From NCBI GenBank assembly GCA_017624675.1, contig JAGAMO010000006.1, positions 21,413 through 85,412 on the forward strand: a stretch of DNA of 64,000 nt, read 5' to 3'. A model generated the notes under the pieces. That model was not told the origin of the DNA. It ran no database searches and saw only the letters and a list, made by a program, of their open reading frames with translations. Positions 1 through 64,000 of the stretch are shown here, piece by piece. A program made the translations under genes and the position numbers. Source of the DNA: Clostridia bacterium (GTDB lineage Bacteria; Bacillota; Clostridia; Oscillospirales; Acutalibacteraceae). Each line of letters begins with the position of its first letter. Within the stretch, counting starts at the first letter, position 1.

Positions 1-341
1 TCATCAAAATATATCTTCGATGCATTAGCAGGTGCTGTTTCAAAATGACGAGCATACGGGTCGGATTTTAAAACAACATTTCCTTGGTTGTCTTCTACAG
101 CATATTTGTATGCCGTATATTTTTGAGGACCTTTTATTTCGGTTTGCCAAACACCGTAACCTATATTTTCCATATAATTGGCAGTAGTATTCCAGTTGTT
201 AAAATCACCAACAACAGATACTGCTTTGGCTTTAGGCGCCCACACCCTGAAGGTTACTGTATCACCGTTTAAAAAGGAGCCAAAAACATTATAAGCATCT
301 TTAAGTATCGCATTTTCAAAAGCATTTAATTTATCCCACAT
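1..341 (-). CDS. glgB: 1,4-alpha-glucan branching enzyme GlgB, N-terminal part
   Basis: This is the first 113 codons of a gene that runs off the left edge. GlgB moves alpha-1,4 chains to alpha-1,6 branch points during glycogen synthesis. The translation starts MWDKLNAFENAILKDAYNVF and carries the N-terminal beta-sandwich (CBM48) typical of branching enzymes, with FRVWAPKAKAVSVVGDFNNW at about residues 31-50, followed by a GVWQTEI strand and the DPYARHFETAP stretch that precedes the catalytic barrel. The start at 341 is set by AAGGAG just upstream, and a consensus promoter lies at 379-407. The catalytic residues are outside the window. Other CBM48 enzymes such as pullulanase or isoamylase are possible, but the DPYA(R/F)xxExRP-like segment favours GlgB. 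Confidence 0.85.
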   Translation of the reverse strand, partial: MWDKLNAFENAILKDAYNVFGSFLNGDTVTFRVWAPKAKAVSVVGDFNNWNTTANYMENIGYGVWQTEIKGPQKYTAYKYAVEDNQGNVVLKSDPYARHFETAPANASKIYFD

Positions 342-378
342 TTTAAAACTCCTTAAACCAAAATATTTCTTTTATTTT

Positions 379-407
379 ATTATATCAATAAAAAAACTAC
401 ATTTCAA
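379..407 (-). promoter_or_regulatory. Sigma-A promoter of glgB
   Basis: Read on the minus strand there is a -35 TTGAAA (402-407), a 17-nt spacer and a -10 TATAAT (379-384), about 40 nt before the glgB start codon. Confidence 0.7.
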
Positions 408-516
408 GGCATTTTTGTGGAAATTCTTAAATGAACTAAAAAAAATTATTGCATTTTTTGTTAATATTATACAAAAATCGACCCTTTATCCCAAATAATA
501 CCTTGGCAAAACAAAA

Positions 517-546
517 AAAAGCAGACAAAACTGTCTGCCGTTTTTT
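517..546 (-). terminator. Rho-independent terminator after the lipoprotein gene
   Basis: GCAGACA and TGTCTGC pair around a GTTT loop (521-538). On the minus strand they are followed by a run of eight T. It closes the transcript of the gene ending at 558. Confidence 0.8.
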
Positions 547-557
547 GTTTTAAATGT

Positions 558-1631
558 TTAAACTTCAGGCTCAATTATTTTCTTAACCTTGAATTGACCT
601 ATAGCATAACTATTAATCTCAGGCTTGAGCTTCTTGGCTTGTTTTTCAATTTCCTTTTTATAATCTTCGTCCTTGATAGCGTGTCTTGCAAAGCTATCTA
701 AATAATCCATATAATAAGCGTCTGCTGTAATATCGCGTTTTATTATAAGGTCATAACCGGTTTTAGAACTGTTTTCTACAACTTGAACTGCATCAACCTC
801 ATAACCCTTATAGGTTTTGAAATTTTCATCCTCAAAGCTTGTTCCCTCGGCTCCCGAAATGGTTGCATAAGTATTAATGGGTTTAAGTTCCTCATCTTCC
901 TCAGCAGTTGATTCTTCCTTTATATCATTATGTGTTTTATAAATTTCAATAAAGGTTTTCTTGCCACTCTTAATTTGGGACGCATAATCGTCTAACTTTG
1001 ACTTGCTTTCAGTTTTTTTGGCAGCATCAGCATTAGCATCGTAGGTGACTGAGATTTTATCTAAAAGCACATAATTATCAGTTATTTCCTTAGATACTTC
1101 ATCCTCGGCAATTTCTTTTGTTCCGCCTTTACCATACAACGACTCGAAATAAGCCTCACTATAATAACTGTCCTCGGTAAACTTAGCGTAAGTATCACGG
1201 CTTACACCGTTTGGCTCATAAAGAACAGAATATCCGTAACTATCCCACAAAGTAGTTACTGACTGAGTAGCCTCTGCTTTCAATTCGTCAGAAAGTTTTA
1301 CGTTATTTTTATCGCATAATTGTTTAAAAGCTGCAGTTTCCTTTAAAATTTCAACTGCCCTATCCTCTACCCAATCTACGAACTTTTTATTGTCAACTTT
1401 CTTTGAATAATAATTAACTTCCTTTTCCTTATCCTCATCCGATAAAGTTTCACTAACCTTTTGCTTTGCTTCCATATTCGCATTTACAAGTGCGCACATA
1501 TAGTAAGCAGAGGTAAACTTAATATCTCCTATTGTTACGGCAATTTCATTCTTCTTATGAAGACATCCCGCAAGGGAGAATGTAAGCACTGCTACCATCA
1601 TTAAGGCAGCAATTCTTTCTATCATTTTCAT
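558..1631 (-). CDS. Lipoprotein, probable SurA/PrsA-like foldase
   Basis: The 357-residue product has a lipoprotein signal: a Lys-Met-Ile-Glu-Arg start, a hydrophobic core and the lipobox LAGC with Cys at about residue 23. It should therefore sit on the outer face of the membrane. After the signal comes EIAVTIGDIKFTSAYY, which resembles the start of SurA/PrsA N-domains (a strand, then a chaperone helix), followed by a long charged helical region. No clear parvulin PPIase core is visible. The gene lies downstream of pth and mfd on the same strand, a place where Clostridia often carry a PpiC-type foldase. The family assignment is inferred; plain lipoprotein of unknown function is the safe call. 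The start has GGAGGAATTT upstream. Confidence 0.5.
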   Translation of the reverse strand: MKMIERIAALMMVAVLTFSLAGCLHKKNEIAVTIGDIKFTSAYYMCALVNANMEAKQKVSETLSDEDKEKEVNYYSKKVDNKKFVDWVEDRAVEILKETAAFKQLCDKNNVKLSDELKAEATQSVTTLWDSYGYSVLYEPNGVSRDTYAKFTEDSYYSEAYFESLYGKGGTKEIAEDEVSKEITDNYVLLDKISVTYDANADAAKKTESKSKLDDYASQIKSGKKTFIEIYKTHNDIKEESTAEEDEELKPINTYATISGAEGTSFEDENFKTYKGYEVDAVQVVENSSKTGYDLIIKRDITADAYYMDYLDSFARHAIKDEDYKKEIEKQAKKLKPEINSYAIGQFKVKKIIEPEV

Positions 1632-1667
1632 TTTAAATTCCTCCGAAAATAACTTCTTAATGAATCT

Positions 1668-1696
1668 ATTATATACTAGACATTCTTAAATGTCTA
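1668..1696 (-). promoter_or_regulatory. Promoter of the lipoprotein gene with a dyad in its spacer
   Basis: On the minus strand -35 TAGACA (1691-1696), 17 nt, -10 TATAAT (1668-1673). The spacer and -35 are covered by a dyad, AGACATT-4 nt-AATGTCT at 1678-1695, which could be a repressor site or a short hairpin. It is not followed by a T run, so it does not look like an mfd terminator. Confidence 0.6.
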
Positions 1697-1706
1697 CCTT
1701 TTTTTA

Positions 1707-4700
1707 CTATAAAGCTTTGCCGAGTTCGGCTACAAGTTGAAACATTTTTTGACCCTTTTCAAGTCGCACTGTATAAACAGGTTTCGACATTACATTAATC
1801 ATAAAGCGGTTGCCAAAATACTCGGTTAATTTATGGACAGTTTCTGGCTCTATAGAATTAATATGCAAAACAGCCATATTGCCGCTGCTTGTGATTTCGG
1901 CTATTTTAGCGTTTGCCGCTTTGTTTCGTAAAATTGCAATATCAATAAGCCCAATAACAGACTGAGGCGGCTCACCGAAACGGTCACATAACTCATCTAT
2001 AACGTCACTTGCGTCCTCATCACAGCGAATATTAGCAATTCTTTTGTAAATTCCCAGTCTTGCCGAAAGCGATTCAATATAGTTTTCGGGAATATGTGCC
2101 GACACATTAAGGTCAACAGTGCAAGGAATATCATCGCTCTCGGGCGCGCCGTTTTCTTCGTTTACAGCCTCGGACAAAAGTTTTAGATACATATCATAAC
2201 CGACAGACTCCATATTTCCGTGCTGGTCTGCACCCAAAATACTTCCCGCTCCCCTGATTTCAAGGTCGCGCATTGCAATTTTAAAGCCCGAACCAAACTC
2301 GGTATATTCTCTTATGGCTTCAAGTCTCTTTGATGCAACATCGCTTAATTGTTTGTTAAGTCCAAAGCAGAAATACGCATAGGCTCTTCTCGGCGAACGA
2401 CCGACTCTGCCCCTTAACTGATGAAGCTGTGAAAGCCCCATTCGGTCAGCATCCTCGATTATAAGGGTGTTTGCATTTGGTACATCAACACCCGTTTCAA
2501 TAATCGTGGTGCAAACCAAAACATCAATTTCTCGCTCAAGCAGTTTCTTCCAAATCGAAGTCAGCTCATCTTCGCTCATTTTTCCGTGAGCCACGCCGAT
2601 ATTTATATCAGGTAATTTTTGTTTTAATTTTGCCGCGCATCTCTCAATAGTTTCAACCCTGTTATGCAGATAATAAACCTGTCCGCCGCGGCGGATTTCC
2701 TTATTTATCGCGTCAATAATCACCCCTTGGTTATATTCCAAAACATAGGTCTGAACGGGGTGGCGGTCACCTGGGGCTTCGTCAATACTTGACATATCTC
2801 TAAGACCCGACATAGCCATATTAAGAGTTCTCGGAATGGGTGTTGCGCTTAGAGTCAAAATATCTACAAAGGGATAGAGTTCTTTTAAGCGTTCTTTTTG
2901 TGCAACACCGAACCTCTGCTCCTCGTCTATAATTACAAGACCGATATTTTTAAAGGCAACATCTTTGGATATAAGGCGGTGTGTTCCAACTACCATATCC
3001 ACCCTGCCGTTTTTAAGTTCTCTTATGGTTTTTTCCTGTTGTTTAGGTGTTACAAAACGGTTCAAAAGACGAACTGTTACGGGCATTTCTCCAAAACGGC
3101 GGATTATTGTATTGTAATGTTGCATTGCAAGGATAGTTGTCGGCACAAGTAATGCACACTGTTTACCCTCGCTTATGCACTTGAAAGCGGCTCGTAAAGC
3201 CACCTCGGTTTTGCCGAAGCCCACATCTCCACACAAAAGACGGTCCATTGGAATATCCCGTTCCATATCCGCCTTAATTTCGTTTATACAACGCAATTGG
3301 TCCTCAGTTTCGTCATATTCAAAACGTCTTTCAAAATCATTTTGCAGGTCGGTATCGGGCGAGAAAGCATAGCCCTTAACCGACATTCTTTTAGCATAAA
3401 TAGCGGTGAGTTGCTTTGCCATATCACGAACTGCTTTTTTAACCCTAGTTCTGGTTTTTTGCCACTCAGTACCGCCCAAGCGGTTAAGTTTTATACCACC
3501 GTTTTCAGAAGCCGCGCCAATATAACGCGAAACCAAATCAAGCTGGGTTACGGGCACATATAAAACATCGGTTTTAGCGTATTTAATTTTAATATAATCC
3601 TTTGTGACGCCATCATTTGTAATGCGGTTTATACCGTCAAAAATTCCTATTCCGTGCGCCTCATGAACGACATAATCTCCCCTATGCAGTTCATCGAGAG
3701 AACCGATTTCTTTGGCATTTTTAGGTCGGTTTCGTTTTTTCTTTATATTTTCTCCAAGATACCTGTGTGTTACAAGCAAAAATCTTTGTGACGGTATCTC
3801 AAATCCGCCCGAAACCCCGCCTAAAGTGACCGTAACACCCGCCTGAATTTCATCGGGATTTTCAGAATAAACCGATGCGATACCTCTGCGGCAAAGCTCG
3901 TCGTTTAGCACCTTAGCTGCTCGTTTTTCTCCCGCCAAAACAACAACTTTTCCCTTTTGGGAAAGTATATATTCAATATCCTCTAAAAGAACATTAATAT
4001 CACCGCTCCAAGGGGTTGAGCCCTTGAAATTAAAGTTTATAATATCCTTGATTTTAAGTTCATATTGAGTGCGTGGGAAGTTCTCTAAAATAACAGCATT
4101 TTCCGTTTTTTCAAAAAACTCGCTACCGCTCAAGTAAAGTTTCGCGGTGGCTGATGATAAAATGCCCTCCTCCAAGAAACTTTCGGTATCGGCAGACTGT
4201 TGAATTTCCATTGATTTGAGTCTATCTAGAATATTTCCCGACTCGCATAAGTAAAGCTGACAGTTTTTAATATAGTCAAAAATCGTCTCACCGTTTGGAT
4301 ATATAAGTGGTAAATAACGGTCAGTAGATACAGAAACGCCGTTTTGCAGTCCTGCAATATCCTCTTCTAAAATTTTAAGTTGAGACTCGGTTAATTTTTT
4401 AGCTGTTTTCTTGTATTCCTCTAGAATTGAAGCCAGTTTTTGCGGTGCAATTAAAATTTCTTTTGCAGGGGAAATTTCAATCTTTTCTGTGTTTTCAGTT
4501 CTTCTTTGGGTTTCAATATCAAAGAAAGATAGGGTGTCTATTTCGTCGCCCCAAAACTCAATTCTAACAGGATTTTCTGCAGTTATTGGGAAAATATCAA
4601 AAATACCGCCTCTTACCGCAAATTGACCTTTGCCCTCACACTGTTCGCTTCTTACATACCCTGCATCAAGCAGTTTTTCGGTCAAAAGCCTTGTATCTAT

Positions 4701-5135
4701 TTCCTCGCCTTGCGACAAGGTAAAGCGTGAAACCGCCAAAATCTCGGGTGGAACTGTGTATTGCAAGGCAGAATCAATAGAAAAGCACACAACGTCAAAT
4801 GCCCCATCTGCAAGAGCAGATAGGGTGTCAGTTCTTTTGTGTTCGTATTCTTTTGAGTGACCCGTCAGGTTTTGAAGGCAATAGTCCCTCAGTGGAAAAT
4901 TCAAGGCTTTAAGTCCTAACGAACTCAAGTCGCCCGTAAATTTAATGGCAGATGCTTCATCGCTTGTGATAACGGCACATTTGGTGTTTGTTTGGGCGAA
5001 AATGCTTTTAATAACAACCGCCTTGTGAATATCCGAAAGTCCCGTACAAGCCAAAGGCACACGCCCCACACTCACATCCTTCAAAAGCAATTTAAAATCG
5101 GGGTCGGAAGATAGAATTTTGTTTAAAAACTCCAT
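1707..5135 (-). CDS. mfd: Transcription-repair coupling factor Mfd
   Basis: Mfd removes RNA polymerase stalled at DNA lesions and recruits UvrA. The 1142-residue length is normal for the family. In order there are the UvrB-homology region (about 1-330, with the segment GGIFDIFPITAENPVRIEFW), the CarD-like RNA-polymerase-interacting domain (about 485-555, RGDYVVHEAHGIGIFDGINR), and an RecG-like helicase core with Walker A GDVGFGKTE near residue 635 and the Walker B/DEEQ motif IIDEEQRFGV near 737. The TRG region QLRGRVGRSPRRAYAYF follows, then the C-terminal UvrA-regulating domain. It starts 8 nt after the pth stop codon, so the two are cotranscribed. Confidence 0.97.
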   Translation of the reverse strand: MEFLNKILSSDPDFKLLLKDVSVGRVPLACTGLSDIHKAVVIKSIFAQTNTKCAVITSDEASAIKFTGDLSSLGLKALNFPLRDYCLQNLTGHSKEYEHKRTDTLSALADGAFDVVCFSIDSALQYTVPPEILAVSRFTLSQGEEIDTRLLTEKLLDAGYVRSEQCEGKGQFAVRGGIFDIFPITAENPVRIEFWGDEIDTLSFFDIETQRRTENTEKIEISPAKEILIAPQKLASILEEYKKTAKKLTESQLKILEEDIAGLQNGVSVSTDRYLPLIYPNGETIFDYIKNCQLYLCESGNILDRLKSMEIQQSADTESFLEEGILSSATAKLYLSGSEFFEKTENAVILENFPRTQYELKIKDIINFNFKGSTPWSGDINVLLEDIEYILSQKGKVVVLAGEKRAAKVLNDELCRRGIASVYSENPDEIQAGVTVTLGGVSGGFEIPSQRFLLVTHRYLGENIKKKRNRPKNAKEIGSLDELHRGDYVVHEAHGIGIFDGINRITNDGVTKDYIKIKYAKTDVLYVPVTQLDLVSRYIGAASENGGIKLNRLGGTEWQKTRTRVKKAVRDMAKQLTAIYAKRMSVKGYAFSPDTDLQNDFERRFEYDETEDQLRCINEIKADMERDIPMDRLLCGDVGFGKTEVALRAAFKCISEGKQCALLVPTTILAMQHYNTIIRRFGEMPVTVRLLNRFVTPKQQEKTIRELKNGRVDMVVGTHRLISKDVAFKNIGLVIIDEEQRFGVAQKERLKELYPFVDILTLSATPIPRTLNMAMSGLRDMSSIDEAPGDRHPVQTYVLEYNQGVIIDAINKEIRRGGQVYYLHNRVETIERCAAKLKQKLPDINIGVAHGKMSEDELTSIWKKLLEREIDVLVCTTIIETGVDVPNANTLIIEDADRMGLSQLHQLRGRVGRSPRRAYAYFCFGLNKQLSDVASKRLEAIREYTEFGSGFKIAMRDLEIRGAGSILGADQHGNMESVGYDMYLKLLSEAVNEENGAPESDDIPCTVDLNVSAHIPENYIESLSARLGIYKRIANIRCDEDASDVIDELCDRFGEPPQSVIGLIDIAILRNKAANAKIAEITSSGNMAVLHINSIEPETVHKLTEYFGNRFMINVMSKPVYTVRLEKGQKMFQLVAELGKAL

Positions 5136-5142
5136 AAAATCC

Positions 5143-5730
5143 TCATTTACTGTATTTATTCATAGCCGAGTCAATTCCCCGCTTTATAATCTCCTCAATG
5201 GCTAAAACCGAATTTTTGAGAGCAATTTCAAGTTGTTCTTTGTCCTCATTCGGAAATTTGCCAAGAACCCAAGATGCTAAATCATAATCGGGATGCGGTT
5301 TTTGACCCACACCGATTTTAACCCTCATAATGTCATCTGTTCCCATTAAAGCAAATATATCTTTAAGTCCGTTATGACCGCCGTGGCTTCCTTTTCGTCT
5401 TAGTCTAATCTTTCCCACATCTAAGGAAATATCATCGGAAATTATAATTATTCTATCATTTGGAATTTTAAAAAACTTGGAAATCTGCGAAACGGCAGTG
5501 CCCGAATTATTCATAAAATTCTGCGGCTTTGCAACCAAAACACGATTATTTCCTATCTGACACTCGCCATACAAGGCTTCCATTTTACGCTTGTTATAGC
5601 TTCCACCGTTTTTCTCCATTAATAGGTCGGCAGACATAAAGCCTACATTGTGCCTTGTGTTTTCATATTGAAGTCCCACATTTCCAAGGCCTACAACTAA
5701 AAAATCATAGGTAGCTTTTTTGAAAATCAT
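5143..5730 (-). CDS. pth: Peptidyl-tRNA hydrolase
   Basis: Pth frees tRNA from peptidyl-tRNA that drops off the ribosome. The 195-residue product shows the family motifs VVGLGNVGLQYENTRHNVGF (the His is the catalytic base), KPQNFMNNSG, DDISLDVGKIRLRRKGSHGGHNGL and RVKIGVG. The open frame can be extended upstream to a TTG at 5742, but that codon overlaps the ribosome binding site GGAGGT (5735-5740), so the ATG at 5730 is the better start. It is followed at 8 nt by mfd, the usual pth-mfd pair. Confidence 0.96.
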   Translation of the reverse strand: MIFKKATYDFLVVGLGNVGLQYENTRHNVGFMSADLLMEKNGGSYNKRKMEALYGECQIGNNRVLVAKPQNFMNNSGTAVSQISKFFKIPNDRIIIISDDISLDVGKIRLRRKGSHGGHNGLKDIFALMGTDDIMRVKIGVGQKPHPDYDLASWVLGKFPNEDKEQLEIALKNSVLAIEEIIKRGIDSAMNKYSK

Positions 5731-5750
5731 AAATACCTCCAAATTTAAAA

Positions 5751-5770
5751 CAGCAGTAAAAATACTGCTG
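5751..5770 (-). terminator. Hairpin after degV, also at the 5' end of the pth mRNA
   Basis: CAGCAGTA and TACTGCTG pair around a 4-nt loop; on the minus strand TTTTAAATTT follows. It can end the DegV transcript. Because the predicted pth start point falls near 5768, the same hairpin would cap the pth-mfd leader. Confidence 0.55.
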
Positions 5771-5774
5771 TTTA

Positions 5775-5803
5775 ATTATAATATTAAATTTAACCTTTGT
5801 AAA
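5775..5803 (-). promoter_or_regulatory. Sigma-A promoter of pth-mfd
   Basis: Minus strand -35 TTTACA (5798-5803), 17-nt spacer, -10 TATAAT (5775-5780), directly after the degV stop codon. Confidence 0.7.
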
Positions 5804-5810
5804 GTGTTTT

Positions 5811-6638
5811 TTAAGACTCAAAACCTATCAAAACACCGCCAAGTTCGGCATAAAAACTGCAAAGACCCGTGCAAGAAATAATTTCTATATCACATTCGGG
5901 GTATCTATCTTTTATTTTATTTTTGAGAATGCTTGCCGACTCTTCATTTTGGCAATGTGCTATACGCACCTTACCGCCCTTATAACCCATCTCAAGCATA
6001 TCATTTTTAAGTGTTTCAAGGGTTTTATCCTTACCTTTACACTTGTGCATTGTTTTAAGGTGTCCGTCTTCAGCCATTCCTGTGATTCTGATACCCAAAA
6101 CACCCGCAATTTTTGCAACAGCAGGATTTACTCTGCCGTTTTTAGCAAGGTTATTAAGATTTCTTAAAGCGAAAATCAAATTTGTGGTTTTTTTGTATTC
6201 TTCAATTTTCTCCTTAATTTCATCAAATGAAAAACCGCTATCTGCCAGTTCTGCAAGTTTTTCGATTATAAGCTGCATTTCGGGACCGGTAGACAAACTA
6301 TCAATAACATATATGTTGCCGTTAGGATTTTGAAGCATATAATCCTCTGCCGCATTTTGTGCCGCAGAATAACTGCCCGAAAGGTGTTTTGTTATAGTCA
6401 AGGCAAATATATTCTCTTCTCCCTCAAAAGCCTCTGCCCATTCAAAAGCATTAGGACAAGAGGTGGAAAATCTTTCGCGGCTGGAATACATTGTGTTTAT
6501 CATATCGCCAACATCCAAGCCCGGAGCATCAATATATTCCTTTGTTTCTGAAATAATTTTCAAAGACACAAACTTATAATTTAACTTTTCAAATTCAAAT
6601 ATATTTGATGAAGAATCAGATACAACTGTTATTTTCAA
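5811..6638 (-). CDS. DegV family fatty-acid-binding protein
   Basis: DegV proteins bind a fatty acid between two alpha/beta domains; some (FakB) present it to the kinase FakA, which is not seen here. The product shows the N-terminal VVSDSSSNI signature, the SGSYSAAQNA segment that lines the head-group site, VIDSLSTGPEMQ, the helical middle region and a C-terminal GLCSFYAELGGVLIGF. The start is uncertain. An ATG at 6668 lacks a ribosome site, an ATG at 6644 is too close to AGAAGG, and the TTG at 6638 has AGAAGG 8 nt upstream and gives an N-terminus (LKITVVSDSSSN) like that of other DegV proteins. A consensus promoter is at 6697-6725. Confidence 0.9.
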   Translation of the reverse strand: MKITVVSDSSSNIFEFEKLNYKFVSLKIISETKEYIDAPGLDVGDMINTMYSSRERFSTSCPNAFEWAEAFEGEENIFALTITKHLSGSYSAAQNAAEDYMLQNPNGNIYVIDSLSTGPEMQLIIEKLAELADSGFSFDEIKEKIEEYKKTTNLIFALRNLNNLAKNGRVNPAVAKIAGVLGIRITGMAEDGHLKTMHKCKGKDKTLETLKNDMLEMGYKGGKVRIAHCQNEESASILKNKIKDRYPECDIEIISCTGLCSFYAELGGVLIGFES

Positions 6639-6650
6639 AACCATACCTTC

Positions 6651-6753
6651 TTTTAAAAACTTTGTCATAGGTTATTGAAAAACCGATGCCAAACAAATTA
6701 TAAACTATAGCATATATCTTGTCAAGAGTTTTTTAAAAACTTATCATAGGTTT
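6651..6753. repeat. 23-bp direct repeat pair between degV and the DUF1836 gene
   Basis: TTTTAAAAACTT, then one or two varying bases, then TCATAGGTT occurs at 6651-6673 and again at 6731-6752, 80 bp apart, with a 1-nt indel. One copy lies in the degV leader and the other just upstream of the DUF1836 promoter, so it is a candidate shared regulatory site. Confidence 0.5.
6697..6725 (-). promoter_or_regulatory. Consensus promoter of degV
   Basis: Minus strand TTGACA (6720-6725), 17-nt spacer, TATAAT (6697-6702): a perfect match to the sigma-A consensus. Confidence 0.85.
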
Positions 6754-6757
6754 TGCC

Positions 6758-6786
6758 TTGACAAACTCTTAGGTGTGATGTAAACT
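6758..6786 (+). promoter_or_regulatory. Promoter of the DUF1836 gene
   Basis: TTGACA (6758-6763), 17-nt spacer, TAAACT (6781-6786). The start point would lie only some 17 nt before the ATG, so the leader consists of little more than the ribosome binding site GGAAGGAGG. Confidence 0.7.
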
Positions 6787-6809
6787 GTTATGGAAGGAGG
6801 GCATAAAAA

Positions 6810-7325
6810 ATGATTTACTCCCAAAACAGCGAGTTAGTTGAAGCTATAAAAGATTTTCATTTGCCTAAATACAATGAAATTCCTAATGTTGGTTTATATC
6901 TTGAACAAACCTCTAAATATATAACCGATGCTTTATCTCCCCTTTTCCCAAATGCAATAACAGGTTCTATGATTTCTAACTATGTAAAAAAAGGTCTTGT
7001 TAGCAACCCTGTAAAAAAACAGTATGACCGCGAACAAATTGCATACCTTATATTTATCGCGGTAGTTAAAAATGTTATTTCTATGGACGATATAAAACTT
7101 TGCATTGATATACAAAAGAAAAGCTACAAAAGTGTTGTGGCATATACCTACTTTGCCGAAGAATTAGAAACACTTATTTCTTATGTATTCGGTCAAACAA
7201 CATTGTCTGAGGAAAGAGGTCTTGAACTCGACAGTGAGAAAAGAATGCTCCGCAATATTATTATTACCGTTGCGCACAAAATTTATCTCGAAAAATACTT
7301 TAATTTGATGGATGAAAAAAAATAA
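6810..7325 (+). CDS. DUF1836 domain protein (MerR-like DNA-binding)
   Basis: The 171-residue protein matches the DUF1836 pattern: an N-terminal LPKYNEIPNVGLYLEQTSKYI, then AITGSMISNYVKKGLVSNPV, which looks like the winged helix of MerR-type regulators (about residues 50-70), then KQYDREQIAYLIFIAVVKNVISMDDI. The second half is helical. DUF1836 proteins are uncharacterised in most species and are presumed regulators. It is divergent from degV, with back-to-back promoters and a shared direct repeat, which suggests control of its own gene or of degV. That role is inference. Confidence 0.8.
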   Translation: MIYSQNSELVEAIKDFHLPKYNEIPNVGLYLEQTSKYITDALSPLFPNAITGSMISNYVKKGLVSNPVKKQYDREQIAYLIFIAVVKNVISMDDIKLCIDIQKKSYKSVVAYTYFAEELETLISYVFGQTTLSEERGLELDSEKRMLRNIIITVAHKIYLEKYFNLMDEKK

Positions 7326-7334
7326 AATTTAGTA

Positions 7335-7363
7335 TTGACAAAAGTCGACTTGTTCGCTATAAT
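7335..7363 (+). promoter_or_regulatory. Consensus promoter of the tRNA-Met/tRNA-Glu unit
   Basis: TTGACA (7335-7340), 17 nt, TATAAT (7358-7363), about 20 nt before the tRNA-Met gene. Confidence 0.85.
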
Positions 7364-7383
7364 ATACAAGTCGCTTTAAATTT

Positions 7384-7460
7384 GGCTGTATAGCTCAGTT
7401 GGCTAGAGCATGCGGTTCATACCCGCAGTGTCACCGGTTCGAATCCAGTTACAGCCACCA
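7384..7460 (+). tRNA. tRNA-Met(CAT), probably elongator
   Basis: A full cloverleaf with encoded CCA. The acceptor stem GGCTGTA/TACAGCC is fully paired and the anticodon arm is TGCGG-TTCATAC-CCGCA, giving anticodon CAT. The paired first base pair and the lack of three G-C pairs next to the loop argue for the elongator rather than the initiator. Confidence 0.95.
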
Positions 7461-7475
7461 GCCGAGAGGCTCGGC
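7461..7475 (+). other. Spacer hairpin between tRNA-Met and tRNA-Glu
   Basis: GCCGAG-AGG-CTCGGC directly follows the CCA of tRNA-Met. No T run follows, so it is more likely a processing signal than a terminator. The rest of the spacer up to 7559 shows nothing recognisable. Confidence 0.4.
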
Positions 7476-7559
7476 ACCCAATCTGTCTTAAGTCTTGTTT
7501 TGACTAAAATCATTGACTCGACCGTAAGTTAAATTTGGGTGGCAAACCTCAAGCGCTTT

Positions 7560-7635
7560 GGCCCGGTGGTCAAGAGGCCTAAGACACCGCCCTTTCACGG
7601 CGGTAACACGGGTTCGAATCCCGTCCGGGTCACCA
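7560..7635 (+). tRNA. tRNA-Glu(TTC)
   Basis: The acceptor GGCCCGG pairs with CCGGGTC (one G-T pair), the anticodon arm is CCGCC-CTTTCAC-GGCGG with anticodon TTC, the T arm has GGTTCGAATCC, and CCA is encoded. Confidence 0.95.
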
Positions 7636-7667
7636 AAATCCCGTTCTCGAAAGAGAGCGGGATTTTT
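7636..7667 (+). terminator. Terminator of the tRNA-Met/tRNA-Glu unit
   Basis: AAATCCCG...TCTC-GAAA-GAGA...CGGGATTTTT directly after tRNA-Glu. Confidence 0.85.
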
Positions 7668-7696
7668 ACTTTTAAATCAAACATAAGGAGATTTGC

Positions 7697-8368
7697 ATGA
7701 CAACAAAATTATTCATACAAGCAATTTCAAAATTTTTGTTAGGCATTTTTTTGGTTGCTTTGTTAATTTTCTTGCCCGCAGGTACTTTGCGTTTTGCAAA
7801 CGGTTGGCTATTTATCGCTATTTTATTTATTCCTATGCTTATTGCAGGGATTGTAATGATGTTTAAAAACCCCGAATTATTAAAAAAACGACTTGACGCA
7901 AAAGAAAAAGAGCGCGAACAGGATATTGTTGTAAAGCTCAGCGGACTTATGTTTTTAATAGGTTTTATAGTTGCGGGTTTGACTCTCCGTTTTGGTTGGT
8001 ATTCCCTGCCAAAAGGTATTGTTATTGCTTCCTCAATTTTATTCCTTAGTGCATATATTTTATATGCCGAGGTTTTGAGAGAAAATACATATTTAAGCCG
8101 CACCATTAAGGTGGAAGAAAATCAAAAAGTTATTGATACAGGTCTTTACTCCATTGTGAGACATCCTATGTATAGCATTACCTTGATTTTATTTTTATCA
8201 ATGCCTTTGGTACTTGGCTCTATTTATTCTTTTTTAATTTTTCTTGCCTACCCTTTTATAATTGCCAAACGAATTAAAAACGAAGAAAAATTACTCGAAA
8301 ATGAGCTTGATGGCTATAAAGAATACAAACAAAAAGTCAAATACCGATTAATTCCGTTTATTTGGTAA
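7697..8368 (+). CDS. Membrane methyltransferase of the isoprenylcysteine methyltransferase (ICMT) type
   Basis: This 223-residue integral membrane protein has about five hydrophobic segments and the C-terminal signature of the ICMT/phospholipid methyltransferase superfamily: DTGLYSIVRHPMYS (about residues 149-162) and an EEKLLENELDGYKEYKQKVKYRLIPFIW tail, which bind S-adenosylmethionine. The bacterial substrates are mostly unknown. The start has AAGGAG 8 nt upstream. It follows the tRNA terminator and shares a bidirectional terminator with the convergent gene at 8460. Confidence 0.85.
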   Translation: MTTKLFIQAISKFLLGIFLVALLIFLPAGTLRFANGWLFIAILFIPMLIAGIVMMFKNPELLKKRLDAKEKEREQDIVVKLSGLMFLIGFIVAGLTLRFGWYSLPKGIVIASSILFLSAYILYAEVLRENTYLSRTIKVEENQKVIDTGLYSIVRHPMYSITLILFLSMPLVLGSIYSFLIFLAYPFIIAKRIKNEEKLLENELDGYKEYKQKVKYRLIPFIW

Positions 8369-8426
8369 TCCTTCTAATCAGTGACTGCATAAATCTTTTA
8401 TCTTAAAATTCATCTAACAACTAAAT

Positions 8427-8456
8427 AAAAAGGTCGCAAAATTGCGACCTTTTTTG
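8427..8456. terminator. Bidirectional terminator
   Basis: AAAAAGGTCGCAA and TTGCGACCTTTTTT form a strong stem with T runs on both strands, between the convergent genes ending at 8368 and 8460. Confidence 0.9.
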
Positions 8457-8459
8457 TAT

Positions 8460-9341
8460 TTACAGACCTTCATAAAGTCCGTCATTAATTTTTTTAGTTA
8501 TAGCATCAACCACAACCTGTTTATCTTCCTTATATGTAACGCCATACCATTTATCTTCTGCAACAAGAACTTGTACATCTTTTTCGCCCTTTTCAATTCT
8601 TTCGGAAACTACCGAAGGCAGATAATATTCAGATTTCGGAACATTGATTTTTTCATCCAAGAACTTTTTAAAGCCCGTTTCAATATATCCGAACACATCG
8701 GTTCTGAATCCCCAAAGATTCATAGAAACCACTGTGTCCTCAGGTAATTTCGTCCAAGTTTGACCATCGTCTTCAGTATACTTACAGTCCATAATTTTTG
8801 TTCTTTCGGTTACTGTTTTAAGTTTTCCGTTTTCTATCTCACAAACGCCTCTTGAAACATAGCCGTTTTCGGTTAGGGTGTTTGCCAAACGGAATCCAAC
8901 CATTGCATAATCGGGTGTGTCAGAATTCAAGAAATCTGCCATTTGCTTAAATGCCGAAGGACCGTAATAATCATCGGCATTGATAACTGCAAAAGGCTCG
9001 TTTACTAATTCTTTACAGCAAAGAATTGCATGAGCTGTGCCCCAAGGTTTTTCACGCTCGGCAGGGCAATTGTAACCTGCGGGGAGCTTATCTATCTCTT
9101 GAAAAGCGTATTCAACCTTTACACGATTAGCTATTCTCTTGCCAACCATTTCTTTAAAATCTTTTTCTATTGCGTGTTTGATAACGAAAACAACCTTTGT
9201 AAAACCCGCTTCCACAGCATCATAAACCGAGAAATCTAACAAAACCTCTCCGTTAGGTCCGATAGGCTCAATTTGTTTAAGTCCGCCAAAGCGGCTTCCC
9301 ATACCTGCCGCCATAACAACCAATGTAATATCTTTTTTCAT
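8460..9341 (-). CDS. Sugar-phosphate nucleotidyltransferase family protein
   Basis: The 293-residue protein has the N-terminal nucleotide-binding signature VMAAGMGSRFGGLKQIEPIG of NTP transferases and the metal-binding INADDYYG (about residues 118-125). Such enzymes couple a sugar 1-phosphate with an NTP. The sugar and base cannot be read from the sequence; the length is close to single-domain glucose-1-phosphate uridylyl- or thymidylyltransferases. It is last in an operon with PTS-IIC, nth and the pyridoxamine kinase; its ATG overlaps the TGA region of the kinase gene. Confidence 0.85.
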   Translation of the reverse strand: MKKDITLVVMAAGMGSRFGGLKQIEPIGPNGEVLLDFSVYDAVEAGFTKVVFVIKHAIEKDFKEMVGKRIANRVKVEYAFQEIDKLPAGYNCPAEREKPWGTAHAILCCKELVNEPFAVINADDYYGPSAFKQMADFLNSDTPDYAMVGFRLANTLTENGYVSRGVCEIENGKLKTVTERTKIMDCKYTEDDGQTWTKLPEDTVVSMNLWGFRTDVFGYIETGFKKFLDEKINVPKSEYYLPSVVSERIEKGEKDVQVLVAEDKWYGVTYKEDKQVVVDAITKKINDGLYEGL

Positions 9342-9342
9342 A

Positions 9343-10158
9343 TCAAAGTCCCCTTTTCAAAAGTTTTTCAAAATTCAATCCGTTTCGTTCGGGAATATTA
9401 TCATTAATAGTTTTTTTAATTGCTTTTCCAATAAAAGCAGACGCTTTTTTGACCGCTTTTTTGATAGGAACACCTTTTAAAATAAGTCCAAAAACCAAAG
9501 AGGCAAATATATCGCCTGTTCCGTGGAAATTTTGAGAGATTTTTTTAGAATATACTTCGTAACAATTTTCTGAATCGAAAATCAAAGCACCAATTTTTTT
9601 ACCTCTCTCAATTCCCGTTATTATAACCTTTGCTTTTGTGATATTGTAAAGCTTTACAGCCAGAGAAATAATCTTATCAGTATTGGCATCTTCATCATAC
9701 TTCTCACCGCAAAGCAAAAACGTTTCGGTTAGATTGGGGGTTATAATGTCCGCCTTTTTGCAAAGATTTAACATTTCCTTTGCAAAATCATTGGTTATGC
9801 CTGAAAACAGTTTGCCATTATCTCCCAAAACAGGGTCAACAAGTACAAGAGACTTTTCAGCCTTTATAGCATCAATTTCATTTGTGAAATTAACTATTTG
9901 CTCTAAATCTCCGAAATATCCTGTGTATATTCCATCAAAACAAAGATTTTCTTTTTTAAAATGCTCTATTGCATTCATTGAAAAATAAGTTGTCTCAAGT
10001 TTTTGTGGCTCTCCGAAACCGCCTGTGTGGGTCGAAAGCAAAACCGTTGGCAACACCGACAATGAAATACCCAAAGACGAAATCAAGGGCAAAGCCTCGC
10101 TTAAAGAACACTTTCCGTGACACGCCAAGGATTGCACTGATAAAGCTGTTTTTTGCAT
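9343..10158 (-). CDS. Pyridoxamine/pyridoxal kinase (ribokinase fold)
   Basis: The enzyme phosphorylates B6 vitamers with ATP. The 271-residue product has the PdxY/PdxK start SVQSLACHGKCSLSEALPLI, the segment PTVLLSTHTGGF, VDPVLGDNGKLF (about residues 106-117), ITPNLTETFLL and the anion-hole and catalytic motif FHGTGDIFASL with the catalytic Asp near residue 217. Hydroxymethylpyrimidine kinase (ThiD) is the nearest alternative, but THTGGF and the salvage-type context favour pyridoxamine kinase. It sits 4 nt after nth. Confidence 0.85.
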   Translation of the reverse strand: MQKTALSVQSLACHGKCSLSEALPLISSLGISLSVLPTVLLSTHTGGFGEPQKLETTYFSMNAIEHFKKENLCFDGIYTGYFGDLEQIVNFTNEIDAIKAEKSLVLVDPVLGDNGKLFSGITNDFAKEMLNLCKKADIITPNLTETFLLCGEKYDEDANTDKIISLAVKLYNITKAKVIITGIERGKKIGALIFDSENCYEVYSKKISQNFHGTGDIFASLVFGLILKGVPIKKAVKKASAFIGKAIKKTINDNIPERNGLNFEKLLKRGL

Positions 10159-10162
10159 TTTA

Positions 10163-10786
10163 TCACCTCTTAGGGCAAATTTGGTTTAGCGGACATTTAT
10201 CGCATTTAGGTGTTCTTGCAACACAAATATCTCTGCCAAACAAAACCGTTCTGTGGCAGAAATCATTTGATTTTTCGGGTGGCAAAAGTTTTCTCATTTC
10301 CCTTTCAACCTGTAACGGATTTGTGGTGTCAACAAATCCTAAACGGTTGCAAATTCTAATAAAATGAGTATCGGTAACAACGGCGGGTTTGCCGTATATA
10401 TCGCCGCAAACAAGATTAGCGGTTTTTCTGCCAACACCCGAAAGCTTGATTAATTCTTCGATACTGTCGGGTACAATTCCGCCGTAATCTTCGGTTATAG
10501 ACTTGCCTATCTCCACCAAATCTTTAGCCTTTGTTTTATAAAGACCGCAAGTTTTTATGAGTTCCTCTACCCTTTTAATGTCTGCATTCGCCATTTTTTC
10601 GGCGGTTGGGAATTCCTTAAAAAGGTCGGGTGTTACCATATTAACACGCTTATCGGTACACTGTGCCGAAAGGCGCGTTGCAATAAGAAGCTGAAACGCG
10701 TCCTTATAATCAAGTGAGCAAATAGCGTCGGGATAAAGCTTTTCCAGAGTCTCTACCGCCGCTAAAACTCTTTCTTTTTTACGCAT
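10163..10786 (-). CDS. nth: Endonuclease III
   Basis: Nth is a DNA glycosylase/AP lyase that removes oxidised pyrimidines. The 207-residue protein has the helix-hairpin-helix LSGVGRKTAN (about 115-124) with the catalytic Lys121, the catalytic Asp139 in VTDTHFIRICNRLG, and a C-terminal 4Fe-4S loop with Cys188, Cys195, Cys198 and Cys204. All key residues are present. Its start overlaps the end of the PTS-IIC gene by 8 nt. Confidence 0.96.
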   Translation of the reverse strand: MRKKERVLAAVETLEKLYPDAICSLDYKDAFQLLIATRLSAQCTDKRVNMVTPDLFKEFPTAEKMANADIKRVEELIKTCGLYKTKAKDLVEIGKSITEDYGGIVPDSIEELIKLSGVGRKTANLVCGDIYGKPAVVTDTHFIRICNRLGFVDTTNPLQVEREMRKLLPPEKSNDFCHRTVLFGRDICVARTPKCDKCPLNQICPKR

Positions 10787-11822
10787 TTAATTTTAAATCT
10801 CCAAACTTAATAAGACCCATTTTTCTCATGCCCTCAGCAATAGCAAGTGTTAAAGCAGCAGGTAGAATAAAATGCATTGCAATGATTTCAAGCAAGGCTA
10901 CAACGGAAGATACACCACCTGCAACCATGCTGTCATAAGCCATAAACTGACCTACCAAACCTGCAGAGCCCATACCTGAGCCTACAGGATTGCTCACCAT
11001 CTTTAAAAGGCAAGAAGCAACGGGGGCCAAAATTGCACTTGAGAGTACGGGAGGCACCCATAAAATTGGTTTTTTAACAAGGTTTGGTACCTGAAGCATT
11101 GAGGTGCCAAGTCCTTGAGCCACAAGACCACCGAATTTATTTTCTCTATAACTCATAACAGCAAAGCCCACCATATTACAGCAACAACCGATTGTCGCAG
11201 CACCAGCGGCAAGACCGTTAATTCCCATTGAAACGCCGATAGCGGCAGAGGAAATAGGAAGTGTTAGAATCACACCCATCAAAACGGAAATTGCAATTCC
11301 ACCGAAGAAAGGATATTTTTCAACATTAATATTGACAAGATTTCCAATCCATACCATAGCATTTGTTATGTAAGGTCCAACAAAGAAACCTGCGGCAGCA
11401 CCTGTTAAAATACAGCAAAGAGGGGTAACAATTATATCCATCTTTGTTTTTCCTGCAACCATTGTGCCAATTTCTATAGCAACATAAGCCGCAATAAATG
11501 CGCCTAAAGGCTCGCCGGGTTTACCAACCACAAACGACTCATTCATAAGATTGGGGAAAGCACCTATCATACCGCAAACACCCGCGCAAACAGTAGTTAG
11601 TGGCGAGGATTTGAGTTTACACGCAACGCCGACACCGATTCCTGCACCTGTTAATGTTTTTGCAACATTACCCATTGCGGTTAAATATTCTGCAAAAGCA
11701 TTATTACCTAAAAGAGACGCAATTTGACAGATTATTGTGCCGATAATAAGCGTAGAAAAAAGTCCAAGAGCCATTCCCGAAAGACCGTCAATAAAAATCC
11801 TGTTTAAATACTTCTTGAGCAT
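10779..11822 (-). CDS. PTS EIIC-like sugar transporter subunit
   Basis: The 347-residue protein is almost wholly hydrophobic, with about nine membrane segments, and matches the PTS_EIIC_2 group: FIDGLSGMALGLFSTLIIGT at the N-terminus and repeated Gly-rich loops such as GAGIGVGVACKLKSSPL. No IIA or IIB domain or gene is next to it, and proteins of this group may work apart from the classical phosphotransferase system. The substrate is unknown. It is first in the operon with nth and the kinase and has its own promoter at 11853-11881. Confidence 0.8.
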   Translation of the reverse strand: MLKKYLNRIFIDGLSGMALGLFSTLIIGTIICQIASLLGNNAFAEYLTAMGNVAKTLTGAGIGVGVACKLKSSPLTTVCAGVCGMIGAFPNLMNESFVVGKPGEPLGAFIAAYVAIEIGTMVAGKTKMDIIVTPLCCILTGAAAGFFVGPYITNAMVWIGNLVNINVEKYPFFGGIAISVLMGVILTLPISSAAIGVSMGINGLAAGAATIGCCCNMVGFAVMSYRENKFGGLVAQGLGTSMLQVPNLVKKPILWVPPVLSSAILAPVASCLLKMVSNPVGSGMGSAGLVGQFMAYDSMVAGGVSSVVALLEIIAMHFILPAALTLAIAEGMRKMGLIKFGDLKLNA

Positions 11823-11852
11823 TTTGAAACTTCCTTTTCAGGTTTTTTCACT

Positions 11853-11881
11853 ATTATAACAAAATATATCTTATTTTACAA
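11853..11881 (-). promoter_or_regulatory. Promoter of the PTS-IIC/nth operon
   Basis: Minus strand TTGTAA (11876-11881), 17 nt, TATAAT (11853-11858). It abuts the divergent promoter at 11890. Confidence 0.75.
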
Positions 11882-11889
11882 TAGTTTAC

Positions 11890-11918
11890 TTGTTTTTTAT
11901 TGGGGTTTATGATATACT
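11890..11918 (+). promoter_or_regulatory. Promoter of the histidine phosphatase operon
   Basis: TTGTTT (11890-11895), 17 nt, TATACT (11913-11918), about 11 nt of predicted leader before the ATG at 11936. Confidence 0.6.
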
Positions 11919-11935
11919 TTATTTTGGTGATTTAT

Positions 11936-12586
11936 ATGACAAAAGTTTATATTATAAGGCATTGCGAAACCGACGGTAATGCTTTGAAAAAATTTCAAGG
12001 ACATACAGATAACGACATTAACGAAATGGGTGCCAAACAGCTACTTGCTTTGGGTGACAAGTTTAAAAATATACCCCTTGATGCAGTTTACTCAAGCCCA
12101 CTTATAAGAGCCCACAAAACCGCGTTGGCAATTTCCGAAAGCCAAAACACTCCCCTTTTTACCAACGATGGATTAGTCGAAATTAACGGTGGTGTTTACG
12201 AAGGCAAAACCTTTGATGAACTCAAAAATTCTTATCCCGAGTTTGCCGAGATGTGGGAGTCAAAAACATGGGAATTTGCTCCCGAAAATGGTGAAACCAT
12301 GCCCGATGCTTATGAAAGAATTTGGAATACCGTTACTAAAATCGTCAAAGAAAACAAAGACAAAACTATCGCCATAGTAAGTCACGGATTTGTTATTCGC
12401 TCGCTCTTTTGCCGAATTTTATATAACGATATTAAAAAATTCCGCCAACTCGATTATGGTTTTAACACTTCGGTTTCTCTTTTAGAATTTGAAGACGAAA
12501 CTAAACCAAAAATAGTATATTTAAACGATTTATCCCATCTGACCGATGACCTTATCAATAAAAACGCAAGGGTGCCAATAAAATGA
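11936..12586 (+). CDS. Histidine phosphatase family protein
   Basis: The 216-residue protein has the phosphoglycerate-mutase-type RHCETDGN motif (catalytic His near residue 8), SSPLIRAHKTA, the acidic residue in EINGGVYEGKTF and the second catalytic His in IVSHGFVIRSL. It may be a phosphatase of the CobC/GpmB group; the substrate cannot be told. The open frame begins at 11900, but the ATG at 11936 has GGTGAT upstream and places RHCET where the family has it. It overlaps ruvX by 4 nt (ATGA). Confidence 0.88.
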   Translation: MTKVYIIRHCETDGNALKKFQGHTDNDINEMGAKQLLALGDKFKNIPLDAVYSSPLIRAHKTALAISESQNTPLFTNDGLVEINGGVYEGKTFDELKNSYPEFAEMWESKTWEFAPENGETMPDAYERIWNTVTKIVKENKDKTIAIVSHGFVIRSLFCRILYNDIKKFRQLDYGFNTSVSLLEFEDETKPKIVYLNDLSHLTDDLINKNARVPIK

Positions 12587-13005
12587 TAATTATGTCTGTT
12601 GACCTTGGAAAGGCAAGAACAGGAATTGCCGTTTCGGACAGTTTGGAAATGTTTGCTTTCCCGAAAACCGTTATTACAGAATACAACACCGAAAAATTAA
12701 TAGATAAAATCTGTCTTTGTGCCAAAGAATATTCTGCCGATATGTTGGTTGTAGGTTTCCCTAAAAATATGGACGGAAGCGTTGGTTTCAGAGCCGAGGA
12801 GTGCGAAAACATTGCAAAAAGTTTACAGCAGAAAACCTCACTCGAAACTGTTTTGTGGGACGAAAGATGCACAACAATTTCAGCCCACACAGCCCTGAAT
12901 TACACCAACACCAGAGGTAAAAACCGAAAAAAAGTTATTGACGCAGTTGCGGCGGTTATAATACTTGAAGACTATCTTAAATACAGACAAAACCGAAAGG
13001 ATTAG
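12583..13005 (+). CDS. ruvX: RuvX/YqgF Holliday-junction resolvase-like protein
   Basis: The 140-residue RNase H-fold protein begins IIMSVDLGKARTGIAVSD, with the first catalytic Asp, then has VVGFPKNMDGSVG, WDERCTTISA and the final Asp in KVIDAVAAVIILEDYL. The family takes part in 16S rRNA 5'-end processing and possibly in recombination. The start codon overlaps the stop of the preceding phosphatase gene, so translation is coupled. Confidence 0.93.
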   Translation: MIIMSVDLGKARTGIAVSDSLEMFAFPKTVITEYNTEKLIDKICLCAKEYSADMLVVGFPKNMDGSVGFRAEECENIAKSLQQKTSLETVLWDERCTTISAHTALNYTNTRGKNRKKVIDAVAAVIILEDYLKYRQNRKD

Positions 13006-13010
13006 TGTAT

Positions 13011-13694
13011 ATGTATAAATTTGAAATACATCTTCATACAAATAATTGCAGTGCCTGTGCCAAGTCTTCACCAAGAGAATATATTGATGCTGCTTTGGAA
13101 CACGAATACAGCGGCATTGTGGTCACAAATCATTTTTATCACGGCAATACACGAGTCGACCGAAATTTGCCTTGGCGTGATTTTGTTAATGCTTACATTG
13201 AAGATTATTTGGAGTTTAAAGAATTAGGGGACAAATACGGCATTACTGTATTCTTTGGCATTGAAGAGGGTTTTGCGGCTGGCAAAGAAATGTTAGTATA
13301 CGGTCTTGACCCCCAGTGTCTTTTAGACCATCCCGAATTTCTTTTAATGACACTTAAAGAAAAATATGAATTTATCCACGAATGCGGCGGAATTTGTGTT
13401 TGCGCTCATCCCTTCAGGGACAGAAGTTATATCCCTGACCCCAACACTCCCCCCAATCCTAAGTGTTTTGACGCTATTGAGTGTTTTAATCTGTCTAATA
13501 CCATTGAAGCAAACGAAAAAGCTTTTGTTTACTCATTTAACAATAAAAAAGTTATGCTTTCGGGTAGCGATGTTCACCACGCCAAAGCTTTTGGTAACGC
13601 AGGAATTGCGTTTGATACACCCGTTACCGACTATCCCACCTTTTTAGAAAAAGTTAAAAAAGGTGACTTTAAATTAATCTACCCCGAATTTTAG
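13011..13694 (+). CDS. PHP domain metal-dependent phosphoesterase
   Basis: The product of about 227 residues has PHP metal motifs: EIHLHTNNCS at the N-terminus, VVTNHFYHGN, FGIEEGF, VCAHPFRD and SGSDVHH near the C-terminus. These residues bind a trinuclear metal centre in PHP phosphoesterases. The substrate is not known. A GTG at 13005 gives two more residues, but AAAGG at 12996-13000 is better spaced for the ATG at 13011. It follows ruvX directly. Confidence 0.85.
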   Translation: MYKFEIHLHTNNCSACAKSSPREYIDAALEHEYSGIVVTNHFYHGNTRVDRNLPWRDFVNAYIEDYLEFKELGDKYGITVFFGIEEGFAAGKEMLVYGLDPQCLLDHPEFLLMTLKEKYEFIHECGGICVCAHPFRDRSYIPDPNTPPNPKCFDAIECFNLSNTIEANEKAFVYSFNNKKVMLSGSDVHHAKAFGNAGIAFDTPVTDYPTFLEKVKKGDFKLIYPEF

Positions 13695-13703
13695 GTGAAA
13701 AGT

Positions 13704-14459
13704 ATGTTTACAACTGTTAAAGGACTTAAAATTGAATATACCGAGCAAGGCGAAGGCACCCCTGTTCTTTTGCTTCACGGATGGGGCTCTTCCTTTGCGG
13801 TTTACGGCAGAATAATGAATGCTTTGAGTAATAAATGCCGTTTGGTTGCCGTTAATTTTCCCGGTTGCGGCGAGAGTGAAACCATGAAAGAACCTTGGAA
13901 TTTAGAGGATTATTGCGATTTTTGTCTTGAATTTATGAAAAATGTGGGACTTGAAAATCCCATACTCATAGGTCATTCCCACGGCGGCCGAGTAATTTTA
14001 AAAATGACCGCCGAGAAAATGGTTAATCCCCCTAAAATTGTTTTGCTTGACAGTGCGGGACTTATCCCCAAAAAGACCTTTAAGCAAAAATACCGTGCTA
14101 AAAGCTTTAAGGCAATTAAAACTGTTTTAACCTTGCCTGTTATCAGAAATTTCAGTGAAGACCTTTTGCAAAAGGCTAGAAATCATTACGGCTCAGCGGA
14201 CTATAACGCCGCTCCCGAAGTGCTTAGAAAAACTCTTGTTAGCCTTGTTAACACGGATTTGAAAGATATTTTACCTAACATCTCTTGTCCCTCTCTCCTG
14301 ATTTGGGGCGACCTTGACACCGCAACTCCCTTAGAAGACGCTAAAACCATTGAAAGTCTTATCCCCGATGCGGGTCTTTGTGTCCTTAAAGGCACAGGGC
14401 ATTACTCATTTTGCGAAAGTCCCTTTGAGGCCGAAGCAATTTTAAAAAGCTTTATATGA
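13704..14459 (+). CDS. Alpha/beta hydrolase
   Basis: The 251-residue protein shows the alpha/beta hydrolase fold: oxyanion-hole LLHGWGSSF, the nucleophile elbow IGHSHGG (Ser near residue 94), the acid in WGDLDTATP and the catalytic His in GTGHYSF. The substrate is not predictable. The GTG at 13695 overlaps AGGTGA, which is better read as the ribosome binding site of the ATG at 13704. Its position before murF and ddl is shared with some Clostridia, without proof of a cell-wall role. Confidence 0.85.
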   Translation: MFTTVKGLKIEYTEQGEGTPVLLLHGWGSSFAVYGRIMNALSNKCRLVAVNFPGCGESETMKEPWNLEDYCDFCLEFMKNVGLENPILIGHSHGGRVILKMTAEKMVNPPKIVLLDSAGLIPKKTFKQKYRAKSFKAIKTVLTLPVIRNFSEDLLQKARNHYGSADYNAAPEVLRKTLVSLVNTDLKDILPNISCPSLLIWGDLDTATPLEDAKTIESLIPDAGLCVLKGTGHYSFCESPFEAEAILKSFI

Positions 14460-14472
14460 AAGGAAGGTTTTG

Positions 14473-16041
14473 ATGAATTATTACCTGTTAATATCCCTTG
14501 TTTTGGCAGCATTCTCTTCAATTTTCACCCTTAGCCGCCAACTGCAAATGCTACAGCAAAATTCATACTATCCTTCAAGATATTTTTCCTGGCTTAGGGA
14601 CAATTTGCCTTTTTACGAGGTTTTAATGTTCCTTATAACATCTATTTTATTTATTTTTAAATTCAATATTCCCTTGGTTATATTTTGTGCTGCAGTAGCC
14701 GCCATAAGAATACCAAGATACTTAAATATTCAGAAAAAATCCATTAAAAAATTGGTTTTCACCGCAAGAGTAAAAAGACTTTTTGCAACCGCTATCATAA
14801 TTCAGGTTATTTTGATTTCAGTTTATGCGATATGGCCTATAACTTTTGCAGGCAGACTTTGCTTAGATTTCAGCTTTGTATTTTCCTATTTAGTGCCCGT
14901 TTTCACCTTTGTTATTTGGGTGGTTACCTTACCCATTGAAAAAGCATTTAATTTATACTTTATAAACGATGCCAAAAAAATACTTCGCTCATATAAGGGT
15001 TTAAAAGTTATTGGCATTACAGGAAGTTACGGAAAAACCACCACTAAATTTATTTTAACCCGAATTTTAAGTGAGAAATTTAATGTCGTATGCACCCCTC
15101 ATAGTTTTAATACCCCTATGGGTGTTGTAAGAACTGTGCGGGAATATTTCAAGCCTCAGACACAAATTTTTGTTTGTGAGATGGGTGCTAAAAATATTGG
15201 CGATATTAAAGAAATATGCAAAATTGTGCACCCTGATTTTGGTCTTATTACTTCAGTTGGCGAACAACACCTTGAAACCTTTAAGAATGTTGACAATGTA
15301 TTTAAAACCAAGTTTGAATTAGCCGACGCTGTTTCACAAAAGCAAGGTCTTACCTTTGTTAATGGCGACAGCGATGAAATTATAAACCGAATAAACCCGG
15401 AAGATTTTAAGGTTTACGGAAGCAATAATAATTTTAACTACAGCATTAGTAATATTACATGCGGCAGAAACGGTTCTAAATTCGACCTTAATTTAGGCGA
15501 TACTACCGTTACACTTACAACCAAGCTTTTAGGCAAACACAGTATTGTAAATATTGCGGGTGCCGCCGCTCTATCTTATAGTTTAGGCGTTTCGGCTGAT
15601 GATATTAAATTTGCAGTAGCATCGCTAAAACCCACCGAGCACCGATTAGAGCTTAAAAACAGTGTTAATCGCTCACTTTTGATCGATGATGCATATAACG
15701 CCAACCCCGAAGGCTCGATAGAGGCAGTTAATGTTTTAAACTCCTTTGAGGGTATGAAAAAGGTTATTATCACCCCTGGTCTTATTGAACTTGGAGAGCG
15801 TGAATATGACTGCAACTTTAATTTAGGTGTTGCCGCCGCTTCGGTTTGCGATGTTGTGATTTTAGTAGGTATCAACCGCTCAAAGCCTTTGGCAGAGGGT
15901 GTTAAATCTACTGATTTTAACAAGGAAAACCTCCACATTGTTGGAAGTTTCAAGGACGCTATGGCAATTTACTCAAAAATAGCCGACAGTAACACTGTGG
16001 TGCTTTTAGAAAATGACTTGCCCGATAACTATTTGAACTAA
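14473..16041 (+). CDS. murF: UDP-N-acetylmuramoyl-tripeptide-D-Ala-D-Ala ligase (MurF-like), with membrane N-terminus
   Basis: MurF adds D-Ala-D-Ala to the UDP-MurNAc tripeptide. The 523-residue protein has about four hydrophobic segments in the first 160 residues, then the Mur ligase P-loop GSYGKTTTK (near residue 185), EMGAKNIGDI, the SVGEQHLETF segment, and the C-terminal LLIDDAYNANPEGS (DDxYNANP is a MurF hallmark) with TPGLIELGE. The membrane extension is absent from E. coli MurF but occurs in clostridial homologues. It is followed 11 nt later by ddl, whose product D-Ala-D-Ala is the substrate, which supports the call. Start: ATG at 14473 after AGGAAGG. Confidence 0.88.
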   Translation: MNYYLLISLVLAAFSSIFTLSRQLQMLQQNSYYPSRYFSWLRDNLPFYEVLMFLITSILFIFKFNIPLVIFCAAVAAIRIPRYLNIQKKSIKKLVFTARVKRLFATAIIIQVILISVYAIWPITFAGRLCLDFSFVFSYLVPVFTFVIWVVTLPIEKAFNLYFINDAKKILRSYKGLKVIGITGSYGKTTTKFILTRILSEKFNVVCTPHSFNTPMGVVRTVREYFKPQTQIFVCEMGAKNIGDIKEICKIVHPDFGLITSVGEQHLETFKNVDNVFKTKFELADAVSQKQGLTFVNGDSDEIINRINPEDFKVYGSNNNFNYSISNITCGRNGSKFDLNLGDTTVTLTTKLLGKHSIVNIAGAAALSYSLGVSADDIKFAVASLKPTEHRLELKNSVNRSLLIDDAYNANPEGSIEAVNVLNSFEGMKKVIITPGLIELGEREYDCNFNLGVAAASVCDVVILVGINRSKPLAEGVKSTDFNKENLHIVGSFKDAMAIYSKIADSNTVVLLENDLPDNYLN

Positions 16042-16052
16042 GAGGTCTTTTT

Positions 16053-17252
16053 ATGAAAACAAATGTAGCATTTTTTTACGGTTGCCGTTCGGTTGAACAC
16101 GAGGTTTCTATTATTTCCGCCGTTCAGGCTATGATGGCAATAAACAAGGAAAAGTATGACATCACCCCCGTTTATGTTACAAAAGACGGCGAGATGTATA
16201 CAGGCGAAAAGCTTTTCTTTATTGAAGAATACCGCGATTTGCCAAAGCTTTTAGAAAACTGCAAAAAAGTTTTCTTTGTTAGAGAAAACGGTAAAGTACT
16301 TATGAAGCAAGAATGTGAAAAAGGCTTCTTCAAAAAGGAAATCCCCCCTGTGGAAATTGATGTTGCTTTCCCAGTTGTTCATGGCACAAACTGTGAAGAC
16401 GGCACAATTCAGGGTTACTTAGAGTTTTTAGGACTCCCCTATGTTGGCTGTGATATTTTATCCTCGGCAGTTGGTATGGATAAGGCAGTTTTCAAGGATG
16501 TTTTAATGAAAGCGGGACTTCCCGTGCTTGACTGTATCCGTTTCACTTCCCGTGAATATTTAAGCGACAAAGAGGGTATACAGGCTAAAATTACAGAAAA
16601 AATCGGTTATCCTCTAATTGTTAAACCCGTAAATTTAGGCTCAAGTGTCGGTATCAGCAAGGTAAACTCTGCAGAAGAATTAGACGAGGCTTTAACCCTT
16701 GCCATATCCTTTGCCGATAAAATCTTGGTTGAAAGAGCCGTTACTAAAATTCGTGAAATTAACTGCTCGGTTTTAGGCGATGTTAACGAGTGTTTTGCCA
16801 GTGTTTGCGAAGAACCCTTTATGAGCGATGAAATCCTTTCTTACGAAAATAAATACCTCTCTAACGCAAAGGGCGGTCAGAGTAAAGGTATGGCTTCTTT
16901 AGGCAGAAAAATACCCGCCGATTTAAGTGAAGAAAGAAGCAACGAAATCCGTGAACTTTCTTGCAAGATATTCAAAGCTATCGGTGCCAGTGGCGTTGTT
17001 AGAATTGACTATATTATCGACGGCGAGACTGATACTGTCTACGCCAACGAAATTAACACCATCCCAGGCTCCTTGGCTTTCTATCTTTGGGATGCTACCG
17101 ATATGAAATATCCCGAGCTTTGCGAAAGACTAATTGAACTTGCTTTCCGCAGACAGCGTAACCGTGATAATTTAACCTTTACTATTGATACTAATATACT
17201 TTCAGGTGTTAAACTCGGCGGTGCAAAGGGAACAAAAGGAGCAAAGTTTTAA
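16053..17252 (+). CDS. ddl: D-alanine-D-alanine ligase
   Basis: Ddl joins two D-Ala with ATP for peptidoglycan and is an ATP-grasp enzyme. The 399-residue protein has FYGCRSVEHEVSIISAVQAM at the N-terminus (the GGxSxEHEVS motif with Glu and Ser kept), VVHGTNCEDGTIQGYLE, the ATP-grasp KPVNLGSSVGISKV, and the metal-binding end ANEINTIPGSLAFYLW. It is slightly longer than usual. Neighbouring murF uses its product. The downstream transporter gene overlaps its stop (TAATG). Confidence 0.95.
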   Translation: MKTNVAFFYGCRSVEHEVSIISAVQAMMAINKEKYDITPVYVTKDGEMYTGEKLFFIEEYRDLPKLLENCKKVFFVRENGKVLMKQECEKGFFKKEIPPVEIDVAFPVVHGTNCEDGTIQGYLEFLGLPYVGCDILSSAVGMDKAVFKDVLMKAGLPVLDCIRFTSREYLSDKEGIQAKITEKIGYPLIVKPVNLGSSVGISKVNSAEELDEALTLAISFADKILVERAVTKIREINCSVLGDVNECFASVCEEPFMSDEILSYENKYLSNAKGGQSKGMASLGRKIPADLSEERSNEIRELSCKIFKAIGASGVVRIDYIIDGETDTVYANEINTIPGSLAFYLWDATDMKYPELCERLIELAFRRQRNRDNLTFTIDTNILSGVKLGGAKGTKGAKF

Positions 17253-18436
17253 TGACCGAACTGATTGTAAAGTTATTCATAAAAAACAGTGATGACATAA
17301 AGGACAATACTGTTAGAAAAGCATACGGAACCTTAGGCGGTTTTGTTGGAATTATATGCAACCTTATTTTGTGTGTGATTAAAATCACTGTAGGTTTAAT
17401 TTCGGGCAGTATTTCCATTATGGCGGACGGCTTTAACAACCTTTCCGATATGGGCTCCTCTCTTATCACTATTATTGGTTTTAAAATTGCAGGAAAGCCT
17501 GCCGATAAAGACCACCCATTCGGTCATGGAAGAATAGAATACATATCGGCTTTTATTGTGGCTGTTCTTATTCTAATTGTGGGTGTTGACCTTCTTGAAA
17601 GCTCAGTTAGTGCTCTTATAAACAACAGTAAAGCGCCTACATACAGTGCTTTAGCTATTATTGTTCTTGCTGTTTCGGTTTTAATTAAGTTTTGGATGTT
17701 TTTATTCAACAAAAAGCTTTCAAATAAAATATCTTCCGAAGTATTATTTGCCACAGCTAAGGACAGTCTCAATGACGCTATTGCCACCGCTGTAATTTTA
17801 CTCTCGGTTGCTGTTACGAAATTCGTAACTCTTCCCTTTAATCTTGACGCATTAATGGGTATTTTGGTGGCATTGTTTATACTTTGGTCGGGCATTAACT
17901 CCGCTCGTGATACACTTAATGAAATTTTGGGCAAACCGCCCGAAAAAGAGCTTATTGAAGAACTTGAAAGCATTATAATGTCCTTCAAAGAATTCGTTGG
18001 TATTCACGATTTAATTGTTCATAACTACGGTGTTGGCAGACAGTTTGCTTCGGTGCATGTTGAGGTGCCTCAGGATATAGACATTGTAAAATGTCACGAA
18101 CAGGTTGACCTTTGTGAAAAGCTTGTGGGTGAGCAACTTAATTTAACTCTTGTCATTCATATGGACCCTATCGACATCAACAACGAAGCGGTAAATGACA
18201 CAAAACAAAAATTATCCGATGCCATAAAGGTTATTGATGAAAATTTGACTCTTCACGATTTTAGGATGACACCATTAAGCGAAAAACGGACAAACCTTAT
18301 TTTTGATGTTGTAGTCCCCCCAGAACTTAAAATCAGTGAAAAAGAGCTTGAAGAAAAAATTATAACTTTAGCAAAACTTATAAACCCAATTTTCGAATGT
18401 GTCATAACCTTTGATAACGATTTTTGCGGACACTAA
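17252..18436 (+). CDS. Cation diffusion facilitator family transporter
   Basis: The 394-residue protein has six hydrophobic segments and the CDF signatures: SGSISIMADGFNNLSDMGSS in TM2 (metal-binding Asp residues), KPADKDHPFGHGRIEYIS after TM3, and ATAKDSLNDAIATA in TM5, where the Asp residues complete the transport site. A cytoplasmic C-terminal dimer domain follows (VHNYGVGRQFASVHVEV), with an additional repeat-like tail. It probably exports Zn or Mn; the ion is not certain. Its ATG overlaps the ddl stop, and a terminator follows. Confidence 0.92.
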   Translation: MTELIVKLFIKNSDDIKDNTVRKAYGTLGGFVGIICNLILCVIKITVGLISGSISIMADGFNNLSDMGSSLITIIGFKIAGKPADKDHPFGHGRIEYISAFIVAVLILIVGVDLLESSVSALINNSKAPTYSALAIIVLAVSVLIKFWMFLFNKKLSNKISSEVLFATAKDSLNDAIATAVILLSVAVTKFVTLPFNLDALMGILVALFILWSGINSARDTLNEILGKPPEKELIEELESIIMSFKEFVGIHDLIVHNYGVGRQFASVHVEVPQDIDIVKCHEQVDLCEKLVGEQLNLTLVIHMDPIDINNEAVNDTKQKLSDAIKVIDENLTLHDFRMTPLSEKRTNLIFDVVVPPELKISEKELEEKIITLAKLINPIFECVITFDNDFCGH

Positions 18437-18445
18437 GTAAAACTT

Positions 18446-18476
18446 AAAGAACCCCTTTGTGGGTTCTTTTTTTATT
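18446..18476 (+). terminator. Terminator after the cation efflux gene
   Basis: AAAGAACCC and GGGTTCTTT pair around a 6-nt loop, followed by TTTTATTTT. Confidence 0.88.
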
Positions 18477-18537
18477 TTCTAATATTTTGCAAAAAAAGTG
18501 GAAAAGTATTAAAAGAACTAAACTTTGGAGGGATTTT

Positions 18538-19878
18538 ATGAAAAATAAAATTTTGGCAACAATACTTTCATTAATTTGTATTGTTTCTTGTTTTTCTTTG
18601 GCAGGATGCGGCGAAAGAAAAGAAGCACTGGTTTATTATTTGAATTTTAAACCCGAATCTGCTGCTGTTTACGAGGAACTTGCAAAAAAATACGAAGAAG
18701 AAACAGGTATTGCCGTTAAGGTGGTTACTGCCGCCGCCAACACCTATGAGCAAACCTTGAAATCGGAAATTGCTAAATCCGATGCACCTACAATTTTTCA
18801 AGTTAACGGACCTATTGGTTATGACGCTTGGAAAGATTACTGCCTTGATATTAAAGACAGTAAACTTTACTCATTTTTAACAGATACAGACCTTGCAATT
18901 AAGGACGGTGACGGTATTTACGGCATCCCTTATGTTGTAGAGGGTTACGGCATTATTTACAACGATGCAATTATGGAAAAATATTTTGCCTTAAAATCAA
19001 AAAAGACTAACATTAATTCAGTTAGTGAGATTATTTCCTTTGACAAATTAAAGGCTGTTGTAGAGGATATGACCACCCAAAAAGAAACATTAGGAATACA
19101 GGGTGTTTTTGCCTCTACCTCACTTTCAAGCGGAGAGGATTGGCGTTGGCAAACCCACCTTTTAAACGTTCCGCTTTATTACGAAATGGTCGAAAATGAC
19201 AACAAAAATGACCCAACTTTAAATCTTTTAGATGCTAAGGAAATTAAACACAACTATTCAAAAAACTTTCAAAATCTTTTTGACCTTTATATAAACAACT
19301 CGGTAACCGCAAAAACACTTTTGGGTTCAAAATCGGTTGCCGATTCGATGGCAGAATTTGCATTAGGTCAGGTTGCTATGGTACAAAACGGTAACTGGGG
19401 TTGGTCTCAGATTTCGGGTGTAAAGGGAAACACAGTTAAAGAAAGCGATGTTAAAATGATGCCTATGTATATAGGAATAGAGGGCGAAGAAAACCAAGGT
19501 ATTTGCATTGGAACTGAGAATTATTTTGCAATTAATAAAAATGTTTCAAAAGAAAAACAAGAGGCTTCTTTAAAATTCCTTGAATGGTTATTCTCAAGCG
19601 AAACAGGTAAAAAATATGTCAGTGAAAAATTAGGATTTATCACACCTTTCAACACATTTACCGAGGCAGAACAACCCGCCGACCCATTAGCAAAAGAAAT
19701 TGTGCGTTATATGTCAGATGAAAAATATGAAAACATTCCTTGGATATTTACCGCTTTCCCCAGCGAAGCCTTTAAAAAGGATGTTGGCAACGCATTGCTT
19801 GATTACGCTCAAGGCACTAAAAAATGGGAGGATGTTGAAAAAACAGTTATTTCCAAATGGAAGAGTGAGCGTTCTTGA
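18538..19878 (+). CDS. Carbohydrate ABC transporter substrate-binding lipoprotein
   Basis: The 446-residue protein has a lipoprotein signal, MKNKILATILSLICIVSCFS followed by LAGC, and the fold features of family 1 sugar-binding proteins: an ALVYYLNFKPESAAVYEELA start, the segment IPYVVEGYGIIYND that frames the ligand cleft, and GQVAMVQNGNWGW near residue 290. The two permease genes follow with overlaps. Because malQ is last in the same operon, a maltodextrin-like sugar is the likely cargo, by inference. The open frame extends upstream to 18457, but GGAGGG lies just before the ATG at 18538. Confidence 0.9.
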   Translation: MKNKILATILSLICIVSCFSLAGCGERKEALVYYLNFKPESAAVYEELAKKYEEETGIAVKVVTAAANTYEQTLKSEIAKSDAPTIFQVNGPIGYDAWKDYCLDIKDSKLYSFLTDTDLAIKDGDGIYGIPYVVEGYGIIYNDAIMEKYFALKSKKTNINSVSEIISFDKLKAVVEDMTTQKETLGIQGVFASTSLSSGEDWRWQTHLLNVPLYYEMVENDNKNDPTLNLLDAKEIKHNYSKNFQNLFDLYINNSVTAKTLLGSKSVADSMAEFALGQVAMVQNGNWGWSQISGVKGNTVKESDVKMMPMYIGIEGEENQGICIGTENYFAINKNVSKEKQEASLKFLEWLFSSETGKKYVSEKLGFITPFNTFTEAEQPADPLAKEIVRYMSDEKYENIPWIFTAFPSEAFKKDVGNALLDYAQGTKKWEDVEKTVISKWKSERS

Positions 19879-20723
19879 AAATAAACCAATACAGAAGATA
19901 TTTTCCCATTTTTGTAGCCCCTTGTCTTGTTGCATTTTTAATTGCCTTTGTAATCCCCTTTGTTATGGGACTGTTTCTTTCCTTTACCGAGTTTAGAACT
20001 GTTAGCAACGCTCAGTTTGTGGGAATAGAAAATTATATAAGAGCCTTTAGTGATGACAGCGGTTTTTTAGAGTCCCTTTGGTTTACTGTTAAATTTGCAA
20101 TCATTTCGGTTATAACCATAAATGTTTTTGCCTTTTTCTTGGCGCTGATTTTAACTAAATCGGTGCCTGGAACAAAGCTTTTTCGAACTGTATTTTTTAT
20201 GCCGAATTTGATAGGCGGTATCGTACTAGGCTATATTTGGCAAGTTATTATAAACGGTGTTCTATATAATTTTAATTACTCTATAACCTCTGACCCAACC
20301 TTTGGATTTTGGGGGCTTGTAATTCTTATGAATTGGCAAATGATAGGTTATATGATGATAATTTATATTGCGGGAATACAAAATATCTCGACAGATATTT
20401 TAGAAGCCGCAAAGGTGGACGGTGCGGGTGGTTTTGTTACCCTGACCAAAATAATTATCCCATCAGTTATGCCTTCTATTACCATTTGTCTTTTTCTTAC
20501 AATTACAAACTCGTTTAAGCTTTTCGACCAAAACTTAGCACTCACCGCAGGTGCACCCGCAAACCGCACCCAAATGGTTGCCCTTAATATATACGAGACC
20601 TTCTATTCCCGCAACGGGTATGAAGGTGTGGGTCAAGCGAAAGCCGTTATGTTCTTTGTGATTGTGGCGGTTATAGCATTGGCGCAACTTTATTTAACAA
20701 GGAGAAAAGAGGTAGAAAATTAA
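19875..20723 (+). CDS. Sugar ABC transporter permease (MalF/UgpA type)
   Basis: The 282-residue protein has six membrane segments and the permease EAA loop, EAAKVDGAGGFVTLTKIIIP (about residues 179-198), which touches the ATPase. It starts at a TTG that overlaps the stop of the binding-protein gene by 4 nt; no better ATG exists in the N-terminal region. It pairs with the next permease. No ATPase gene is in the operon, so a shared MsmX-like ATPase encoded elsewhere is likely. Confidence 0.9.
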   Translation: MKINQYRRYFPIFVAPCLVAFLIAFVIPFVMGLFLSFTEFRTVSNAQFVGIENYIRAFSDDSGFLESLWFTVKFAIISVITINVFAFFLALILTKSVPGTKLFRTVFFMPNLIGGIVLGYIWQVIINGVLYNFNYSITSDPTFGFWGLVILMNWQMIGYMMIIYIAGIQNISTDILEAAKVDGAGGFVTLTKIIIPSVMPSITICLFLTITNSFKLFDQNLALTAGAPANRTQMVALNIYETFYSRNGYEGVGQAKAVMFFVIVAVIALAQLYLTRRKEVEN

Positions 20724-21553
20724 TGAAAGAAAGATTTTTTAATACTCTATACTTCTTTATTCTTCTTATTTTATCAGTGCTTTTTATTTTCCCTGTCTTT
20801 GTTGTGGTTATAAACTCACTTAAGTTCAAGTTTTCTATTGCCACCGCTCCCTTTGTTTTGCCAAACGCAGATACCTTTAGCGGAATAGAAAACTATACCA
20901 CAGGTATTGAAACAACCGGTTTTCTTTCGGCTTTAGGTTGGTCTTTGTTTATAACGGTATTTTCGGTTGGGGTTATTATAGTTTTCACCTCAATGACTGC
21001 TTGGTATATAACAAGGGTAAAGTCGCTTTTTAACAGTCTTTTATATTACGCCTTGGTCTTTTCTATGATTGTACCATTTCAGATGGTAATGTTTACAATG
21101 TCCAAGGTGGCAAATGTTTTAAGACTTGATAACCCACTTGGAATAATTTTAATCTATTTGGGATTTGGAGCAGGACTTTCGGTATTTATGTTTTCGGGCT
21201 TTATAAAAACTGTTCCCAGAACAATAGAGGAAGCGGCAACCATTGACGGTTGCAACACCTTTCAGGTTTTTTGGCTTGTGGTTTTCCCCGTGCTCAAACC
21301 CACAGCAATTACAGTAGCTATATTAAATACTATGTGGATTTGGAACGACTATCTGTTGCCTTATCTTGTAATAGGAAAAGATTATAAAACAATACCCATA
21401 GCCGTACAATATTTAAAGGGAGGATACGGCTCGGTAGATATGGGCGCTTTAATGGCTATGCTAGTTTTATCTATTATCCCCGTTGTGGTATTCTATCTTT
21501 TGTGCCAAAAATATATCATAAAAGGAGTAGCCTCAGGTGCAGTTAAGGGCTAA
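20723..21553 (+). CDS. Sugar ABC transporter permease (MalG/UgpE type)
   Basis: The 276-residue protein has six membrane segments and the EAA loop EEAATIDGCNTFQVFWLVVF (about residues 169-188) of MalG-type permeases. Its ATG overlaps the preceding stop (TAATG), and its end overlaps the malQ start by 17 nt. It forms the second half of the membrane channel. Confidence 0.9.
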   Translation: MKERFFNTLYFFILLILSVLFIFPVFVVVINSLKFKFSIATAPFVLPNADTFSGIENYTTGIETTGFLSALGWSLFITVFSVGVIIVFTSMTAWYITRVKSLFNSLLYYALVFSMIVPFQMVMFTMSKVANVLRLDNPLGIILIYLGFGAGLSVFMFSGFIKTVPRTIEEAATIDGCNTFQVFWLVVFPVLKPTAITVAILNTMWIWNDYLLPYLVIGKDYKTIPIAVQYLKGGYGSVDMGALMAMLVLSIIPVVVFYLLCQKYIIKGVASGAVKG

Positions 21554-22916
21554 ATTTGAAAATCGTAAAAGGGGAATTTTACTTCCCCTTTCCTCTTTGC
21601 CGTCTAATTACGGTATTGGAACACTGGGAATTGAAGCATACAACTTTATAGACCTTTTAAGGGAAACGGGACAAAATTTTTGGCAAATACTGCCTCTATG
21701 CCCTGTAGGCCGTGGCAACTCGCCTTATGCTTCAATCAGTTGTTTTGCGGGGGAGATTCTTTATATTGACCTTGATATGTTAGTAGACGACGGACTACTA
21801 ACAAAAAGCGAGATTGGTTGCTATAGTTTTTCAAAAAATATAGATTACAAAAGGGTAAGAGAATTTAAAATTCCTTTGCTGAAATTGGCGTCAAGCCGTT
21901 TTAACAAGGATAACGAGGATTTTGAAAACTTCTGCAGAGAAAATGATTATTGGCTTCAAAGTTTTGCATCGTTTTGCTCCCTTAAAAACGAAATTTCAGA
22001 AGATTTTCATAAAATAACTCAGTATTTGTTTTTTAAACAGTATAAAAAACTTCACGCTTACGCTAACCAAAACGGCATTAAAATTATCGGCGATATCCCC
22101 TTTTATGTAGATTTAGAAAGTGCCGATGTTTGGGCTAATCCCGAAATCTTTGAATTTGGCGAAGATTTAAAACCAACCCTTGTTGCAGGTGTTCCGCCTG
22201 ATTTTTTCAGTAGCACAGGTCAACTTTGGGGAAACCCCGTTTATAATTGGGAATACCTTAAACAAAATAATTATGATTGGTGGCAAAAAAGACTTATTCA
22301 TAACGCAAAGCTATATGATGCCATAAGAATAGACCACTTCAGAGCCTTTGCAAATTATTACTGTATCCCCGCTAATTCCTCTGACGCTACAAAAGGTTTT
22401 TGGAGAAAGGGTGTGGGGGAGGACTTTTTTAATCAAGTAAAAGAAAAACTCTCAAACACTATGATTATTGCAGAGGATTTGGGCGGTGAGGAAGACCCGC
22501 TTGTTATTGAACTTTTAAATAAAACAGGTTTTCCAAATATGAAGGTTTTGCAGTTTGCCTTTAGTTCTGATGAAAGTAATATCTTTCTGCCAAGAAATTT
22601 CGGTAAAAACTGTGTTTGTTATACAGGTACTCACGATAATGATACAACTCTTGGCTGGTATGAAAAATTGTCCGTGGACCAAAAAGACCTTTTCAAAAAA
22701 CTAGTACCGCAAAAATACAATTCCCCTGTTTTAAATCTTATTTCCTTTGCAATGGACTCTAAGGCCGAAATTGTAATTATACCTTTTACTGATTATTTAG
22801 AGTTAAACTCAGACTGCCGAATCAACACCCCCTCAGTACCTGAAGGCAACTGGGAATGGCGATTTGAAAGACAACAAATAACCGAAAATCTTAAAGAAAA
22901 AATTAAAAATTTTTAG
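21537..22916 (+). CDS. malQ: 4-alpha-glucanotransferase (amylomaltase)
   Basis: MalQ transfers alpha-1,4-glucan segments and frees glucose from maltodextrins (GH77). The 459-residue protein starts near KRGILLPLSSLPSNYGIGTL and has FWQILPLCPVGRGNSPYASI, IGDIPFYVDLESADVWANPE, the nucleophile region IRIDHFRAF, the acid/base segment IIAEDLGGE and CYTGTHDNDTTLGWY. All GH77 blocks are present; it is shorter than the common 490-500 residues, mostly at loops. The GTG start follows AAAGGAG and lies inside the permease gene. Since the operon imports a sugar and glgB is nearby, the set fits use of maltodextrin or glycogen. Confidence 0.95.
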   Translation: MQLRAKFENRKRGILLPLSSLPSNYGIGTLGIEAYNFIDLLRETGQNFWQILPLCPVGRGNSPYASISCFAGEILYIDLDMLVDDGLLTKSEIGCYSFSKNIDYKRVREFKIPLLKLASSRFNKDNEDFENFCRENDYWLQSFASFCSLKNEISEDFHKITQYLFFKQYKKLHAYANQNGIKIIGDIPFYVDLESADVWANPEIFEFGEDLKPTLVAGVPPDFFSSTGQLWGNPVYNWEYLKQNNYDWWQKRLIHNAKLYDAIRIDHFRAFANYYCIPANSSDATKGFWRKGVGEDFFNQVKEKLSNTMIIAEDLGGEEDPLVIELLNKTGFPNMKVLQFAFSSDESNIFLPRNFGKNCVCYTGTHDNDTTLGWYEKLSVDQKDLFKKLVPQKYNSPVLNLISFAMDSKAEIVIIPFTDYLELNSDCRINTPSVPEGNWEWRFERQQITENLKEKIKNF

Positions 22917-22926
22917 ACTCCTGCTC

Positions 22927-22955
22927 TTGACTTTATACACGCTTTTATGTATAAT
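22927..22955 (+). promoter_or_regulatory. Promoter of the citrate cluster
   Basis: TTGACT (22927-22932), 17-nt spacer, TATAAT (22950-22955), 30 nt before the first gene. The -10 box lies within the palindrome at 22948-22971. Confidence 0.85.
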
Positions 22956-22971
22956 TGTATACAATTATACA
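22948..22971 (+). promoter_or_regulatory. 24-bp palindromic operator, probably for the cluster's GntR regulator
   Basis: The stretch is a perfect palindrome with half-site TGTATAATTGTA and centre TTGTATACAA. That core fits the general GT...AC pattern of GntR-family operators. It covers the -10 box and the transcription start, so a bound repressor would block initiation. The only regulator in the operon is the GntR protein at 24353. Confidence 0.75.
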
Positions 22972-22985
22972 AATGAGGTGAAAAA

Positions 22986-24353
22986 ATGCTGGAATTATCC
23001 AATAAGACCAACCTATTAGAGCAGGCTACATATAAGTATTCCCTGCAGGATATTGAAAATCCTAATTTGTATCGTGATCTTTATCCCTATGATAATGTTC
23101 CGAAAATTGCTTTTAACCACCGTAGAGTCCCTATGGGTATGCCCGAAGAAATTTGGATTACCGACACATCTCTCCGCGACGGTCAGCAATCGGTTGAGCC
23201 TTATACAGTTAAACAGATTGTAGACCTTTACAAGCTTATGTCCAAGCTTGGCGGTCCTTACGGAATAATTCGACAGACCGAGTTTTTCGTTTACAGTCAA
23301 AAAGATAGAAAGGCTTTGGAAGAATGTCAGGCTTTAGGACTTAAGTTCCCCGAAATTACAACCTGGATTAGAGCAAACAAGGAAGACTTTAAGCTTGTTA
23401 AAGATTTGGGTATTCGCGAAACAGGAATTTTGGTTTCTTGCAGTGACTATCATATTTTCAAAAAACTTAAAAAAACCCGTAAAGAAGCAATGGAAGGCTA
23501 CTTAGCCGCCGTCGCTCAGGCTTTTGAGGCTGGTGTTATGCCAAGATGCCACTTAGAGGATATTACAAGGGCTGACTTCTACGGCTTTGTTGTTCCCTTT
23601 GTTAACGAGCTTATGAAAATGTCAAAGGATGCAGGTATCCCTGTTAAAATCCGTGCTTGTGATACAATGGGTTACGGCGTACCTTTCAGCGAAGTTGCAC
23701 TGCCTAGAAGTGTTCCGGGTATTATTTACGGTTTACAGCATTATTCTGATGTTCCAAGCGAAATGTTAGAATGGCACGGCCACAATGACTTTTATAAGGC
23801 TGTTGCGAATGCCTCTACCGCTTGGCTATATGGTGCATCCGCCGTTAACTGTTCCCTTTTAGGTATCGGCGAGCGTACAGGTAATGTGCCGCTCGAGGCT
23901 ATGATTATGGAATACGCTTCACTCAGAGGCTCTCTTGACGGAATGGATACCACTGTAATTACCGAAATTGCTGACTATTTTAAAAATGAGATGGGATATA
24001 AAGTTCCGCCAATGACACCCTTTGTTGGCAAGAACTTTAATGTTACAAGAGCGGGTATTCACGCCGACGGACTTTTAAAGGACGAGGAGATTTACAATAT
24101 ATTTGATACAAACAAACTCCTCAACCGCCCCGCCTCTGTTTCGGTTAGCAAAACAAGCGGTCTTGCGGGTATTGCTTATTGGATTAATAACAACTACCGT
24201 CTTAAAGGTGATAAAGCCATTGATAAAAAACACCCCCTTGTAATTGCCCTTAAGGATTGGGTTGACAAGGAATATGAAGACGGTAGACAAACCGCACTTT
24301 CAGATATTGAGCTTGAGAACAAAATAGGCGAACTATCGGGAGGTAAATTCTGA
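22986..24353 (+). CDS. (Re)-citrate synthase-like HMGL/isopropylmalate synthase family enzyme
   Basis: The 455-residue protein is a DRE-TIM barrel enzyme of the isopropylmalate/homocitrate synthase family: WITDTSLRDGQQSVEPYTV (about residues 56-74; the usual DxTLRDG reads DTSLRDG), the metal-binding MLEWHGHNDFYKAVANA (about 261-277) and NCSLLGIGERTGNVPLEAM. In Clostridium kluyveri a member of this family is the (Re)-citrate synthase. The neighbours aconitase and isocitrate dehydrogenase argue for citrate rather than isopropylmalate formation, since no leuB or leuC-type small-subunit gene is present. The alternative is homocitrate synthase. It is the first gene of the operon; the GntR gene starts at its stop codon. 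Confidence 0.8.
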   Translation: MLELSNKTNLLEQATYKYSLQDIENPNLYRDLYPYDNVPKIAFNHRRVPMGMPEEIWITDTSLRDGQQSVEPYTVKQIVDLYKLMSKLGGPYGIIRQTEFFVYSQKDRKALEECQALGLKFPEITTWIRANKEDFKLVKDLGIRETGILVSCSDYHIFKKLKKTRKEAMEGYLAAVAQAFEAGVMPRCHLEDITRADFYGFVVPFVNELMKMSKDAGIPVKIRACDTMGYGVPFSEVALPRSVPGIIYGLQHYSDVPSEMLEWHGHNDFYKAVANASTAWLYGASAVNCSLLGIGERTGNVPLEAMIMEYASLRGSLDGMDTTVITEIADYFKNEMGYKVPPMTPFVGKNFNVTRAGIHADGLLKDEEIYNIFDTNKLLNRPASVSVSKTSGLAGIAYWINNNYRLKGDKAIDKKHPLVIALKDWVDKEYEDGRQTALSDIELENKIGELSGGKF

Positions 24354-24991
24354 TGATTATACATAAGACTGTGTCCCTTGCCGACCAAGTTTTCGAACAC
24401 ATTGAAACCGATATTTTAAGCGGTAAATATGGGCGCGGCGAAGTTATTACCGAGGGTAAACTCAGTGCCGAGTTAGGTGTTAGCCGCACCCCTATAAGAG
24501 AGGCTTTAAGAAGACTAAGTCAAGAACACTTGATTGAAGAAAGCGGTAAAGGAAGCGTTGTTATTGGTATTTCCGAAAAGGATTTAGACGACATTTTCCT
24601 TATTCGCAAACAACTTGAAAGCCTTGCGGCTTCTATGGCGGCAAAGCACCACAACGAAGAACAGTTGGAAGAACTCCGCGAGGTTTTGGAACTTCAGGAA
24701 TTTTATATGGGCAAGAGCGACACCGAACACATAAAACATATGGATAACAAATTCCACAGTATTCTTTACAAACTCACAGGAAGTAATATCTTTTATGATA
24801 CCCTCGTTCCCCTGCACCGCAAAATTCAAAAATACCGCCGTGCGTCTTTGCAAAAGCCAAGCCGCGCTAAAGATTCGGTTTTAGAGCATCGCAAAATTTT
24901 TGAGGCTATATTGGAAAGAAATGAAGAACTTGCTTCAAAATATGCTTTAGAGCATATTGAAAACGCTTATAACCATATAAAGAGAGGATAA
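24353..24991 (+). CDS. GntR family regulator with FCD domain
   Basis: The 212-residue protein has a GntR winged helix at residues 1-75 (ILSGKYGRGEVITEGKLSAE and LGVSRTPIREALRRLSQEHL) and an FCD ligand domain (about 80-205) with LESLAASMAAKHHNEEQLEE, MDNKFHSILYKLTGS and LEHRKIFEAILERN, whose Asp and His residues usually bind a metal and a carboxylate. Sitting inside the citrate operon, it probably senses a tri- or dicarboxylate and acts at the palindrome at 22948. Its ATG overlaps the preceding TGA. Confidence 0.92.
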   Translation: MIIHKTVSLADQVFEHIETDILSGKYGRGEVITEGKLSAELGVSRTPIREALRRLSQEHLIEESGKGSVVIGISEKDLDDIFLIRKQLESLAASMAAKHHNEEQLEELREVLELQEFYMGKSDTEHIKHMDNKFHSILYKLTGSNIFYDTLVPLHRKIQKYRRASLQKPSRAKDSVLEHRKIFEAILERNEELASKYALEHIENAYNHIKRG

Positions 24992-24996
24992 AAATA

Positions 24997-26925
24997 ATGG
25001 GTTTAACTATTGCACAAAAAATCATTAAGGCTCATATGCTTTCGGGCGATATGACAGTTGGAAGCGAAGTGGCCTTAAAAATCGACCAGACCTTAACTCA
25101 GGATGCTACAGGTACTATGGCTTACCTTGAGTTTGAAACAATGGGCTTAGACCGTGTTAAAACCGAAAAAAGTGTTGCTTACATAGACCACAACACATTA
25201 CAGTCTGGCTTTGAAAATGCCGACGACCACAGATACATACAATCGGTTTGTAAAAAGCACGGAATTTATTTCTCACGCCCCGGTAACGGCATTTGCCACC
25301 AAGTTCATCTTGAGCGTTTCGGCAAACCCGGTAAAACCTTAATTGGTTCTGACAGCCACACCCCCACAGGCGGCGGTATCGGTATGCTTGCAATGGGTGC
25401 AGGCGGTCTTGACGTTGCTGTTGCAATGGGCGGCGGTGCTTACTATATCACAATGCCTAAAATGTATAAGGTTAACCTTACAGGCAAACTCAGACCCTTT
25501 GTTACCGCAAAGGACGTAAGTCTTGAGATTTTAAGAATTTTATCTGTTAAAGGCGGCGTTGGTGCCATTATTGAATGGGGCGGCGAGGGTATTAAAACTC
25601 TATCTGTTCCTGAACGTGCCACCATTACCAATATGGGTACTGAGCTTGGCGCTACAACCTCAATATTCCCCTCTGACGAAATTACCAAGGCTTTCTTAGA
25701 GGCTGAGGGCAGAGGCGAGGATTATGTTGAACTTTCAAGCGACCCCGACGCAGTTTACGACAAGGTTATCGACATTAATTTAAGCGAATTAAAACCCCTT
25801 ATCGCTTGTCCCCACAGCCCCGACAATATTGTTACTGTCGAGTCTTTAAAGGGCACTAAGGTAGACCAGGTTTGCATTGGTTCTTGCACCAACTCTTCCT
25901 TACTCGATATGCTTAAGGTTGCGACACTGCTCAAGGGCAAGGTTATTGACCCCAGTGTCAGCCTTTCTATCTCCCCCGGCTCTAAGCAGGTTTTATCAAT
26001 GCTTTCAGACTGTGGCGCTTTAACCGATATTTTGGCTAGCGGCGCCCGTCTTTTAGAGTGCGCTTGCGGTCCTTGTATCGGAATGGGCTTCTCCCCCAAC
26101 TCTGCAGGTGTTTCACTTAGGACATTTAACCGCAACTTCGAGGGCAGAAGCGGTACTGCCGACGGTCAGGTTTACTTGGTTTCTCCCGAAACTGCAGTTG
26201 CCGCCGCAATTACAGGCTACATTACCGACCCTCAATTACTAGGAGATATGCCCGAGATTAAAATGCCCAAGTCTTTCAAAATTGACGACAGCGCAGTTAT
26301 TCCACCCGCCAGTGTCGAGGAAGCCGAGAGTCTTGAGGTTTTACGCGGACCCAACATTAAACCTTTCCCCACCGAAATTCCTCAGGAAGACAGTCTTACT
26401 GCTAATTTAGCATTAAAGGTTGGCGATAATATTACCACCGACCACATTATGCCTGCAGGCGCTAAAATCCTCCCCTACCGTTCAAATATTCCCCACCTTT
26501 CACAGTTCTGCTTTGGCGTTTGCGACACCACATTCCCCGCAAGAGCAAAGGAACTTGGCAGAAGCATTATCGTGGGCGGTAGCAACTACGGTCAGGGCTC
26601 ATCCCGTGAACACGCGGCTTTAGTTCCTATGTATTTAGGTGTTCGCGCAGTTATTACAAAGAGCTTTGCCCGTATCCATGTTGCAAACCTTATAAATGCA
26701 GGTATTATGCCATTAACCTTTAAAAACCCCGAGGATTACGATAAACTAAATCAGGGCGACACTTTAACCCTTACTAATGTGTTTGAGGGTATGGACAAAG
26801 GCGAAATTACCTTATTAGATGAAACCACAGGCGAAAGCTTTGCACTTGCTTGTTCATTTACCGAACGCCAAAAGGCAATTCTTAAAGCCGGTGGTCTTCT
26901 CTCCTTTACAAAGAAAGGTGAATAA
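24997..26925 (+). CDS. Aconitate hydratase
   Basis: Aconitase interconverts citrate and isocitrate with a 4Fe-4S cluster. The 642-residue protein has the cluster cysteines in CIGSCTNSS and CACGPCIGMG, LIGSDSHTPTGGGIGMLAMG near the N-terminus, and the swivel domain (about 470-640) with VGGSNYGQGSSREHAA and its active-site Ser-Arg. The length fits the short monofunctional type found in Clostridia, shorter than AcnA (about 890). It stands between the GntR gene and the isocitrate dehydrogenase gene. Confidence 0.95.
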   Translation: MGLTIAQKIIKAHMLSGDMTVGSEVALKIDQTLTQDATGTMAYLEFETMGLDRVKTEKSVAYIDHNTLQSGFENADDHRYIQSVCKKHGIYFSRPGNGICHQVHLERFGKPGKTLIGSDSHTPTGGGIGMLAMGAGGLDVAVAMGGGAYYITMPKMYKVNLTGKLRPFVTAKDVSLEILRILSVKGGVGAIIEWGGEGIKTLSVPERATITNMGTELGATTSIFPSDEITKAFLEAEGRGEDYVELSSDPDAVYDKVIDINLSELKPLIACPHSPDNIVTVESLKGTKVDQVCIGSCTNSSLLDMLKVATLLKGKVIDPSVSLSISPGSKQVLSMLSDCGALTDILASGARLLECACGPCIGMGFSPNSAGVSLRTFNRNFEGRSGTADGQVYLVSPETAVAAAITGYITDPQLLGDMPEIKMPKSFKIDDSAVIPPASVEEAESLEVLRGPNIKPFPTEIPQEDSLTANLALKVGDNITTDHIMPAGAKILPYRSNIPHLSQFCFGVCDTTFPARAKELGRSIIVGGSNYGQGSSREHAALVPMYLGVRAVITKSFARIHVANLINAGIMPLTFKNPEDYDKLNQGDTLTLTNVFEGMDKGEITLLDETTGESFALACSFTERQKAILKAGGLLSFTKKGE

Positions 26926-26927
26926 TA

Positions 26928-28076
26928 ATGGAAAACTATATTGATTCTGCCGTTGCGCAATTTAAAACCCTTTTGACCGAGCAAATTGCCCGTCAACAAA
27001 AAATGGAAAACGACACTGCTTACACCGATTACAAAAAACTTGATAAAATTGTTATCGGTATTTGTGGTGGCGATGGCATTGGCCCCATCATTTCCCGTGA
27101 AAGCGACCGTCTTTTACAGTTTATTTTAAAGGATGAAATCGCAAGTGGTAAGGTTGAACTTAAAACCATTGAGGGCCTTACCATTGAAAACCGAATTGCT
27201 CAAAACAAGGCTATTCCCGATGATGTTTTGGCCGAAATTAAGTCTTGCAACGTAATTCTCAAGGCTCCTACCACAACCTTGAAAGGTGGTTCTCTTGAAA
27301 GCGCTAACGTGGCTATGCGCCGTGAACTTGACCTTTATGCAAATGTTCGCCCCGTTTGTGTTCCCGAAGAAAACATTGACTGGATTTTCTTCCGTGAAAA
27401 CACCGAAGGTGAATATGTTTTAGGTTCCCGTGGTGTTGAAATTCCCGACACTTTAGCCTTTGACTTTAAGGTTACTACCAATGCAGGAACAAAGCGTATT
27501 GCTAAGGCGGCTTTCGAGTATGCAAGAAACAATGGCAAAACTAAGGTTGCAATCGTTACCAAGGCAAACATAATGAAAAAGACCGATGGCAAATTCTCGC
27601 AAATATGCCACGAGGTTGCAAAAGATTACCCCGAAATTGAAATTGATGAGTGGTATATCGACATTATGACTGCTAACCTTATTAATCCTGCAATCCGTTC
27701 ACAGTTCCAGGTTGTTTTACTTCCTAATTTATACGGTGATATTATTACCGACGAAGCAGCCCAAATCCAGGGCGGTGTCGGAACAGCAGGAAGCGCTAAC
27801 ATCGGCGATGTTTACGCTATGTTTGAGCCTATCCACGGTTCAGCGCCCAGAATGATTGAAGCAGGCATCGGTGAATACGCAAACCCAACAAGTATTTTCA
27901 AGGCAACCGAAATGTTGCTTCGCCATATTGGTTTCAATGATAAGGCAGACAAGTTAAATGAGGCTTTGAATATTTGCACCGAAACCGAAAAACGCGTAGT
28001 TGTTACCGGTGATACCGACGGCGCTACATGTAAAGAGTTCGGCGACTATATAATGGAAACAATTGAAAAGCTATAA
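26928..28076 (+). CDS. icd: Isocitrate dehydrogenase
   Basis: The 382-residue protein belongs to the isocitrate/isopropylmalate dehydrogenase family. The substrate segment SLESANVAMRRELDLYANVR keeps the Ser, Asn and Arg residues that E. coli Icd uses for the gamma-carboxylate of isocitrate, and IFFRENTEGEYVLGSRGVEI and NLYGDIITDEAAQIQGG supply further active-site residues. Therefore isocitrate, not isopropylmalate, is the likely substrate. The cofactor loop GSAPRMIEAG does not decide between NAD and NADP. With the preceding genes it makes 2-oxoglutarate. Confidence 0.9.
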   Translation: MENYIDSAVAQFKTLLTEQIARQQKMENDTAYTDYKKLDKIVIGICGGDGIGPIISRESDRLLQFILKDEIASGKVELKTIEGLTIENRIAQNKAIPDDVLAEIKSCNVILKAPTTTLKGGSLESANVAMRRELDLYANVRPVCVPEENIDWIFFRENTEGEYVLGSRGVEIPDTLAFDFKVTTNAGTKRIAKAAFEYARNNGKTKVAIVTKANIMKKTDGKFSQICHEVAKDYPEIEIDEWYIDIMTANLINPAIRSQFQVVLLPNLYGDIITDEAAQIQGGVGTAGSANIGDVYAMFEPIHGSAPRMIEAGIGEYANPTSIFKATEMLLRHIGFNDKADKLNEALNICTETEKRVVVTGDTDGATCKEFGDYIMETIEKL

Positions 28077-28080
28077 TTTT

Positions 28081-28110
28081 AAAAGCACCACTTTTAAGTG
28101 GTGCTTTTTT
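28081..28110 (+). terminator. Terminator of the citrate cluster
   Basis: AAAAGCACCACTT and AAGTGGTGCTTTT pair, followed by a T run. It directly abuts the 200-bp repeat that begins at 28111. Confidence 0.9.
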
Positions 28111-28310
28111 ATAATGGTTATGATTAGTCGAAACACTTCTGTTTCGACACAAAATCTTTGATTTTGTAACAAATTTCTCTTGAAATTTGTCCATATCCAT
28201 TGCAATGAGTGTTGTGCAAAATTAAATTGCAAAAATTAATTTTGCCAAAGCTACTTAAAAAGTGGCTTGTCGAAGCGCTTTTCAGCGTTTCGACAAACAA
28301 CATTCATTAT
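28111..28310. repeat. 200-bp multi-hairpin dispersed repeat, copy 1
   Basis: This copy and the one at 62388-62587 are both exactly 200 bp and differ at about 18 positions by my count. The element is a chain of hairpins: GTCGAAAC/GTTTCGAC, ACAAAATC/GATTTTGT, ACAAATTTC/GAAATTTGT, GCAAAATTAA/TTAATTTTGC, AAGCTACTT/AAGTGGCTT and a last one ending AGCGTTTCGAC. The ends ATAATG and CATTAT are inverted, and GTCGAAAC near the left end can also pair with GTTTCGAC near the right end. It resembles a MITE-like non-autonomous element or structured RNA. Its right end supplies the stop codon of the minus-strand gene at 28307. No open frame is visible. Confidence 0.85.
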
Positions 28311-28741
28311 AAGAACTTTCTTAAATCAATGGCTAATTGGGCTTCTAAGTTTATTAGTCTTTTGGTAATATCCTTTGATTTTTCATCTGCGGCGGCATAC
28401 TGATTAAGATATTTATTAAGAGATTTCACACCCATATTACAGCCATCAGTCATAAGGTCGGCTACTGTATTATCGGTTTCGTTCATCTGAAGTTTAACTT
28501 CGGTCTTGATTTTAGCCATCTTTTCAGCCATAAAATTGGGGTCTTTGCCCTCATCCTCGTATTTTCCAAGTAATTCTTGAAGCTCCTTGTCAAGCTTATC
28601 GTGTTCGTCCTTACAAGCGTTGAGAAGCTTAACCAACTCCTCACTTTCTACTCGGTCTAAAACATCGCTTATGGACTTAACGCCCATTTTAATACCTGCG
28701 TCGCATTCTCTTAAAAGTCTTATTGTATCTTTTTCTATCAT
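28307..28741 (-). CDS. Small helical protein of unknown function
   Basis: The 144-residue protein is predicted to be almost all helix, with a repeated pattern: DAGIKMGVKSISDVLDRV near the N-terminus and DGCNMGVKSLNKYLNQYA in the second half look like two copies of the same helix, as in four-helix bundles of the ferritin-like/DUF2383 kind. No metal-ligand pattern is clear to me. The start has GGGGAG upstream, and that site can pair with an upstream CTCCCC. Its stop codon lies in the last bases of the 200-bp repeat, so the original C-terminus may have been changed by the insertion. I do not recognise a function. Confidence 0.75.
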   Translation of the reverse strand: MIEKDTIRLLRECDAGIKMGVKSISDVLDRVESEELVKLLNACKDEHDKLDKELQELLGKYEDEGKDPNFMAEKMAKIKTEVKLQMNETDNTVADLMTDGCNMGVKSLNKYLNQYAAADEKSKDITKRLINLEAQLAIDLRKFL

Positions 28742-28747
28742 AAAAAC

Positions 28748-28784
28748 ACTCCCCTTTTTTGTAGTATATACATTAAAGGGGAGT
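28748..28784 (-). promoter_or_regulatory. Inverted repeat that can mask the ribosome binding site of the 28307-28741 gene
   Basis: ACTCCCCTTT (28748-28757) and AAAGGGGAGT (28775-28784) are 10-bp complements. On the minus strand the second arm to be transcribed holds AAGGGGAG, the ribosome binding site 7 nt before the ATG at 28741. The mRNA could fold so that translation is reduced. Confidence 0.5.
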
Positions 28785-28797
28785 TAATTCATAGGTT

Positions 28798-29517
28798 TTA
28801 ATTAAACTTAATATCGCCTGTTTCGGTTTCTATTTCACATCTGCCGCCTCTTATACTTTTGGGAACATCAATATCACCCGTATCGGTTTTAGTTATGAAC
28901 ACTTTTGGGGTCAGAAAACTACCCGTCACATCGCCCGTATCGGTTTTAACAAAAATTTCTTTAGCATCGCATTTATCGAGCTTAACATCTCCTGTATCGG
29001 TTTTGATTTTAATAATATCAGCCGATGCCGAGTTCTTAATGTCTCCTGTGCTAATAGAAATATCAATATTTTTAAATTTAAAATCTTTAGGTATGTTAAT
29101 ATCTCCCGTGCTTTCTCTAATTGAAAGATTTTTATATTCGTTTTCGGGCAGATATACAATAATATCAGACTTTCCCATAGTTATACCGACATATTCATAC
29201 CAATTTCTTTCATCAATTTGTTTAATTGTAAGGGTTTCATCTACAACTTCGGCAGAATAATATACATTTTCCTCTTCGTAGCAAACCACTTCGCATTTAC
29301 CGTTTTGAGACAAAGCAAAAACTATATCTTCTGTATCAGTTTCTATTAATATGTTACTGAATTTATCATCTATCTGCCTATTGGTTTTATATTTTACCGT
29401 TGTTGCAAGTTTAGTAAAATCCCAATTATTTATTGTCATTGCAGAAGCAAAGATTGAAGCTCCAATAACAATAAAGAAGGTTGCAATAATGAGCCATATT
29501 TTCGTTTTTTTAGACAT
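28798..29517 (-). CDS. DUF4097 family beta-strand repeat protein
   Basis: The 239-residue protein has one N-terminal membrane segment (IWLIIATFFIVIGASIFASA) and then a right-handed beta-solenoid-like repeat with the recurring motif (S/T)TGD(I/V): STGDINIPK, STGDIKNSA, DTGDVKLDK, DTGDVTGSF, DTGDIDVPK and ETGDIKFN. This is the DUF4097 pattern. It is probably anchored in the membrane with the repeats outside. It is the last gene of a PadR-DUF1700-DUF4097 operon; the module's function is not established. Confidence 0.88.
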   Translation of the reverse strand: MSKKTKIWLIIATFFIVIGASIFASAMTINNWDFTKLATTVKYKTNRQIDDKFSNILIETDTEDIVFALSQNGKCEVVCYEEENVYYSAEVVDETLTIKQIDERNWYEYVGITMGKSDIIVYLPENEYKNLSIRESTGDINIPKDFKFKNIDISISTGDIKNSASADIIKIKTDTGDVKLDKCDAKEIFVKTDTGDVTGSFLTPKVFITKTDTGDIDVPKSIRGGRCEIETETGDIKFN

Positions 29518-30125
29518 TACTCTTCCTCCTTTTTAATAAAAGATTTTTTAATACTAAACACAATCTTTTTGGTAAATAATAAAATGCCTTTTGTGGCAAC
29601 TTTACAACTATAGAAAAACAATATAGAAAGTCCTATACAAACAAGCCCTGCAGATATTAAAGCCACACCTGTAAGTCCATTTTTATAAATACTGAGTATA
29701 ATACCGCCTATAATTCCACCAAAAGCAGAGGCAATAATTGCCGAAAAGCAGGCCCAAAGTGAAACAATTACTGCCCACAAGGAAACATAAAGAGAAAAGA
29801 TTACGGCAAATATTGCAATTAAAATTGCTAACCACAAAGGCGCACCCAAAACCAATAGCACAATTTCCCACGCCTTAATGCGTCTTTTGGGTTTTATTTT
29901 TTCCTTTGCAATTTTAGTGAGTGGAATATCTGCTACAATCTGCTCAACTATTTCATCAACGGTTCCAATTTCTGCAATAGCTTCCGCCTCTGAAAGTCCA
30001 TCTTCAATGCGGTCCTCTATCATTTCGTTATAAAAATTAAGACGCTCTTCAATTTCGTTTTGGGGAAGTCCTGATAATTTATTATGTAAAGACAAAAGAA
30101 ACTGCAATTCAGTCATTTCCCTCAT
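29517..30125 (-). CDS. DUF1700 (HAAS) membrane protein
   Basis: The 202-residue protein starts with the cytoplasmic HAAS-type helical domain (LHNKLSGLPQNEIEERLNFY, then the segment EDGLSEAEAIAEIGTVDEIV; residues 9-60) and continues with three or four membrane segments and a basic C-terminus. It is typically paired with a PadR regulator, as here. The PadR gene overlaps its start by 17 nt, and its stop shares bases with the next start. Confidence 0.88.
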   Translation of the reverse strand: MREMTELQFLLSLHNKLSGLPQNEIEERLNFYNEMIEDRIEDGLSEAEAIAEIGTVDEIVEQIVADIPLTKIAKEKIKPKRRIKAWEIVLLVLGAPLWLAILIAIFAVIFSLYVSLWAVIVSLWACFSAIIASAFGGIIGGIILSIYKNGLTGVALISAGLVCIGLSILFFYSCKVATKGILLFTKKIVFSIKKSFIKKEEE

Positions 30126-30429
30126 CCTCCTTGGTTACAAATTTATATATTGAAAGAATTTCTCGCCATTCGTTTTTGAAATCCTCTATTCGCTTTAATC
30201 CGTGTTCGGTTATATGGTAGTATTTACGAAGTCGGCCACCGTGCTCCGCAGTTCTGACAGTCAGCATATTTGCACTTTCCAAGCGTTTTAAAATTGTATA
30301 TAAGGTTGATTCGGACAACTCAATATATGGCTTCATATCTTTTATAATCTTATAGCCATAGGAATCTTCGTTTTTGATAGATGCCAAAACGCATACATCC
30401 AAAAGACCTCTTTTTAATTGAATATCCAT
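30109..30429 (-). CDS. PadR family transcriptional regulator
   Basis: The 106-residue protein is a PadR winged-helix regulator: QLKRGLLDVCVLASIKNEDS, then YGYKIIKDM, SESTLYTILKRLESANML (recognition helix) and GGRLRKYYHITEHG (wing). The open frame starts at 30525, but the ATG at 30429 has AAAGGAGG and gives the normal PadR start. It heads the operon with DUF1700 and DUF4097. Its promoter carries a dyad at 30449-30471 that fits PadR sites, so autorepression is likely. Confidence 0.94.
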   Translation of the reverse strand: MDIQLKRGLLDVCVLASIKNEDSYGYKIIKDMKPYIELSESTLYTILKRLESANMLTVRTAEHGGRLRKYYHITEHGLKRIEDFKNEWREILSIYKFVTKEDEGND

Positions 30430-30448
30430 ACAATACCTCCTTTTACAT

Positions 30449-30471
30449 AATACATCGTAACACGAAGTATT
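30449..30471 (-). promoter_or_regulatory. Dyad operator over the -10 of the PadR operon
   Basis: A 23-bp dyad with arms AATACTTCGT and ACGATGTATT (one mismatch) and a 3-nt centre. Its outer ATAC/GTAT fits the ATAC...GTAT layout of PadR operators. It covers the -10 box. Confidence 0.65.
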
Positions 30472-30482
30472 GTTTTTGTCAA
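30454..30482 (-). promoter_or_regulatory. Promoter of the PadR-DUF1700-DUF4097 operon
   Basis: Minus strand TTGACA (30477-30482), 17 nt, TACGAT (30454-30459), about 18 nt before the predicted transcript start region and 25 nt before the PadR ATG. Confidence 0.7.
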
Positions 30483-30517
30483 GTCCTATAAATTCGTCTG
30501 CGAAGCAGACACCGAAG

Positions 30518-30610
30518 TTCTTCACTATTCACTATTACTTATTATTTCCAAAAATCCTCTTTATAAAAGCGTAGAGAACAGTGAAAAGTGAAGAGTGAAC
30601 AGTGAAAAAG
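30518..30610. repeat. Degenerate TTCACT/AGTGAA inverted repeat, copy near tRNA-Gln
   Basis: A block of TTCACTATTCACTATTACTT is followed about 50 bp later by runs of AGTGAA, ending in CAGTGAAAAAGTAAAATCC at the tRNA-Gln terminator. A very similar sequence, on the other strand, follows the tRNA-Ser terminator at 40003-40080. It looks like a small dispersed repeat that lies against tRNA terminators. Confidence 0.5.
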
Positions 30611-30611
30611 T

Positions 30612-30641
30612 AAAATCCCCATTCTTACGAATGAGGATTTT
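30612..30641 (-). terminator. Terminator after tRNA-Gln
   Basis: AAAATCCCCATTC and GAATGAGGATTTT pair; on the minus strand a T run follows the stem. Confidence 0.8.
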
Positions 30642-30716
30642 TGGCTGGGGTGGCAGGATTCGAACCTACGAATGCAGCAGTCAAAGTGCTGTGTCTTACC
30701 GCTTGACGACACCCCA
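30642..30716 (-). tRNA. tRNA-Gln(TTG)
   Basis: On the minus strand, acceptor TGGGGTG/CACCCCA, anticodon arm CAGCA-CTTTGAC-TGCTG with anticodon TTG, T loop GGTTCGAATCC and encoded CCA. Confidence 0.95.
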
Positions 30717-30738
30717 TTATTAAATTGTATTTATGTTT

Positions 30739-30760
30739 AAAGCACACTTTCGTGTGCTTT
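30739..30760 (-). other. Hairpin between tRNA-His and tRNA-Gln
   Basis: AAAGCACAC and GTGTGCTTT pair around a 4-nt loop. Only weak T-richness follows on the minus strand, so it may be a processing hairpin of the His-Gln transcript. Confidence 0.45.
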
Positions 30761-30769
30761 AAACTGAAC

Positions 30770-30846
30770 TGGGGTGGAAGATGGGACTCGAACCCACGGT
30801 CTCCAGTGCCACAAACTGGCGCTTTAACCAACTAAGCTACATCCAC
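30770..30846 (-). tRNA. tRNA-His(GTG)
   Basis: On the minus strand the anticodon arm is CCAGT-TTGTGGC-ACTGG with anticodon GTG. The base before the acceptor is G, which can act as the extra G-1 opposite C73, as expected for tRNA-His. The acceptor stem has one T-T mismatch (pair 6-67). CCA is encoded. Confidence 0.93.
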
Positions 30847-30861
30847 CATAGTGCAAAAGTT

Positions 30862-30889
30862 ATTATACCACATTTAAACTTATTGTCAA
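30862..30889 (-). promoter_or_regulatory. Promoter of the tRNA-His/tRNA-Gln unit
   Basis: Minus strand TTGACA (30884-30889), 16 nt, TATAAT (30862-30867). Confidence 0.85.
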
Positions 30890-31019
30890 GAAAAAAATCT
30901 ATTATTTTTTAAAGTGTTTTTCAAGTGTGATTTATCCTTAAATTTGGTAAATAAAAATTTACAAAAAAGTGAATTTTTTCTTTAGAAACAGTAAAAACTA
31001 TTAAAAATATACAACCTTT

Positions 31020-31034
31020 GCAACCAGAGGTTGC
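31020..31034 (+). other. Hairpin upstream of the HTH-GlmM gene
   Basis: GCAACC-AGA-GGTTGC is the clearest dyad in the AT-rich 240-bp gap before the HTH-GlmM fusion. It lies about 105 bp before the ATG and upstream of possible promoter elements (TTGTAT and TATTAT 17 nt apart near 31058-31086), so it may be an operator. The rest of the gap shows nothing else I can name. Confidence 0.35.
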
Positions 31035-31138
31035 GAAAAATTCAATGTTTTGTTGCTTGTATTATTGCTAAATATAATGTATTATTATATTTGTGATTGA
31101 ATATATTACAAACGAATCCACTTCAAGGAGGACACAAT

Positions 31139-32761
31139 ATGACAATCGGCGAAAAAATCACTCAACTTAGAACTGCATTGGATATCTCTCAGGAAACCCT
31201 AGCAGATAAGCTTTCGGTTTCCCGTCAATCTGTTTCCAAATGGGAAATGGACCAAGCTCAACCTCAGATTGATAAAATTCTCCAGTTATGCGAGATTTTT
31301 AACATCACTGCAGATGAGCTTATATCTGATAAAATTTCAATCAACCCCACCCCCGCAGGTGCGCCTGTTAAAAATAAATATTTTGGTACTGACGGTTTCA
31401 GAGGCGAAGCTAACCTCAACCTTACTTCTATGCACGCATATAAAGTAGGCAGATTTTTAGGTTGGTATTATTCCTCAAAACTTTCAGGCTGTGCTTCATC
31501 GGGCTACCGTCCCAAAATTGTTATCGGTAAAGACACCCGCCGCTCAAGTTATATGCTTGAATATTCCATCGTTGCAGGTATTACCGCTTCGGGTGCTGAC
31601 GCTTATATGCTTCACGTAACCACTACCCCCAGCGTTTCTTATGTTACCCGTCAGGATGAATTTGACTGCGGTATTATGATTACTGCATCTCACAATCCTT
31701 TTTATGATAACGGAATTAAGGTTATAAACAAATACGGTGAAAAGCTCGACGATGAGACCACTGCTTTAATCGAAGCATATATTGACGGTAACCTTTCCGC
31801 TTTAGGTGTTAAGGGCGAAGACCTCCCCTTAGCTCACAGAGAGCGCATCGGCGAAATTGTTGATTACTCAGCAGGCAGAAACAGATATGTAGGTTACCTC
31901 ATTTCTGTTGCATCTAACTCATACAAAAAACTCCGTATCGGTCTTGACTGTGCTAACGGTGCTTCTTGGATGATTGCAAAATCTGTTTTTGACGCTCTCG
32001 GCGCTCAGACAGTTATTATTGGAAACGAGCCTAACGGACTTAATGTTAACAACGGCTGCGGCTCAACACATATGGAAAATCTCTGCAATTTAGTTAAAGA
32101 GCAACACCTTGATGTCGGCTTTGCTTTTGACGGTGATGCTGACCGCTGTATTGCTGTTGACGAAAACGGAAATATTATTGACGGCGACGCTATGATGTAT
32201 ATCTTAGCAAACCGCTTAAAATCTCGCGGAATGTTAAACGGCAACACAGTTGTTGCAACAGTTATGTCTAACAGCGGCTTCTTTGCTTCACTTAAGAAGC
32301 TAGGCATTGAGTGTGACCAAACCAAGGTCGGCGACCGCTTTGTATATGAATCAATGCAAAACAATAACTTTAGTCTCGGCGGTGAGCAGTCGGGTCATAT
32401 TATCCTTAAAAAATACGCCACCACAGGCGACGGTATCTTAACCGCTATTATGTTGGCTGAGGAAATGTGCGACCGCAAGATGTCTTTAGCTAAGCTTTCC
32501 GAAAACCTTATGCTTTATCCTCAACATCTCATTAACCTTAGAGTTAAGAGCAAGGCGGATGTTATGAACGATGCCGAAGTTTTAGCTGCTAAAGAAGAGG
32601 TTAACAAGCTAATCGACGGAAATGGCAGAGCGCTTCTTAGAGAAAGCGGAACAGAGCCGGTTATCCGTATTATGATTGAAGCTGAAACTAACGAGCTTTG
32701 CGCCCAATACGCTGAAATGATTGCAAAAGTTATTAAGGAAAGAGGTCATTTGAGTGAATAA
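31139..32761 (+). CDS. glmM: Phosphoglucosamine mutase with fused N-terminal XRE/Cro-type HTH domain
   Basis: GlmM converts glucosamine 6-phosphate to glucosamine 1-phosphate for UDP-GlcNAc. The 540-residue protein first has a complete Cro/C1-type helix-turn-helix (residues 1-64: ITQLRTALDISQETLADKLS, then VSRQSVSKWEMDQAQPQIDK), a short linker with PTPAGAPVKN, and then a whole GlmM: KYFGTDGFRGEANLNLT, the phosphoserine loop TASHNP with Ser184, the metal loop FDGDADRC near residue 331, and RESGTEPVIRIMIEA for phosphate binding. Normal GlmM is about 445-450 residues without an HTH. GGAGG before the ATG at 31139 fixes the start at the HTH, so this is a real in-frame fusion. It overlaps the next gene by 8 nt. 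Confidence 0.93.
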   Translation: MTIGEKITQLRTALDISQETLADKLSVSRQSVSKWEMDQAQPQIDKILQLCEIFNITADELISDKISINPTPAGAPVKNKYFGTDGFRGEANLNLTSMHAYKVGRFLGWYYSSKLSGCASSGYRPKIVIGKDTRRSSYMLEYSIVAGITASGADAYMLHVTTTPSVSYVTRQDEFDCGIMITASHNPFYDNGIKVINKYGEKLDDETTALIEAYIDGNLSALGVKGEDLPLAHRERIGEIVDYSAGRNRYVGYLISVASNSYKKLRIGLDCANGASWMIAKSVFDALGAQTVIIGNEPNGLNVNNGCGSTHMENLCNLVKEQHLDVGFAFDGDADRCIAVDENGNIIDGDAMMYILANRLKSRGMLNGNTVVATVMSNSGFFASLKKLGIECDQTKVGDRFVYESMQNNNFSLGGEQSGHIILKKYATTGDGILTAIMLAEEMCDRKMSLAKLSENLMLYPQHLINLRVKSKADVMNDAEVLAAKEEVNKLIDGNGRALLRESGTEPVIRIMIEAETNELCAQYAEMIAKVIKERGHLSE

Positions 32762-33425
32762 GTTAGTTAAAACCTGTGAACTATATGACTGTCAAGTTCC
32801 TTATTTAAAAGATTTTTTCAATTCTTTTGAATATCCTTGGGAGATGCTTCCCAAAATCAAAGACCTTATCGCTTCCCTATTGGAAAGCGGAATTGAAGGC
32901 TTCACCGAGCTTAAAGAGGGTGTGCTTGTAGGCAGAAACGTTACCATTGCTCCTACAGCTACTATTGAAGCCCCAGCTATAATCGGACACGATACAGTAA
33001 TTCGTCCCGGTGCTTATATTAGAGGCAACCTTATCACAGGAAGCGGTTGTGTTATCGGCAATTCATCTGAATACAAAAATGCTATTTTGCTTGATAACGT
33101 TCAAACACCTCATTACAATTATATCGGCGATTCTATTTTAGGTAACCGCGCCCACACAGGTGCAGGTACCGTTTGCTCCAACCTTAAATCTGACGGTAAA
33201 AATGTTGTTATCCGCGGCGACAAGGATTATGAAACAGGTCTTCGTAAAATTGGCGGAATTTTAGCCGACGGTGCGGATGTTGGTTGCGGATGCGTTATTA
33301 ATCCAGGTACTGTAATAGGCAAAAAAACTTCTGTTTATCCATTAACCATGCTCAGAGGAGTTTACCCCGCTAACTGCATTGTTAAATCCACAAAAGAGTA
33401 TGTTTTAAGAAAGGAAAATTTTTAA
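32754..33425 (+). CDS. Left-handed beta-helix acyl/sugar transferase, GlmU C-terminal-like
   Basis: The 223-residue protein is mostly hexapeptide repeats of a left-handed beta-helix (about residues 60-205: VGRNVTIAPTATIEAPAIIG, HDTVIRPGAYIRGNLITGSG, VIGNSSEYKNAIL) with NYIGDSILGNRAHTGAGTVC and SNLKSDGK in the middle, which resembles the acetyltransferase half of GlmU (the YxGDxxxGxxxNxGAG block). It lacks the GlmU pyrophosphorylase domain. Lying after GlmM, it is probably the glucosamine-1-phosphate N-acetyltransferase or a related activity. It starts at GTG inside the end of the glmM gene. Confidence 0.78.
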   Translation: MNKLVKTCELYDCQVPYLKDFFNSFEYPWEMLPKIKDLIASLLESGIEGFTELKEGVLVGRNVTIAPTATIEAPAIIGHDTVIRPGAYIRGNLITGSGCVIGNSSEYKNAILLDNVQTPHYNYIGDSILGNRAHTGAGTVCSNLKSDGKNVVIRGDKDYETGLRKIGGILADGADVGCGCVINPGTVIGKKTSVYPLTMLRGVYPANCIVKSTKEYVLRKENF

Positions 33426-34135
33426 TGAAATTCATCACTGTTAAAACCTATGAAGAGTTAAGTGAGAAAGCTGCTGACATTATCGCTTCTCAAATCATTG
33501 TTAAGCCCAACTGTGTGTTAGGTTTGGCTACAGGCTCCTCACCTGTTGGCACTTATAAAAGACTTATCAAGGACAACGAGAACGGAAAAATTGATTTTTC
33601 AACCGTTACAAGTGTTAACCTTGACGAGTATGTTGGTCTTGATGTTACAAACGACCAAAGCTATCGTTACTTTATGAATGACAATTTCTTTAATCATGTT
33701 AACATTGATAAATCCAAGACCTTTGTTCCCAACGGTTGTGCCGCTGATTTAAAAGCAGAGGGCGAAGCTTATGACAAGATGATTAAAGATTTAGGCGGTA
33801 TTGATTTACAGCTTTTAGGTATTGGACTTGACGGTCATATTGGTTTCAATGAACCTGATTCTTGCTTTGTTGGTCCCACCCACGAAGTAACTCTTGACGA
33901 GTCTACCATCAAGGCAAACGCTCGTTTCTTTGCTAATGAGGACGAAGTTCCAAAGACCGCTATCACAATGGGTATGATGTCTATTATGCAAGCAAGAAAG
34001 ATTCTTTTGGTTGCTAACGGTGCTGCTAAAAAGGAAATTATTGAAAAATCCTTCTTTGGCCCCATCACCCCCGAAGTTCCCGCTTCGATTCTTCAGTTAC
34101 ACCCCGATGTAACCGTAATTTTCAGTGAAAACTAA
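33425..34135 (+). CDS. nagB: Glucosamine-6-phosphate deaminase
   Basis: NagB interconverts glucosamine 6-phosphate and fructose 6-phosphate plus ammonia. The 236-residue protein has GLATGSSPVGTYKRLI (phosphate loop), VNLDEYVGLDVTNDQSYRYF, LLGIGLDGHIGFNEPDS (catalytic Asp and His of the LDGHIGFNEP motif) and ITMGMMSIMQARKILLVANG. It is close to the short Firmicute form. It begins at the last base of the preceding stop codon, so the three amino-sugar genes form one operon. Confidence 0.95.
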   Translation: MKFITVKTYEELSEKAADIIASQIIVKPNCVLGLATGSSPVGTYKRLIKDNENGKIDFSTVTSVNLDEYVGLDVTNDQSYRYFMNDNFFNHVNIDKSKTFVPNGCAADLKAEGEAYDKMIKDLGGIDLQLLGIGLDGHIGFNEPDSCFVGPTHEVTLDESTIKANARFFANEDEVPKTAITMGMMSIMQARKILLVANGAAKKEIIEKSFFGPITPEVPASILQLHPDVTVIFSEN

Positions 34136-34145
34136 AAACTTCAAA

Positions 34146-34186
34146 AAAAGCTGTTTGATTTAAGGTCAAACAGCTTTATTTTTATT
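34146..34186 (+). terminator. Terminator after nagB
   Basis: AAAGCTGTTTGA and TCAAACAGCTTT pair, followed by ATTTTTATT. Confidence 0.85.
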
Positions 34187-34213
34187 GCATTTTTTGTCTA
34201 AATATAGTAGAAT
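34185..34213 (+). promoter_or_regulatory. Promoter of the CapA-family gene
   Basis: TTGCAT (34185-34190), 17 nt, TAGAAT (34208-34213), directly after the nagB terminator. Confidence 0.6.
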
Positions 34214-34240
34214 ATTAGGGTATGGAACGAGGTGGGACTA

Positions 34241-35563
34241 ATGGTAAAGAAAAAACATTCTAAAAAGAAACTCACAGCGAGAATTATAACAGCTTTTTAC
34301 TCATTCGTTTTAATTGCTACTATTGCTATTTTGGGGTTTGTTGCCATAAGTCTGACCAAAGCAGAAAAAGAGACCGTTAAAGAACCTTCTGTTTCTTCGG
34401 CTTCAAGCGAAATCAAGTTTAAAGAAACCACCGCCACCGTACTTTCTACGGGAGATATTATGGTACATAGCCCTCAACTAAACGGAGCTTTCATTCCCTC
34501 AAGCGGTGTGTATGATTTCAGCGCTTTTTTTAAAGAAACCGCTCCCTATTTTAAAAAAGCCGATTTAAGCATTGGTAACTTAGAGGTTACCTTTGGCGGG
34601 AACGAGGGCAGAGAATACTCGGGTTACCCAATGTTTAACACACCAGACAGTCTGGCAGACGCTATTAAGGACTCAGGTCTCAATCTCCTTTTAACCTCAA
34701 ATAACCACAGCTATGACACAGGTCTTTCAGGACTTAAACGCACAGTGCAGGTGCTAAAGCAAAAAGGCATTGATTACACAGGAACAAGGGAATTCGAAAC
34801 AGAGCCCGTATATAAAATCAAAAAAATCAATAACATTAATATAGGAATCATAAACTATACCTACGAAACTTCTCCCGCAAACCCCACCGCAGGCAGAAAA
34901 TATTTAAACGGCTCAGTAATCAGTGCTGAAGCCAATAACCTTATTAACACCTTTAGTTACAATAACATTAATGCTTTTTATACCGACATACAAACAAATC
35001 TCAGCAAAATGAAGGACGAGGGTGCCGAGTTTTTAGTGGTTTATATCCATTGGGGTAACGAATACCAAACTTCGCCCAACACCCACCAAAAATCTATTGC
35101 TCAGAACCTTTGCAATATGGGTGTTGACATTATAATCGGAAGTCACCCACATGTTATTCAACCTGTAGAGTTAATAACAAGCGAAGATTCCACACACACT
35201 ACTGTTTGCCTTTATTCAACGGGCAACGCCGTTTCAAATCAACGCCAAGAGGTAATGACAAGCTGTCCCACAGGTCACACTGAGGATGGTATGCTCTTTG
35301 AGTTTACACTTAAAAAGACCAAAGACGGTGTTATCTTGTCGAGTCTTGACTTAATTCCCACTTGGGTTAACAAATATCTTAAGGACGGAAGATACCAATA
35401 CACCATCTATCCGCTGGAAAATCCAAATGATTTAGGAAAATATTCCTTTAATGCCACCGAGCTTAGCAAAGCCCAAAAATCTTACGAGAGAACAAAAGAA
35501 ATTGTGGCAATAGGACTTACTGAATGTCAGCAGTCTGTCGGCTGTGATATAACCTTTAATTAA
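34241..35563 (+). CDS. CapA family (PGA_cap) membrane-anchored metallophosphoesterase-like protein
   Basis: The 440-residue protein has a basic N-terminus, one membrane segment (IITAFYSFVLIATIAILGFV) and then a CapA fold: LSTGDIMVHSPQL, SIGNLEVTFGG, LLTSNNHSYDTG, VVYIHWGNEY and IIGSHPHVIQPVE, the metal-binding motifs of the PGA_cap family. In Bacillus a member takes part in poly-gamma-glutamate capsule synthesis, but no other capsule gene is here, so the role is open. The GTG at 34232 lies in the ribosome site; the ATG at 34241 is preferred. Confidence 0.88.
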   Translation: MVKKKHSKKKLTARIITAFYSFVLIATIAILGFVAISLTKAEKETVKEPSVSSASSEIKFKETTATVLSTGDIMVHSPQLNGAFIPSSGVYDFSAFFKETAPYFKKADLSIGNLEVTFGGNEGREYSGYPMFNTPDSLADAIKDSGLNLLLTSNNHSYDTGLSGLKRTVQVLKQKGIDYTGTREFETEPVYKIKKINNINIGIINYTYETSPANPTAGRKYLNGSVISAEANNLINTFSYNNINAFYTDIQTNLSKMKDEGAEFLVVYIHWGNEYQTSPNTHQKSIAQNLCNMGVDIIIGSHPHVIQPVELITSEDSTHTTVCLYSTGNAVSNQRQEVMTSCPTGHTEDGMLFEFTLKKTKDGVILSSLDLIPTWVNKYLKDGRYQYTIYPLENPNDLGKYSFNATELSKAQKSYERTKEIVAIGLTECQQSVGCDITFN

Positions 35564-35584
35564 AATGCGAAAGGAACCACTATT

Positions 35585-37294
35585 ATGATTAAAGAGAATT
35601 ACAGGCTTTGGAAAGAAAAAGCTATCAAAGACCCCGACCTTGTAAAAGAGCTTATAGAGCTTGAGGGTAATGATGAACTTATATCCGACGCTTTTTATAA
35701 GAATTTAGAGTTTGGTACTGCAGGCCTTAGGGGGGTTATCGGCGCAGGTACAAACAGAATGAATATATACACTGTAGGTCAAGCCACACAAGGTCTTGCA
35801 GCTTATGTAAATTCATTGACCGACAAGGGCACAGTTGCCATTGCTTATGACAGCCGTATTAAATCGGAAGAATTTGCAAAGACCACCGCTTGTGTTTTTG
35901 CCGCTAACGGAATTAAGGTTTATATTTACCCTGAACTCGCTCCTACACCAATGCTTTCCTTTGCTGTTCGCAGACTTAAATGCGATGCAGGTGTTGTAAT
36001 AACTGCAAGTCACAACCCCGCAAAATATAACGGCTACAAGGCATATGCTCCTGACGGAAGCCAGTTAGGACCCGAAGCCGCAGATTATGTGCTTTCAATT
36101 ATGCAGAGTGTTGATATTTTTGACGGCGTTAAATACTGTGATTTTGATGAGGCTGTAAAGAACGGTCAAATCGAATACATAGGCGAAGATATTATTAATG
36201 ACTATTTAGAAAATGTTATGGCTCAGCGTATTGAGCCTGATGCCGATGTTTCTGATTTAAGGGTTGTTTACACTCCTTTAAACGGTGCTGGAAATAAGCC
36301 TGTTCGCGAGATTTTAAAGCGCATTGGCGTTAAAAATGTATTTGTTGTGAAGAGCCAAGAGCATCCCGACGGCAACTTCCCCACCACGCCCTTCCCCAAC
36401 CCTGAATTTGAGCAGACCTTTGAATGCGCCTTAGAACTTGCAAAAACCACCAACCCTGACTTGCTTCTTGCAACCGACCCTGACAGTGACCGTGTTGGTA
36501 TTGCTGCAAACATTGACGGCACATTCAAACTTTTCACAGGCAACGATGTTGGCGCACTTCTCTTAAACTATATTTTAGAACGCAAAACCGAAAAAGGCAC
36601 TTTGCCTAAAAATCCTGTTGCTGTTAAAACTATCGTTTCAACCGAGCTTTGCCAGAAAATTACAGATTTTTATGGTTGCACTCTTATTAATGTGCTGACA
36701 GGCTTTAAGTTTATTGGTGAACAAATAACAATTTTGGCTGACAAAGGCGAACAAGACCGCTATATTTTAGGTTTTGAAGAAAGCTACGGTTATCTAGCCG
36801 GTGACTATGCCCGTGATAAAGATGCTGTTGTTGCCTCAATGTTAATCTGTGAAATGGTTGCATTCTATAAATCACAGGGTCAGAATTTAGAGCAGGTTAT
36901 GAACTCGATTTACGATAAATTCGGTTACTATGCTTCGGCTCAAAAGAGCTTTACTTGTGAGGGTCAATCTGGTATGGCAAAGATTGCTTCTATAATGGAG
37001 CGTCTCCATAACACTCCTCTCACTGATTTAGGCGGTAAAAAAATTGTTAAAATCAGTGATTACGAGTTATCCGTTACCAAAGACCTTAATACTAACAAGG
37101 AAACACCAATCACATTACCTAAATCAAATGTAATTTCCTTCACTTTTGAGGATGACAGTTACATTATTGTTCGTCCCTCGGGAACTGAGCCTAAGATAAA
37201 ACTCTATTTAGGTGCTGTGGGTGAAGATAAAACTTCTGCCGACGAGCAGTTAGAAAAACTTGTAAAAATCGGCACCGAAGCATTAGGATTTTAA
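35585..37294 (+). CDS. pgcA: Alpha-phosphoglucomutase / phospho-sugar mutase
   Basis: The 569-residue enzyme interconverts glucose 6- and 1-phosphate (some members use mannose). It has FGTAGLRGVIGAGTNRMN at about residues 42-59, the phosphoserine loop ITASHNPAKYNGYK near residue 139, the metal loop ATDPDSDRVGIA near 300, GFEESYGYLAGDY for sugar binding and RPSGTEPKIKLYLG for phosphate. The longer length separates it from the GlmM at 31139. Glucose 1-phosphate links to glgB and the nucleotidyltransferase in the window. Confidence 0.93.
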   Translation: MIKENYRLWKEKAIKDPDLVKELIELEGNDELISDAFYKNLEFGTAGLRGVIGAGTNRMNIYTVGQATQGLAAYVNSLTDKGTVAIAYDSRIKSEEFAKTTACVFAANGIKVYIYPELAPTPMLSFAVRRLKCDAGVVITASHNPAKYNGYKAYAPDGSQLGPEAADYVLSIMQSVDIFDGVKYCDFDEAVKNGQIEYIGEDIINDYLENVMAQRIEPDADVSDLRVVYTPLNGAGNKPVREILKRIGVKNVFVVKSQEHPDGNFPTTPFPNPEFEQTFECALELAKTTNPDLLLATDPDSDRVGIAANIDGTFKLFTGNDVGALLLNYILERKTEKGTLPKNPVAVKTIVSTELCQKITDFYGCTLINVLTGFKFIGEQITILADKGEQDRYILGFEESYGYLAGDYARDKDAVVASMLICEMVAFYKSQGQNLEQVMNSIYDKFGYYASAQKSFTCEGQSGMAKIASIMERLHNTPLTDLGGKKIVKISDYELSVTKDLNTNKETPITLPKSNVISFTFEDDSYIIVRPSGTEPKIKLYLGAVGEDKTSADEQLEKLVKIGTEALGF

Positions 37295-37298
37295 ATCT

Positions 37299-37334
37299 AA
37301 AACCTCAAGGAGTTTTCTCCTTGAGGTTTTTTTA
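37299..37334 (+). terminator. Terminator after pgcA
   Basis: AAAACCTCAAGGAG and CTCCTTGAGGTTTT pair around TTTT, followed by a T run. Confidence 0.9.
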
Positions 37335-37447
37335 ATACCACATAAATAATATATAAATACCGCAAATTCAAATCAAAAGGATAAGATTTGTCCTATTTGC
37401 GACCACTGTTCCTGCGAACACTCACCTAACAGAAATTGATAATATCG

Positions 37448-38761
37448 TCATTTAACTAAAACTTGTCCATCGCCCTTTTGGAGGATTAAAATTTCCTCTT
37501 CCCTAAGGGCGTCGGTATTTATATATACCAAAATTTCCTGAGAATCGGCAGAGATACAACTAAATTCATAACACCGCTTTTCTTCACTATCGGTAGGAAT
37601 AAGCGCTAATCTCACATCATTTATTTGAAGCTTTGAACTAACGATATTTCTTGCCTCTTCCTCAGTGATTTGCGGCGTTTCAAAAGCTCTGGCTTTATGG
37701 TTTGAAATGTATCCTCCAGCCTCGTAAAATACAATCTCCCCGTCATCCTCAGCAACGCCAACTTTAACAAGGTCGGTGTAACAAAGTGTTTTGCCATCAA
37801 GAAAAGCAAAATTTATAACACATACTCCGCCATAGCTTGAATAATAGGTTTCCTTTAAATTTCTCATTCCTATACTGTCAAGGTAAGCCGACGCCTTCAA
37901 AAGCGACTGGTCATAACTTAAAAGCACATCTGCAATTTCTCTTTCTTTTCTAAGATAAAGCAGGTACCCACCTTGCTTTGTAATCCCTACAGTTACACCT
38001 GCCCCGAGAAAATCAAAGGTGGCAATTTTTCCTTGACTCTCCCCTGCAAATTCAAGGTTACCCTCTCCCGAGTATTTTATCGCATTTTTAAGAGCCTCGT
38101 CGTGAGAGATTACTGCTGTTTCCTTTAAAAGAGTAGGCTCTTTATTTAAAATATGGTCGGAGTAAGGTCCATCGTAAATCAGGGTTGGGTAATCTTTAAA
38201 TTCGTCTTCCAACTCGGTCAGAGAGACGCTCAAACCCTTTTCTTCTACAGTCTGAGAAATTTCACGGTCAAGAGTTGCAGCCCAATATTCAAGATTATTA
38301 TAATCATCACGCGAAGTTCTTAATAATTCCGCTACATTCCGAGAAATTTCGCTTAGTTTTTCAATATTGGCCGTATCCTGAGCAGACAAACCCTCTTCGT
38401 CTAATCTTTCCGACAAGGAATAGGCGTAATTTCCTACTTGAGAAAAAAAGAGGTTTAAAGAACTCAACCGATCGGCAATGGGAAGTTGGGACAAGGTAGA
38501 TTTGCAAATCTCCGCCTCGGTCAAAAGCTTTGAAGCCATACGGCTAATCTGCGGTTTAGTGGTTAAAAACCTTGTTTTATTGAGTATTGTTGCAATATTT
38601 CCCGTTGCAGTATTTAATTCGTCAAGCATATAGGAATAAGTATTTTCTATATTCAAAATATATGCCTTATTTTCCTTGTTTGTTTTATAAAAAAAGCCTA
38701 AACAAACAAGGGCAATGCTAAGGGAAAAACTTACCGTTCTAACGGCATTTCGTCTGCTCAT
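37448..38761 (-). CDS. ypeB: Germination protein YpeB
   Basis: YpeB works with the cortex-lytic enzyme SleB in spores. The 437-residue protein has an N-terminal membrane segment (TVSFSLSIALVCLGFFY), a helical N-domain (KENKAYILNIENTYSYMLDE and SKLLTEAEICKSTLSQLP) and C-terminal PepSY-like repeats (about 230-430) with ITKQGGYLLYLRKER and YYSSYGGVCVINFAF. No sleB is adjacent. The TTG at 38773 lies in the ribosome site GGAGG; the ATG at 38761 is better. It follows carD on the minus strand. Confidence 0.85.
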   Translation of the reverse strand: MSRRNAVRTVSFSLSIALVCLGFFYKTNKENKAYILNIENTYSYMLDELNTATGNIATILNKTRFLTTKPQISRMASKLLTEAEICKSTLSQLPIADRLSSLNLFFSQVGNYAYSLSERLDEEGLSAQDTANIEKLSEISRNVAELLRTSRDDYNNLEYWAATLDREISQTVEEKGLSVSLTELEDEFKDYPTLIYDGPYSDHILNKEPTLLKETAVISHDEALKNAIKYSGEGNLEFAGESQGKIATFDFLGAGVTVGITKQGGYLLYLRKEREIADVLLSYDQSLLKASAYLDSIGMRNLKETYYSSYGGVCVINFAFLDGKTLCYTDLVKVGVAEDDGEIVFYEAGGYISNHKARAFETPQITEEEARNIVSSKLQINDVRLALIPTDSEEKRCYEFSCISADSQEILVYINTDALREEEILILQKGDGQVLVK

Positions 38762-38802
38762 AAAAGCCTCCAAAATTCATTTTCCTTAGTATTGCCCAAA
38801 AT

Positions 38803-39300
38803 TTACATATTATTTAATTTTTTATCCAGATATTGCCTTACCTCATCACAGGACAAATTCAGCGCACAAGCAAGTTCCTCTAAAAGAAGCTTTTCTGCTA
38901 AAGCCATATACCTTTCATCTACATATCCGGGTTTTTTGCGGTTTTCTAAAGCAGTTTTTCTCTTGTGGTAAAGCCTTGACGCCAACCCTACCAAATCCTC
39001 GCAGTTATGGGTTGCTATCATCATATCATACTGCTCTTTGGAAAGCTCTATGTCGGCAGAAAACTGTACTATTTCGGGAATTTTATCTATCAATTCCTCG
39101 GCTTCCTTTTTAGATATAACAGGTCTGACAAAAACTTTATTCGCCTCCACAGGCACAAATATTGTGCTGTTAGGACTGCCAAAAGGTTTTAGAACATAAT
39201 AAAGCTTTTTCTGATTTCTCGTCAGTTCCTTTTCACACTGTCCCTCAACCGTACAAACTCCCGTTTTTCCGTATACAACCTTTGCTCCAATTTCAAACAT
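38803..39300 (-). CDS. CarD family transcriptional regulator
   Basis: CarD/CdnL proteins bind RNA polymerase beta with a Tudor-like domain and steady open complexes. The 165-residue product starts MFEIGAKVVYGKTGVCTVEG and has YYVLKPFGSPNSTIFVPVEA, the usual CarD N-domain, followed by the helical C-domain (about 70-165: ELSKEQYDMMIATHNCEDLV). It is cotranscribed with or close to ypeB, 42 nt upstream of it. A hairpin at 39321-39348 separates it from the small gene upstream. Confidence 0.93.
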   Translation of the reverse strand: MFEIGAKVVYGKTGVCTVEGQCEKELTRNQKKLYYVLKPFGSPNSTIFVPVEANKVFVRPVISKKEAEELIDKIPEIVQFSADIELSKEQYDMMIATHNCEDLVGLASRLYHKRKTALENRKKPGYVDERYMALAEKLLLEELACALNLSCDEVRQYLDKKLNNM

Positions 39301-39320
39301 TTTCTCACCTCAAGACAAAA

Positions 39321-39348
39321 GCCGTTTTCCAAGGTTCAAGAAAACGGC
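39321..39348 (-). terminator. Hairpin between the LSm-like gene and carD
   Basis: GCCGTTTTC (39321-39329) and GAAAACGGC (39340-39348) pair; on the minus strand TTTTGT follows. It probably ends the small gene's transcript, though it could also form the carD leader. Confidence 0.65.
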
Positions 39349-39422
39349 ATGGCTGTTAAAATAAACCTATAGGTAAATTTTAACACATTTTGTCTAAAAA
39401 TGTAAGTAAAAGTTTCATTTTT

Positions 39423-39746
39423 TTATTTCATCATAATTTTTGCTGTATTTTTGTGTGCCACAGTAATAAAATTAATGTTTTGTTTAGGGATAATTGTACT
39501 CACGCAATCCTCACTCATTTTAATAACAATGTAGTCTTCTCCGACTTCTAAAAGTTTGCCAACCTTTTTAGACATACATCTTCCGCTACAAGCCTCAACC
39601 ATAACCCATTTTCCAATACAGCCTGTTAAATGCTTTGCGAAATCACCTTTATGCTGTAAGACTTCATTATAGGGCATTTGAGTCAGGTGCTTTTCGTAAA
39701 CCTCCAAGTCCTTTTCACAGCTTATATGCATCATTTTGTTTTCCAT
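39423..39746 (-). CDS. Small protein with possible LSm/SH3-like domain
   Basis: The 107-residue protein has a helical first third (ISCEKDLEVYEKHLTQMPYN) and then a pattern of short strands, WVMVEACSG, KKVGKLLEVGEDYIVIKM and STIIPKQNINFITVAH, similar to small LSm-like or DUF2642-like beta-barrels. I do not recognise a named family. The ATG at 39746 has AGGAGGT upstream; the open frame to 39827 has no ribosome site. It is divergent from tRNA-Ser. Confidence 0.7.
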   Translation of the reverse strand: MENKMMHISCEKDLEVYEKHLTQMPYNEVLQHKGDFAKHLTGCIGKWVMVEACSGRCMSKKVGKLLEVGEDYIVIKMSEDCVSTIIPKQNINFITVAHKNTAKIMMK

Positions 39747-39836
39747 ATAATACCTCCTAAAAATAGCATCAATATATCTTATGAGCAATGACATACAAGC
39801 GTTAAAATATAATTTTACAAAAAACAAAATTGGGTC

Positions 39837-39865
39837 TTGATTTTTTAAACTCTTTAAAGTATAAT
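39837..39865 (+). promoter_or_regulatory. Promoter of tRNA-Ser
   Basis: TTGATT (39837-39842), 17 nt, TATAAT (39860-39865), 13 nt before the tRNA gene. Confidence 0.8.
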
Positions 39866-39878
39866 GGATAAGTCGCTT

Positions 39879-39970
39879 GGAGAGATGGCTGAGCTGGTCT
39901 AAGGCGCACGATTGGAAATCGTGTAACGGCTAATACCCGTTCAGGGGTTCGAATCCCCTTCTCTCCGCCA
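39879..39970 (+). tRNA. tRNA-Ser(GGA)
   Basis: A class II tRNA: acceptor GGAGAGA, anticodon arm CACGA-TTGGAAA-TCGTG with anticodon GGA, a long variable arm (AACGGCTAATACCCGTT), T loop GGTTCGAATCC and encoded CCA. Confidence 0.95.
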
Positions 39971-40002
39971 AAAATCCTCGTACAAAAAGTACGAGGATTT
40001 TT
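39971..40002 (+). terminator. Terminator of tRNA-Ser
   Basis: AAAATCCTCGTAC and GTACGAGGATTTTT pair around a run of A. Confidence 0.9.
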
Positions 40003-40080
40003 ACTTTTTCACTATTAACTATTCATTCTTCACTTTTCTCTTTGATTTTGGATTTTTTAAAGATTATAGATAATAGTGAC
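40003..40080. repeat. Degenerate TTCACT/AGTGAA inverted repeat, copy near tRNA-Ser
   Basis: TTACTTTTTCACTATTAACT directly after the tRNA-Ser terminator, with further ATTCTTCACTTTTCTC and an AATAGTGAC end, matches (in reverse orientation) the block at 30585-30615 next to the tRNA-Gln terminator. Confidence 0.5.
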
Positions 40081-40109
40081 TTAATCAAAAACTTTGCGAG
40101 GATAATAAA

Positions 40110-40619
40110 ATGATTATTTTAATTACCGGTGCATCGCACACAGGAAAAACCGCACTTGCCCAAAAATTGCTTGAAAAATATAAGTTTCCTTACCTTTCAA
40201 TAGACCATTTAAAAATGGGGTTAATTAGAAGCAAAAACACCGACCTTACCCCTTTGAGCAGTGACGATAACTTAACAGCATATCTCTGGCCTATTGTTCG
40301 TGAAATGATTAAAACCGCTATTGAAAATAAGCAGAATTTAATTATTGAAGGTTGCTATATCCCCTTTGACTTTGCAAAAGATTTTGAAAAAGAATATCTT
40401 GATAATATTAAATACTACTGTCTTATAATGAGTAAAAAATATATTGAAAACAATTTTTCTGAGATAAAAAAATATGCAAGTGTAATTGAAAACCGTTTGT
40501 ACGATGACTGCACTTTAGAAGATTTGTTAGATGATAATGTAAAAAATCTGGAACTTGCGAAAAAGCACAAAGTAAACTACATACTTATTGATGATAAATA
40601 TGAAATAGAATTATCATAA
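40110..40619 (+). CDS. P-loop kinase-like protein of unknown substrate
   Basis: The 169-residue protein starts with a Walker A motif, MIILITGASHTGKTALAQKL (GASHTGKT, residues 7-14), followed by YLSIDHLKMGLI with an Asp-His in the place of the substrate site of nucleoside/shikimate kinases, NLIIEGCYIPF, and a charged lid-like middle region. It resembles small zeta-toxin- or 2-phosphoglycerate-kinase-like ATPases. No antitoxin partner is next to it. It is a single gene between tRNA-Ser and a terminator; the start has GAGGATAATAAA upstream. Confidence 0.75.
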   Translation: MIILITGASHTGKTALAQKLLEKYKFPYLSIDHLKMGLIRSKNTDLTPLSSDDNLTAYLWPIVREMIKTAIENKQNLIIEGCYIPFDFAKDFEKEYLDNIKYYCLIMSKKYIENNFSEIKKYASVIENRLYDDCTLEDLLDDNVKNLELAKKHKVNYILIDDKYEIELS

Positions 40620-40650
40620 GCACCGACTCTTTGAGGGTCGGTGCTTTTTT
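40618..40650 (+). terminator. Terminator after the P-loop kinase gene
   Basis: AAGCACCGAC and GTCGGTGCTT pair, followed by TTTT. Confidence 0.88.
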
Positions 40651-40696
40651 CACAAATAAAAAAACGCCTCATATTTTAAATTAGAGGTGATTTTTT

Positions 40697-41185
40697 ATGG
40701 ATAAAAACTTAATTGACCGCTATAAAGCGGAAATGATGAGTCTTTATAAAGGCCGTTCAAAACCTGTTATGGCTCAAACTGTACCCGTGCCACAACAAGG
40801 AGATACAGGAAAACTAATAGGTGTTGCAACACAGATTCGAGGAATTTATTTTGTTCCAAACACAAAAGTTACTGTCTTTACGGGAAGTCCCGACAATATG
40901 CAAATTATTGACACCGATTTTACAAACGAAAACGGAAGAACAAAGGAGTTTATTCTGCCGACACCCGCAAAGGCACTCTCCGAAGATCAAAACAACACTA
41001 TACAGCCTTATTCTCTTTACAATATGATGTTCGAGGCAGACGGATATCTCACAAACATTCATCTTAATATCCCTGTTTTCGAGGGTGTAACCTCAAGGCA
41101 AACCTCAAATCTCTTGCTGTTAGAGACAGCAGGTGTTAACAAGGGTCCACGCATTTTCGATGAAATGCCAAATTACAATTTATAG
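40697..41185 (+). CDS. SleC N-terminal-domain-like protein
   Basis: The 162-residue protein resembles the carboxypeptidase-regulatory-like beta-sandwich found at the N-terminus of clostridial cortex-lytic SleC: KLIGVATQIRGIYFVPNTKV, IDTDFTNENGRTKEFILPTP, QPYSLYNMMFEADGYLTNIH and IPVFEGVTSRQTSNLLL. No catalytic residues are seen. The gene stands 12 nt before a SpoIID/peptidoglycan-binding gene that matches the rest of SleC, so the two look like one SleC split into two proteins. A CATATTTTA box at 40670-40678 resembles a sporulation sigma-E/K -10, but it is too near the ribosome site for me to rely on. Confidence 0.7.
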   Translation: MDKNLIDRYKAEMMSLYKGRSKPVMAQTVPVPQQGDTGKLIGVATQIRGIYFVPNTKVTVFTGSPDNMQIIDTDFTNENGRTKEFILPTPAKALSEDQNNTIQPYSLYNMMFEADGYLTNIHLNIPVFEGVTSRQTSNLLLLETAGVNKGPRIFDEMPNYNL

Positions 41186-41197
41186 GAGGTTATAAAA

Positions 41198-42565
41198 ATG
41201 CCCGAAGCACTGCTTCCCGTTATTCCCGAAAACATAACAGTTCATTTGGGTGCGCCTGGGTCTGACGCTCAAAATGTTACTGTAAATTTTATAGACTACA
41301 TTAAAAATGTGGCATCAAGTGAAATTTACCCAACCTGGCCCGAAAACGCTTTGAGAGCCAACATTTATGCTATAATATCCTTTGCACTTAACCGGATTTA
41401 CACCGAATGGTACCCGGCACGTGGTTATAACTTTGACATCACAAACTCCACCCAGTTTGACCAAGCATTTGTACCAAACCGTGAAATTTATGATAATATC
41501 AGTGCTATCGTAGACCAAATTTTTAACGATTATGTTGTTCGCCAAGGCACAATACAACCCCTTTTTACCGCCTTTTGCAACGGCACAACCTCTCAATGTG
41601 CGGGGCTTTCCCAATGGGGAACGGTAAGTCTTGCCGAACAAGGCTTTACCCCATACCGCATTTTGCAAAACTATTACGGCAATGACATTAACATTGTAGA
41701 AAATGCCCCCGTTGGCGACAGCGGCGAGTCATACCCAGGTGTTCCTTTAGAAACGGGTGACCGCGGAAACAATGTGCAAATTCTTCAAATACAGTTAAAC
41801 CGAATCAGACAAAACTACCCTGCCATACCCGAAATAACAAACCCCAACGGCACCTTTGGAATAGAAACCGAAAACGCGGTAAGAAAATTCCAAGAGATAT
41901 TTTCTCTACCTCAAACAGGTATTGTTGATAAATCGACTTGGTATAGAATTAAACAATATTATAACGGAGTTAAAAGTCTTGCCGAACTTGCCAGTGAGGG
42001 GATAACCCTTGAAGAAGCCACTGTTCCTTTCAGCACTCAATTAGCTCAAGGAAACAGCGGAATTGATGTTAGAACATTGCAGTATTATTTAAGCATTATT
42101 GCCTATTTTAACAGTGATTTACAGCCTGTGCCTTTGGACGGAATATATGACGCCGCAACGGTTGATGCGGTAGAGCGTTTTCAAGAATTTTACGGTCTGC
42201 CCGTTACAGGAATTGTTGATAACGACACTTGGAATGTGATAGATAGAATTTACACCGAAACTGTTGCCGCTCTGCCCGAGGGGTATCAAGGCAACAACGC
42301 AAAGCTCTACCCCGGTTATTTCTTGACAAAAGGTATGCGAGGAGAAAATATTACCGATTTGCAAACTTATTTGAATTTAATCGGCAGAAACATCCCCGAA
42401 GTACCCGAGGTGCCTGTGACAGGTTATTTCGGCGACCAAACCGAAAACGCAGTTCGTGTCTTCCAACGGCTTTTCGGCATACCCGTTTCGGGAGATGTTG
42501 GTCCTGTTACTTGGTATCAAATCGCACTGCAATACGACTTTTTAAACAGGGGCGTTGCAAGTTAG
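41198..42565 (+). CDS. SleC-like cortex-lytic enzyme: SpoIID-type domain plus three peptidoglycan-binding domains
   Basis: The 455-residue protein has a SpoIID-like lytic transglycosylase domain (about residues 30-175: DYIKNVASSEIYPTWP with Glu42 as the likely catalytic residue, FCNGTTSQCAGLSQWGTVSL) and then three PG_binding_1 repeats: TGDRGNNVQILQIQLNRIRQ (about 187), LAQGNSGIDVRTLQYYLSI (about 284) and GMRGENITDLQTYLNLIG (about 375), each ending in a (F/T)GxxTxxAVxxFQ block such as FGIETENAVRKFQ. This is the SleC architecture without the N-terminal sandwich. It has its own strong ribosome site (AGGAGG). It probably breaks spore cortex during germination. No signal peptide is seen. Confidence 0.82.
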   Translation: MPEALLPVIPENITVHLGAPGSDAQNVTVNFIDYIKNVASSEIYPTWPENALRANIYAIISFALNRIYTEWYPARGYNFDITNSTQFDQAFVPNREIYDNISAIVDQIFNDYVVRQGTIQPLFTAFCNGTTSQCAGLSQWGTVSLAEQGFTPYRILQNYYGNDINIVENAPVGDSGESYPGVPLETGDRGNNVQILQIQLNRIRQNYPAIPEITNPNGTFGIETENAVRKFQEIFSLPQTGIVDKSTWYRIKQYYNGVKSLAELASEGITLEEATVPFSTQLAQGNSGIDVRTLQYYLSIIAYFNSDLQPVPLDGIYDAATVDAVERFQEFYGLPVTGIVDNDTWNVIDRIYTETVAALPEGYQGNNAKLYPGYFLTKGMRGENITDLQTYLNLIGRNIPEVPEVPVTGYFGDQTENAVRVFQRLFGIPVSGDVGPVTWYQIALQYDFLNRGVAS

Positions 42566-42611
42566 GAAAAAATGTGTTAAAATGGTTTAAAGTTTAATAT
42601 GGAGGAAGTTT

Positions 42612-43544
42612 ATGGAATTTTTAAAGTTGCTTGAAAGCATACGAACCCCACTTCTAGACAGTTTTTTCTCTACCATAACCCATTTAGGAGAGGAAACCTT
42701 TTTCATTGTTTTTGGTCTGGTTTTCTTTTGGTGTATAAACAAAAAAGAGGGTTATTATCTTTTATCAGTGGGCTTTATCGGAACAATTTTAAATCAGTTT
42801 TTAAAGCTTCTTTTCCGAATACCCCGCCCTTGGGTTAAGGATAAGAATTTTACCATTGTAGAATCGGCAAGAGCCGAAGCTACGGGATATTCTTTCCCTA
42901 GTGGACACACCCAGTCGTCGGTTGGTGTTTTTGGTGCAATTGCCAGATGGGAAAAGAACAAAATTATCCGTATTATCTGCATTTTGCTAATAGTTTTAGT
43001 TCCCCTTTCCCGTTTATATCTTGGGGTACACACTCCACTTGATGTCGGCGTTTCTTTAGGTATTGCGTTAGTACTGATTTTTGGTCTCTACCCCTTAATT
43101 CATAAATTCTTTGATAACAAAAAAGCTATGCGGATTTTATTTGCAAGTATGGTAGGACTTTCTCTTATATATCTTGCGTTTGTTTTACTTTATAACTTCC
43201 CTGCCGATGTTGACAAGGACAATTTAGAGCACGGTATTAAAAACGCTTACAAAATGCTTGGCTGCACTTTAGGTGTTTTAATTGGTTTTGAGATTGACAC
43301 AAGATTTACAAACTTTAAAACTGACGGCAATTTCCTTTGCCAAGTTTTAAAATTTGTTATTGGCCTTATCCCCTTGCTTGTCATTAAAGAGGGATTAAAA
43401 ATACCCCTTAAAATGATATTCGGTGCAAGTTTTGTTGCCGACGGTATAAGATATTTCTTACTTGTTATCTTCGCCGCTTGTGTATGGCCGCTTACATTTA
43501 ACTTCTTCAAAAAAATTACAGATAGAAAAAAGACCGAGGTTTAA
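42612..43544 (+). CDS. PAP2 family phosphatase
   Basis: The 310-residue membrane protein has the PAP2 acid phosphatase motifs: KLLFRIPRPWVKD (KxxxxxxRP), YSFPSGHTQSSVG (PSGH) and SRLYLGVHTPLDVG (SRxxxxxHxxxD), within the first 160 residues, followed by five or six more membrane segments. It probably acts on a lipid phosphate such as undecaprenyl diphosphate or phosphatidate; the extra C-terminal membrane half is shared with clostridial relatives. The start has GGAGG upstream. Its last codons form part of the terminator stem. Confidence 0.92.
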   Translation: MEFLKLLESIRTPLLDSFFSTITHLGEETFFIVFGLVFFWCINKKEGYYLLSVGFIGTILNQFLKLLFRIPRPWVKDKNFTIVESARAEATGYSFPSGHTQSSVGVFGAIARWEKNKIIRIICILLIVLVPLSRLYLGVHTPLDVGVSLGIALVLIFGLYPLIHKFFDNKKAMRILFASMVGLSLIYLAFVLLYNFPADVDKDNLEHGIKNAYKMLGCTLGVLIGFEIDTRFTNFKTDGNFLCQVLKFVIGLIPLLVIKEGLKIPLKMIFGASFVADGIRYFLLVIFAACVWPLTFNFFKKITDRKKTEV

Positions 43545-43558
43545 AACCTCGGTCTTTT
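43527..43558. terminator. Bidirectional terminator between the PAP2 gene and groL
   Basis: AAAAGACCGAGGTTT and AAACCTCGGTCTTTT pair almost end to end, with T runs on both strands. The 5' arm overlaps the end of the PAP2 coding region, including its stop codon. Confidence 0.88.
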
Positions 43559-43571
43559 GTTTTAAGTTTTA

Positions 43572-45212
<1,641 letters not shown>

Positions 45213-45219
45213 TTACTCC

Positions 45220-45504
45220 TTATTCAACAATTGCTAAAATATCGCAAAGACGGATGATGGTATATTCCTCGCCGTCTAATTTAATATCTGTTCCTGAATA
45301 TTTTGCGGCAACAACCTTATCGCCTACCTTAACGGTCATTTTAACTTCCTTGCCGTCTACAATACCACCTTCGCCAACAGCTACAACCTCGGCAATTTGA
45401 GGTTTCTCCTGAGCGGCAGAGGTTAGTACAATTCCGCTTTTTGTGGTTTCTTCGGCTTTTGCGGCTTTAAGCACAACATTATCAGCCAAGGGTTTAATAT
45501 TCAT
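45220..45504 (-). CDS. groES: Co-chaperonin GroES
   Basis: The 94-residue cap protein has the family pattern: IKPLADNVVLKAAKAEETTK, then SGIVLTSAAQEKPQIAEVVA (mobile loop at about 17-35, ending before the conserved VVAVGEGG), and KVGDKVVAAKYSGTDIKLDG near the C-terminus. It is the first gene of the groES-groL operon. No CIRCE element (TTAGCACTC-N9-GAGTGCTAA) is present upstream. Confidence 0.96.
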   Translation of the reverse strand: MNIKPLADNVVLKAAKAEETTKSGIVLTSAAQEKPQIAEVVAVGEGGIVDGKEVKMTVKVGDKVVAAKYSGTDIKLDGEEYTIIRLCDILAIVE

Positions 45505-45539
45505 AATATATTCCTCCCAAAGATAAACTTTTAAATTTT

Positions 45540-45568
45540 ATTATACACAAAAGATTTTAAAAAATCAA
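45540..45568 (-). promoter_or_regulatory. Promoter of groES-groL
   Basis: Minus strand TTGATT (45563-45568), 17 nt, TATAAT (45540-45545), about 35 nt before groES. The surrounding 170 bp carry no CIRCE repeat and no visible CtsR-type direct repeat. Confidence 0.75.
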
Positions 45569-45680
45569 TAGTAACTATTCATTTAATTTCGCATTAAAAA
45601 TTGTATTTCGACAATTTAAACAAAAAATTTTTTCTATAATTTAATAAATATGTTTGATACTAAAAAATATGCTAATTTCG

Positions 45681-45709
45681 TTGACAAAAGACTATGTTTA
45701 TGATAGAAT
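45681..45709 (+). promoter_or_regulatory. Promoter of the purine operon
   Basis: TTGACA (45681-45686), 17 nt, TAGAAT (45704-45709). The transcript would start near 45716 and carry the whole ZTP riboswitch. Confidence 0.85.
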
Positions 45710-45726
45710 AAGTATCGTAAATTTGA

Positions 45727-45834
45727 TGTTCTTTGCGACTGACGGTAAGTGCAAAAAACCGGTGGTTTATTTGCACATTTAAGTGGAGCTCACCACGTGG
45801 AACAAAGAACCTTTTGCCGACCGTCTGGGCTCAC
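45727..45834 (+). ncRNA. ZTP (pfl) riboswitch
   Basis: The leader carries the blocks of the pfl motif: GCGACTGACGG at the 5' end, a variable stem (GTGCAAA...TTTGCAC), GGAGCTCACCACGTGGAACA in the middle and the conserved 3' element GCCGACCGTCTGGGC at 45816-45830. The class binds ZTP/ZMP, which builds up when 10-formyl-tetrahydrofolate is low, and turns on purine and one-carbon genes. Here it precedes purE and an operon with glyA and fhs, which fits. The 3' GGGC is shared with the terminator that follows, so ligand binding should prevent termination. Confidence 0.93.
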
Positions 45835-45872
45835 TAAACTGCTGTTTTCAGCGGTTGGGTGCGCCCTTTTTT
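45827..45872 (+). terminator. Riboswitch expression platform (terminator)
   Basis: GGGC-TCAC at 45827-45834 can pair with GTG-C-GCCC at 45859-45866 over an inner stem (TGCTG/CAGCG), followed by TTTTTT. The stem would take the 3' conserved GGGC away from the riboswitch. Confidence 0.8.
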
Positions 45873-45890
45873 AACTTTTGGAGGTAACTT

Positions 45891-46379
45891 ATGAAAAAAG
45901 TTGGTATCATAATGGGGAGTGACAGCGACCTTCCCGTAGTTTCCAAGGCTGTTGACACATTAAAAGCCTTTGGTGTTCCCTATGAGGTTCACATTTTCTC
46001 TGCCCACAGAACACCTGTTGAAGCAAGAGATTTTAGCATAAACGCAAGAAAGAACGGTTTTGGCGCAATTATCTGCGCCGCAGGTATGGCTGCCCACTTA
46101 GCGGGCGCTATTGCCGCCAACACAACCATCCCCGTTGTTGGAATACCCATTGCTTCGGGCGGTTTAGGCGGAATGGACGCTTTGCTTTCAACCGTTCAGA
46201 TGCCCTCTGGCATTCCCGTTGCTACAGTAGCCGTTAACGGTGCTGTCAACTCGGCTTTGCTTTGTATCCAAATGCTTAGCATTGAGGATAAAAATTTGGC
46301 CGACAAGTTAGATGCTAAACGCAAGGCAGATGCCGATGCTGTTTTAGCCAAAGATGTTAATATAGCTTCTAAGCTTTAA
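45891..46379 (+). CDS. purE: N5-carboxyaminoimidazole ribonucleotide mutase PurE
   Basis: PurE converts N5-CAIR (or AIR plus CO2) to CAIR. The 162-residue protein has [33 protein letters not shown] and [20 protein letters not shown], typical of class I PurE, which works with PurK. No purK is in the operon. The start follows GGAGGT and stands directly after the riboswitch. Confidence 0.96.
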
Positions 46380-46401
46380 TAATTTTAAAGGAGTTTTTAA
46401 A

Positions 46402-47088
46402 ATGGATAAAAAATTACTTTACACTGGAAAGACCAAAAATGTTTATGAATTAGAAAACGGCAACTGCCTTCTCTTATTTAAAGACGACTGCACCGGTAAA
46501 GACGGCGTTTTTGACCCCGGTGAGAACCAAGTTGGAATTACTATTGACGGCGTTGGCGATGTTAACCTTCGTATGTCGATTTACTTCTTTGAAAAAATCA
46601 ATGCTGCTGGCATTAAAACTCACTATGTAAGCGCAGACCTTGAAAACACCACAATGGAAGTTCTCCCTGCTAAGGTTTTCGGCAAGGGCCTTGAGGTTAT
46701 CTGCCGTTACAAAGCTGTAGGAAGCTTTATCCGCCGTTACGGTGATTATATTGAGTCAGGTGCTGACCTTCCCGCTTATGTTGAGATGACATTTAAGAAC
46801 GACGAAAAGGGCGACCCCCTTGTAACCAAAGACGCTCTTGTTGCTTTAGGTGTTATGACCGAAAAGCAATATGACGATATGAAGAAAATGACTCAGGACA
46901 TCACCAAGATTGTTGCTGATGACTTAAAGGCTAAGGGTCTTGACCTTTATGACATTAAGTTCGAGTTTGGTTACAATCCTGACGGTGATGTAATGCTCAT
47001 TGACGAAATTGCTTCGGGTAATATGCGTGTATACAAAGACGGAGAGTACATTGACCCCATGACCCTCTCCAAACTTTTCTTCGCTTAA
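46402..47088 (+). CDS. purC: SAICAR synthetase PurC
   Basis: PurC joins CAIR and aspartate with ATP. The 228-residue protein has [34 protein letters not shown] (in place of the common F.DD.TA), [20 protein letters not shown], and [20 protein letters not shown] near the C-terminus. It follows purE by 22 nt. The 87-nt gap after it holds an imperfect hairpin around 47110-47140. Confidence 0.95.
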
Positions 47089-47107
47089 TTAATATTAGAC
47101 TTAATTC

Positions 47108-47141
47108 TAAGGCTGACGCCCCAAAAAGGTGCCGGCCTTGA
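47108..47141 (+). other. Imperfect hairpin in the purC-purF gap
   Basis: AAGGC...GACGCC and GGTGCC...GCCTT can pair, with a few weak pairs, around a short A-rich loop; GATATTTTTTAG follows. It could be a weak attenuator or an mRNA-processing site that changes the level of the downstream genes. Confidence 0.4.
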
Positions 47142-47175
47142 GATATTTTTTAGACGCTTTTAAAAGGAGACAAAT

Positions 47176-48600
47176 ATGGGCGGATTTTTCGGCGTAGTCG
47201 GCAAAAACGACTCGGTTGCAGACGTTTTTTTCGGCACCGACTACCATTCTCATTTAGGCACTCGCCGTGGCGGTATGGCCGCTTTTGACAATGAAATTGG
47301 ACTTCAGCGTGAAATTCACAATATTCAGAATTCACCCTTTAGAACAAAATTTGAAAATGTAATGAACGAAATGAAAGGTACCTCGGCAATAGGTTGCATA
47401 AGCGACTTTGACCCGCAACCTCTAATGTTCCGTTCAAAACTTGGTGTTTATGCGATTTGTGTTATAGGTCGCATAAACAATTCTGAAGAATTAATCGAGC
47501 GTTACTTGACCGAAAATATAGGTCAATTCAGCACAATGACCGGTAGCAAAATTAATTCAACCGAGCTTGTTGCTTGTCTTATCAATCAAAAGGGCAATTT
47601 TTCAGAGGGTATCCGTTTTGCACAGGAAAACATTGACGGCACTGCTTCCATTCTTATCCTAAAGGATGACGGAACAATTATTGCCGCCCGTGACCTTTTA
47701 GGCAGAATACCTGTCATTATCGGTAAAAATGAAAACGGCCACTGTGTTTCCTTTGAATCCTTTGCGGTTTTTAAGGTTGGATATGAAATTGTAAGGGAAT
47801 TAGGTCCCGGTGAAATTGTTGAACTCACCCCCGACAGTATGACAGTTTTAAAAGAGCCCGAAAAAGAAATGAAAATTTGCGCATTTCTTTGGAGCTATTT
47901 CGGTTACCCTAACTCTTCTTACGAAGGCATTAATGTTGAGGTTATGCGTTACCGCAACGGTGCTATTATGGCACAAAACGATAAGTACGACGGATTTTGT
48001 GATGATGTTGACTATATCGTGGGCGTTCCCGATTCAGGCACTCCCCACGCTATCGGTTATTCTAACGAAAGCGGAACACCTTTTGCCCGTGCATTTATAA
48101 AATACACACCAACTTGGGCAAGAAGCTTCACTCCCGTTAACCAAAGCGAAAGAAAACGAGTAGCCACAATGAAGCAAATCCCCGTTCACGACCTTATAAT
48201 TGATAAAAATTTGCTTTTTGTGGACGATTCTATTGTAAGAGGAACACAACTTGCAGGTACCGTTAAGTTCCTTTATGACAACGGCGCTAAATCAGTGCAT
48301 ATGAGGTCGGCTTGTCCCCCAATTATGTACGGTTGCAAATATTTAAATTTCTCACGCTCGACCAGTGATATGGACCTTATAGCAAGACGAGTGATTTTAG
48401 AACTCGAGGGCGAAGAGGGCTTTAAACACATTGAAGAATACAGCGATGGCTCTACCGAAAGAGGAAAATCTTTAAGAAAAGCCATTTGCGATAAATTCAG
48501 CTTTTCCTCGCTTGAGTTCCAGTCACTTAAAGGTGTTATAGAAGCCATTGGTCTTCCCGAAGATAAACTCTGCACTTACTGTTGGAACGGTAAGGGTTAA
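47176..48600 (+). CDS. purF: Amidophosphoribosyltransferase-like protein lacking the catalytic N-terminal cysteine
   Basis: PurF makes phosphoribosylamine from PRPP with nitrogen from glutamine. The 474-residue protein keeps the PRPP site (LLFVDDSIVRGTQLAG near residues 346-361) and four Cys that match the Fe-S ligands of the Bacillus type (Cys235, Cys387, Cys466, Cys469). Its N-terminus reads MGGFFGVVGK, where active enzymes have MCG(I/V)xGI, so the glutaminase nucleophile is Gly. The usual RGQEGAG and HNG stretches are also changed (TDYHSHLGTRRGGMAAF; GRINNSEEL). AAAAGGAG at 47161-47169 sets the start firmly at this Met. It may use ammonia, or another PurF exists. It lies between purC and purM. 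Confidence 0.88.
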   Translation: MGGFFGVVGKNDSVADVFFGTDYHSHLGTRRGGMAAFDNEIGLQREIHNIQNSPFRTKFENVMNEMKGTSAIGCISDFDPQPLMFRSKLGVYAICVIGRINNSEELIERYLTENIGQFSTMTGSKINSTELVACLINQKGNFSEGIRFAQENIDGTASILILKDDGTIIAARDLLGRIPVIIGKNENGHCVSFESFAVFKVGYEIVRELGPGEIVELTPDSMTVLKEPEKEMKICAFLWSYFGYPNSSYEGINVEVMRYRNGAIMAQNDKYDGFCDDVDYIVGVPDSGTPHAIGYSNESGTPFARAFIKYTPTWARSFTPVNQSERKRVATMKQIPVHDLIIDKNLLFVDDSIVRGTQLAGTVKFLYDNGAKSVHMRSACPPIMYGCKYLNFSRSTSDMDLIARRVILELEGEEGFKHIEEYSDGSTERGKSLRKAICDKFSFSSLEFQSLKGVIEAIGLPEDKLCTYCWNGKG

Positions 48601-48626
48601 AAATAAAAGTAAAGGAATAAAAAATT

Positions 48627-49667
48627 ATGCATAACAATTCTAAATCCGAAAGCTACGCTGCAGCAGGCGTTGATATTACTGCCGGTTACAAAGCAGTTGA
48701 ACTTATGAAAAAACACATTGCAAGAACCAAGAACGAAGGTTGTCTTGATGATGTTGGCGGCTTTGGCGGTTGCTTTGGCTTACCCATTGCCGGAATGGAA
48801 GAACCCGTTTTGGTTAGCGGTACTGACGGTTGCGGCACCAAGGTTAAATTAGCTATTTTACTTGATAAGCACGACACCATCGGTATTGACGCTGTTGCTA
48901 TGTGCGTTAACGACATTATCTGTGTTGGCGCAAAGCCTTTATTCTTCCTTGATTATATTGCTTGCGGCAAAAACATCCCCGAAAAAATTGCTGAAATCGT
49001 AAGCGGTGTTGCAGAGGGTTGTGTTCAGTCGGGTGCGGCTCTAATCGGTGGCGAAACTGCTGAGCATCCCGGTATGATGCCTATTGACGATTACGACCTT
49101 GCAGGTTTTGCCGTTGGTATTGTTGATAAGAAAAAAATTATCGACAACACCACTATGGAAGAGGGCGATGTTGTTATTGCTCTTCCCTCGAGCGGTGTTC
49201 ACTCAAACGGTTTCTCACTTGTTCGCAAGGTTTTCGATGTTGAAAACTGCGACCTTACCTCTCCTGTTGAGGCTTTGGGCGGCAAATCTTTAGGTGAAAC
49301 ACTACTTGCTCCCACAAAGATTTATGTCAAACCCGTTTTAGCATTGCTTGACAATGTAAGGGTTCGTGCTATTTCTCACATCACAGGCGGCGGCTTCTAT
49401 GAGAATATTCCGAGAAGCATTCCCGATGGTTTCGGCGCTAAGATTGACAAGTCAGCTGTTAAAATTCTCCCCATCTTTGATTTGATTGCAAAGACCGGTA
49501 ACATTACTGAAAGAGATATGTTTAACACCTTTAACATGGGCGTTGGTATGAGCATTGTTGTAGCAAAGGCTGACGCTGACAAGGCTTTGGAAATTCTTAA
49601 AGCACAGGGTGAAGAGCCTTACATAATCGGTGAAATCATTAAATCCGACGATAAGGTGATTTTATAA
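48627..49667 (+). CDS. purM: Phosphoribosylformylglycinamidine cyclo-ligase PurM
   Basis: PurM closes the imidazole ring (AIR synthetase). The 346-residue protein has YAAAGVDITAGYKAVELMKK, VSGTDGCGTKVKLAILLDKH, DAVAMCVNDIICVGAKPLFF, ALIGGETAEHPGMM, PSSGVHSNGFSLVRKVF and HITGGGFYENIPRSIP, all AIR synthetase signatures. It is followed at once by purN, which shares one base with its stop. Confidence 0.97.
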   Translation: MHNNSKSESYAAAGVDITAGYKAVELMKKHIARTKNEGCLDDVGGFGGCFGLPIAGMEEPVLVSGTDGCGTKVKLAILLDKHDTIGIDAVAMCVNDIICVGAKPLFFLDYIACGKNIPEKIAEIVSGVAEGCVQSGAALIGGETAEHPGMMPIDDYDLAGFAVGIVDKKKIIDNTTMEEGDVVIALPSSGVHSNGFSLVRKVFDVENCDLTSPVEALGGKSLGETLLAPTKIYVKPVLALLDNVRVRAISHITGGGFYENIPRSIPDGFGAKIDKSAVKILPIFDLIAKTGNITERDMFNTFNMGVGMSIVVAKADADKALEILKAQGEEPYIIGEIIKSDDKVIL

Positions 49668-50269
49668 TGAAAGCAAATATTTCTGTTTTGGTGTCGGGTG
49701 GCGGCACTAATTTACAGGCTTTGATTGACGCTCAAAAAAGCGGTATTATTACAAGCGGTGAAATAAACCTTGTTATCTCTAACAATCCTAATGCTTACGC
49801 TTTGGAACGCGCAAAGACAAACGGCATTAAAACTGCTGTTTGCAACAAAAAAGAATTGGGCAACGCTTTTGAAGACGAGCTTATTAAGATTTTAGATGAA
49901 AACAAAACCGACATTATTGTTCTTGCAGGTTTTATGTGTATTTTAAGTGAGCAATTCACAACAAAATACGCTAACCGCATAATCAATGTTCACCCCTCCC
50001 TTATCCCCTCTTTTTGCGGAAAAGGTTTTTACGGACTTCGCGTTCACGAGGAAGCCTTAAAGTATGGCGTTAAGGTAACGGGTGCTACAGTTCATTTTGT
50101 TAACGAAATTCCCGACGGCGGAAAAATAATAATGCAAAAGGCGGTTGAGATTAAGGACGGCGACACTCCCGAAATACTCCAAAAAAGAGTTATGAAAGAG
50201 GCCGAGTGGAAAATCTTACCTCTCTCGCTAGAAAAAGTTTGCAAAGAAATTATAAATGCAGGTGAATAA
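49667..50269 (+). CDS. purN: Phosphoribosylglycinamide formyltransferase PurN
   Basis: PurN formylates GAR with 10-formyl-tetrahydrofolate. The 200-residue protein has VLVSGGGTNLQALIDAQKSG (phosphate loop), VLAGFMCILSEQF and the active-site run NVHPSLIPSFCGKGFYG followed by KVTGATVHFVNEIPDGGKII, which has the His and Asp. Its folate need is met by glyA and fhs downstream. Confidence 0.95.
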   Translation: MKANISVLVSGGGTNLQALIDAQKSGIITSGEINLVISNNPNAYALERAKTNGIKTAVCNKKELGNAFEDELIKILDENKTDIIVLAGFMCILSEQFTTKYANRIINVHPSLIPSFCGKGFYGLRVHEEALKYGVKVTGATVHFVNEIPDGGKIIMQKAVEIKDGDTPEILQKRVMKEAEWKILPLSLEKVCKEIINAGE

Positions 50270-50270
50270 A

Positions 50271-50987
50271 ATGGCTTTATATGATTTAAAAACACTTTTA
50301 TCAGAAAACTCCTACCCCGGCAGAGGTATTGTAGTTGGTAAATCGGCTGACGGTAAAAACGCAATGATTGCTTATTTCATTATGGGCAGAAGCGAAAACA
50401 GCCGTAACAGAATTTTTGAGCGTTTTGAGGGCGGTATGAGAACAAAAGCCTTTGACGAGTCAAAGCTTTCTGACCCCTCGCTCATTATCTATAACCCCTA
50501 TTTAAAACTAGGCGATACCGATATTATCACTAACGGCGACCAGACAAATACCATTTACGATTTCCTTAAAGATGGTAACACCTTTGAAGATGCCCTTTAT
50601 ACCCGTGAATTTGAGCCTGACGCTCCTAACTTCACACCTCGTATTTCGGGTGCTTTGTATTACGGTTTTAATAAAAATATGTTTACCTACAAACTCTCTA
50701 TTTTAAAGAGTGCAAACGGCAGACCAGAAGCTTGCAACCGTTATTTCTACACTTATGTTCCCGAAGACGGAATCGGTCATTTTATCCACACCTATAAATG
50801 CGATGGCAACCCAATACCTAGTTTTTACGGTGAGCCTGAAGAGGTTGCTCTTCCCAACACTGCTGAGGAATTAGCAGACTTGTGCTGGAACAATTTAAAT
50901 GAGGACAACAAGGTTTCTCTCTTTGTTCGTGCTATTCCTCTTGATGGCAGTGAGCCTACCGAAATTATTATCAATAAAAACAAATAA
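50271..50987 (+). CDS. purO: IMP cyclohydrolase, PurO type
   Basis: The 238-residue protein matches the PurO (archaeal-type) IMP cyclohydrolase family rather than PurH: YPGRGIVVGKSADGKNAMIA, YFIMGRSENSRNRIFE, LIIYNPYLKLGDTDIITNGD, FEPDAPNFTPRISGALYYG. It closes FAICAR to IMP, the last step. AGGTGA upstream of the ATG at 50271 decides the start; the open frame to 50256 overlaps purN. The next gene gives the formyltransferase half, so together they replace the fused PurH. Confidence 0.9.
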   Translation: MALYDLKTLLSENSYPGRGIVVGKSADGKNAMIAYFIMGRSENSRNRIFERFEGGMRTKAFDESKLSDPSLIIYNPYLKLGDTDIITNGDQTNTIYDFLKDGNTFEDALYTREFEPDAPNFTPRISGALYYGFNKNMFTYKLSILKSANGRPEACNRYFYTYVPEDGIGHFIHTYKCDGNPIPSFYGEPEEVALPNTAEELADLCWNNLNEDNKVSLFVRAIPLDGSEPTEIIINKNK

Positions 50988-50998
50988 GGAGTACCGAT

Positions 50999-52183
50999 AT
51001 GAAAGAATTTGAACTTAAATACGGCTGTAACCCCAACCAAAAGCCCTCCAAAATCTTTATGGCAGACGGTGGCGAGTTACCAATTGAAATCCTTTGTGGC
51101 AGACCAGGTTATATCAATTTCCTTGACGCTTTCAACTCTTGGCAGTTAGTAAAGGAACTCAAAGAGGCTTTGGGACTCCCCGCAGTTACCTCTTTCAAGC
51201 ATGTTAGCCCCACAAGTGCCGCTGTTGGAACTCCTTTGTCTGATAAACTAAAGAAGGCTTGTTTTGTAGACGACATTGAAGGCCTTGACGAATCTCCCCT
51301 CGCCTGTGCATATGCCCGTGCCAGAGGTACTGACCGTATGTGTTCTTTTGGCGATTGGGTTGCTCTTTCTGACACTTGTGACGCTACCACAGCTTTACTT
51401 ATCAAGCGTGAGGTTTCCGACGGTATCATCGCTCCCGATTATACCCCCGAAGCTTTGGAAATTTTGAAATCCAAGAGAAATGGCAACTATAACATAGTAA
51501 AAATTGACCCCAACTATGTTCCCGCCCCTACCGAAACCAAACAGGTTTACGGAATTTCTTTCGAACAGGGTCGCAACAACTTTGAAATTAACGAGGAATT
51601 GCTCTCTAATCTTGTTACAGAAAACAAAAACTTGCCCGACAGTGCAAAGAGAGACCTTATAATTTCTCTTATCACCTTAAAATACACCCAGTCTAACTCG
51701 GTTTGCTTTGCGGTTGACGGTCAGGCTATCGGTGTAGGTGCCGGTCAGCAGTCAAGAATTCACTGCACCCGTCTTGCAGGAAGCAAGGCTGACACTTGGT
51801 TCTTGCGTCAGCACGACAAGGTTTTAAATCTTCCCTTTAAGGCTGATATTGCAAGACCTACCAGAGACAATGTTATTGACGGTTACATCAACCGCAACGA
51901 AGAGGATGTTTGTGCCGACGATAATTGGCAGAAATACTTTACATCTCAGCCCGCTCCCCTTACCGATGATGAAATCAAGGCTTACCTTTCTACCATCAGC
52001 GGTGTGGCTTTAGGCTCCGACGCTTTCTTCCCCTTTGATGACAATATTGAAAGAGCCTACAGAAGCGGCGTTTCCTATATTGCCGAGCCCGGCGGTTCTA
52101 TCCGCGACGATGCAGTTATTGACTGCTGTAATAAATACGGTATTGCTATGGCATTTACCGGTATGAGATTATTCCACCATTAA
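50999..52183 (+). CDS. Stand-alone AICAR formyltransferase (PurH C-terminal-like)
   Basis: The 394-residue protein has the AICAR transformylase domain alone: LKYGCNPNQKPSKIFMADGG, ILCGRPGYINFLDAFNSWQL, TSFKHVSPTSAAVGTPLSDK, the cofactor and substrate run KYTQSNSVCFAVDGQAIGVG, AGQQSRIHCTRLAGSKAD, and the C-terminal VSYIAEPGGSIRDDAVIDCC. The MGS-like IMP cyclohydrolase domain of bifunctional PurH is missing. Such proteins have been called PurV. It is paired with purO, 11 nt upstream. Confidence 0.9.
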   Translation: MKEFELKYGCNPNQKPSKIFMADGGELPIEILCGRPGYINFLDAFNSWQLVKELKEALGLPAVTSFKHVSPTSAAVGTPLSDKLKKACFVDDIEGLDESPLACAYARARGTDRMCSFGDWVALSDTCDATTALLIKREVSDGIIAPDYTPEALEILKSKRNGNYNIVKIDPNYVPAPTETKQVYGISFEQGRNNFEINEELLSNLVTENKNLPDSAKRDLIISLITLKYTQSNSVCFAVDGQAIGVGAGQQSRIHCTRLAGSKADTWFLRQHDKVLNLPFKADIARPTRDNVIDGYINRNEEDVCADDNWQKYFTSQPAPLTDDEIKAYLSTISGVALGSDAFFPFDDNIERAYRSGVSYIAEPGGSIRDDAVIDCCNKYGIAMAFTGMRLFHH

Positions 52184-52200
52184 TTTGAGGTATATTTTAA

Positions 52201-53439
52201 ATGAACTTTTTTGACGAATTAAAGAATTATGATAAGGAAATCTTTGAAGCCTGTGATAAAGAACTTCAAAGACAGCAACACAACATTGAGCTTATCGCTT
52301 CTGAAAACATCGTTTCCAAGGCTGTTTTATTAGCCGCAGGCGGTGTTCTTACCAACAAATACGCCGAGGGTTACCCCTCAAAGCGTTACTATGGCGGTTG
52401 CCAATGTGTTGATATTGTTGAGGAAATTGCAAGAAAGAGAGCTTGTGAGCTTTTTGGTTGCAATTTTGCAAACGTTCAGCCACATTCGGGTGCTAACGCT
52501 AACCTTGCCGCATTTTTTGCTCTTTTGCAACCCGGCGATACCGTTATGGGTATGAATTTACAGCAAGGCGGTCACCTTTCACACGGCTCACCCGTTAACA
52601 TTTCGGGAAAATATTTCAACATTGTCCCCTATGGTGTGGCAGATGATACCGAGACTATTGATTACGATGAAATGCGCAAGATAGCTCTTGAGTGCAAACC
52701 TAAATTAATCGTTGTTGGTGCTTCTGCATATTCAAGAATCATTGATTTCCCAAAATGCCGCGAAATTGCCGATGAGGTCGGCGCTTATTTGATGGTTGAT
52801 ATGGCTCACATTGCAGGTTTAATTGCTGCAGGAGTTCATCCCTCTCCCATTCCTTACGCTCATGTTGTAACCACAACCACTCACAAGACCCTTAGAGGTC
52901 CCAGAGGCGGTATGATTCTTTGCAACGATGAGGAAATTTATTTAAAGATAAACAAGGCTGTATTCCCCGGAACACAGGGCGGACCCTTAATGCACATTAT
53001 TGCCGCTAAGGCTGTGGCTTTGGGAGAAGCTTTAACCCCCGAATTTAAAGAGTATCAGAAACAGGTTGTTAAAAACGCCGCTGCTCTTTGCGAAGGTTTA
53101 AAGGCAAACGGCTTGGACATTGTTTCAGGCGGCACTGATAACCATCTTATGCTTTTGAAACTTATAAATTCTGGTATTACAGGTAAAGAATTAGAGCATC
53201 GTCTTGACGAAGTTCACATTACCGCCAACAAAAACACCGTTCCAAACGACCCTCAAAGTCCCTTTGTTACAAGCGGTGTGCGTCTTGGCACCCCCGCTGT
53301 TACAACACGCGGATTTAAAGAGGCTGAAATGGATAAGATTGCAAACTGGATTACCCTTGCAATTAACGATTTTGATGCCAAAAAGGCTCAAATTTCTGAA
53401 GAAGTACAGGCACTTTGTGCTAATTTCCCCATTTATTAA
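52201..53439 (+). CDS. glyA: Serine hydroxymethyltransferase
   Basis: GlyA turns serine and tetrahydrofolate into glycine and methylene-THF, giving both glycine and one-carbon units for purine synthesis. The 412-residue PLP enzyme has [80 protein letters not shown] and the PLP lysine in [17 protein letters not shown] (near residue 230). It lies between the AICAR formyltransferase and purD. Confidence 0.98.
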
Positions 53440-53463
53440 AAGTAAAATTTAAGGAGCTTTAAA

Positions 53464-54726
53464 ATGAAAGTAATGGTAGTCGGCGGCGGTGGCCGTGAAC
53501 ACGCCATAATTAAAAAATTAAAGGAAAACAAGGAAATAACCGAAATTTTTGCCCTGCCAGGTAACGGCGGTATGCAAAAGGATGCAACCCTTGTTAATAT
53601 TGGCGCTAAAGATATTGACGCTCAGGTAGAGTTTGCAAAGGCAAACGGCATTGACTATGCAGTTGTGGCACCCGATGACCCGTTGGTTTTAGGCGCAGTT
53701 GACGCTTTGACCGAAGCTGGTGTTCCCTGCTTTGGACCCAACAAAAATGCCGCAATTATCGAAGGCAGTAAGGTTTTCTCTAAAAACCTTATGAAAAAAT
53801 ACAATATTCCTACTGCACAGTATGAGGTTTTCTCTAACAAAGATGATGCCTTAAAATACCTTGAAACTGCCCCCATTCCAACAGTTATTAAGGCTGACGG
53901 TTTGGCTTTAGGCAAAGGCGTTATTATTGCCGAAACTCGCGAAGCCGCTATGGATGCTGTTGTTTCTATGATGGAGGACAAGGTTTTTGGAGATAGCGGA
54001 AGCAATATTGTTATTGAAGAATTTTTAACCGGTCCCGAGGTTTCGGTTCTTTCCTTTACCGATGGTAAAACCGTGGTTCCCATGGTTTCTTCAATGGACC
54101 ACAAACGAGCATTAGACGGTGACAAGGGTCTTAACACCGGCGGTATGGGTACTATAGCTCCTAACCCCTATTACACAGAAGACATTGCCAAAGAGTGTAT
54201 GGAAACAATTTTCCTCCCCACTATAAAGGCTATGAATGCCGAGGGTAGAACATTTAAAGGTTGCCTTTATTTCGGTCTTATGCTAACACCTAACGGCCCC
54301 AAGGTTATAGAGTATAACTGTCGTTTCGGCGACCCCGAAACTCAGGTTGTTCTCCCCTTGCTTGAAAGCGACCTCTTTACAATTATGAAAGCTACAACCG
54401 ACGGTACTTTAGATAAAACCGAGGTTAAGTTTAAAAAGGGTGCCGCTGCTTGTGTTGTTATGGCGTCAAACGGCTATCCCCAAAAATATGAAAGCGGTTT
54501 TGAGCTTAAGATTGACGACAGCGTTGCTGACAAGGTTTATGTTGCAGGTGCTAAGTTAGATAATGGAGTTCTCAAAACTGCAGGAGGCAGAGTTTTAGGT
54601 GTTACCGACACTGCTGATGATTTAAAAACCGCACTTAGAAAAGCTTATGAAAATGTAAGTAAAGTTCACTTCGAAAACGCTTTTTACCGCAAGGATATTG
54701 GCGCTAAAGCTTTAAAAGGAGAATAA
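53464..54726 (+). CDS. purD: Phosphoribosylamine-glycine ligase PurD
   Basis: PurD joins phosphoribosylamine and glycine with ATP. The 420-residue ATP-grasp protein has MKVMVVGGGGREHAIIKKLK, FALPGNGGMQ, VVAPDDPLVLGAVDALTEAG, VIKADGLALGKGVIIAETRE, VVPMVSSMDHKRALDGDKG, GGMGTIAPNPYYTE and YNCRFGDPETQVVLPLLESD. All the main family blocks are kept. It follows glyA, whose glycine it uses. Confidence 0.97.
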   Translation: MKVMVVGGGGREHAIIKKLKENKEITEIFALPGNGGMQKDATLVNIGAKDIDAQVEFAKANGIDYAVVAPDDPLVLGAVDALTEAGVPCFGPNKNAAIIEGSKVFSKNLMKKYNIPTAQYEVFSNKDDALKYLETAPIPTVIKADGLALGKGVIIAETREAAMDAVVSMMEDKVFGDSGSNIVIEEFLTGPEVSVLSFTDGKTVVPMVSSMDHKRALDGDKGLNTGGMGTIAPNPYYTEDIAKECMETIFLPTIKAMNAEGRTFKGCLYFGLMLTPNGPKVIEYNCRFGDPETQVVLPLLESDLFTIMKATTDGTLDKTEVKFKKGAAACVVMASNGYPQKYESGFELKIDDSVADKVYVAGAKLDNGVLKTAGGRVLGVTDTADDLKTALRKAYENVSKVHFENAFYRKDIGAKALKGE

Positions 54727-54728
54727 AA

Positions 54729-57700
54729 ATGGTATACCGTATATTTGTTGAAAAAAAGGAAGAACTGCGTAACGAAGCTCGCGGTCTTTTAAAGGATATC
54801 AGAGGTCTTTTACAAATTAAATCGGTTGAAAAAGTTAGAATTATCAACCGCTATGATGTTGACAAAATTGAAAAAGATCTTTTTGATTATGCTGTAAACA
54901 CTGTTTTTTCTGAGCCTCAGCTTGATATTACATACGCTGAATTAGAAAATGACGGTGCTCAAATGTTTGCTGTCGAATTCCTCCCCGGTCAGTTCGACCA
55001 GAGAGCTGACTCTGCGGCACAGTGTATTCAGATTATTTCTCAGGGTGAGCGTCCCAGAGTTCGCACCGCGAAGGTTTATATGCTTTACGGCAACATTCGT
55101 GACACCGAACTTGCAGAAATTAAAAAATATGTTGTAAACCCTGTTGAAGCCAGAATCGCAACACTCGAAAAACCCGAAACCCTTGAAACTCAGTATGATA
55201 TTCCCACCACAGTTCAAACTCTTGACGGCTTTATTGATTTGGACGAGAATGGTCTTGCTGATTTTGTTAAGAGTTATGGTCTTGCTATGGATAATGACGA
55301 CATTAAGTTCTGTCAGGATTATTTCAAGAGTGAGAATCGCAACCCAACTATCACCGAAATTCGTATGATAGACACCTATTGGTCTGACCACTGCCGTCAC
55401 ACCACATTCCTTACTAATATTGACAGTTGCACCTTTGAGGACGAGCTCTTACAGGCAACTTATGAAGATTATATTGCTACCCGTAAAGCATTAGGCAGAA
55501 CGAAGCCCATTTGCCTTATGGATATTGCTACCTTGGCAGTTCGCCACCTTAAAAAAGATGGTAAATTACCCAAACTTGACGAGTCTGAGGAAATCAATGC
55601 TTGTACCGTTAAGATTGATGTTGAGGTTGACGGTGTAAGTGAGCCTTGGTTGCTTCTCTTTAAAAACGAAACCCACAATCACCCCACCGAAATTGAGCCT
55701 TTTGGCGGCGCTGCTACCTGTATCGGCGGTGCTATCCGTGACCCGCTCTCAGGCAGAAGCTATGTTTACGGTGCTATGCGTGTAACAGGTGCGGCTAACC
55801 CCTTAAAGAGCGTTAGCGAAACCTTAAAGGGTAAATTACCCCAAAGAAAGATTGTTACAACCGCTGCTGACGGTTATTCATCCTACGGTAACCAAATCGG
55901 TCTTGCAACAGGTATTGTTGACGAGCTTTACCACGATGGATATGCTGCAAAGCGTATGGAAATCGGCGCTGTTATTGCTGCCGCTCCCGCTGAAAATGTT
56001 CGCCGTGAAGTTCCCGACCCCGGCGATGTTGTAATCCTTTTAGGCGGTTCTACAGGTCGTGACGGTTGCGGCGGTGCTACAGGCTCCTCCAAATCCCACA
56101 CCTTAGAATCCTTGGAAAGTTGCGGTGCCGAAGTTCAAAAGGGTAACGCACCCGAAGAAAGAAAACTTCAAAGATTATTCAGAAACAAAGAGGCTAGTCT
56201 CTTAATCAAGCGCTGTAACGACTTTGGCGCAGGCGGTGTTTCTGTTGCTATCGGTGAATTGGCTGACGGTCTTTTAATCGACCTTAACGCTGTTCCCAAG
56301 AAGTATGACGGTCTTGACGGTACTGAACTTGCTATTAGTGAGTCTCAGGAAAGAATGGCTGTTGTTGTTGAGAAAGAAAATGTTGAGCGTTTCTTAGAAC
56401 TTGCAAACGCTGAAAACTTACAGGCCGTTAAGGTGGCTGACATTACTGCCGAGCCTCGCCTTAGAATGATTTGGAACGGCAACACTATTGTTGACATCAG
56501 CCGTGAATTCTTAAATTCAAACGGTGCTGAGAAGCACATTGATATTACTCCCGAAGCTCCCAAGGATTATGAAAGAATTATTGAGGGTGGCTTTAAGGAG
56601 AATATGGAGCATTTGGCAGATGACCTTAATGCTTGTTCAAAGCGTGGTCTCTCTGAGCAATTCGACTCCACCATCGGTGCTGGTACTGTTTTGATGCCCT
56701 TTGGAGGTAAATATCAGCACACACCTATTCAGGCTATGGTACAGAAAATCTCGGTTGAGAAGAAGCATACCGACGATTGCTCACTTATGTCTTGGGGCTA
56801 TAACCCCTTCATTGCTGAGAGAAGCCCCTTCCACAGTGCTTACTTAGCTGTTGTTGAGTCTGTTTCCAAGCTTATTGCTACGGGCGGTAGCTTTGAAGAT
56901 GTATATCTTACCTTCCAAGAGTATTTTGAGCGTCCCGGTAAGGACGGCAAACGTTGGGGCAAACCTTTATCAGCACTCCTTGGCGCATTTAAGGCTCAAA
57001 AAGACTTTGGCATCGGTTCTATTGGCGGTAAGGACTCTATGAGCGGTAGCTTTGAGGATTTAGATGTTCCCCCTACCCTCGTTTCCTTTGCTGTTACAAC
57101 CGATAAGGTACAGAACATCATTTCTCCCGAATTTAAAAAGGCAGGAAATAAGGTTGTTCTTTTAAGTCCTATCTATGATGCTGACACTAATCTTCCCAAC
57201 CCCGAGTCACAAATCAGAATTTTCAACCGAGTAACCGAGCTTATGCGTGCTGGCAAGGTTGTTGCCGCATACACCCCCACCTACGGCGGTATCGGCGAGG
57301 CTGTTATGAAGATGTGCTTTGGTAACGGTTTTGGCTTTAAGTTTGATGATAATATGGATAACAAGGCTATCTTCGGTTACAACTACGGAAGCTTTATCTT
57401 AGAAGTAACTGAGGATGTTGAAGATGCTATTACTATCGGTACTGTTTGCGACTGCGGTAAGATTAAACTCGGCGAAGACAGTGTTGATATAAACGAACTC
57501 TTAAACACCTATGAAAACAAATTAGAGAGCGTATTTAAGTGCAATATTGAGGACAGAAAGACTCCTATGGAGAATTTCTCATACGAGGCACAGACCCGTG
57601 TTGCTCCCGCTATCAAGGTTGCAACTCCTAAGGTGCTTATCCCCGTATTCCCAGGTACAAACTGCGAATTTGACTCTGCAAAGGTTATGCGAGATGCAGG

Positions 57701-58421
57701 TGCCGAGCCTGAGATATTTGTAATCAACAACCTCTCCTCCAGCGGTATTGCCCGTTCGGTTGAAGAGTTTGCAAACAAGGTTAAGGAATCCCAGATGATA
57801 TTTGTTCCCGGCGGTTTCTCGGGCGGTGACGAGCCTGACGGTAGCGGTAAGTTTATTACTGCATTCTTCCGCAACGGCGCTGTTAAAGAACAGGTTACCG
57901 ACCTGCTTGACAATCGCGACGGTCTTATGTGCGGTATTTGTAACGGCTTCCAAGCACTTATTAAGTTAGGCTTGGTTCCCTACGGCAAGATTATTGACAC
58001 TGATGAAAACTGCCCAACACTTACCTTTAACACCATTGGTCGCCACCAGTCAAGAATTGTGCAGACCCGTATTGCTTCTAACAAGTCTCCTTGGCTTAGC
58101 GATACAAATGTTGGCGACATTTACAATGTGCCGATTTCTCACGGTGAAGGTCGTTTCTTAGCAGATGAAAAACTTATTTTAGAACTTGCTAAGAACGGAC
58201 AAATTGCTACCCAGTATGTTGATTTACAGGGCAATGCAACAAGTGATGTTCACTTTAACCCCAACGACTCTATGTATGCTATTGAGGGTATTACCTCTCC
58301 TGACGGTAGAGTATTCGGTAAAATGGGTCACAGTGAACGCTGGGGCAATGGCCTTTACAAGAATGTTTACGGCGACTATGACATTAAGATGTTTAAATCT
58401 GCAGTTAAGTATTTTAAATAA
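54729..58421 (+). CDS. purL: Phosphoribosylformylglycinamidine synthase PurL, single-chain form
   Basis: PurL converts FGAR to FGAM with glutamine. The 1230-residue single chain joins an N-terminal PurS-like domain (about 1-150), two AIR-synthase-like halves (about 205-960: IDTYWSDHCRHTTFLTNIDS, FKNETHNHPTEIEPFGGAAT, GGAIRDPLSGRSYVYGAMRV, IGSIGGKDSMSGSF) and a class I glutaminase (about 970-1230: VFPGTNCEFDSAKVMRDAG, GGFSGGDEPDGSGKF, the nucleophile Cys1071 in GICNGFQ, and the His-Glu in ISHGEGRF). Unlike the PurF-like protein, its glutaminase is intact. It follows purD by 2 nt. Confidence 0.97.
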   Translation: MVYRIFVEKKEELRNEARGLLKDIRGLLQIKSVEKVRIINRYDVDKIEKDLFDYAVNTVFSEPQLDITYAELENDGAQMFAVEFLPGQFDQRADSAAQCIQIISQGERPRVRTAKVYMLYGNIRDTELAEIKKYVVNPVEARIATLEKPETLETQYDIPTTVQTLDGFIDLDENGLADFVKSYGLAMDNDDIKFCQDYFKSENRNPTITEIRMIDTYWSDHCRHTTFLTNIDSCTFEDELLQATYEDYIATRKALGRTKPICLMDIATLAVRHLKKDGKLPKLDESEEINACTVKIDVEVDGVSEPWLLLFKNETHNHPTEIEPFGGAATCIGGAIRDPLSGRSYVYGAMRVTGAANPLKSVSETLKGKLPQRKIVTTAADGYSSYGNQIGLATGIVDELYHDGYAAKRMEIGAVIAAAPAENVRREVPDPGDVVILLGGSTGRDGCGGATGSSKSHTLESLESCGAEVQKGNAPEERKLQRLFRNKEASLLIKRCNDFGAGGVSVAIGELADGLLIDLNAVPKKYDGLDGTELAISESQERMAVVVEKENVERFLELANAENLQAVKVADITAEPRLRMIWNGNTIVDISREFLNSNGAEKHIDITPEAPKDYERIIEGGFKENMEHLADDLNACSKRGLSEQFDSTIGAGTVLMPFGGKYQHTPIQAMVQKISVEKKHTDDCSLMSWGYNPFIAERSPFHSAYLAVVESVSKLIATGGSFEDVYLTFQEYFERPGKDGKRWGKPLSALLGAFKAQKDFGIGSIGGKDSMSGSFEDLDVPPTLVSFAVTTDKVQNIISPEFKKAGNKVVLLSPIYDADTNLPNPESQIRIFNRVTELMRAGKVVAAYTPTYGGIGEAVMKMCFGNGFGFKFDDNMDNKAIFGYNYGSFILEVTEDVEDAITIGTVCDCGKIKLGEDSVDINELLNTYENKLESVFKCNIEDRKTPMENFSYEAQTRVAPAIKVATPKVLIPVFPGTNCEFDSAKVMRDAGAEPEIFVINNLSSSGIARSVEEFANKVKESQMIFVPGGFSGGDEPDGSGKFITAFFRNGAVKEQVTDLLDNRDGLMCGICNGFQALIKLGLVPYGKIIDTDENCPTLTFNTIGRHQSRIVQTRIASNKSPWLSDTNVGDIYNVPISHGEGRFLADEKLILELAKNGQIATQYVDLQGNATSDVHFNPNDSMYAIEGITSPDGRVFGKMGHSERWGNGLYKNVYGDYDIKMFKSAVKYFK

Positions 58422-58436
58422 CGAGAGGTGTTTTAA

Positions 58437-60113
58437 ATGGCTTTTTTAACTGATATTGAGATTGCACAACAGTGCGAAATGAAGCCCATTACAGAAATTG
58501 CCGAGAAAGCAGGTATTGATAAAAAATATCTCGAGCAATACGGCAATTATAAAGCAAAAATTGACCTTTCCATTGTTAAAGAAAATCAAAAACCCAACGG
58601 CAAACTCATTTTGGTAACTGCCATTACCCCCACCCCTGCGGGTGAGGGTAAGACCACCACAACCATCGGTCTTGCTGACGGTATGGCTAGAATTGGCAAA
58701 AACGTTTGCGTTGCCTTGCGTGAACCTTCCTTAGGACCTGTTTTTGGTGTTAAGGGCGGTGCCGCAGGTGGCGGATATGCTCAGGTTGTTCCTATGGAGG
58801 ATATTAACCTTCACTTTACAGGCGACTTCCACGCTATCGGTGCTGCTAACAACCTTCTTGCTGCAATGCTTGATAACCACATTCATCAAGGCAACGCTTT
58901 GGGAATTGATACAAGACGCATCACTTGGAAGCGTTGTGTTGATATGAACGACCGTCAACTTCGTTTTGTTACCGACGGTCTTGGTGGCAGAGTGAACGGT
59001 GTTCCCCGTGAAGACGGATTTGATATCACAGTTGCAAGTGAAATTATGGCAGTTTTGTGCCTTGCAAGTGATATTTCCGACCTTAAAAAACGCCTTTCCA
59101 ACATTATTGTTGGTTATAATTTCCAAGACGAGCCTGTTACTGCAGGTCAGTTAAACGCCGCGGGTGCTATGGCGGCTTTACTTAAGGACGCTATAAAGCC
59201 CAATTTGGTGCAAACCCTTGAGGGTACACCCGCTTTGGTGCACGGCGGACCTTTCGCTAACATTGCACACGGTTGTAACAGCGTCACCGCTACCAAAATT
59301 GCATTAAAACTTGGTGATTATGCTATTACTGAGGCAGGTTTCGGCGCTGACTTGGGCGCTGAAAAATTCCTTGATATTAAGTGCCGTATGGCTGGCCTCA
59401 CTCCCAGTGCAGTTGTTATGGTTGCAACTGTCAGAGCTTTAAAAATGCACGGCGGTCTTGATAAAAAATCTTTGGGCGAGGAAAATCTTGAGGCTTTAGA
59501 AAAAGGTATTCCAAACCTCTTACGCCATGTTTCAAACATCAAAAATGTTTACAAGCTTCCTTGCGTTGTAGCAGTTAACCGCTTCCCCACCGATACTGAC
59601 AATGAAATCGATTTCATCATTGAGAAGTGCAAAGAGCTTGGCGTTAATGTTGTTCTTTCAAATGTTTGGGCAGAGGGTGGCAAAGGCGGCGAAGACTTAG
59701 CCCGTGAGGTTGTTCGTCTTTGCGAAGAAGAAAAAGGTGACTTCACCTTCTCTTATGATTTAGACCTTACCATTGAGGAAAAAATTGACGCTATTGTTAA
59801 AAATGTTTACGGTGGCGACGGTGTTGTTTTAACACCAAACGCTAAAAAACAGGCAGCAAAACTTACCGAAATGGGCTTTGGCAACTGTCCTGTTTGTATG
59901 GCTAAAACACAGTACAGTTTCTCGGATGACCCAACAAAATTAGGTGCTCCAGACGGATTTACAGTAACTGTTAGAAATCTTAAGATTTCTGCGGGTGCAG
60001 GATTTATAGTAGCCCTTACAGGCGATATAATGACCATGCCCGGTCTTCCCAAACTCCCCGCTGCTGAGCGTATTGATATTGACGAAGACGGAAAAATCAC
60101 AGGACTGTTTTAA
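58437..60113 (+). CDS. fhs: Formate-tetrahydrofolate ligase
   Basis: Fhs makes 10-formyl-THF from formate, THF and ATP, the formyl donor of PurN and the AICAR formyltransferase. The 558-residue protein has the P-loop [20 protein letters not shown] (about 62-81), [59 protein letters not shown] and [19 protein letters not shown] near the C-terminus. It ends the operon and is followed by a terminator. Confidence 0.98.
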
Positions 60114-60117
60114 AATT

Positions 60118-60149
60118 TAAAAAGAGAGGTTTTAAACCTCTCTTTTTTT
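60118..60149 (+). terminator. Terminator of the purine operon
   Basis: AAAGAGAGGTT and AACCTCTCTTT pair, with a T run after the stem. Confidence 0.9.
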
Positions 60150-60207
60150 ATATTTTAGAAATTTCAGGGTAAAATAGTTTTGCAAACAAATTTAAGGAGA
60201 ATATATT

Positions 60208-60387
60208 ATGCAAAACAATTCAATGTCGTTTCTAAAAGGAATGGGTGCGGGAATGGTTGCCGGTGCCGCCGCTTTTGCTGTTGGCAAAATGATGTTAAAG
60301 GACAATAAAAACATCACTAAAGGCTCGGCAAAGCTTGTTAAAGCCGTTGGCGAAATGGTAGACGGCGTTCAGACAATTTTCAAATAA
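60208..60387 (+). CDS. Small glycine/alanine-rich helical protein (59 residues)
   Basis: The translation is MQNNSMSFLKGMGAGMVAGA followed by AAFAVGKMMLKDNK and a charged tail with KGSAKLVKAVGEMVDGVQTI. The GxGxGxxxGA pattern makes one membrane or amphipathic helix. AAGGAGA lies 8 nt before the ATG, and a terminator follows the stop, so it looks like a complete monocistronic gene. Similar short YtxH-like or glycine-zipper proteins are common in Clostridia; I cannot name a function. Confidence 0.75.
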   Translation: MQNNSMSFLKGMGAGMVAGAAAFAVGKMMLKDNKNITKGSAKLVKAVGEMVDGVQTIFK

Positions 60388-60417
60388 AAAAACGCTCCTA
60401 TAAAGGAGCGTTTTTAC
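60386..60417. terminator. Bidirectional terminator between the small protein gene and the E2-like gene
   Basis: AAAAACGCTCCT and AGGAGCGTTTTT pair; T runs on both strands. Confidence 0.88.
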
Positions 60418-60422
60418 TTTAA

Positions 60423-61265
60423 TCACAAACCGGGGTCTTTTACAACCTCTGCGGGTGGAGTTTCTAAAAGCTCAGGATTCTTAAGATATCTTTGCATTAC
60501 TCTGAAAGCTCTTGCAAAATAATAACCCGAACAAATTCTTTCGTCCATTACAACACCCAAAGGCATTGTTTTTTCAAAAACGATTTCCCCGCCCTTACGT
60601 TTTGGTACCTCACGAAGATTACCCATTGTAATAATAATTCCTGTTGTGCCAAACTCATAAACGTGGTGATATATATGATTAGTCCTGATAGAAATAAGGT
60701 TAGATATTACTAAACTGTTGTGAAAAGGTGAAATGTCTATTATTGACTTTGGGAGCAGTCCCAATTTGTCAAGCATTTTCAAAAAGCTAACACCTACTGT
60801 AAGTAAACCGGGAACACTGAGTATAGCGTTCATAAACTTTTCAAGACCGTTGTCCTTTGGTGCGTTTCTATTAGCCTCAACAAAATCGTTGATTTTATTG
60901 TTTACATCAAAAACAGTATCAGCGGGGTCGAAGTACATTTTAGACTCGGTTTCCTCGCCATCAGTTCCTGGAGTAAGAACAACCATTGAAATACAGTATT
61001 CGTTTCTCGCATAAACCTTTTTATTCATTATAAAGCGATTTAAAGCGGGATACTGAGCGCAAGTTCTAAGGTATGCCGCAATAAGCACAGCCATATGGCT
61101 CATAGGTATACCCTCTTTACGCTTGGCGTTTATGTAGTTTTGCATCGGTTCATACGGAATATCAATGGTTATCATATTCATCGAATCGTAACGCTTAGTC
61201 ATAATATGAGGAACGATTTTATACATAGGGTCAACATGCTTGAGTTTTTTTCCGTCTGCTCTCAT
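60423..61265 (-). CDS. 2-oxoacid dehydrogenase acyltransferase (E2) catalytic-domain-like protein, probably degenerate
   Basis: The 280-residue protein matches the CAT/E2 catalytic fold: MNMITIDIPYEPMQNYINAK (first strand and helix), SHMAVLIAAYLRTCAQYPAL, and a C-terminal GTTGIIITMGNLREVPKRKG and PLGVVMDERICSGYYFARAF. It has no lipoyl or E1-binding domain. In active E2 and CAT enzymes the last block reads DHRxxDG with catalytic His and Asp; here it reads MDERICSG, so both seem replaced. It may bind an acyl group without the usual chemistry. No E1 or E3 gene is nearby. RBS: AGGAGAG. Confidence 0.72.
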   Translation of the reverse strand: MRADGKKLKHVDPMYKIVPHIMTKRYDSMNMITIDIPYEPMQNYINAKRKEGIPMSHMAVLIAAYLRTCAQYPALNRFIMNKKVYARNEYCISMVVLTPGTDGEETESKMYFDPADTVFDVNNKINDFVEANRNAPKDNGLEKFMNAILSVPGLLTVGVSFLKMLDKLGLLPKSIIDISPFHNSLVISNLISIRTNHIYHHVYEFGTTGIIITMGNLREVPKRKGGEIVFEKTMPLGVVMDERICSGYYFARAFRVMQRYLKNPELLETPPAEVVKDPGL

Positions 61266-61296
61266 AATCTCTCCTAGTTTCGTAAATTATATAATA

Positions 61297-61325
61297 ATTT
61301 TACCACACTTTTCGACTAAATACAA
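61297..61325 (-). promoter_or_regulatory. Promoter of the E2-like gene
   Basis: Minus strand TTGTAT (61320-61325), 17 nt, TAAAAT (61297-61302), about 30 nt before the ATG. Confidence 0.55.
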
Positions 61326-61352
61326 CATTTTTTTAACAGACTGTGAACGTAT

Positions 61353-62312
61353 TTATTTGGAAATCTCAGTTCCACTGTAATAATGTTTTAAAATTTCTTT
61401 GTAATTTTTTCCTTCACTTGCCAAGACATTTGCGCCGTTTTGGCTCATACCAACGCCGTGCCCGTAGCCTAAAGTGTTAAAAATATATTTGCCATCGGTT
61501 TTTTCAAACCTAAAGTTAGAAGAAGCTAAACCTAAAGCTGTTCGTATATCACTGCCCTTAATCTTGTTTCCATAAACTTTAACATATTCAACCAATCCAT
61601 TTTCTTTAGCTTTTACTTCACCTAAAAGTGGCGTGTTGTCTTTAGGCTTAGATATTAACGAGCCTAATTTTTCCTTTAGTTCACTTTCAGGAAACTCAAA
61701 GGTTTGCATATATTTTTTAGCTGTTTTATCACCCGCAGAGTCCACGCTTTTAAGGTATTTAATTTGTTTTCCCCAAACATCTTCGGCGCTGTATGTAACA
61801 CCGCTTGAAACGGCGTGATAGACCGCTAAAATAGCCTCGCCTTTGTATGTTATTTTCTCGCCCGAAACCTCTTTTATGGCTTTTTTTATTTTTTCTACAT
61901 ATTCGTCTGCATTTTCGCCCCAATCCGTCCTTGCTTTTTCCATAGTTTTAAAGCTTTGGTCGGTGTTAAAGTCGGTAGAAATATCATATTCCGCAGACTT
62001 GTTTTCGCCTCTTTTATAACAAGCGTAAGTATAAGAAGCAACTGCTTGAGCCTTTATTGCTTCAACATTGTAGAGTGCGGGCATTTCGGCCGCTACCACA
62101 CAGAAAATATAATCATCGGCACTCATTTGAGTAATTTCCTTGGTTTCGTGATTATAAACTTTAAATACATCGGTTTTTTTCTTTTCCTTTTTCACAACTG
62201 CCGCAGTTTGTGTAACTGTAATTTTCTCGTCATTCCCTTCCCCAAAAACTGCCAAAGGAACTAACAACATAAATGCCGTAATTATAGCTGTAATACACAT
62301 CATTTTTTTCAT
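61353..62312 (-). CDS. spoIID: Stage II sporulation protein D (SpoIID)
   Basis: SpoIID is a lytic transglycosylase that thins septal peptidoglycan during engulfment. The 319-residue protein has an N-terminal membrane segment (CITAIITAFMLLVPLAVF), the catalytic-site block YIFCVVAAEMPALYNVEAIK (Glu76), AQAVASYTYACYKRG, ISTDFNTDQSF, AVYHAVSSGVTYSAEDVWGK and the C-terminal TLGYGHGVGMSQNGANVLAS, all family features. The gene starts after AAGGTG. It is the clearest sign that the organism makes spores. Confidence 0.95.
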   Translation of the reverse strand: MKKMMCITAIITAFMLLVPLAVFGEGNDEKITVTQTAAVVKKEKKKTDVFKVYNHETKEITQMSADDYIFCVVAAEMPALYNVEAIKAQAVASYTYACYKRGENKSAEYDISTDFNTDQSFKTMEKARTDWGENADEYVEKIKKAIKEVSGEKITYKGEAILAVYHAVSSGVTYSAEDVWGKQIKYLKSVDSAGDKTAKKYMQTFEFPESELKEKLGSLISKPKDNTPLLGEVKAKENGLVEYVKVYGNKIKGSDIRTALGLASSNFRFEKTDGKYIFNTLGYGHGVGMSQNGANVLASEGKNYKEILKHYYSGTEISK

Positions 62313-62350
62313 AGTTTCACCTTTTTATTGACTTTTTAGTTGCAGAGTAA

Positions 62351-62366
62351 TACAATTAATTGTATG
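62351..62366 (-). promoter_or_regulatory. Possible sigma-E type -10 element upstream of spoIID
   Basis: On the minus strand CATACAAT (62359-62366) matches the sigma-E -10 consensus, and it overlaps a 14-bp palindrome TACAATTAATTGTA (62351-62364). An ATACATT about 16 nt upstream is a weak -35. spoIID is under sigma-E in Bacillus subtilis, which makes the match believable but not proven. Confidence 0.45.
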
Positions 62367-62387
62367 AAATGAAAGCATATTTAATGT

Positions 62388-62587
62388 ATAATGGTTATGA
62401 TTAGTCGAAACATTCTTGTTTCGACACAAAATCTTTGATTTTGTAACAAATTTCTTTTGAAATTTGTCCATATCCATTGCAATGAGTGTTGTGCAAAATT
62501 GAATTTGAAAATTCAATTTTGCCAAAGCCACTTGAAGAGTGGCTTGCCGAATCGCTTTTTAGCGTTTCGTCAAACTACAATCATTAT
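62388..62587. repeat. 200-bp multi-hairpin dispersed repeat, copy 2
   Basis: The second copy of the element at 28111-28310, again 200 bp with ATAATG and CATTAT ends and the same orientation. Changes between copies often keep the hairpins: for instance the AAGCTACTT/AAGTGGCTT stem of copy 1 is AAGCCACTT/GAGTGGCTT here. It lies between spoIID and the membrane protein gene at 62599, whose ribosome binding site starts right at the element's right end. Confidence 0.85.
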
Positions 62588-62598
62588 GGAGATATGAT

Positions 62599-63381
62599 AT
62601 GAAACTTGGTAGAATTTGGTTTTTATTTTATTTAAGCCTTCCGGCTTGTATAATATTTCGTTTTTTACAGTTATATTTTACCATTGACCCTAAAACAGGA
62701 TTTTATTACACCCATACAGAAGGTTATGGAAAAGCCTTTTTATGTTTAATTTTGCTCTGCACCCTATCTGTTGGACTGTTTTCCCATTTAAGTTTTAAAA
62801 GACCCGAAAACCTACCCCAAAAGAATATTACAACCTCAATATTATCACTTGTTTTAGCCACTGGCGTTTTATTAGAAACCTTTGTTTTCAGAACAGAATT
62901 TTCCGTACTCCCTTGGCAGTTAGTTTTGTTTAATATTTTAAGTTTGTTTTTTGCTTTATATCTAATTTTATTTGGAATTTCCCCATTTTTGAAATTAGAA
63001 ATTTCTCCTGTGCTTTCTGTAATACCCACCGCATATCTAATTACACGCATAATTTGTGATTTCACCACAATTTCAAAACTCGCTTTAATTTCGGACAATA
63101 TAATCATTATTGCCAGTTATTGTCTAGCAATGATGTTTTTCCTAGGCTTTGCAAAACTTTATATCGGCATTGATTCGGATAGATGCTTTAAAAATATCTT
63201 GTCCTTTGGACTAAGCTCAGTTGTTTTGTCTTTTGCATTTTCAGTGCCAAACATTGTAATAAGTGTTTTTACTAACAATTACTACCCCCATATTTCACTA
63301 ATAGAAAATTTATTTGTTTTTTGTTTGGGAGCGTTTATTTTATCCTTTACTTCCCACTATTTTTCAAAAAAGAATCTATAA
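62599..63381 (+). CDS. Multi-pass membrane protein of unknown function
   Basis: The 260-residue protein has about seven hydrophobic segments (for example IWFLFYLSLPACIIFRFLQL, AFLCLILLCTLSVGLFSHLS, LVLFNILSLFFALYLILFGI and IIIIASYCLAMMFFLGFAKL) with short polar loops. No motif that names a family is visible; it may be a sporulation or transport-associated membrane protein, but that is a guess. ATGGAGAT just after the 200-bp repeat provides the ribosome site; no separate promoter is evident, so the repeat may carry or disturb it. Confidence 0.75.
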   Translation: MKLGRIWFLFYLSLPACIIFRFLQLYFTIDPKTGFYYTHTEGYGKAFLCLILLCTLSVGLFSHLSFKRPENLPQKNITTSILSLVLATGVLLETFVFRTEFSVLPWQLVLFNILSLFFALYLILFGISPFLKLEISPVLSVIPTAYLITRIICDFTTISKLALISDNIIIIASYCLAMMFFLGFAKLYIGIDSDRCFKNILSFGLSSVVLSFAFSVPNIVISVFTNNYYPHISLIENLFVFCLGAFILSFTSHYFSKKNL

Positions 63382-63440
63382 GTAAAACCCCCGAACGCAT
63401 AAGTGGAAAAATCCAGTAAAAACGGACAATAGAAAAAAAG

Positions 63441-63481
63441 CCCCTCCCATAGTAGAATTTAAACAACTACCGTGGGAGGGT
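63441..63481 (-). terminator. Terminator-like hairpin pointing left
   Basis: CCCTCCCA (63442-63449) pairs with TGGGAGGG (63473-63480), extended by GTAG/CTAC inside. The T run (AAAAAAA on the plus strand, 63432-63439) follows on the minus strand, so it would stop transcripts coming from the hairpin array to its right. Confidence 0.65.
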
Positions 63482-63486
63482 ATTCT

Positions 63487-63662
63487 TATGTCATAAATAG
63501 TCAATGCAAAGCATTGTATGTAATCCGCAACTTGTTGCGGAATGTAATCATTTTCGCAAGAAAATGTATGTAATCAATTCGAAGAAAAAACATACAAGTC
63601 TTGTGACTTGATGACATACAGCTCGCTTTGCGAACTGATTACATACCAATCCTTCGAATTGG
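63487..63662. repeat. Bidirectional array of hairpins joined by TATGTAAT-type octamers
   Basis: Short hairpins of different sequence are set apart by a conserved octamer. Forward octamers: TATGTCAT (63487), TATGTAAT (63517), AATGTAAT (63541), TATGTAAT (63567). Inverted octamers: ATGACATA (63611) and ATTACATA (63638). The hairpins are CAATGC-AAA-GCATTG, CCGCAAC-TT-GTTGCGG, CATTTTC-GCAA-GAAAATG, CAAGTC-TTGT-GACTTG, CAGCTCGC-TTT-GCGAACTG and CCAAT-7 nt-ATTGG. The right half is the left half's plan turned round, so the whole could also fold long-range. No open frame is present. Confidence 0.8.
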
Positions 63663-63664
63663 AT

Positions 63665-63700
63665 AAAAAATAAGACAGTCCGAAGGCTGTCTTATTTTTT
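63665..63700 (-). terminator. Terminator behind the tRNA fragment
   Basis: AAAAAATAAGACAG and CTGTCTTATTTTTT pair; T runs on both strands. On the minus strand it directly follows the CCA of the tRNA fragment, as the terminator of an intact tRNA gene would. Confidence 0.85.
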
Positions 63701-63744
63701 GGCACCCGTAGTAGGAATCGAACCTGCATCTAAGTCTTAGGAGA
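63700..63744 (-). pseudogene. 3' part of a tRNA gene (probably tRNA-Arg(CCT)), likely attachment-site half
   Basis: On the minus strand the sequence begins in the anticodon loop (CTCCTAA), continues with GACTT as the 3' anticodon stem, a T arm with GGTTCGATTCC, an acceptor 3' strand TACGGGT and GCCA. To its 5' side there is no partner stem, D arm or acceptor 5' strand (ACCCGTA would be expected). A tRNA cut off in the anticodon loop is the mark left by a tyrosine-integrase element that recombines into the tRNA 3' end. The identity Arg(CCT) is inferred from the loop alone. Confidence 0.7.
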
Positions 63745-63782
63745 CACCGAGGAAAACGATAACAGCATCCCTTGTGATACCT

Positions 63783-63810
63783 AAAAATCCCCTGCTGTCA
63801 GGGGATTTTT
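63783..63810. terminator. Bidirectional terminator
   Basis: AAAAATCCCCTG and CAGGGGATTTTT pair around CTGT. Confidence 0.88.
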
Positions 63811-63839
63811 AAGGTTAATGTGTTATCTTATGTTACGCC

Positions 63840-63957
63840 GTTACCGCTAATATTATGTCATTTTAAGTCGTCCGATTAGCAAGCAATTAGCAAAAGCTAT
63901 AATTTTAGGGTGGTGATAATAGGCATGTATTATGTTGTGGTGTTATCGCTAATATTA
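63840..63957 (+). repeat. 16-bp direct repeat pair near the tRNA junction
   Basis: GTTACCGCTAATATTA (63840-63855) and GTTATCGCTAATATTA (63942-63957) differ at one base and are 102 bp apart in the same orientation. Confidence 0.75.
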
Positions 63958-64000
63958 AGCTGTACTTGCTTTGGAAATTTATATTGTCTTTCACTCAACC

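Follow-up and report, generated by a model that had tools for sequence, protein, structure and literature searches.

Analysis of the window, the whole 64,000-nucleotide stretch of DNA examined, revealed a gene in which an XRE-type (Cro/C1) helix-turn-helix (HTH) domain precedes phosphoglucosamine mutase (GlmM). Comparison among related genomes suggests that this protein, HTH-GlmM, is probably a bifunctional enzyme and repressor of amino-sugar supply. The GlmM part would convert GlcN-6-P to GlcN-1-P, and the HTH, presumably in a GlmM dimer, would bind GCAAC-N5-GTTGC at its own promoter and repress transcription; in some relatives, HTH-GlmM would also bind sites at glmS and nagB. An amino-sugar phosphate in the active site would most likely tune DNA binding and thereby adjust the supply of GlcN-6-P to demand, which elsewhere is the task of the glmS ribozyme. 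The operon of the window (Table 1) would cover most of the route from F6P to GlcN-6-P (by NagB in reverse), GlcN-1-P, and GlcNAc-1-P. If true, the regulator is a DNA-binding domain fused to a working, essential cell-wall enzyme. No description of an HTH-GlmM regulator was found in the open-licence literature.

Table 1. Features of the HTH-GlmM operon in the window
Feature	Position	Strand	Remarks
Predicted operator O1	31020..31034	+	GCAACCAGAGGTTGC; consensus GCAACYNNNRGTTGC; dyad GCAACC-AGA-GGTTGC; from conservation
Putative degenerate second site O2	31042..31056	+	TCAAT-N5-GTTGC; centre 22 bp from that of O1
Overlapping alternative promoter	31050-31055 / 31073-31078	+	TTGTTG / TATAAT
Likely promoter	31057..31085	+	-35 TTGTAT 31057-31062; 17 bp; -10 TATTAT 31080-31085
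Ribosome-binding site	31126..31131	+	AGGAGG; from sequence
HTH-GlmM fusion	31139..32761	+	540 aa; ATG start; HTH 1-64, linker 65-79, GlmM 80-534
Left-handed beta-helix acetyltransferase (C-terminal half of GlmU)	32754..33425	+	Predicted GlcN-1-P N-acetyltransferase
nagB, GlcN-6-P deaminase	33425..34135	+	TIGR00502, 279.6 bits (cut-off 236.9)
Terminator-like site	34147..34177	+	14-bp stem, T-rich tail after nagB; likely operon end

As originally predicted, the gene encodes a Cro/C1 HTH followed by a complete GlmM. Pfam HTH_3 matched residues 9-61 (48.3 bits; gathering score, 23), PGM_PMM I-IV matched residues 80-530, and the TIGR01455 glmM profile gave 500.9 bits, above its equivalog cut-off of 447.55. 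In the AlphaFold model, residues 3-62 formed five helices, followed by a linker of low confidence and a domain with the GlmM fold, for which the first-listed PDB structure was B. subtilis GlmM (7ojr); the five-helix fold, together with the HTH_3 score, identifies the N-terminal domain as an XRE HTH. The catalytic loops TASHNP (182), DGDADR (331), GEQSGH (415), and RESGTEP (501), which we take to be the phosphoserine, metal, sugar, and phosphate loops, respectively, were all present. Since TASHNP begins at 182, the serine is Ser184, and S184, D331, D333, D335, R336, E416, and S418 were invariant in an alignment of 26 fused proteins. The fusion is presumably an active mutase because it was the only GlmM found in the genome of the window (G000). 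Three of the 20 fused family genomes (G087, G131, and G166) also listed a canonical GlmM, and G025 carried an unfused second copy beside the fused one. All four domains and the catalytic loops are common to the fusion and canonical GlmM (TIGR01455; B. subtilis 7ojr and S. aureus 6gyz), the top fold matches being 43-46% identical, but canonical GlmM has no HTH.

The residues R29, Q30, S33, W35, and E36 were identical in 55 of the 55 fused proteins compared; loss of recognition-helix residues in all relatives, named beforehand as a refuting observation, was thus not seen. The HTH evolved at a rate little above that of GlmM (dN ratio, 1.35; linker, 4.4) and is evidently under purifying selection. 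The protein start was also conserved among relatives. No in-frame ATG, GTG, or TTG occurred between codon 41 and the FGTDG motif in the fusion gene of the window, and therefore the HTH cannot be bypassed by internal initiation there; some such codon lay within 25 codons before FGTDG in 32 of 56 fused loci, being ATG in nine.

The same fusion was sought in related genomes, as had been proposed. Among the matches listed, it was present in at least 30 of 61 genus genomes and at least 20 of 200 family genomes (one genome of each set, G046 and G087, by pieces on two contigs), and in 1 of 398 genomes drawn across the phylum, namely that of the window. A further 55 fused records, overlapping with the genus set, were found on other contigs, most of them starting with MTIGEKI or nearly so. 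The draft assembly that contains the window consists of 41 contigs, which would allow an assembly artefact or a chance read-through joining two genes; these further records and the genus-wide occurrence refute that explanation, and we give it virtually no weight. In a tree of 80 rows, which had no outgroup (canonical rows missing) and did not include L106, the HTH was retained on GlmM nearly throughout the clade. The bacteria carrying the fusion are mostly gut dwellers.

The counts by locus cover L046-L125 and the window (81 loci; 56 fused and 25 unfused); several minus-strand loci of L014-L045, having been misread, were left out. In five of the counted loci the upstream sequence was shorter than 350 bp (fused L068 and L094; unfused L109, L110, and L113), and L106 was counted with a misread start. 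Genome G028, in which no GlmM was found, was taken out of the quoted fused counts. Since the genome set and the named loci overlap (for example, G014/L046 and G018/L090), the two sets are not independent.

The dyad O1, suggested earlier as a candidate site, was present and conserved: GCAAC-N5-GTTGC lay upstream of 41 of 56 fused loci, compared with 0 of 25 unfused loci and a shuffle mean of 0.02, and the spacing was always 5. Before glmM in 30 fused genus genomes, the consensus site was exact in 21, had one mismatch in seven and two in one, and was missing in one; G047 has a fused GlmM and no recognisable site. The site was absent from glmM genes that had lost the HTH; among the closest unfused counterparts of the fused genes (67-73% identical), none of six distinct loci had it. 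Conservation thus ties the dyad to the fused HTH, of which it is the predicted cognate operator. In the 1.58 Mb of G000, the only exact match to GCAACYNNNRGTTGC was O1, at the glmM operon. Two other exact GCAAC-N5-GTTGC sites in G000 lay inside ORFs and were treated as chance, as were seven of the eight one-mismatch consensus sites, likewise inside ORFs (a reversed control pattern gave four). Across the 36 anchored fused loci, TCAA and GTTGS recurred at the offset of O2. Another dyad, GTAAA-N6-TTNAC, was found in 14 of 15 fused loci of one clade (titles mostly Bacilli or Erysipelotrichaceae) and may be read by the HTH or by another protein.

The likely promoter was absent from the list of a simple promoter scan and lies at the offset of a consensus TTGATA-17-TATAAT in the 36 anchored fused loci, which include the window. 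Sites were also observed at other amino-sugar genes. At nagB, PWM matches over the 1% null were found in 5 of 17 fused genomes versus 0 of 17 unfused loci; at glmS, matches over the 5% null were found at 6 of 11 fused versus 1 of 14 unfused loci. The glmS match of G059 (7.3 bits) is probably chance. Against the enzyme-repressor, no site over the 5% threshold was present at 12 of 17 nagB and 23 of 25 nagA upstream regions of fused genomes; the two nagA matches hardly exceed the 1.25 expected, and that of G044 is an exact site. Read by eye, the sites of relatives overlapped or abutted the -35 element at glmS and lay shortly behind the -10 element at nagB, a placement that, as far as sequence can tell, is repressor geometry; these sites were contributed by a small number of close relatives and do not count as independent cases.

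These results bear on the original reading of the protein as an enzyme that senses glucosamine phosphates and regulates genes. Comparison gives good support to the view that the protein controls its own operon (conservation, absence after HTH loss, and recurrence at amino-sugar genes), and from this we infer that the fused HTH binds the sites and represses. That the active site reads glucosamine phosphates we infer only from the intact GlmM site and from glmS of fused genomes mostly lacking the GlcN-6-P ribozyme. The ligand itself is a guess, and repression when the sugar phosphate is plentiful has about an even chance of being the correct sign.

The predicted gene order, with the fusion leading an operon of a beta-helix protein and nagB, was confirmed. 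The acetyltransferase gene starts within the end of glmM, overlapping its stop, and a similar gene came next in 46 of 55 fused loci. The GlmU-like designation held for the acetyltransferase half, the rest of GlmU being missing: 32754-33425 matched only the C-terminal parts of the profiles (TIGR03992 positions 208-391; 140 bits against a full-length cut-off of 292.1), not the uridylyltransferase and acetyltransferase halves of a full GlmU. The region contained five terminator-like sites, against 3.0 expected in shuffled sequence, and the one after nagB has the longest stem. No GlmU over the cut-off was found in G000, and a 292-aa nucleotidyltransferase of this genome, 29% identical to one beside nagB in G004, looks to us like GalU. 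Since neither GlmS nor NagA was found in G000, NagB may make GlcN-6-P; NagB would then be a candidate for GlcN-6-P synthesis where bacteria lack GlmS. No direct precedent for reversed NagB was found in the open-licence literature. In one study, Akkermansia NagB showed no F6P amination at physiological conditions, a counter-example, and others are cited there for amination by NagB enzymes (PMC5902328). In four genomes, glmS lay inside the fused operon.

The glmS ribozyme exerts negative control of GlcN-6-P supply, and B. subtilis glmM lies in cdaA-cdaR-glmM-glmS with this ribozyme (PMC6171935). The ribozyme was found before glmS in 12 of 12 canonical-GlmM genomes versus 1 of 15 glmS loci of fused genomes, a contrast that goes beyond the earlier prediction and is new here. 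However, G052 and G049, whose GlmM is unfused (55-56% identical), also lack it, so that the contrast is confounded with descent. The fusion apparently stands in place of the ribozyme (RF00234); the one is protein and the other RNA, with negative control of GlcN-6-P supply in common, predicted in the case of the fusion. We give somewhat less than an even chance to a full replacement, in which the essential enzyme senses GlcN-6-P in its active site and represses its own operon, glmS, and nagB, the ribozyme having been dropped and, in the lineage of the window, also GlmS in favour of reversed NagB. If true, this is a natural case of a protein taking over the task of a famous ribozyme.

Other explanations of the sites were weighed against the enzyme-repressor. 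The HTH might repress its own operon in proportion to the amount of GlmM, with no metabolite sensing. It is chiefly at the promoter of the fusion itself that the site is conserved, and such autoregulation looks usual for this XRE type, given the sites before other XRE genes; the glmS and nagB sites of some relatives, the general lack of the ribozyme in fused genomes, and the nearly clade-wide retention of the HTH on a substrate-binding enzyme argue against it, and we regard it as rather unlikely. Because the same site also precedes other XRE genes, including those of HTH-ADP-ribosylglycohydrolases, a paralogue of the same specificity could be the binder, the HTH of GlmM being a relic or serving location only. 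G028 fits this, with sites before glmS and nagB and no GlmM found in a 94% complete genome. Purifying selection on the fused HTH, its invariant recognition residues, and the six nearest unfused glmM loci without a site speak against such a binder; in addition, G000 yielded four other HTH matches with 28-44% identity, of which the three inspected lack R29. We consider this improbable.

Activation by the HTH is scarcely more probable. In the clade of the window, O1 is centred near -65 and O2 near -43, positions like those of activator sites, but in another clade the sites run into TTGACA at glmM (G045, G040, G039, G046, and G001; by eye), sites lie just after the nagB -10 in G039, G040, G001, G045, and G028 (by eye), and that of L083-L086 is 28-29 bp before the start codon.

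The enzyme-repressor proposed here can be compared with known systems. In trigger enzymes such as PutA, BirA, and NadR, one protein catalyses and controls transcription, as predicted for the fusion; to our knowledge, phosphosugar mutases are not represented among them, nor are essential enzymes of peptidoglycan-precursor synthesis. Regulators of the RpiR, DeoR/SorC, and NagC/ROK families combine an HTH with a domain related in fold to enzymes that act on sugar phosphates or sugars; as far as we know, their sensor domains are mostly non-catalytic, and we know of none with a GlmM fold. BzdR has a DNA-binding domain of the Cro/C1 type. This N-terminal domain is joined to a shikimate-kinase-like domain (PMC3602430), and BzdR resembles the fusion in its order of DNA-binding domain, linker, and enzyme fold, the last binding the effector in BzdR. 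Loss of enzymatic activity is described there as essential, whereas the fusion has an intact active site and is the only GlmM found in its genome; with its catalytic loops preserved, the fusion is not of the BzdR type, in which a degenerate enzyme domain is the sensor. The HTH-ADP-ribosylglycohydrolases (L137 and L148) share with the fusion HTH_3, the same upstream site, and an enzyme domain, although this enzyme is unrelated to GlmM.

The Cro/C1 (XRE) HTH of the fusion (HTH_3, residues 9-61) precedes four PGM_PMM domains (residues 80-530) in Pfam, and the protein scored 500.9 bits against TIGR01455 glmM (cut-off, 447.55). All four catalytic loops of the GlmM part were intact, as expected from the original prediction of an HTH joined to a complete phosphoglucosamine mutase, and key catalytic residues were invariant across 26 aligned fused proteins. 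In the predicted structure (mean pLDDT 83.6), five helices form the HTH, the linker has low confidence, and the mutase part takes a GlmM fold; the first solved structure matching this fold was B. subtilis GlmM (7ojr). No second GlmM was found in the window's own genome, G000 (1.58 Mb, 96.7% complete), where the next relatives were 29% and 26% identical. Production of plain GlmM by internal initiation is unlikely in the window's gene, because the stretch from codon 41 to the GlmM motif contains no in-frame start codon. Some start codon was present within 25 codons before this motif in 32 of 56 fused loci (ATG in 9).

Positions of features in the window
Feature	Position	Strand	Remarks
O1, predicted operator	31020-31034		
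O2, degenerate second site	31042-31056		
HTH-glmM	31139-32761	+	540 aa; ATG start; AGGAGG 5' of ATG
Acetyltransferase gene	starts at 32754		start precedes glmM stop (32761); genes overlap
nagB	starts at 33425		start is last base of the acetyltransferase gene's stop
Terminator-like stem	34147-34177		14-bp stem, 3' of nagB
PadR regulator and HAAS-domain protein, then protein with repeated TGDI-like motifs	28307-30525	-	TGDI-repeat protein: weak DUF2383 match, below cut-off
ZMP/ZTP riboswitch	45725-45837		49.5 bits

The suggested look for the same fusion in related genomes showed it to be present there: among the matches listed, fused glmM occurred in at least 30 of 61 genus genomes, at least 20 of 200 family genomes, and 1 of 398 genomes across the phylum, G000 itself. 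A canonical GlmM accompanied the fusion in at least 3 of the 20 fused family genomes among the matches listed (G087, G131 and G166), and G025 had a second, unfused copy; therefore, the fusion is not always the sole GlmM outside G000. The best 80 loci of a contig collection included 55 fused ones, with titles mostly Clostridia or Oscillospiraceae and many from ruminant guts. Fifteen fused loci formed one clade titled mostly Bacilli, Bacillales or Erysipelotrichaceae (Bacilli-like clade). In a tree built from only the GlmM part, unrooted and with bootstrap not settled, the fused genes formed one group, within which the HTH was missing only in loci L090 and L098; two changes are enough to explain this, most simply one gain and one loss. 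Purifying selection acts on the HTH: its median dN over 225 pairs, with synonymous sites near saturation, was 0.21, compared with 0.16 in GlmM and 0.68 in the linker. The recognition helix, whose possible loss in relatives had been raised, kept R29, Q30, S33, W35 and E36 in 55 of 55 fused proteins compared.

The upstream dyad, originally put forward as a candidate site, proved to belong to a conserved motif, GCAAC-N5-GTTGC (mostly GCAACYNNNRGTTGC), which 41 of 56 fused and 0 of 25 unfused loci carry in the 350 bp upstream. A spacing of 5 was the only one seen within 0 to 15, and shuffled sequence yielded 0.02 matches on average (100 shuffles; maximum, 1). The site was carried by 5 of the 15 loci in the Bacilli-like clade and by 36 of the 41 other fused loci, where it starts 66-142 bp 5' of the ATG. 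The five siteless fused loci outside the clade comprised two with one mismatch, one with two, one with three (L105, with an altered recognition helix) and one with only 39 bp of upstream DNA. Among 30 fused genus genomes, the site before glmM was exact in 21, had one mismatch in 7 and two in G001, and was lacking in G047. All seven one-mismatch genus sites end in GTTGA, several because TTGACA runs through the site. In anchored promoters of 36 fused loci, O1 was followed 22 bp further by the degenerate O2 and then TTGATA-17-TATAAT. The site was absent from all six distinct unfused loci whose GlmM is nearest to the fused ones (L090, the same locus as G018; L098; and G002, G010, G032 and G056, these four being absent from the tree). 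In G000, the exact consensus occurred at the operon only; seven of eight one-mismatch sites lay within ORFs and one before an XRE gene.

The acetyltransferase gene came next in 46 of 55 fused versus 2 of 23 unfused loci with enough 3' DNA (two further loci were too short), nagB lay within 1.6 kb downstream in 30 of 55 versus 0 of 23, and glmS in 1 of 55 versus 2 of 23. Among the related genomes, glmS directly followed the fusion in G004, G023 and G044, and followed the acetyltransferase gene in G048. Other amino-sugar genes were scanned with a matrix derived from the sites at glmM, with shuffle-set thresholds; genomes in which no GlmM was found (G028, G013, G017 and G036) were excluded from the counts. 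At the 1% level, sites lay upstream of nagB in 5 of 17 fused genomes versus none of 17 unfused loci from 16 genomes, and of glmS at 2 of 11 fused versus 0 of 14 unfused loci. The 5% level gave 6 of 11 versus 1 of 14 for glmS, and 2 of 25 fused for nagA. Among the excluded genomes, G028 had sites at glmS and nagB and G013 at glmS; the scan found none at glmS or nagB in G017 and none at nagB in G036. The genomes with glmS or nagB sites are close kin, so these sites represent few independent events.

Several sites were in tandem, 24-25 bp apart. By eye, glmM sites merged into TTGACA in G045, G040, G039, G046 and G001, glmS sites lay on or against the -35, and nagB sites immediately followed the -10 in G039, G040, G001, G045 and G028; this geometry is mainly a repressor's. 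An arrangement more like the upstream one in the window was seen by eye at glmM of G004, G044 and G059 and at nagB of G042. We infer that the fusion's HTH would bind the predicted operator and repress; that a sugar phosphate in the GlmM active site acts as co-repressor is a guess. Joint control of glmS (synthetic) and nagB (nominally catabolic) in fused genomes keeping both would be odd unless both serve supply. No published account of a GlmM of this build was found in the accessible part of the open-licence literature. The nearest idea found there was BzdR, whose enzyme domain no longer has activity, unlike the intact GlmM loops here.

A glmS ribozyme lay 5' of glmS in 12 of 12 canonical-GlmM genomes (in one, G050, GlmM is a fragment) versus 1 of the 15 glmS loci in 14 fused genomes; G046, the fifteenth fused genome with GlmS, was outside this count (contig end). 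The exception, in G059, was its second copy of glmS, located on a contig of 5 kb that may be foreign. The ribozyme was also absent where an unfused GlmM is 55-56% identical (2 of 2 genomes) and where no GlmM was found (3 of 3). Hence the fused enzyme with its operator and the ribozyme that senses GlcN-6-P are nearly mutually exclusive, although part of this could be due to descent alone.

No GlmS candidate was found in G000 (14 of 14 control genomes were positive), nor any NagA match, and the only NagB found was the operon copy. GlmS over the cut-off was missing from 15 of 30 fused genus genomes. Twelve of these have a NagA match, so GlcNAc could be their GlcN-6-P source; G000, G005 and G014 have none. 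For G000, the simplest reading of its gene content is that NagB makes GlcN-6-P. Against this stands Akkermansia, which also lacks GlmS: its NagB fails to aminate F6P under physiological conditions, so that it depends on GlcNAc or GalNAc (PMC5902328). Alternatively, G000 may import glucosamine, or the genes may be missing from the 96.7% complete draft. No clear GlcNAc-1-P uridylyltransferase and no GlmU over the cut-off were found in G000, though the operon has the acetyltransferase half.

Other sites and dyads were observed. G045 has two HTH-glmM genes (contigs C34 and C35), each with a one-mismatch site; its reported contamination is 6%. An XRE-TPR protein of G000 (L238:2623-3732, 370 aa) has a one-mismatch site 95 bp upstream. 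Among the 15 Bacilli-like fused loci (within L079-L100), another dyad, GTAAA-N6-TTNAC, lay upstream in 14 (shuffle mean, 0.10), often overlapping a TTNACA -35-like box; L083-L086 and L088 have the GCAAC site as well. A 20-bp dyad, TTCGCATACTATTATGCGAA, is common to L090 and L098, where the HTH has been lost; it lies about 35 bp 5' of the start codon, and a successor regulator may bind there. The GCAACYNNNRGTTGC site recurs 85-86 bp upstream of the genes for two HTH-ADP-ribosylglycohydrolase proteins (L137:1587-3014 and L148:1586-3013), and HTH-enzyme fusions with such sites may therefore be more widespread in this XRE class.
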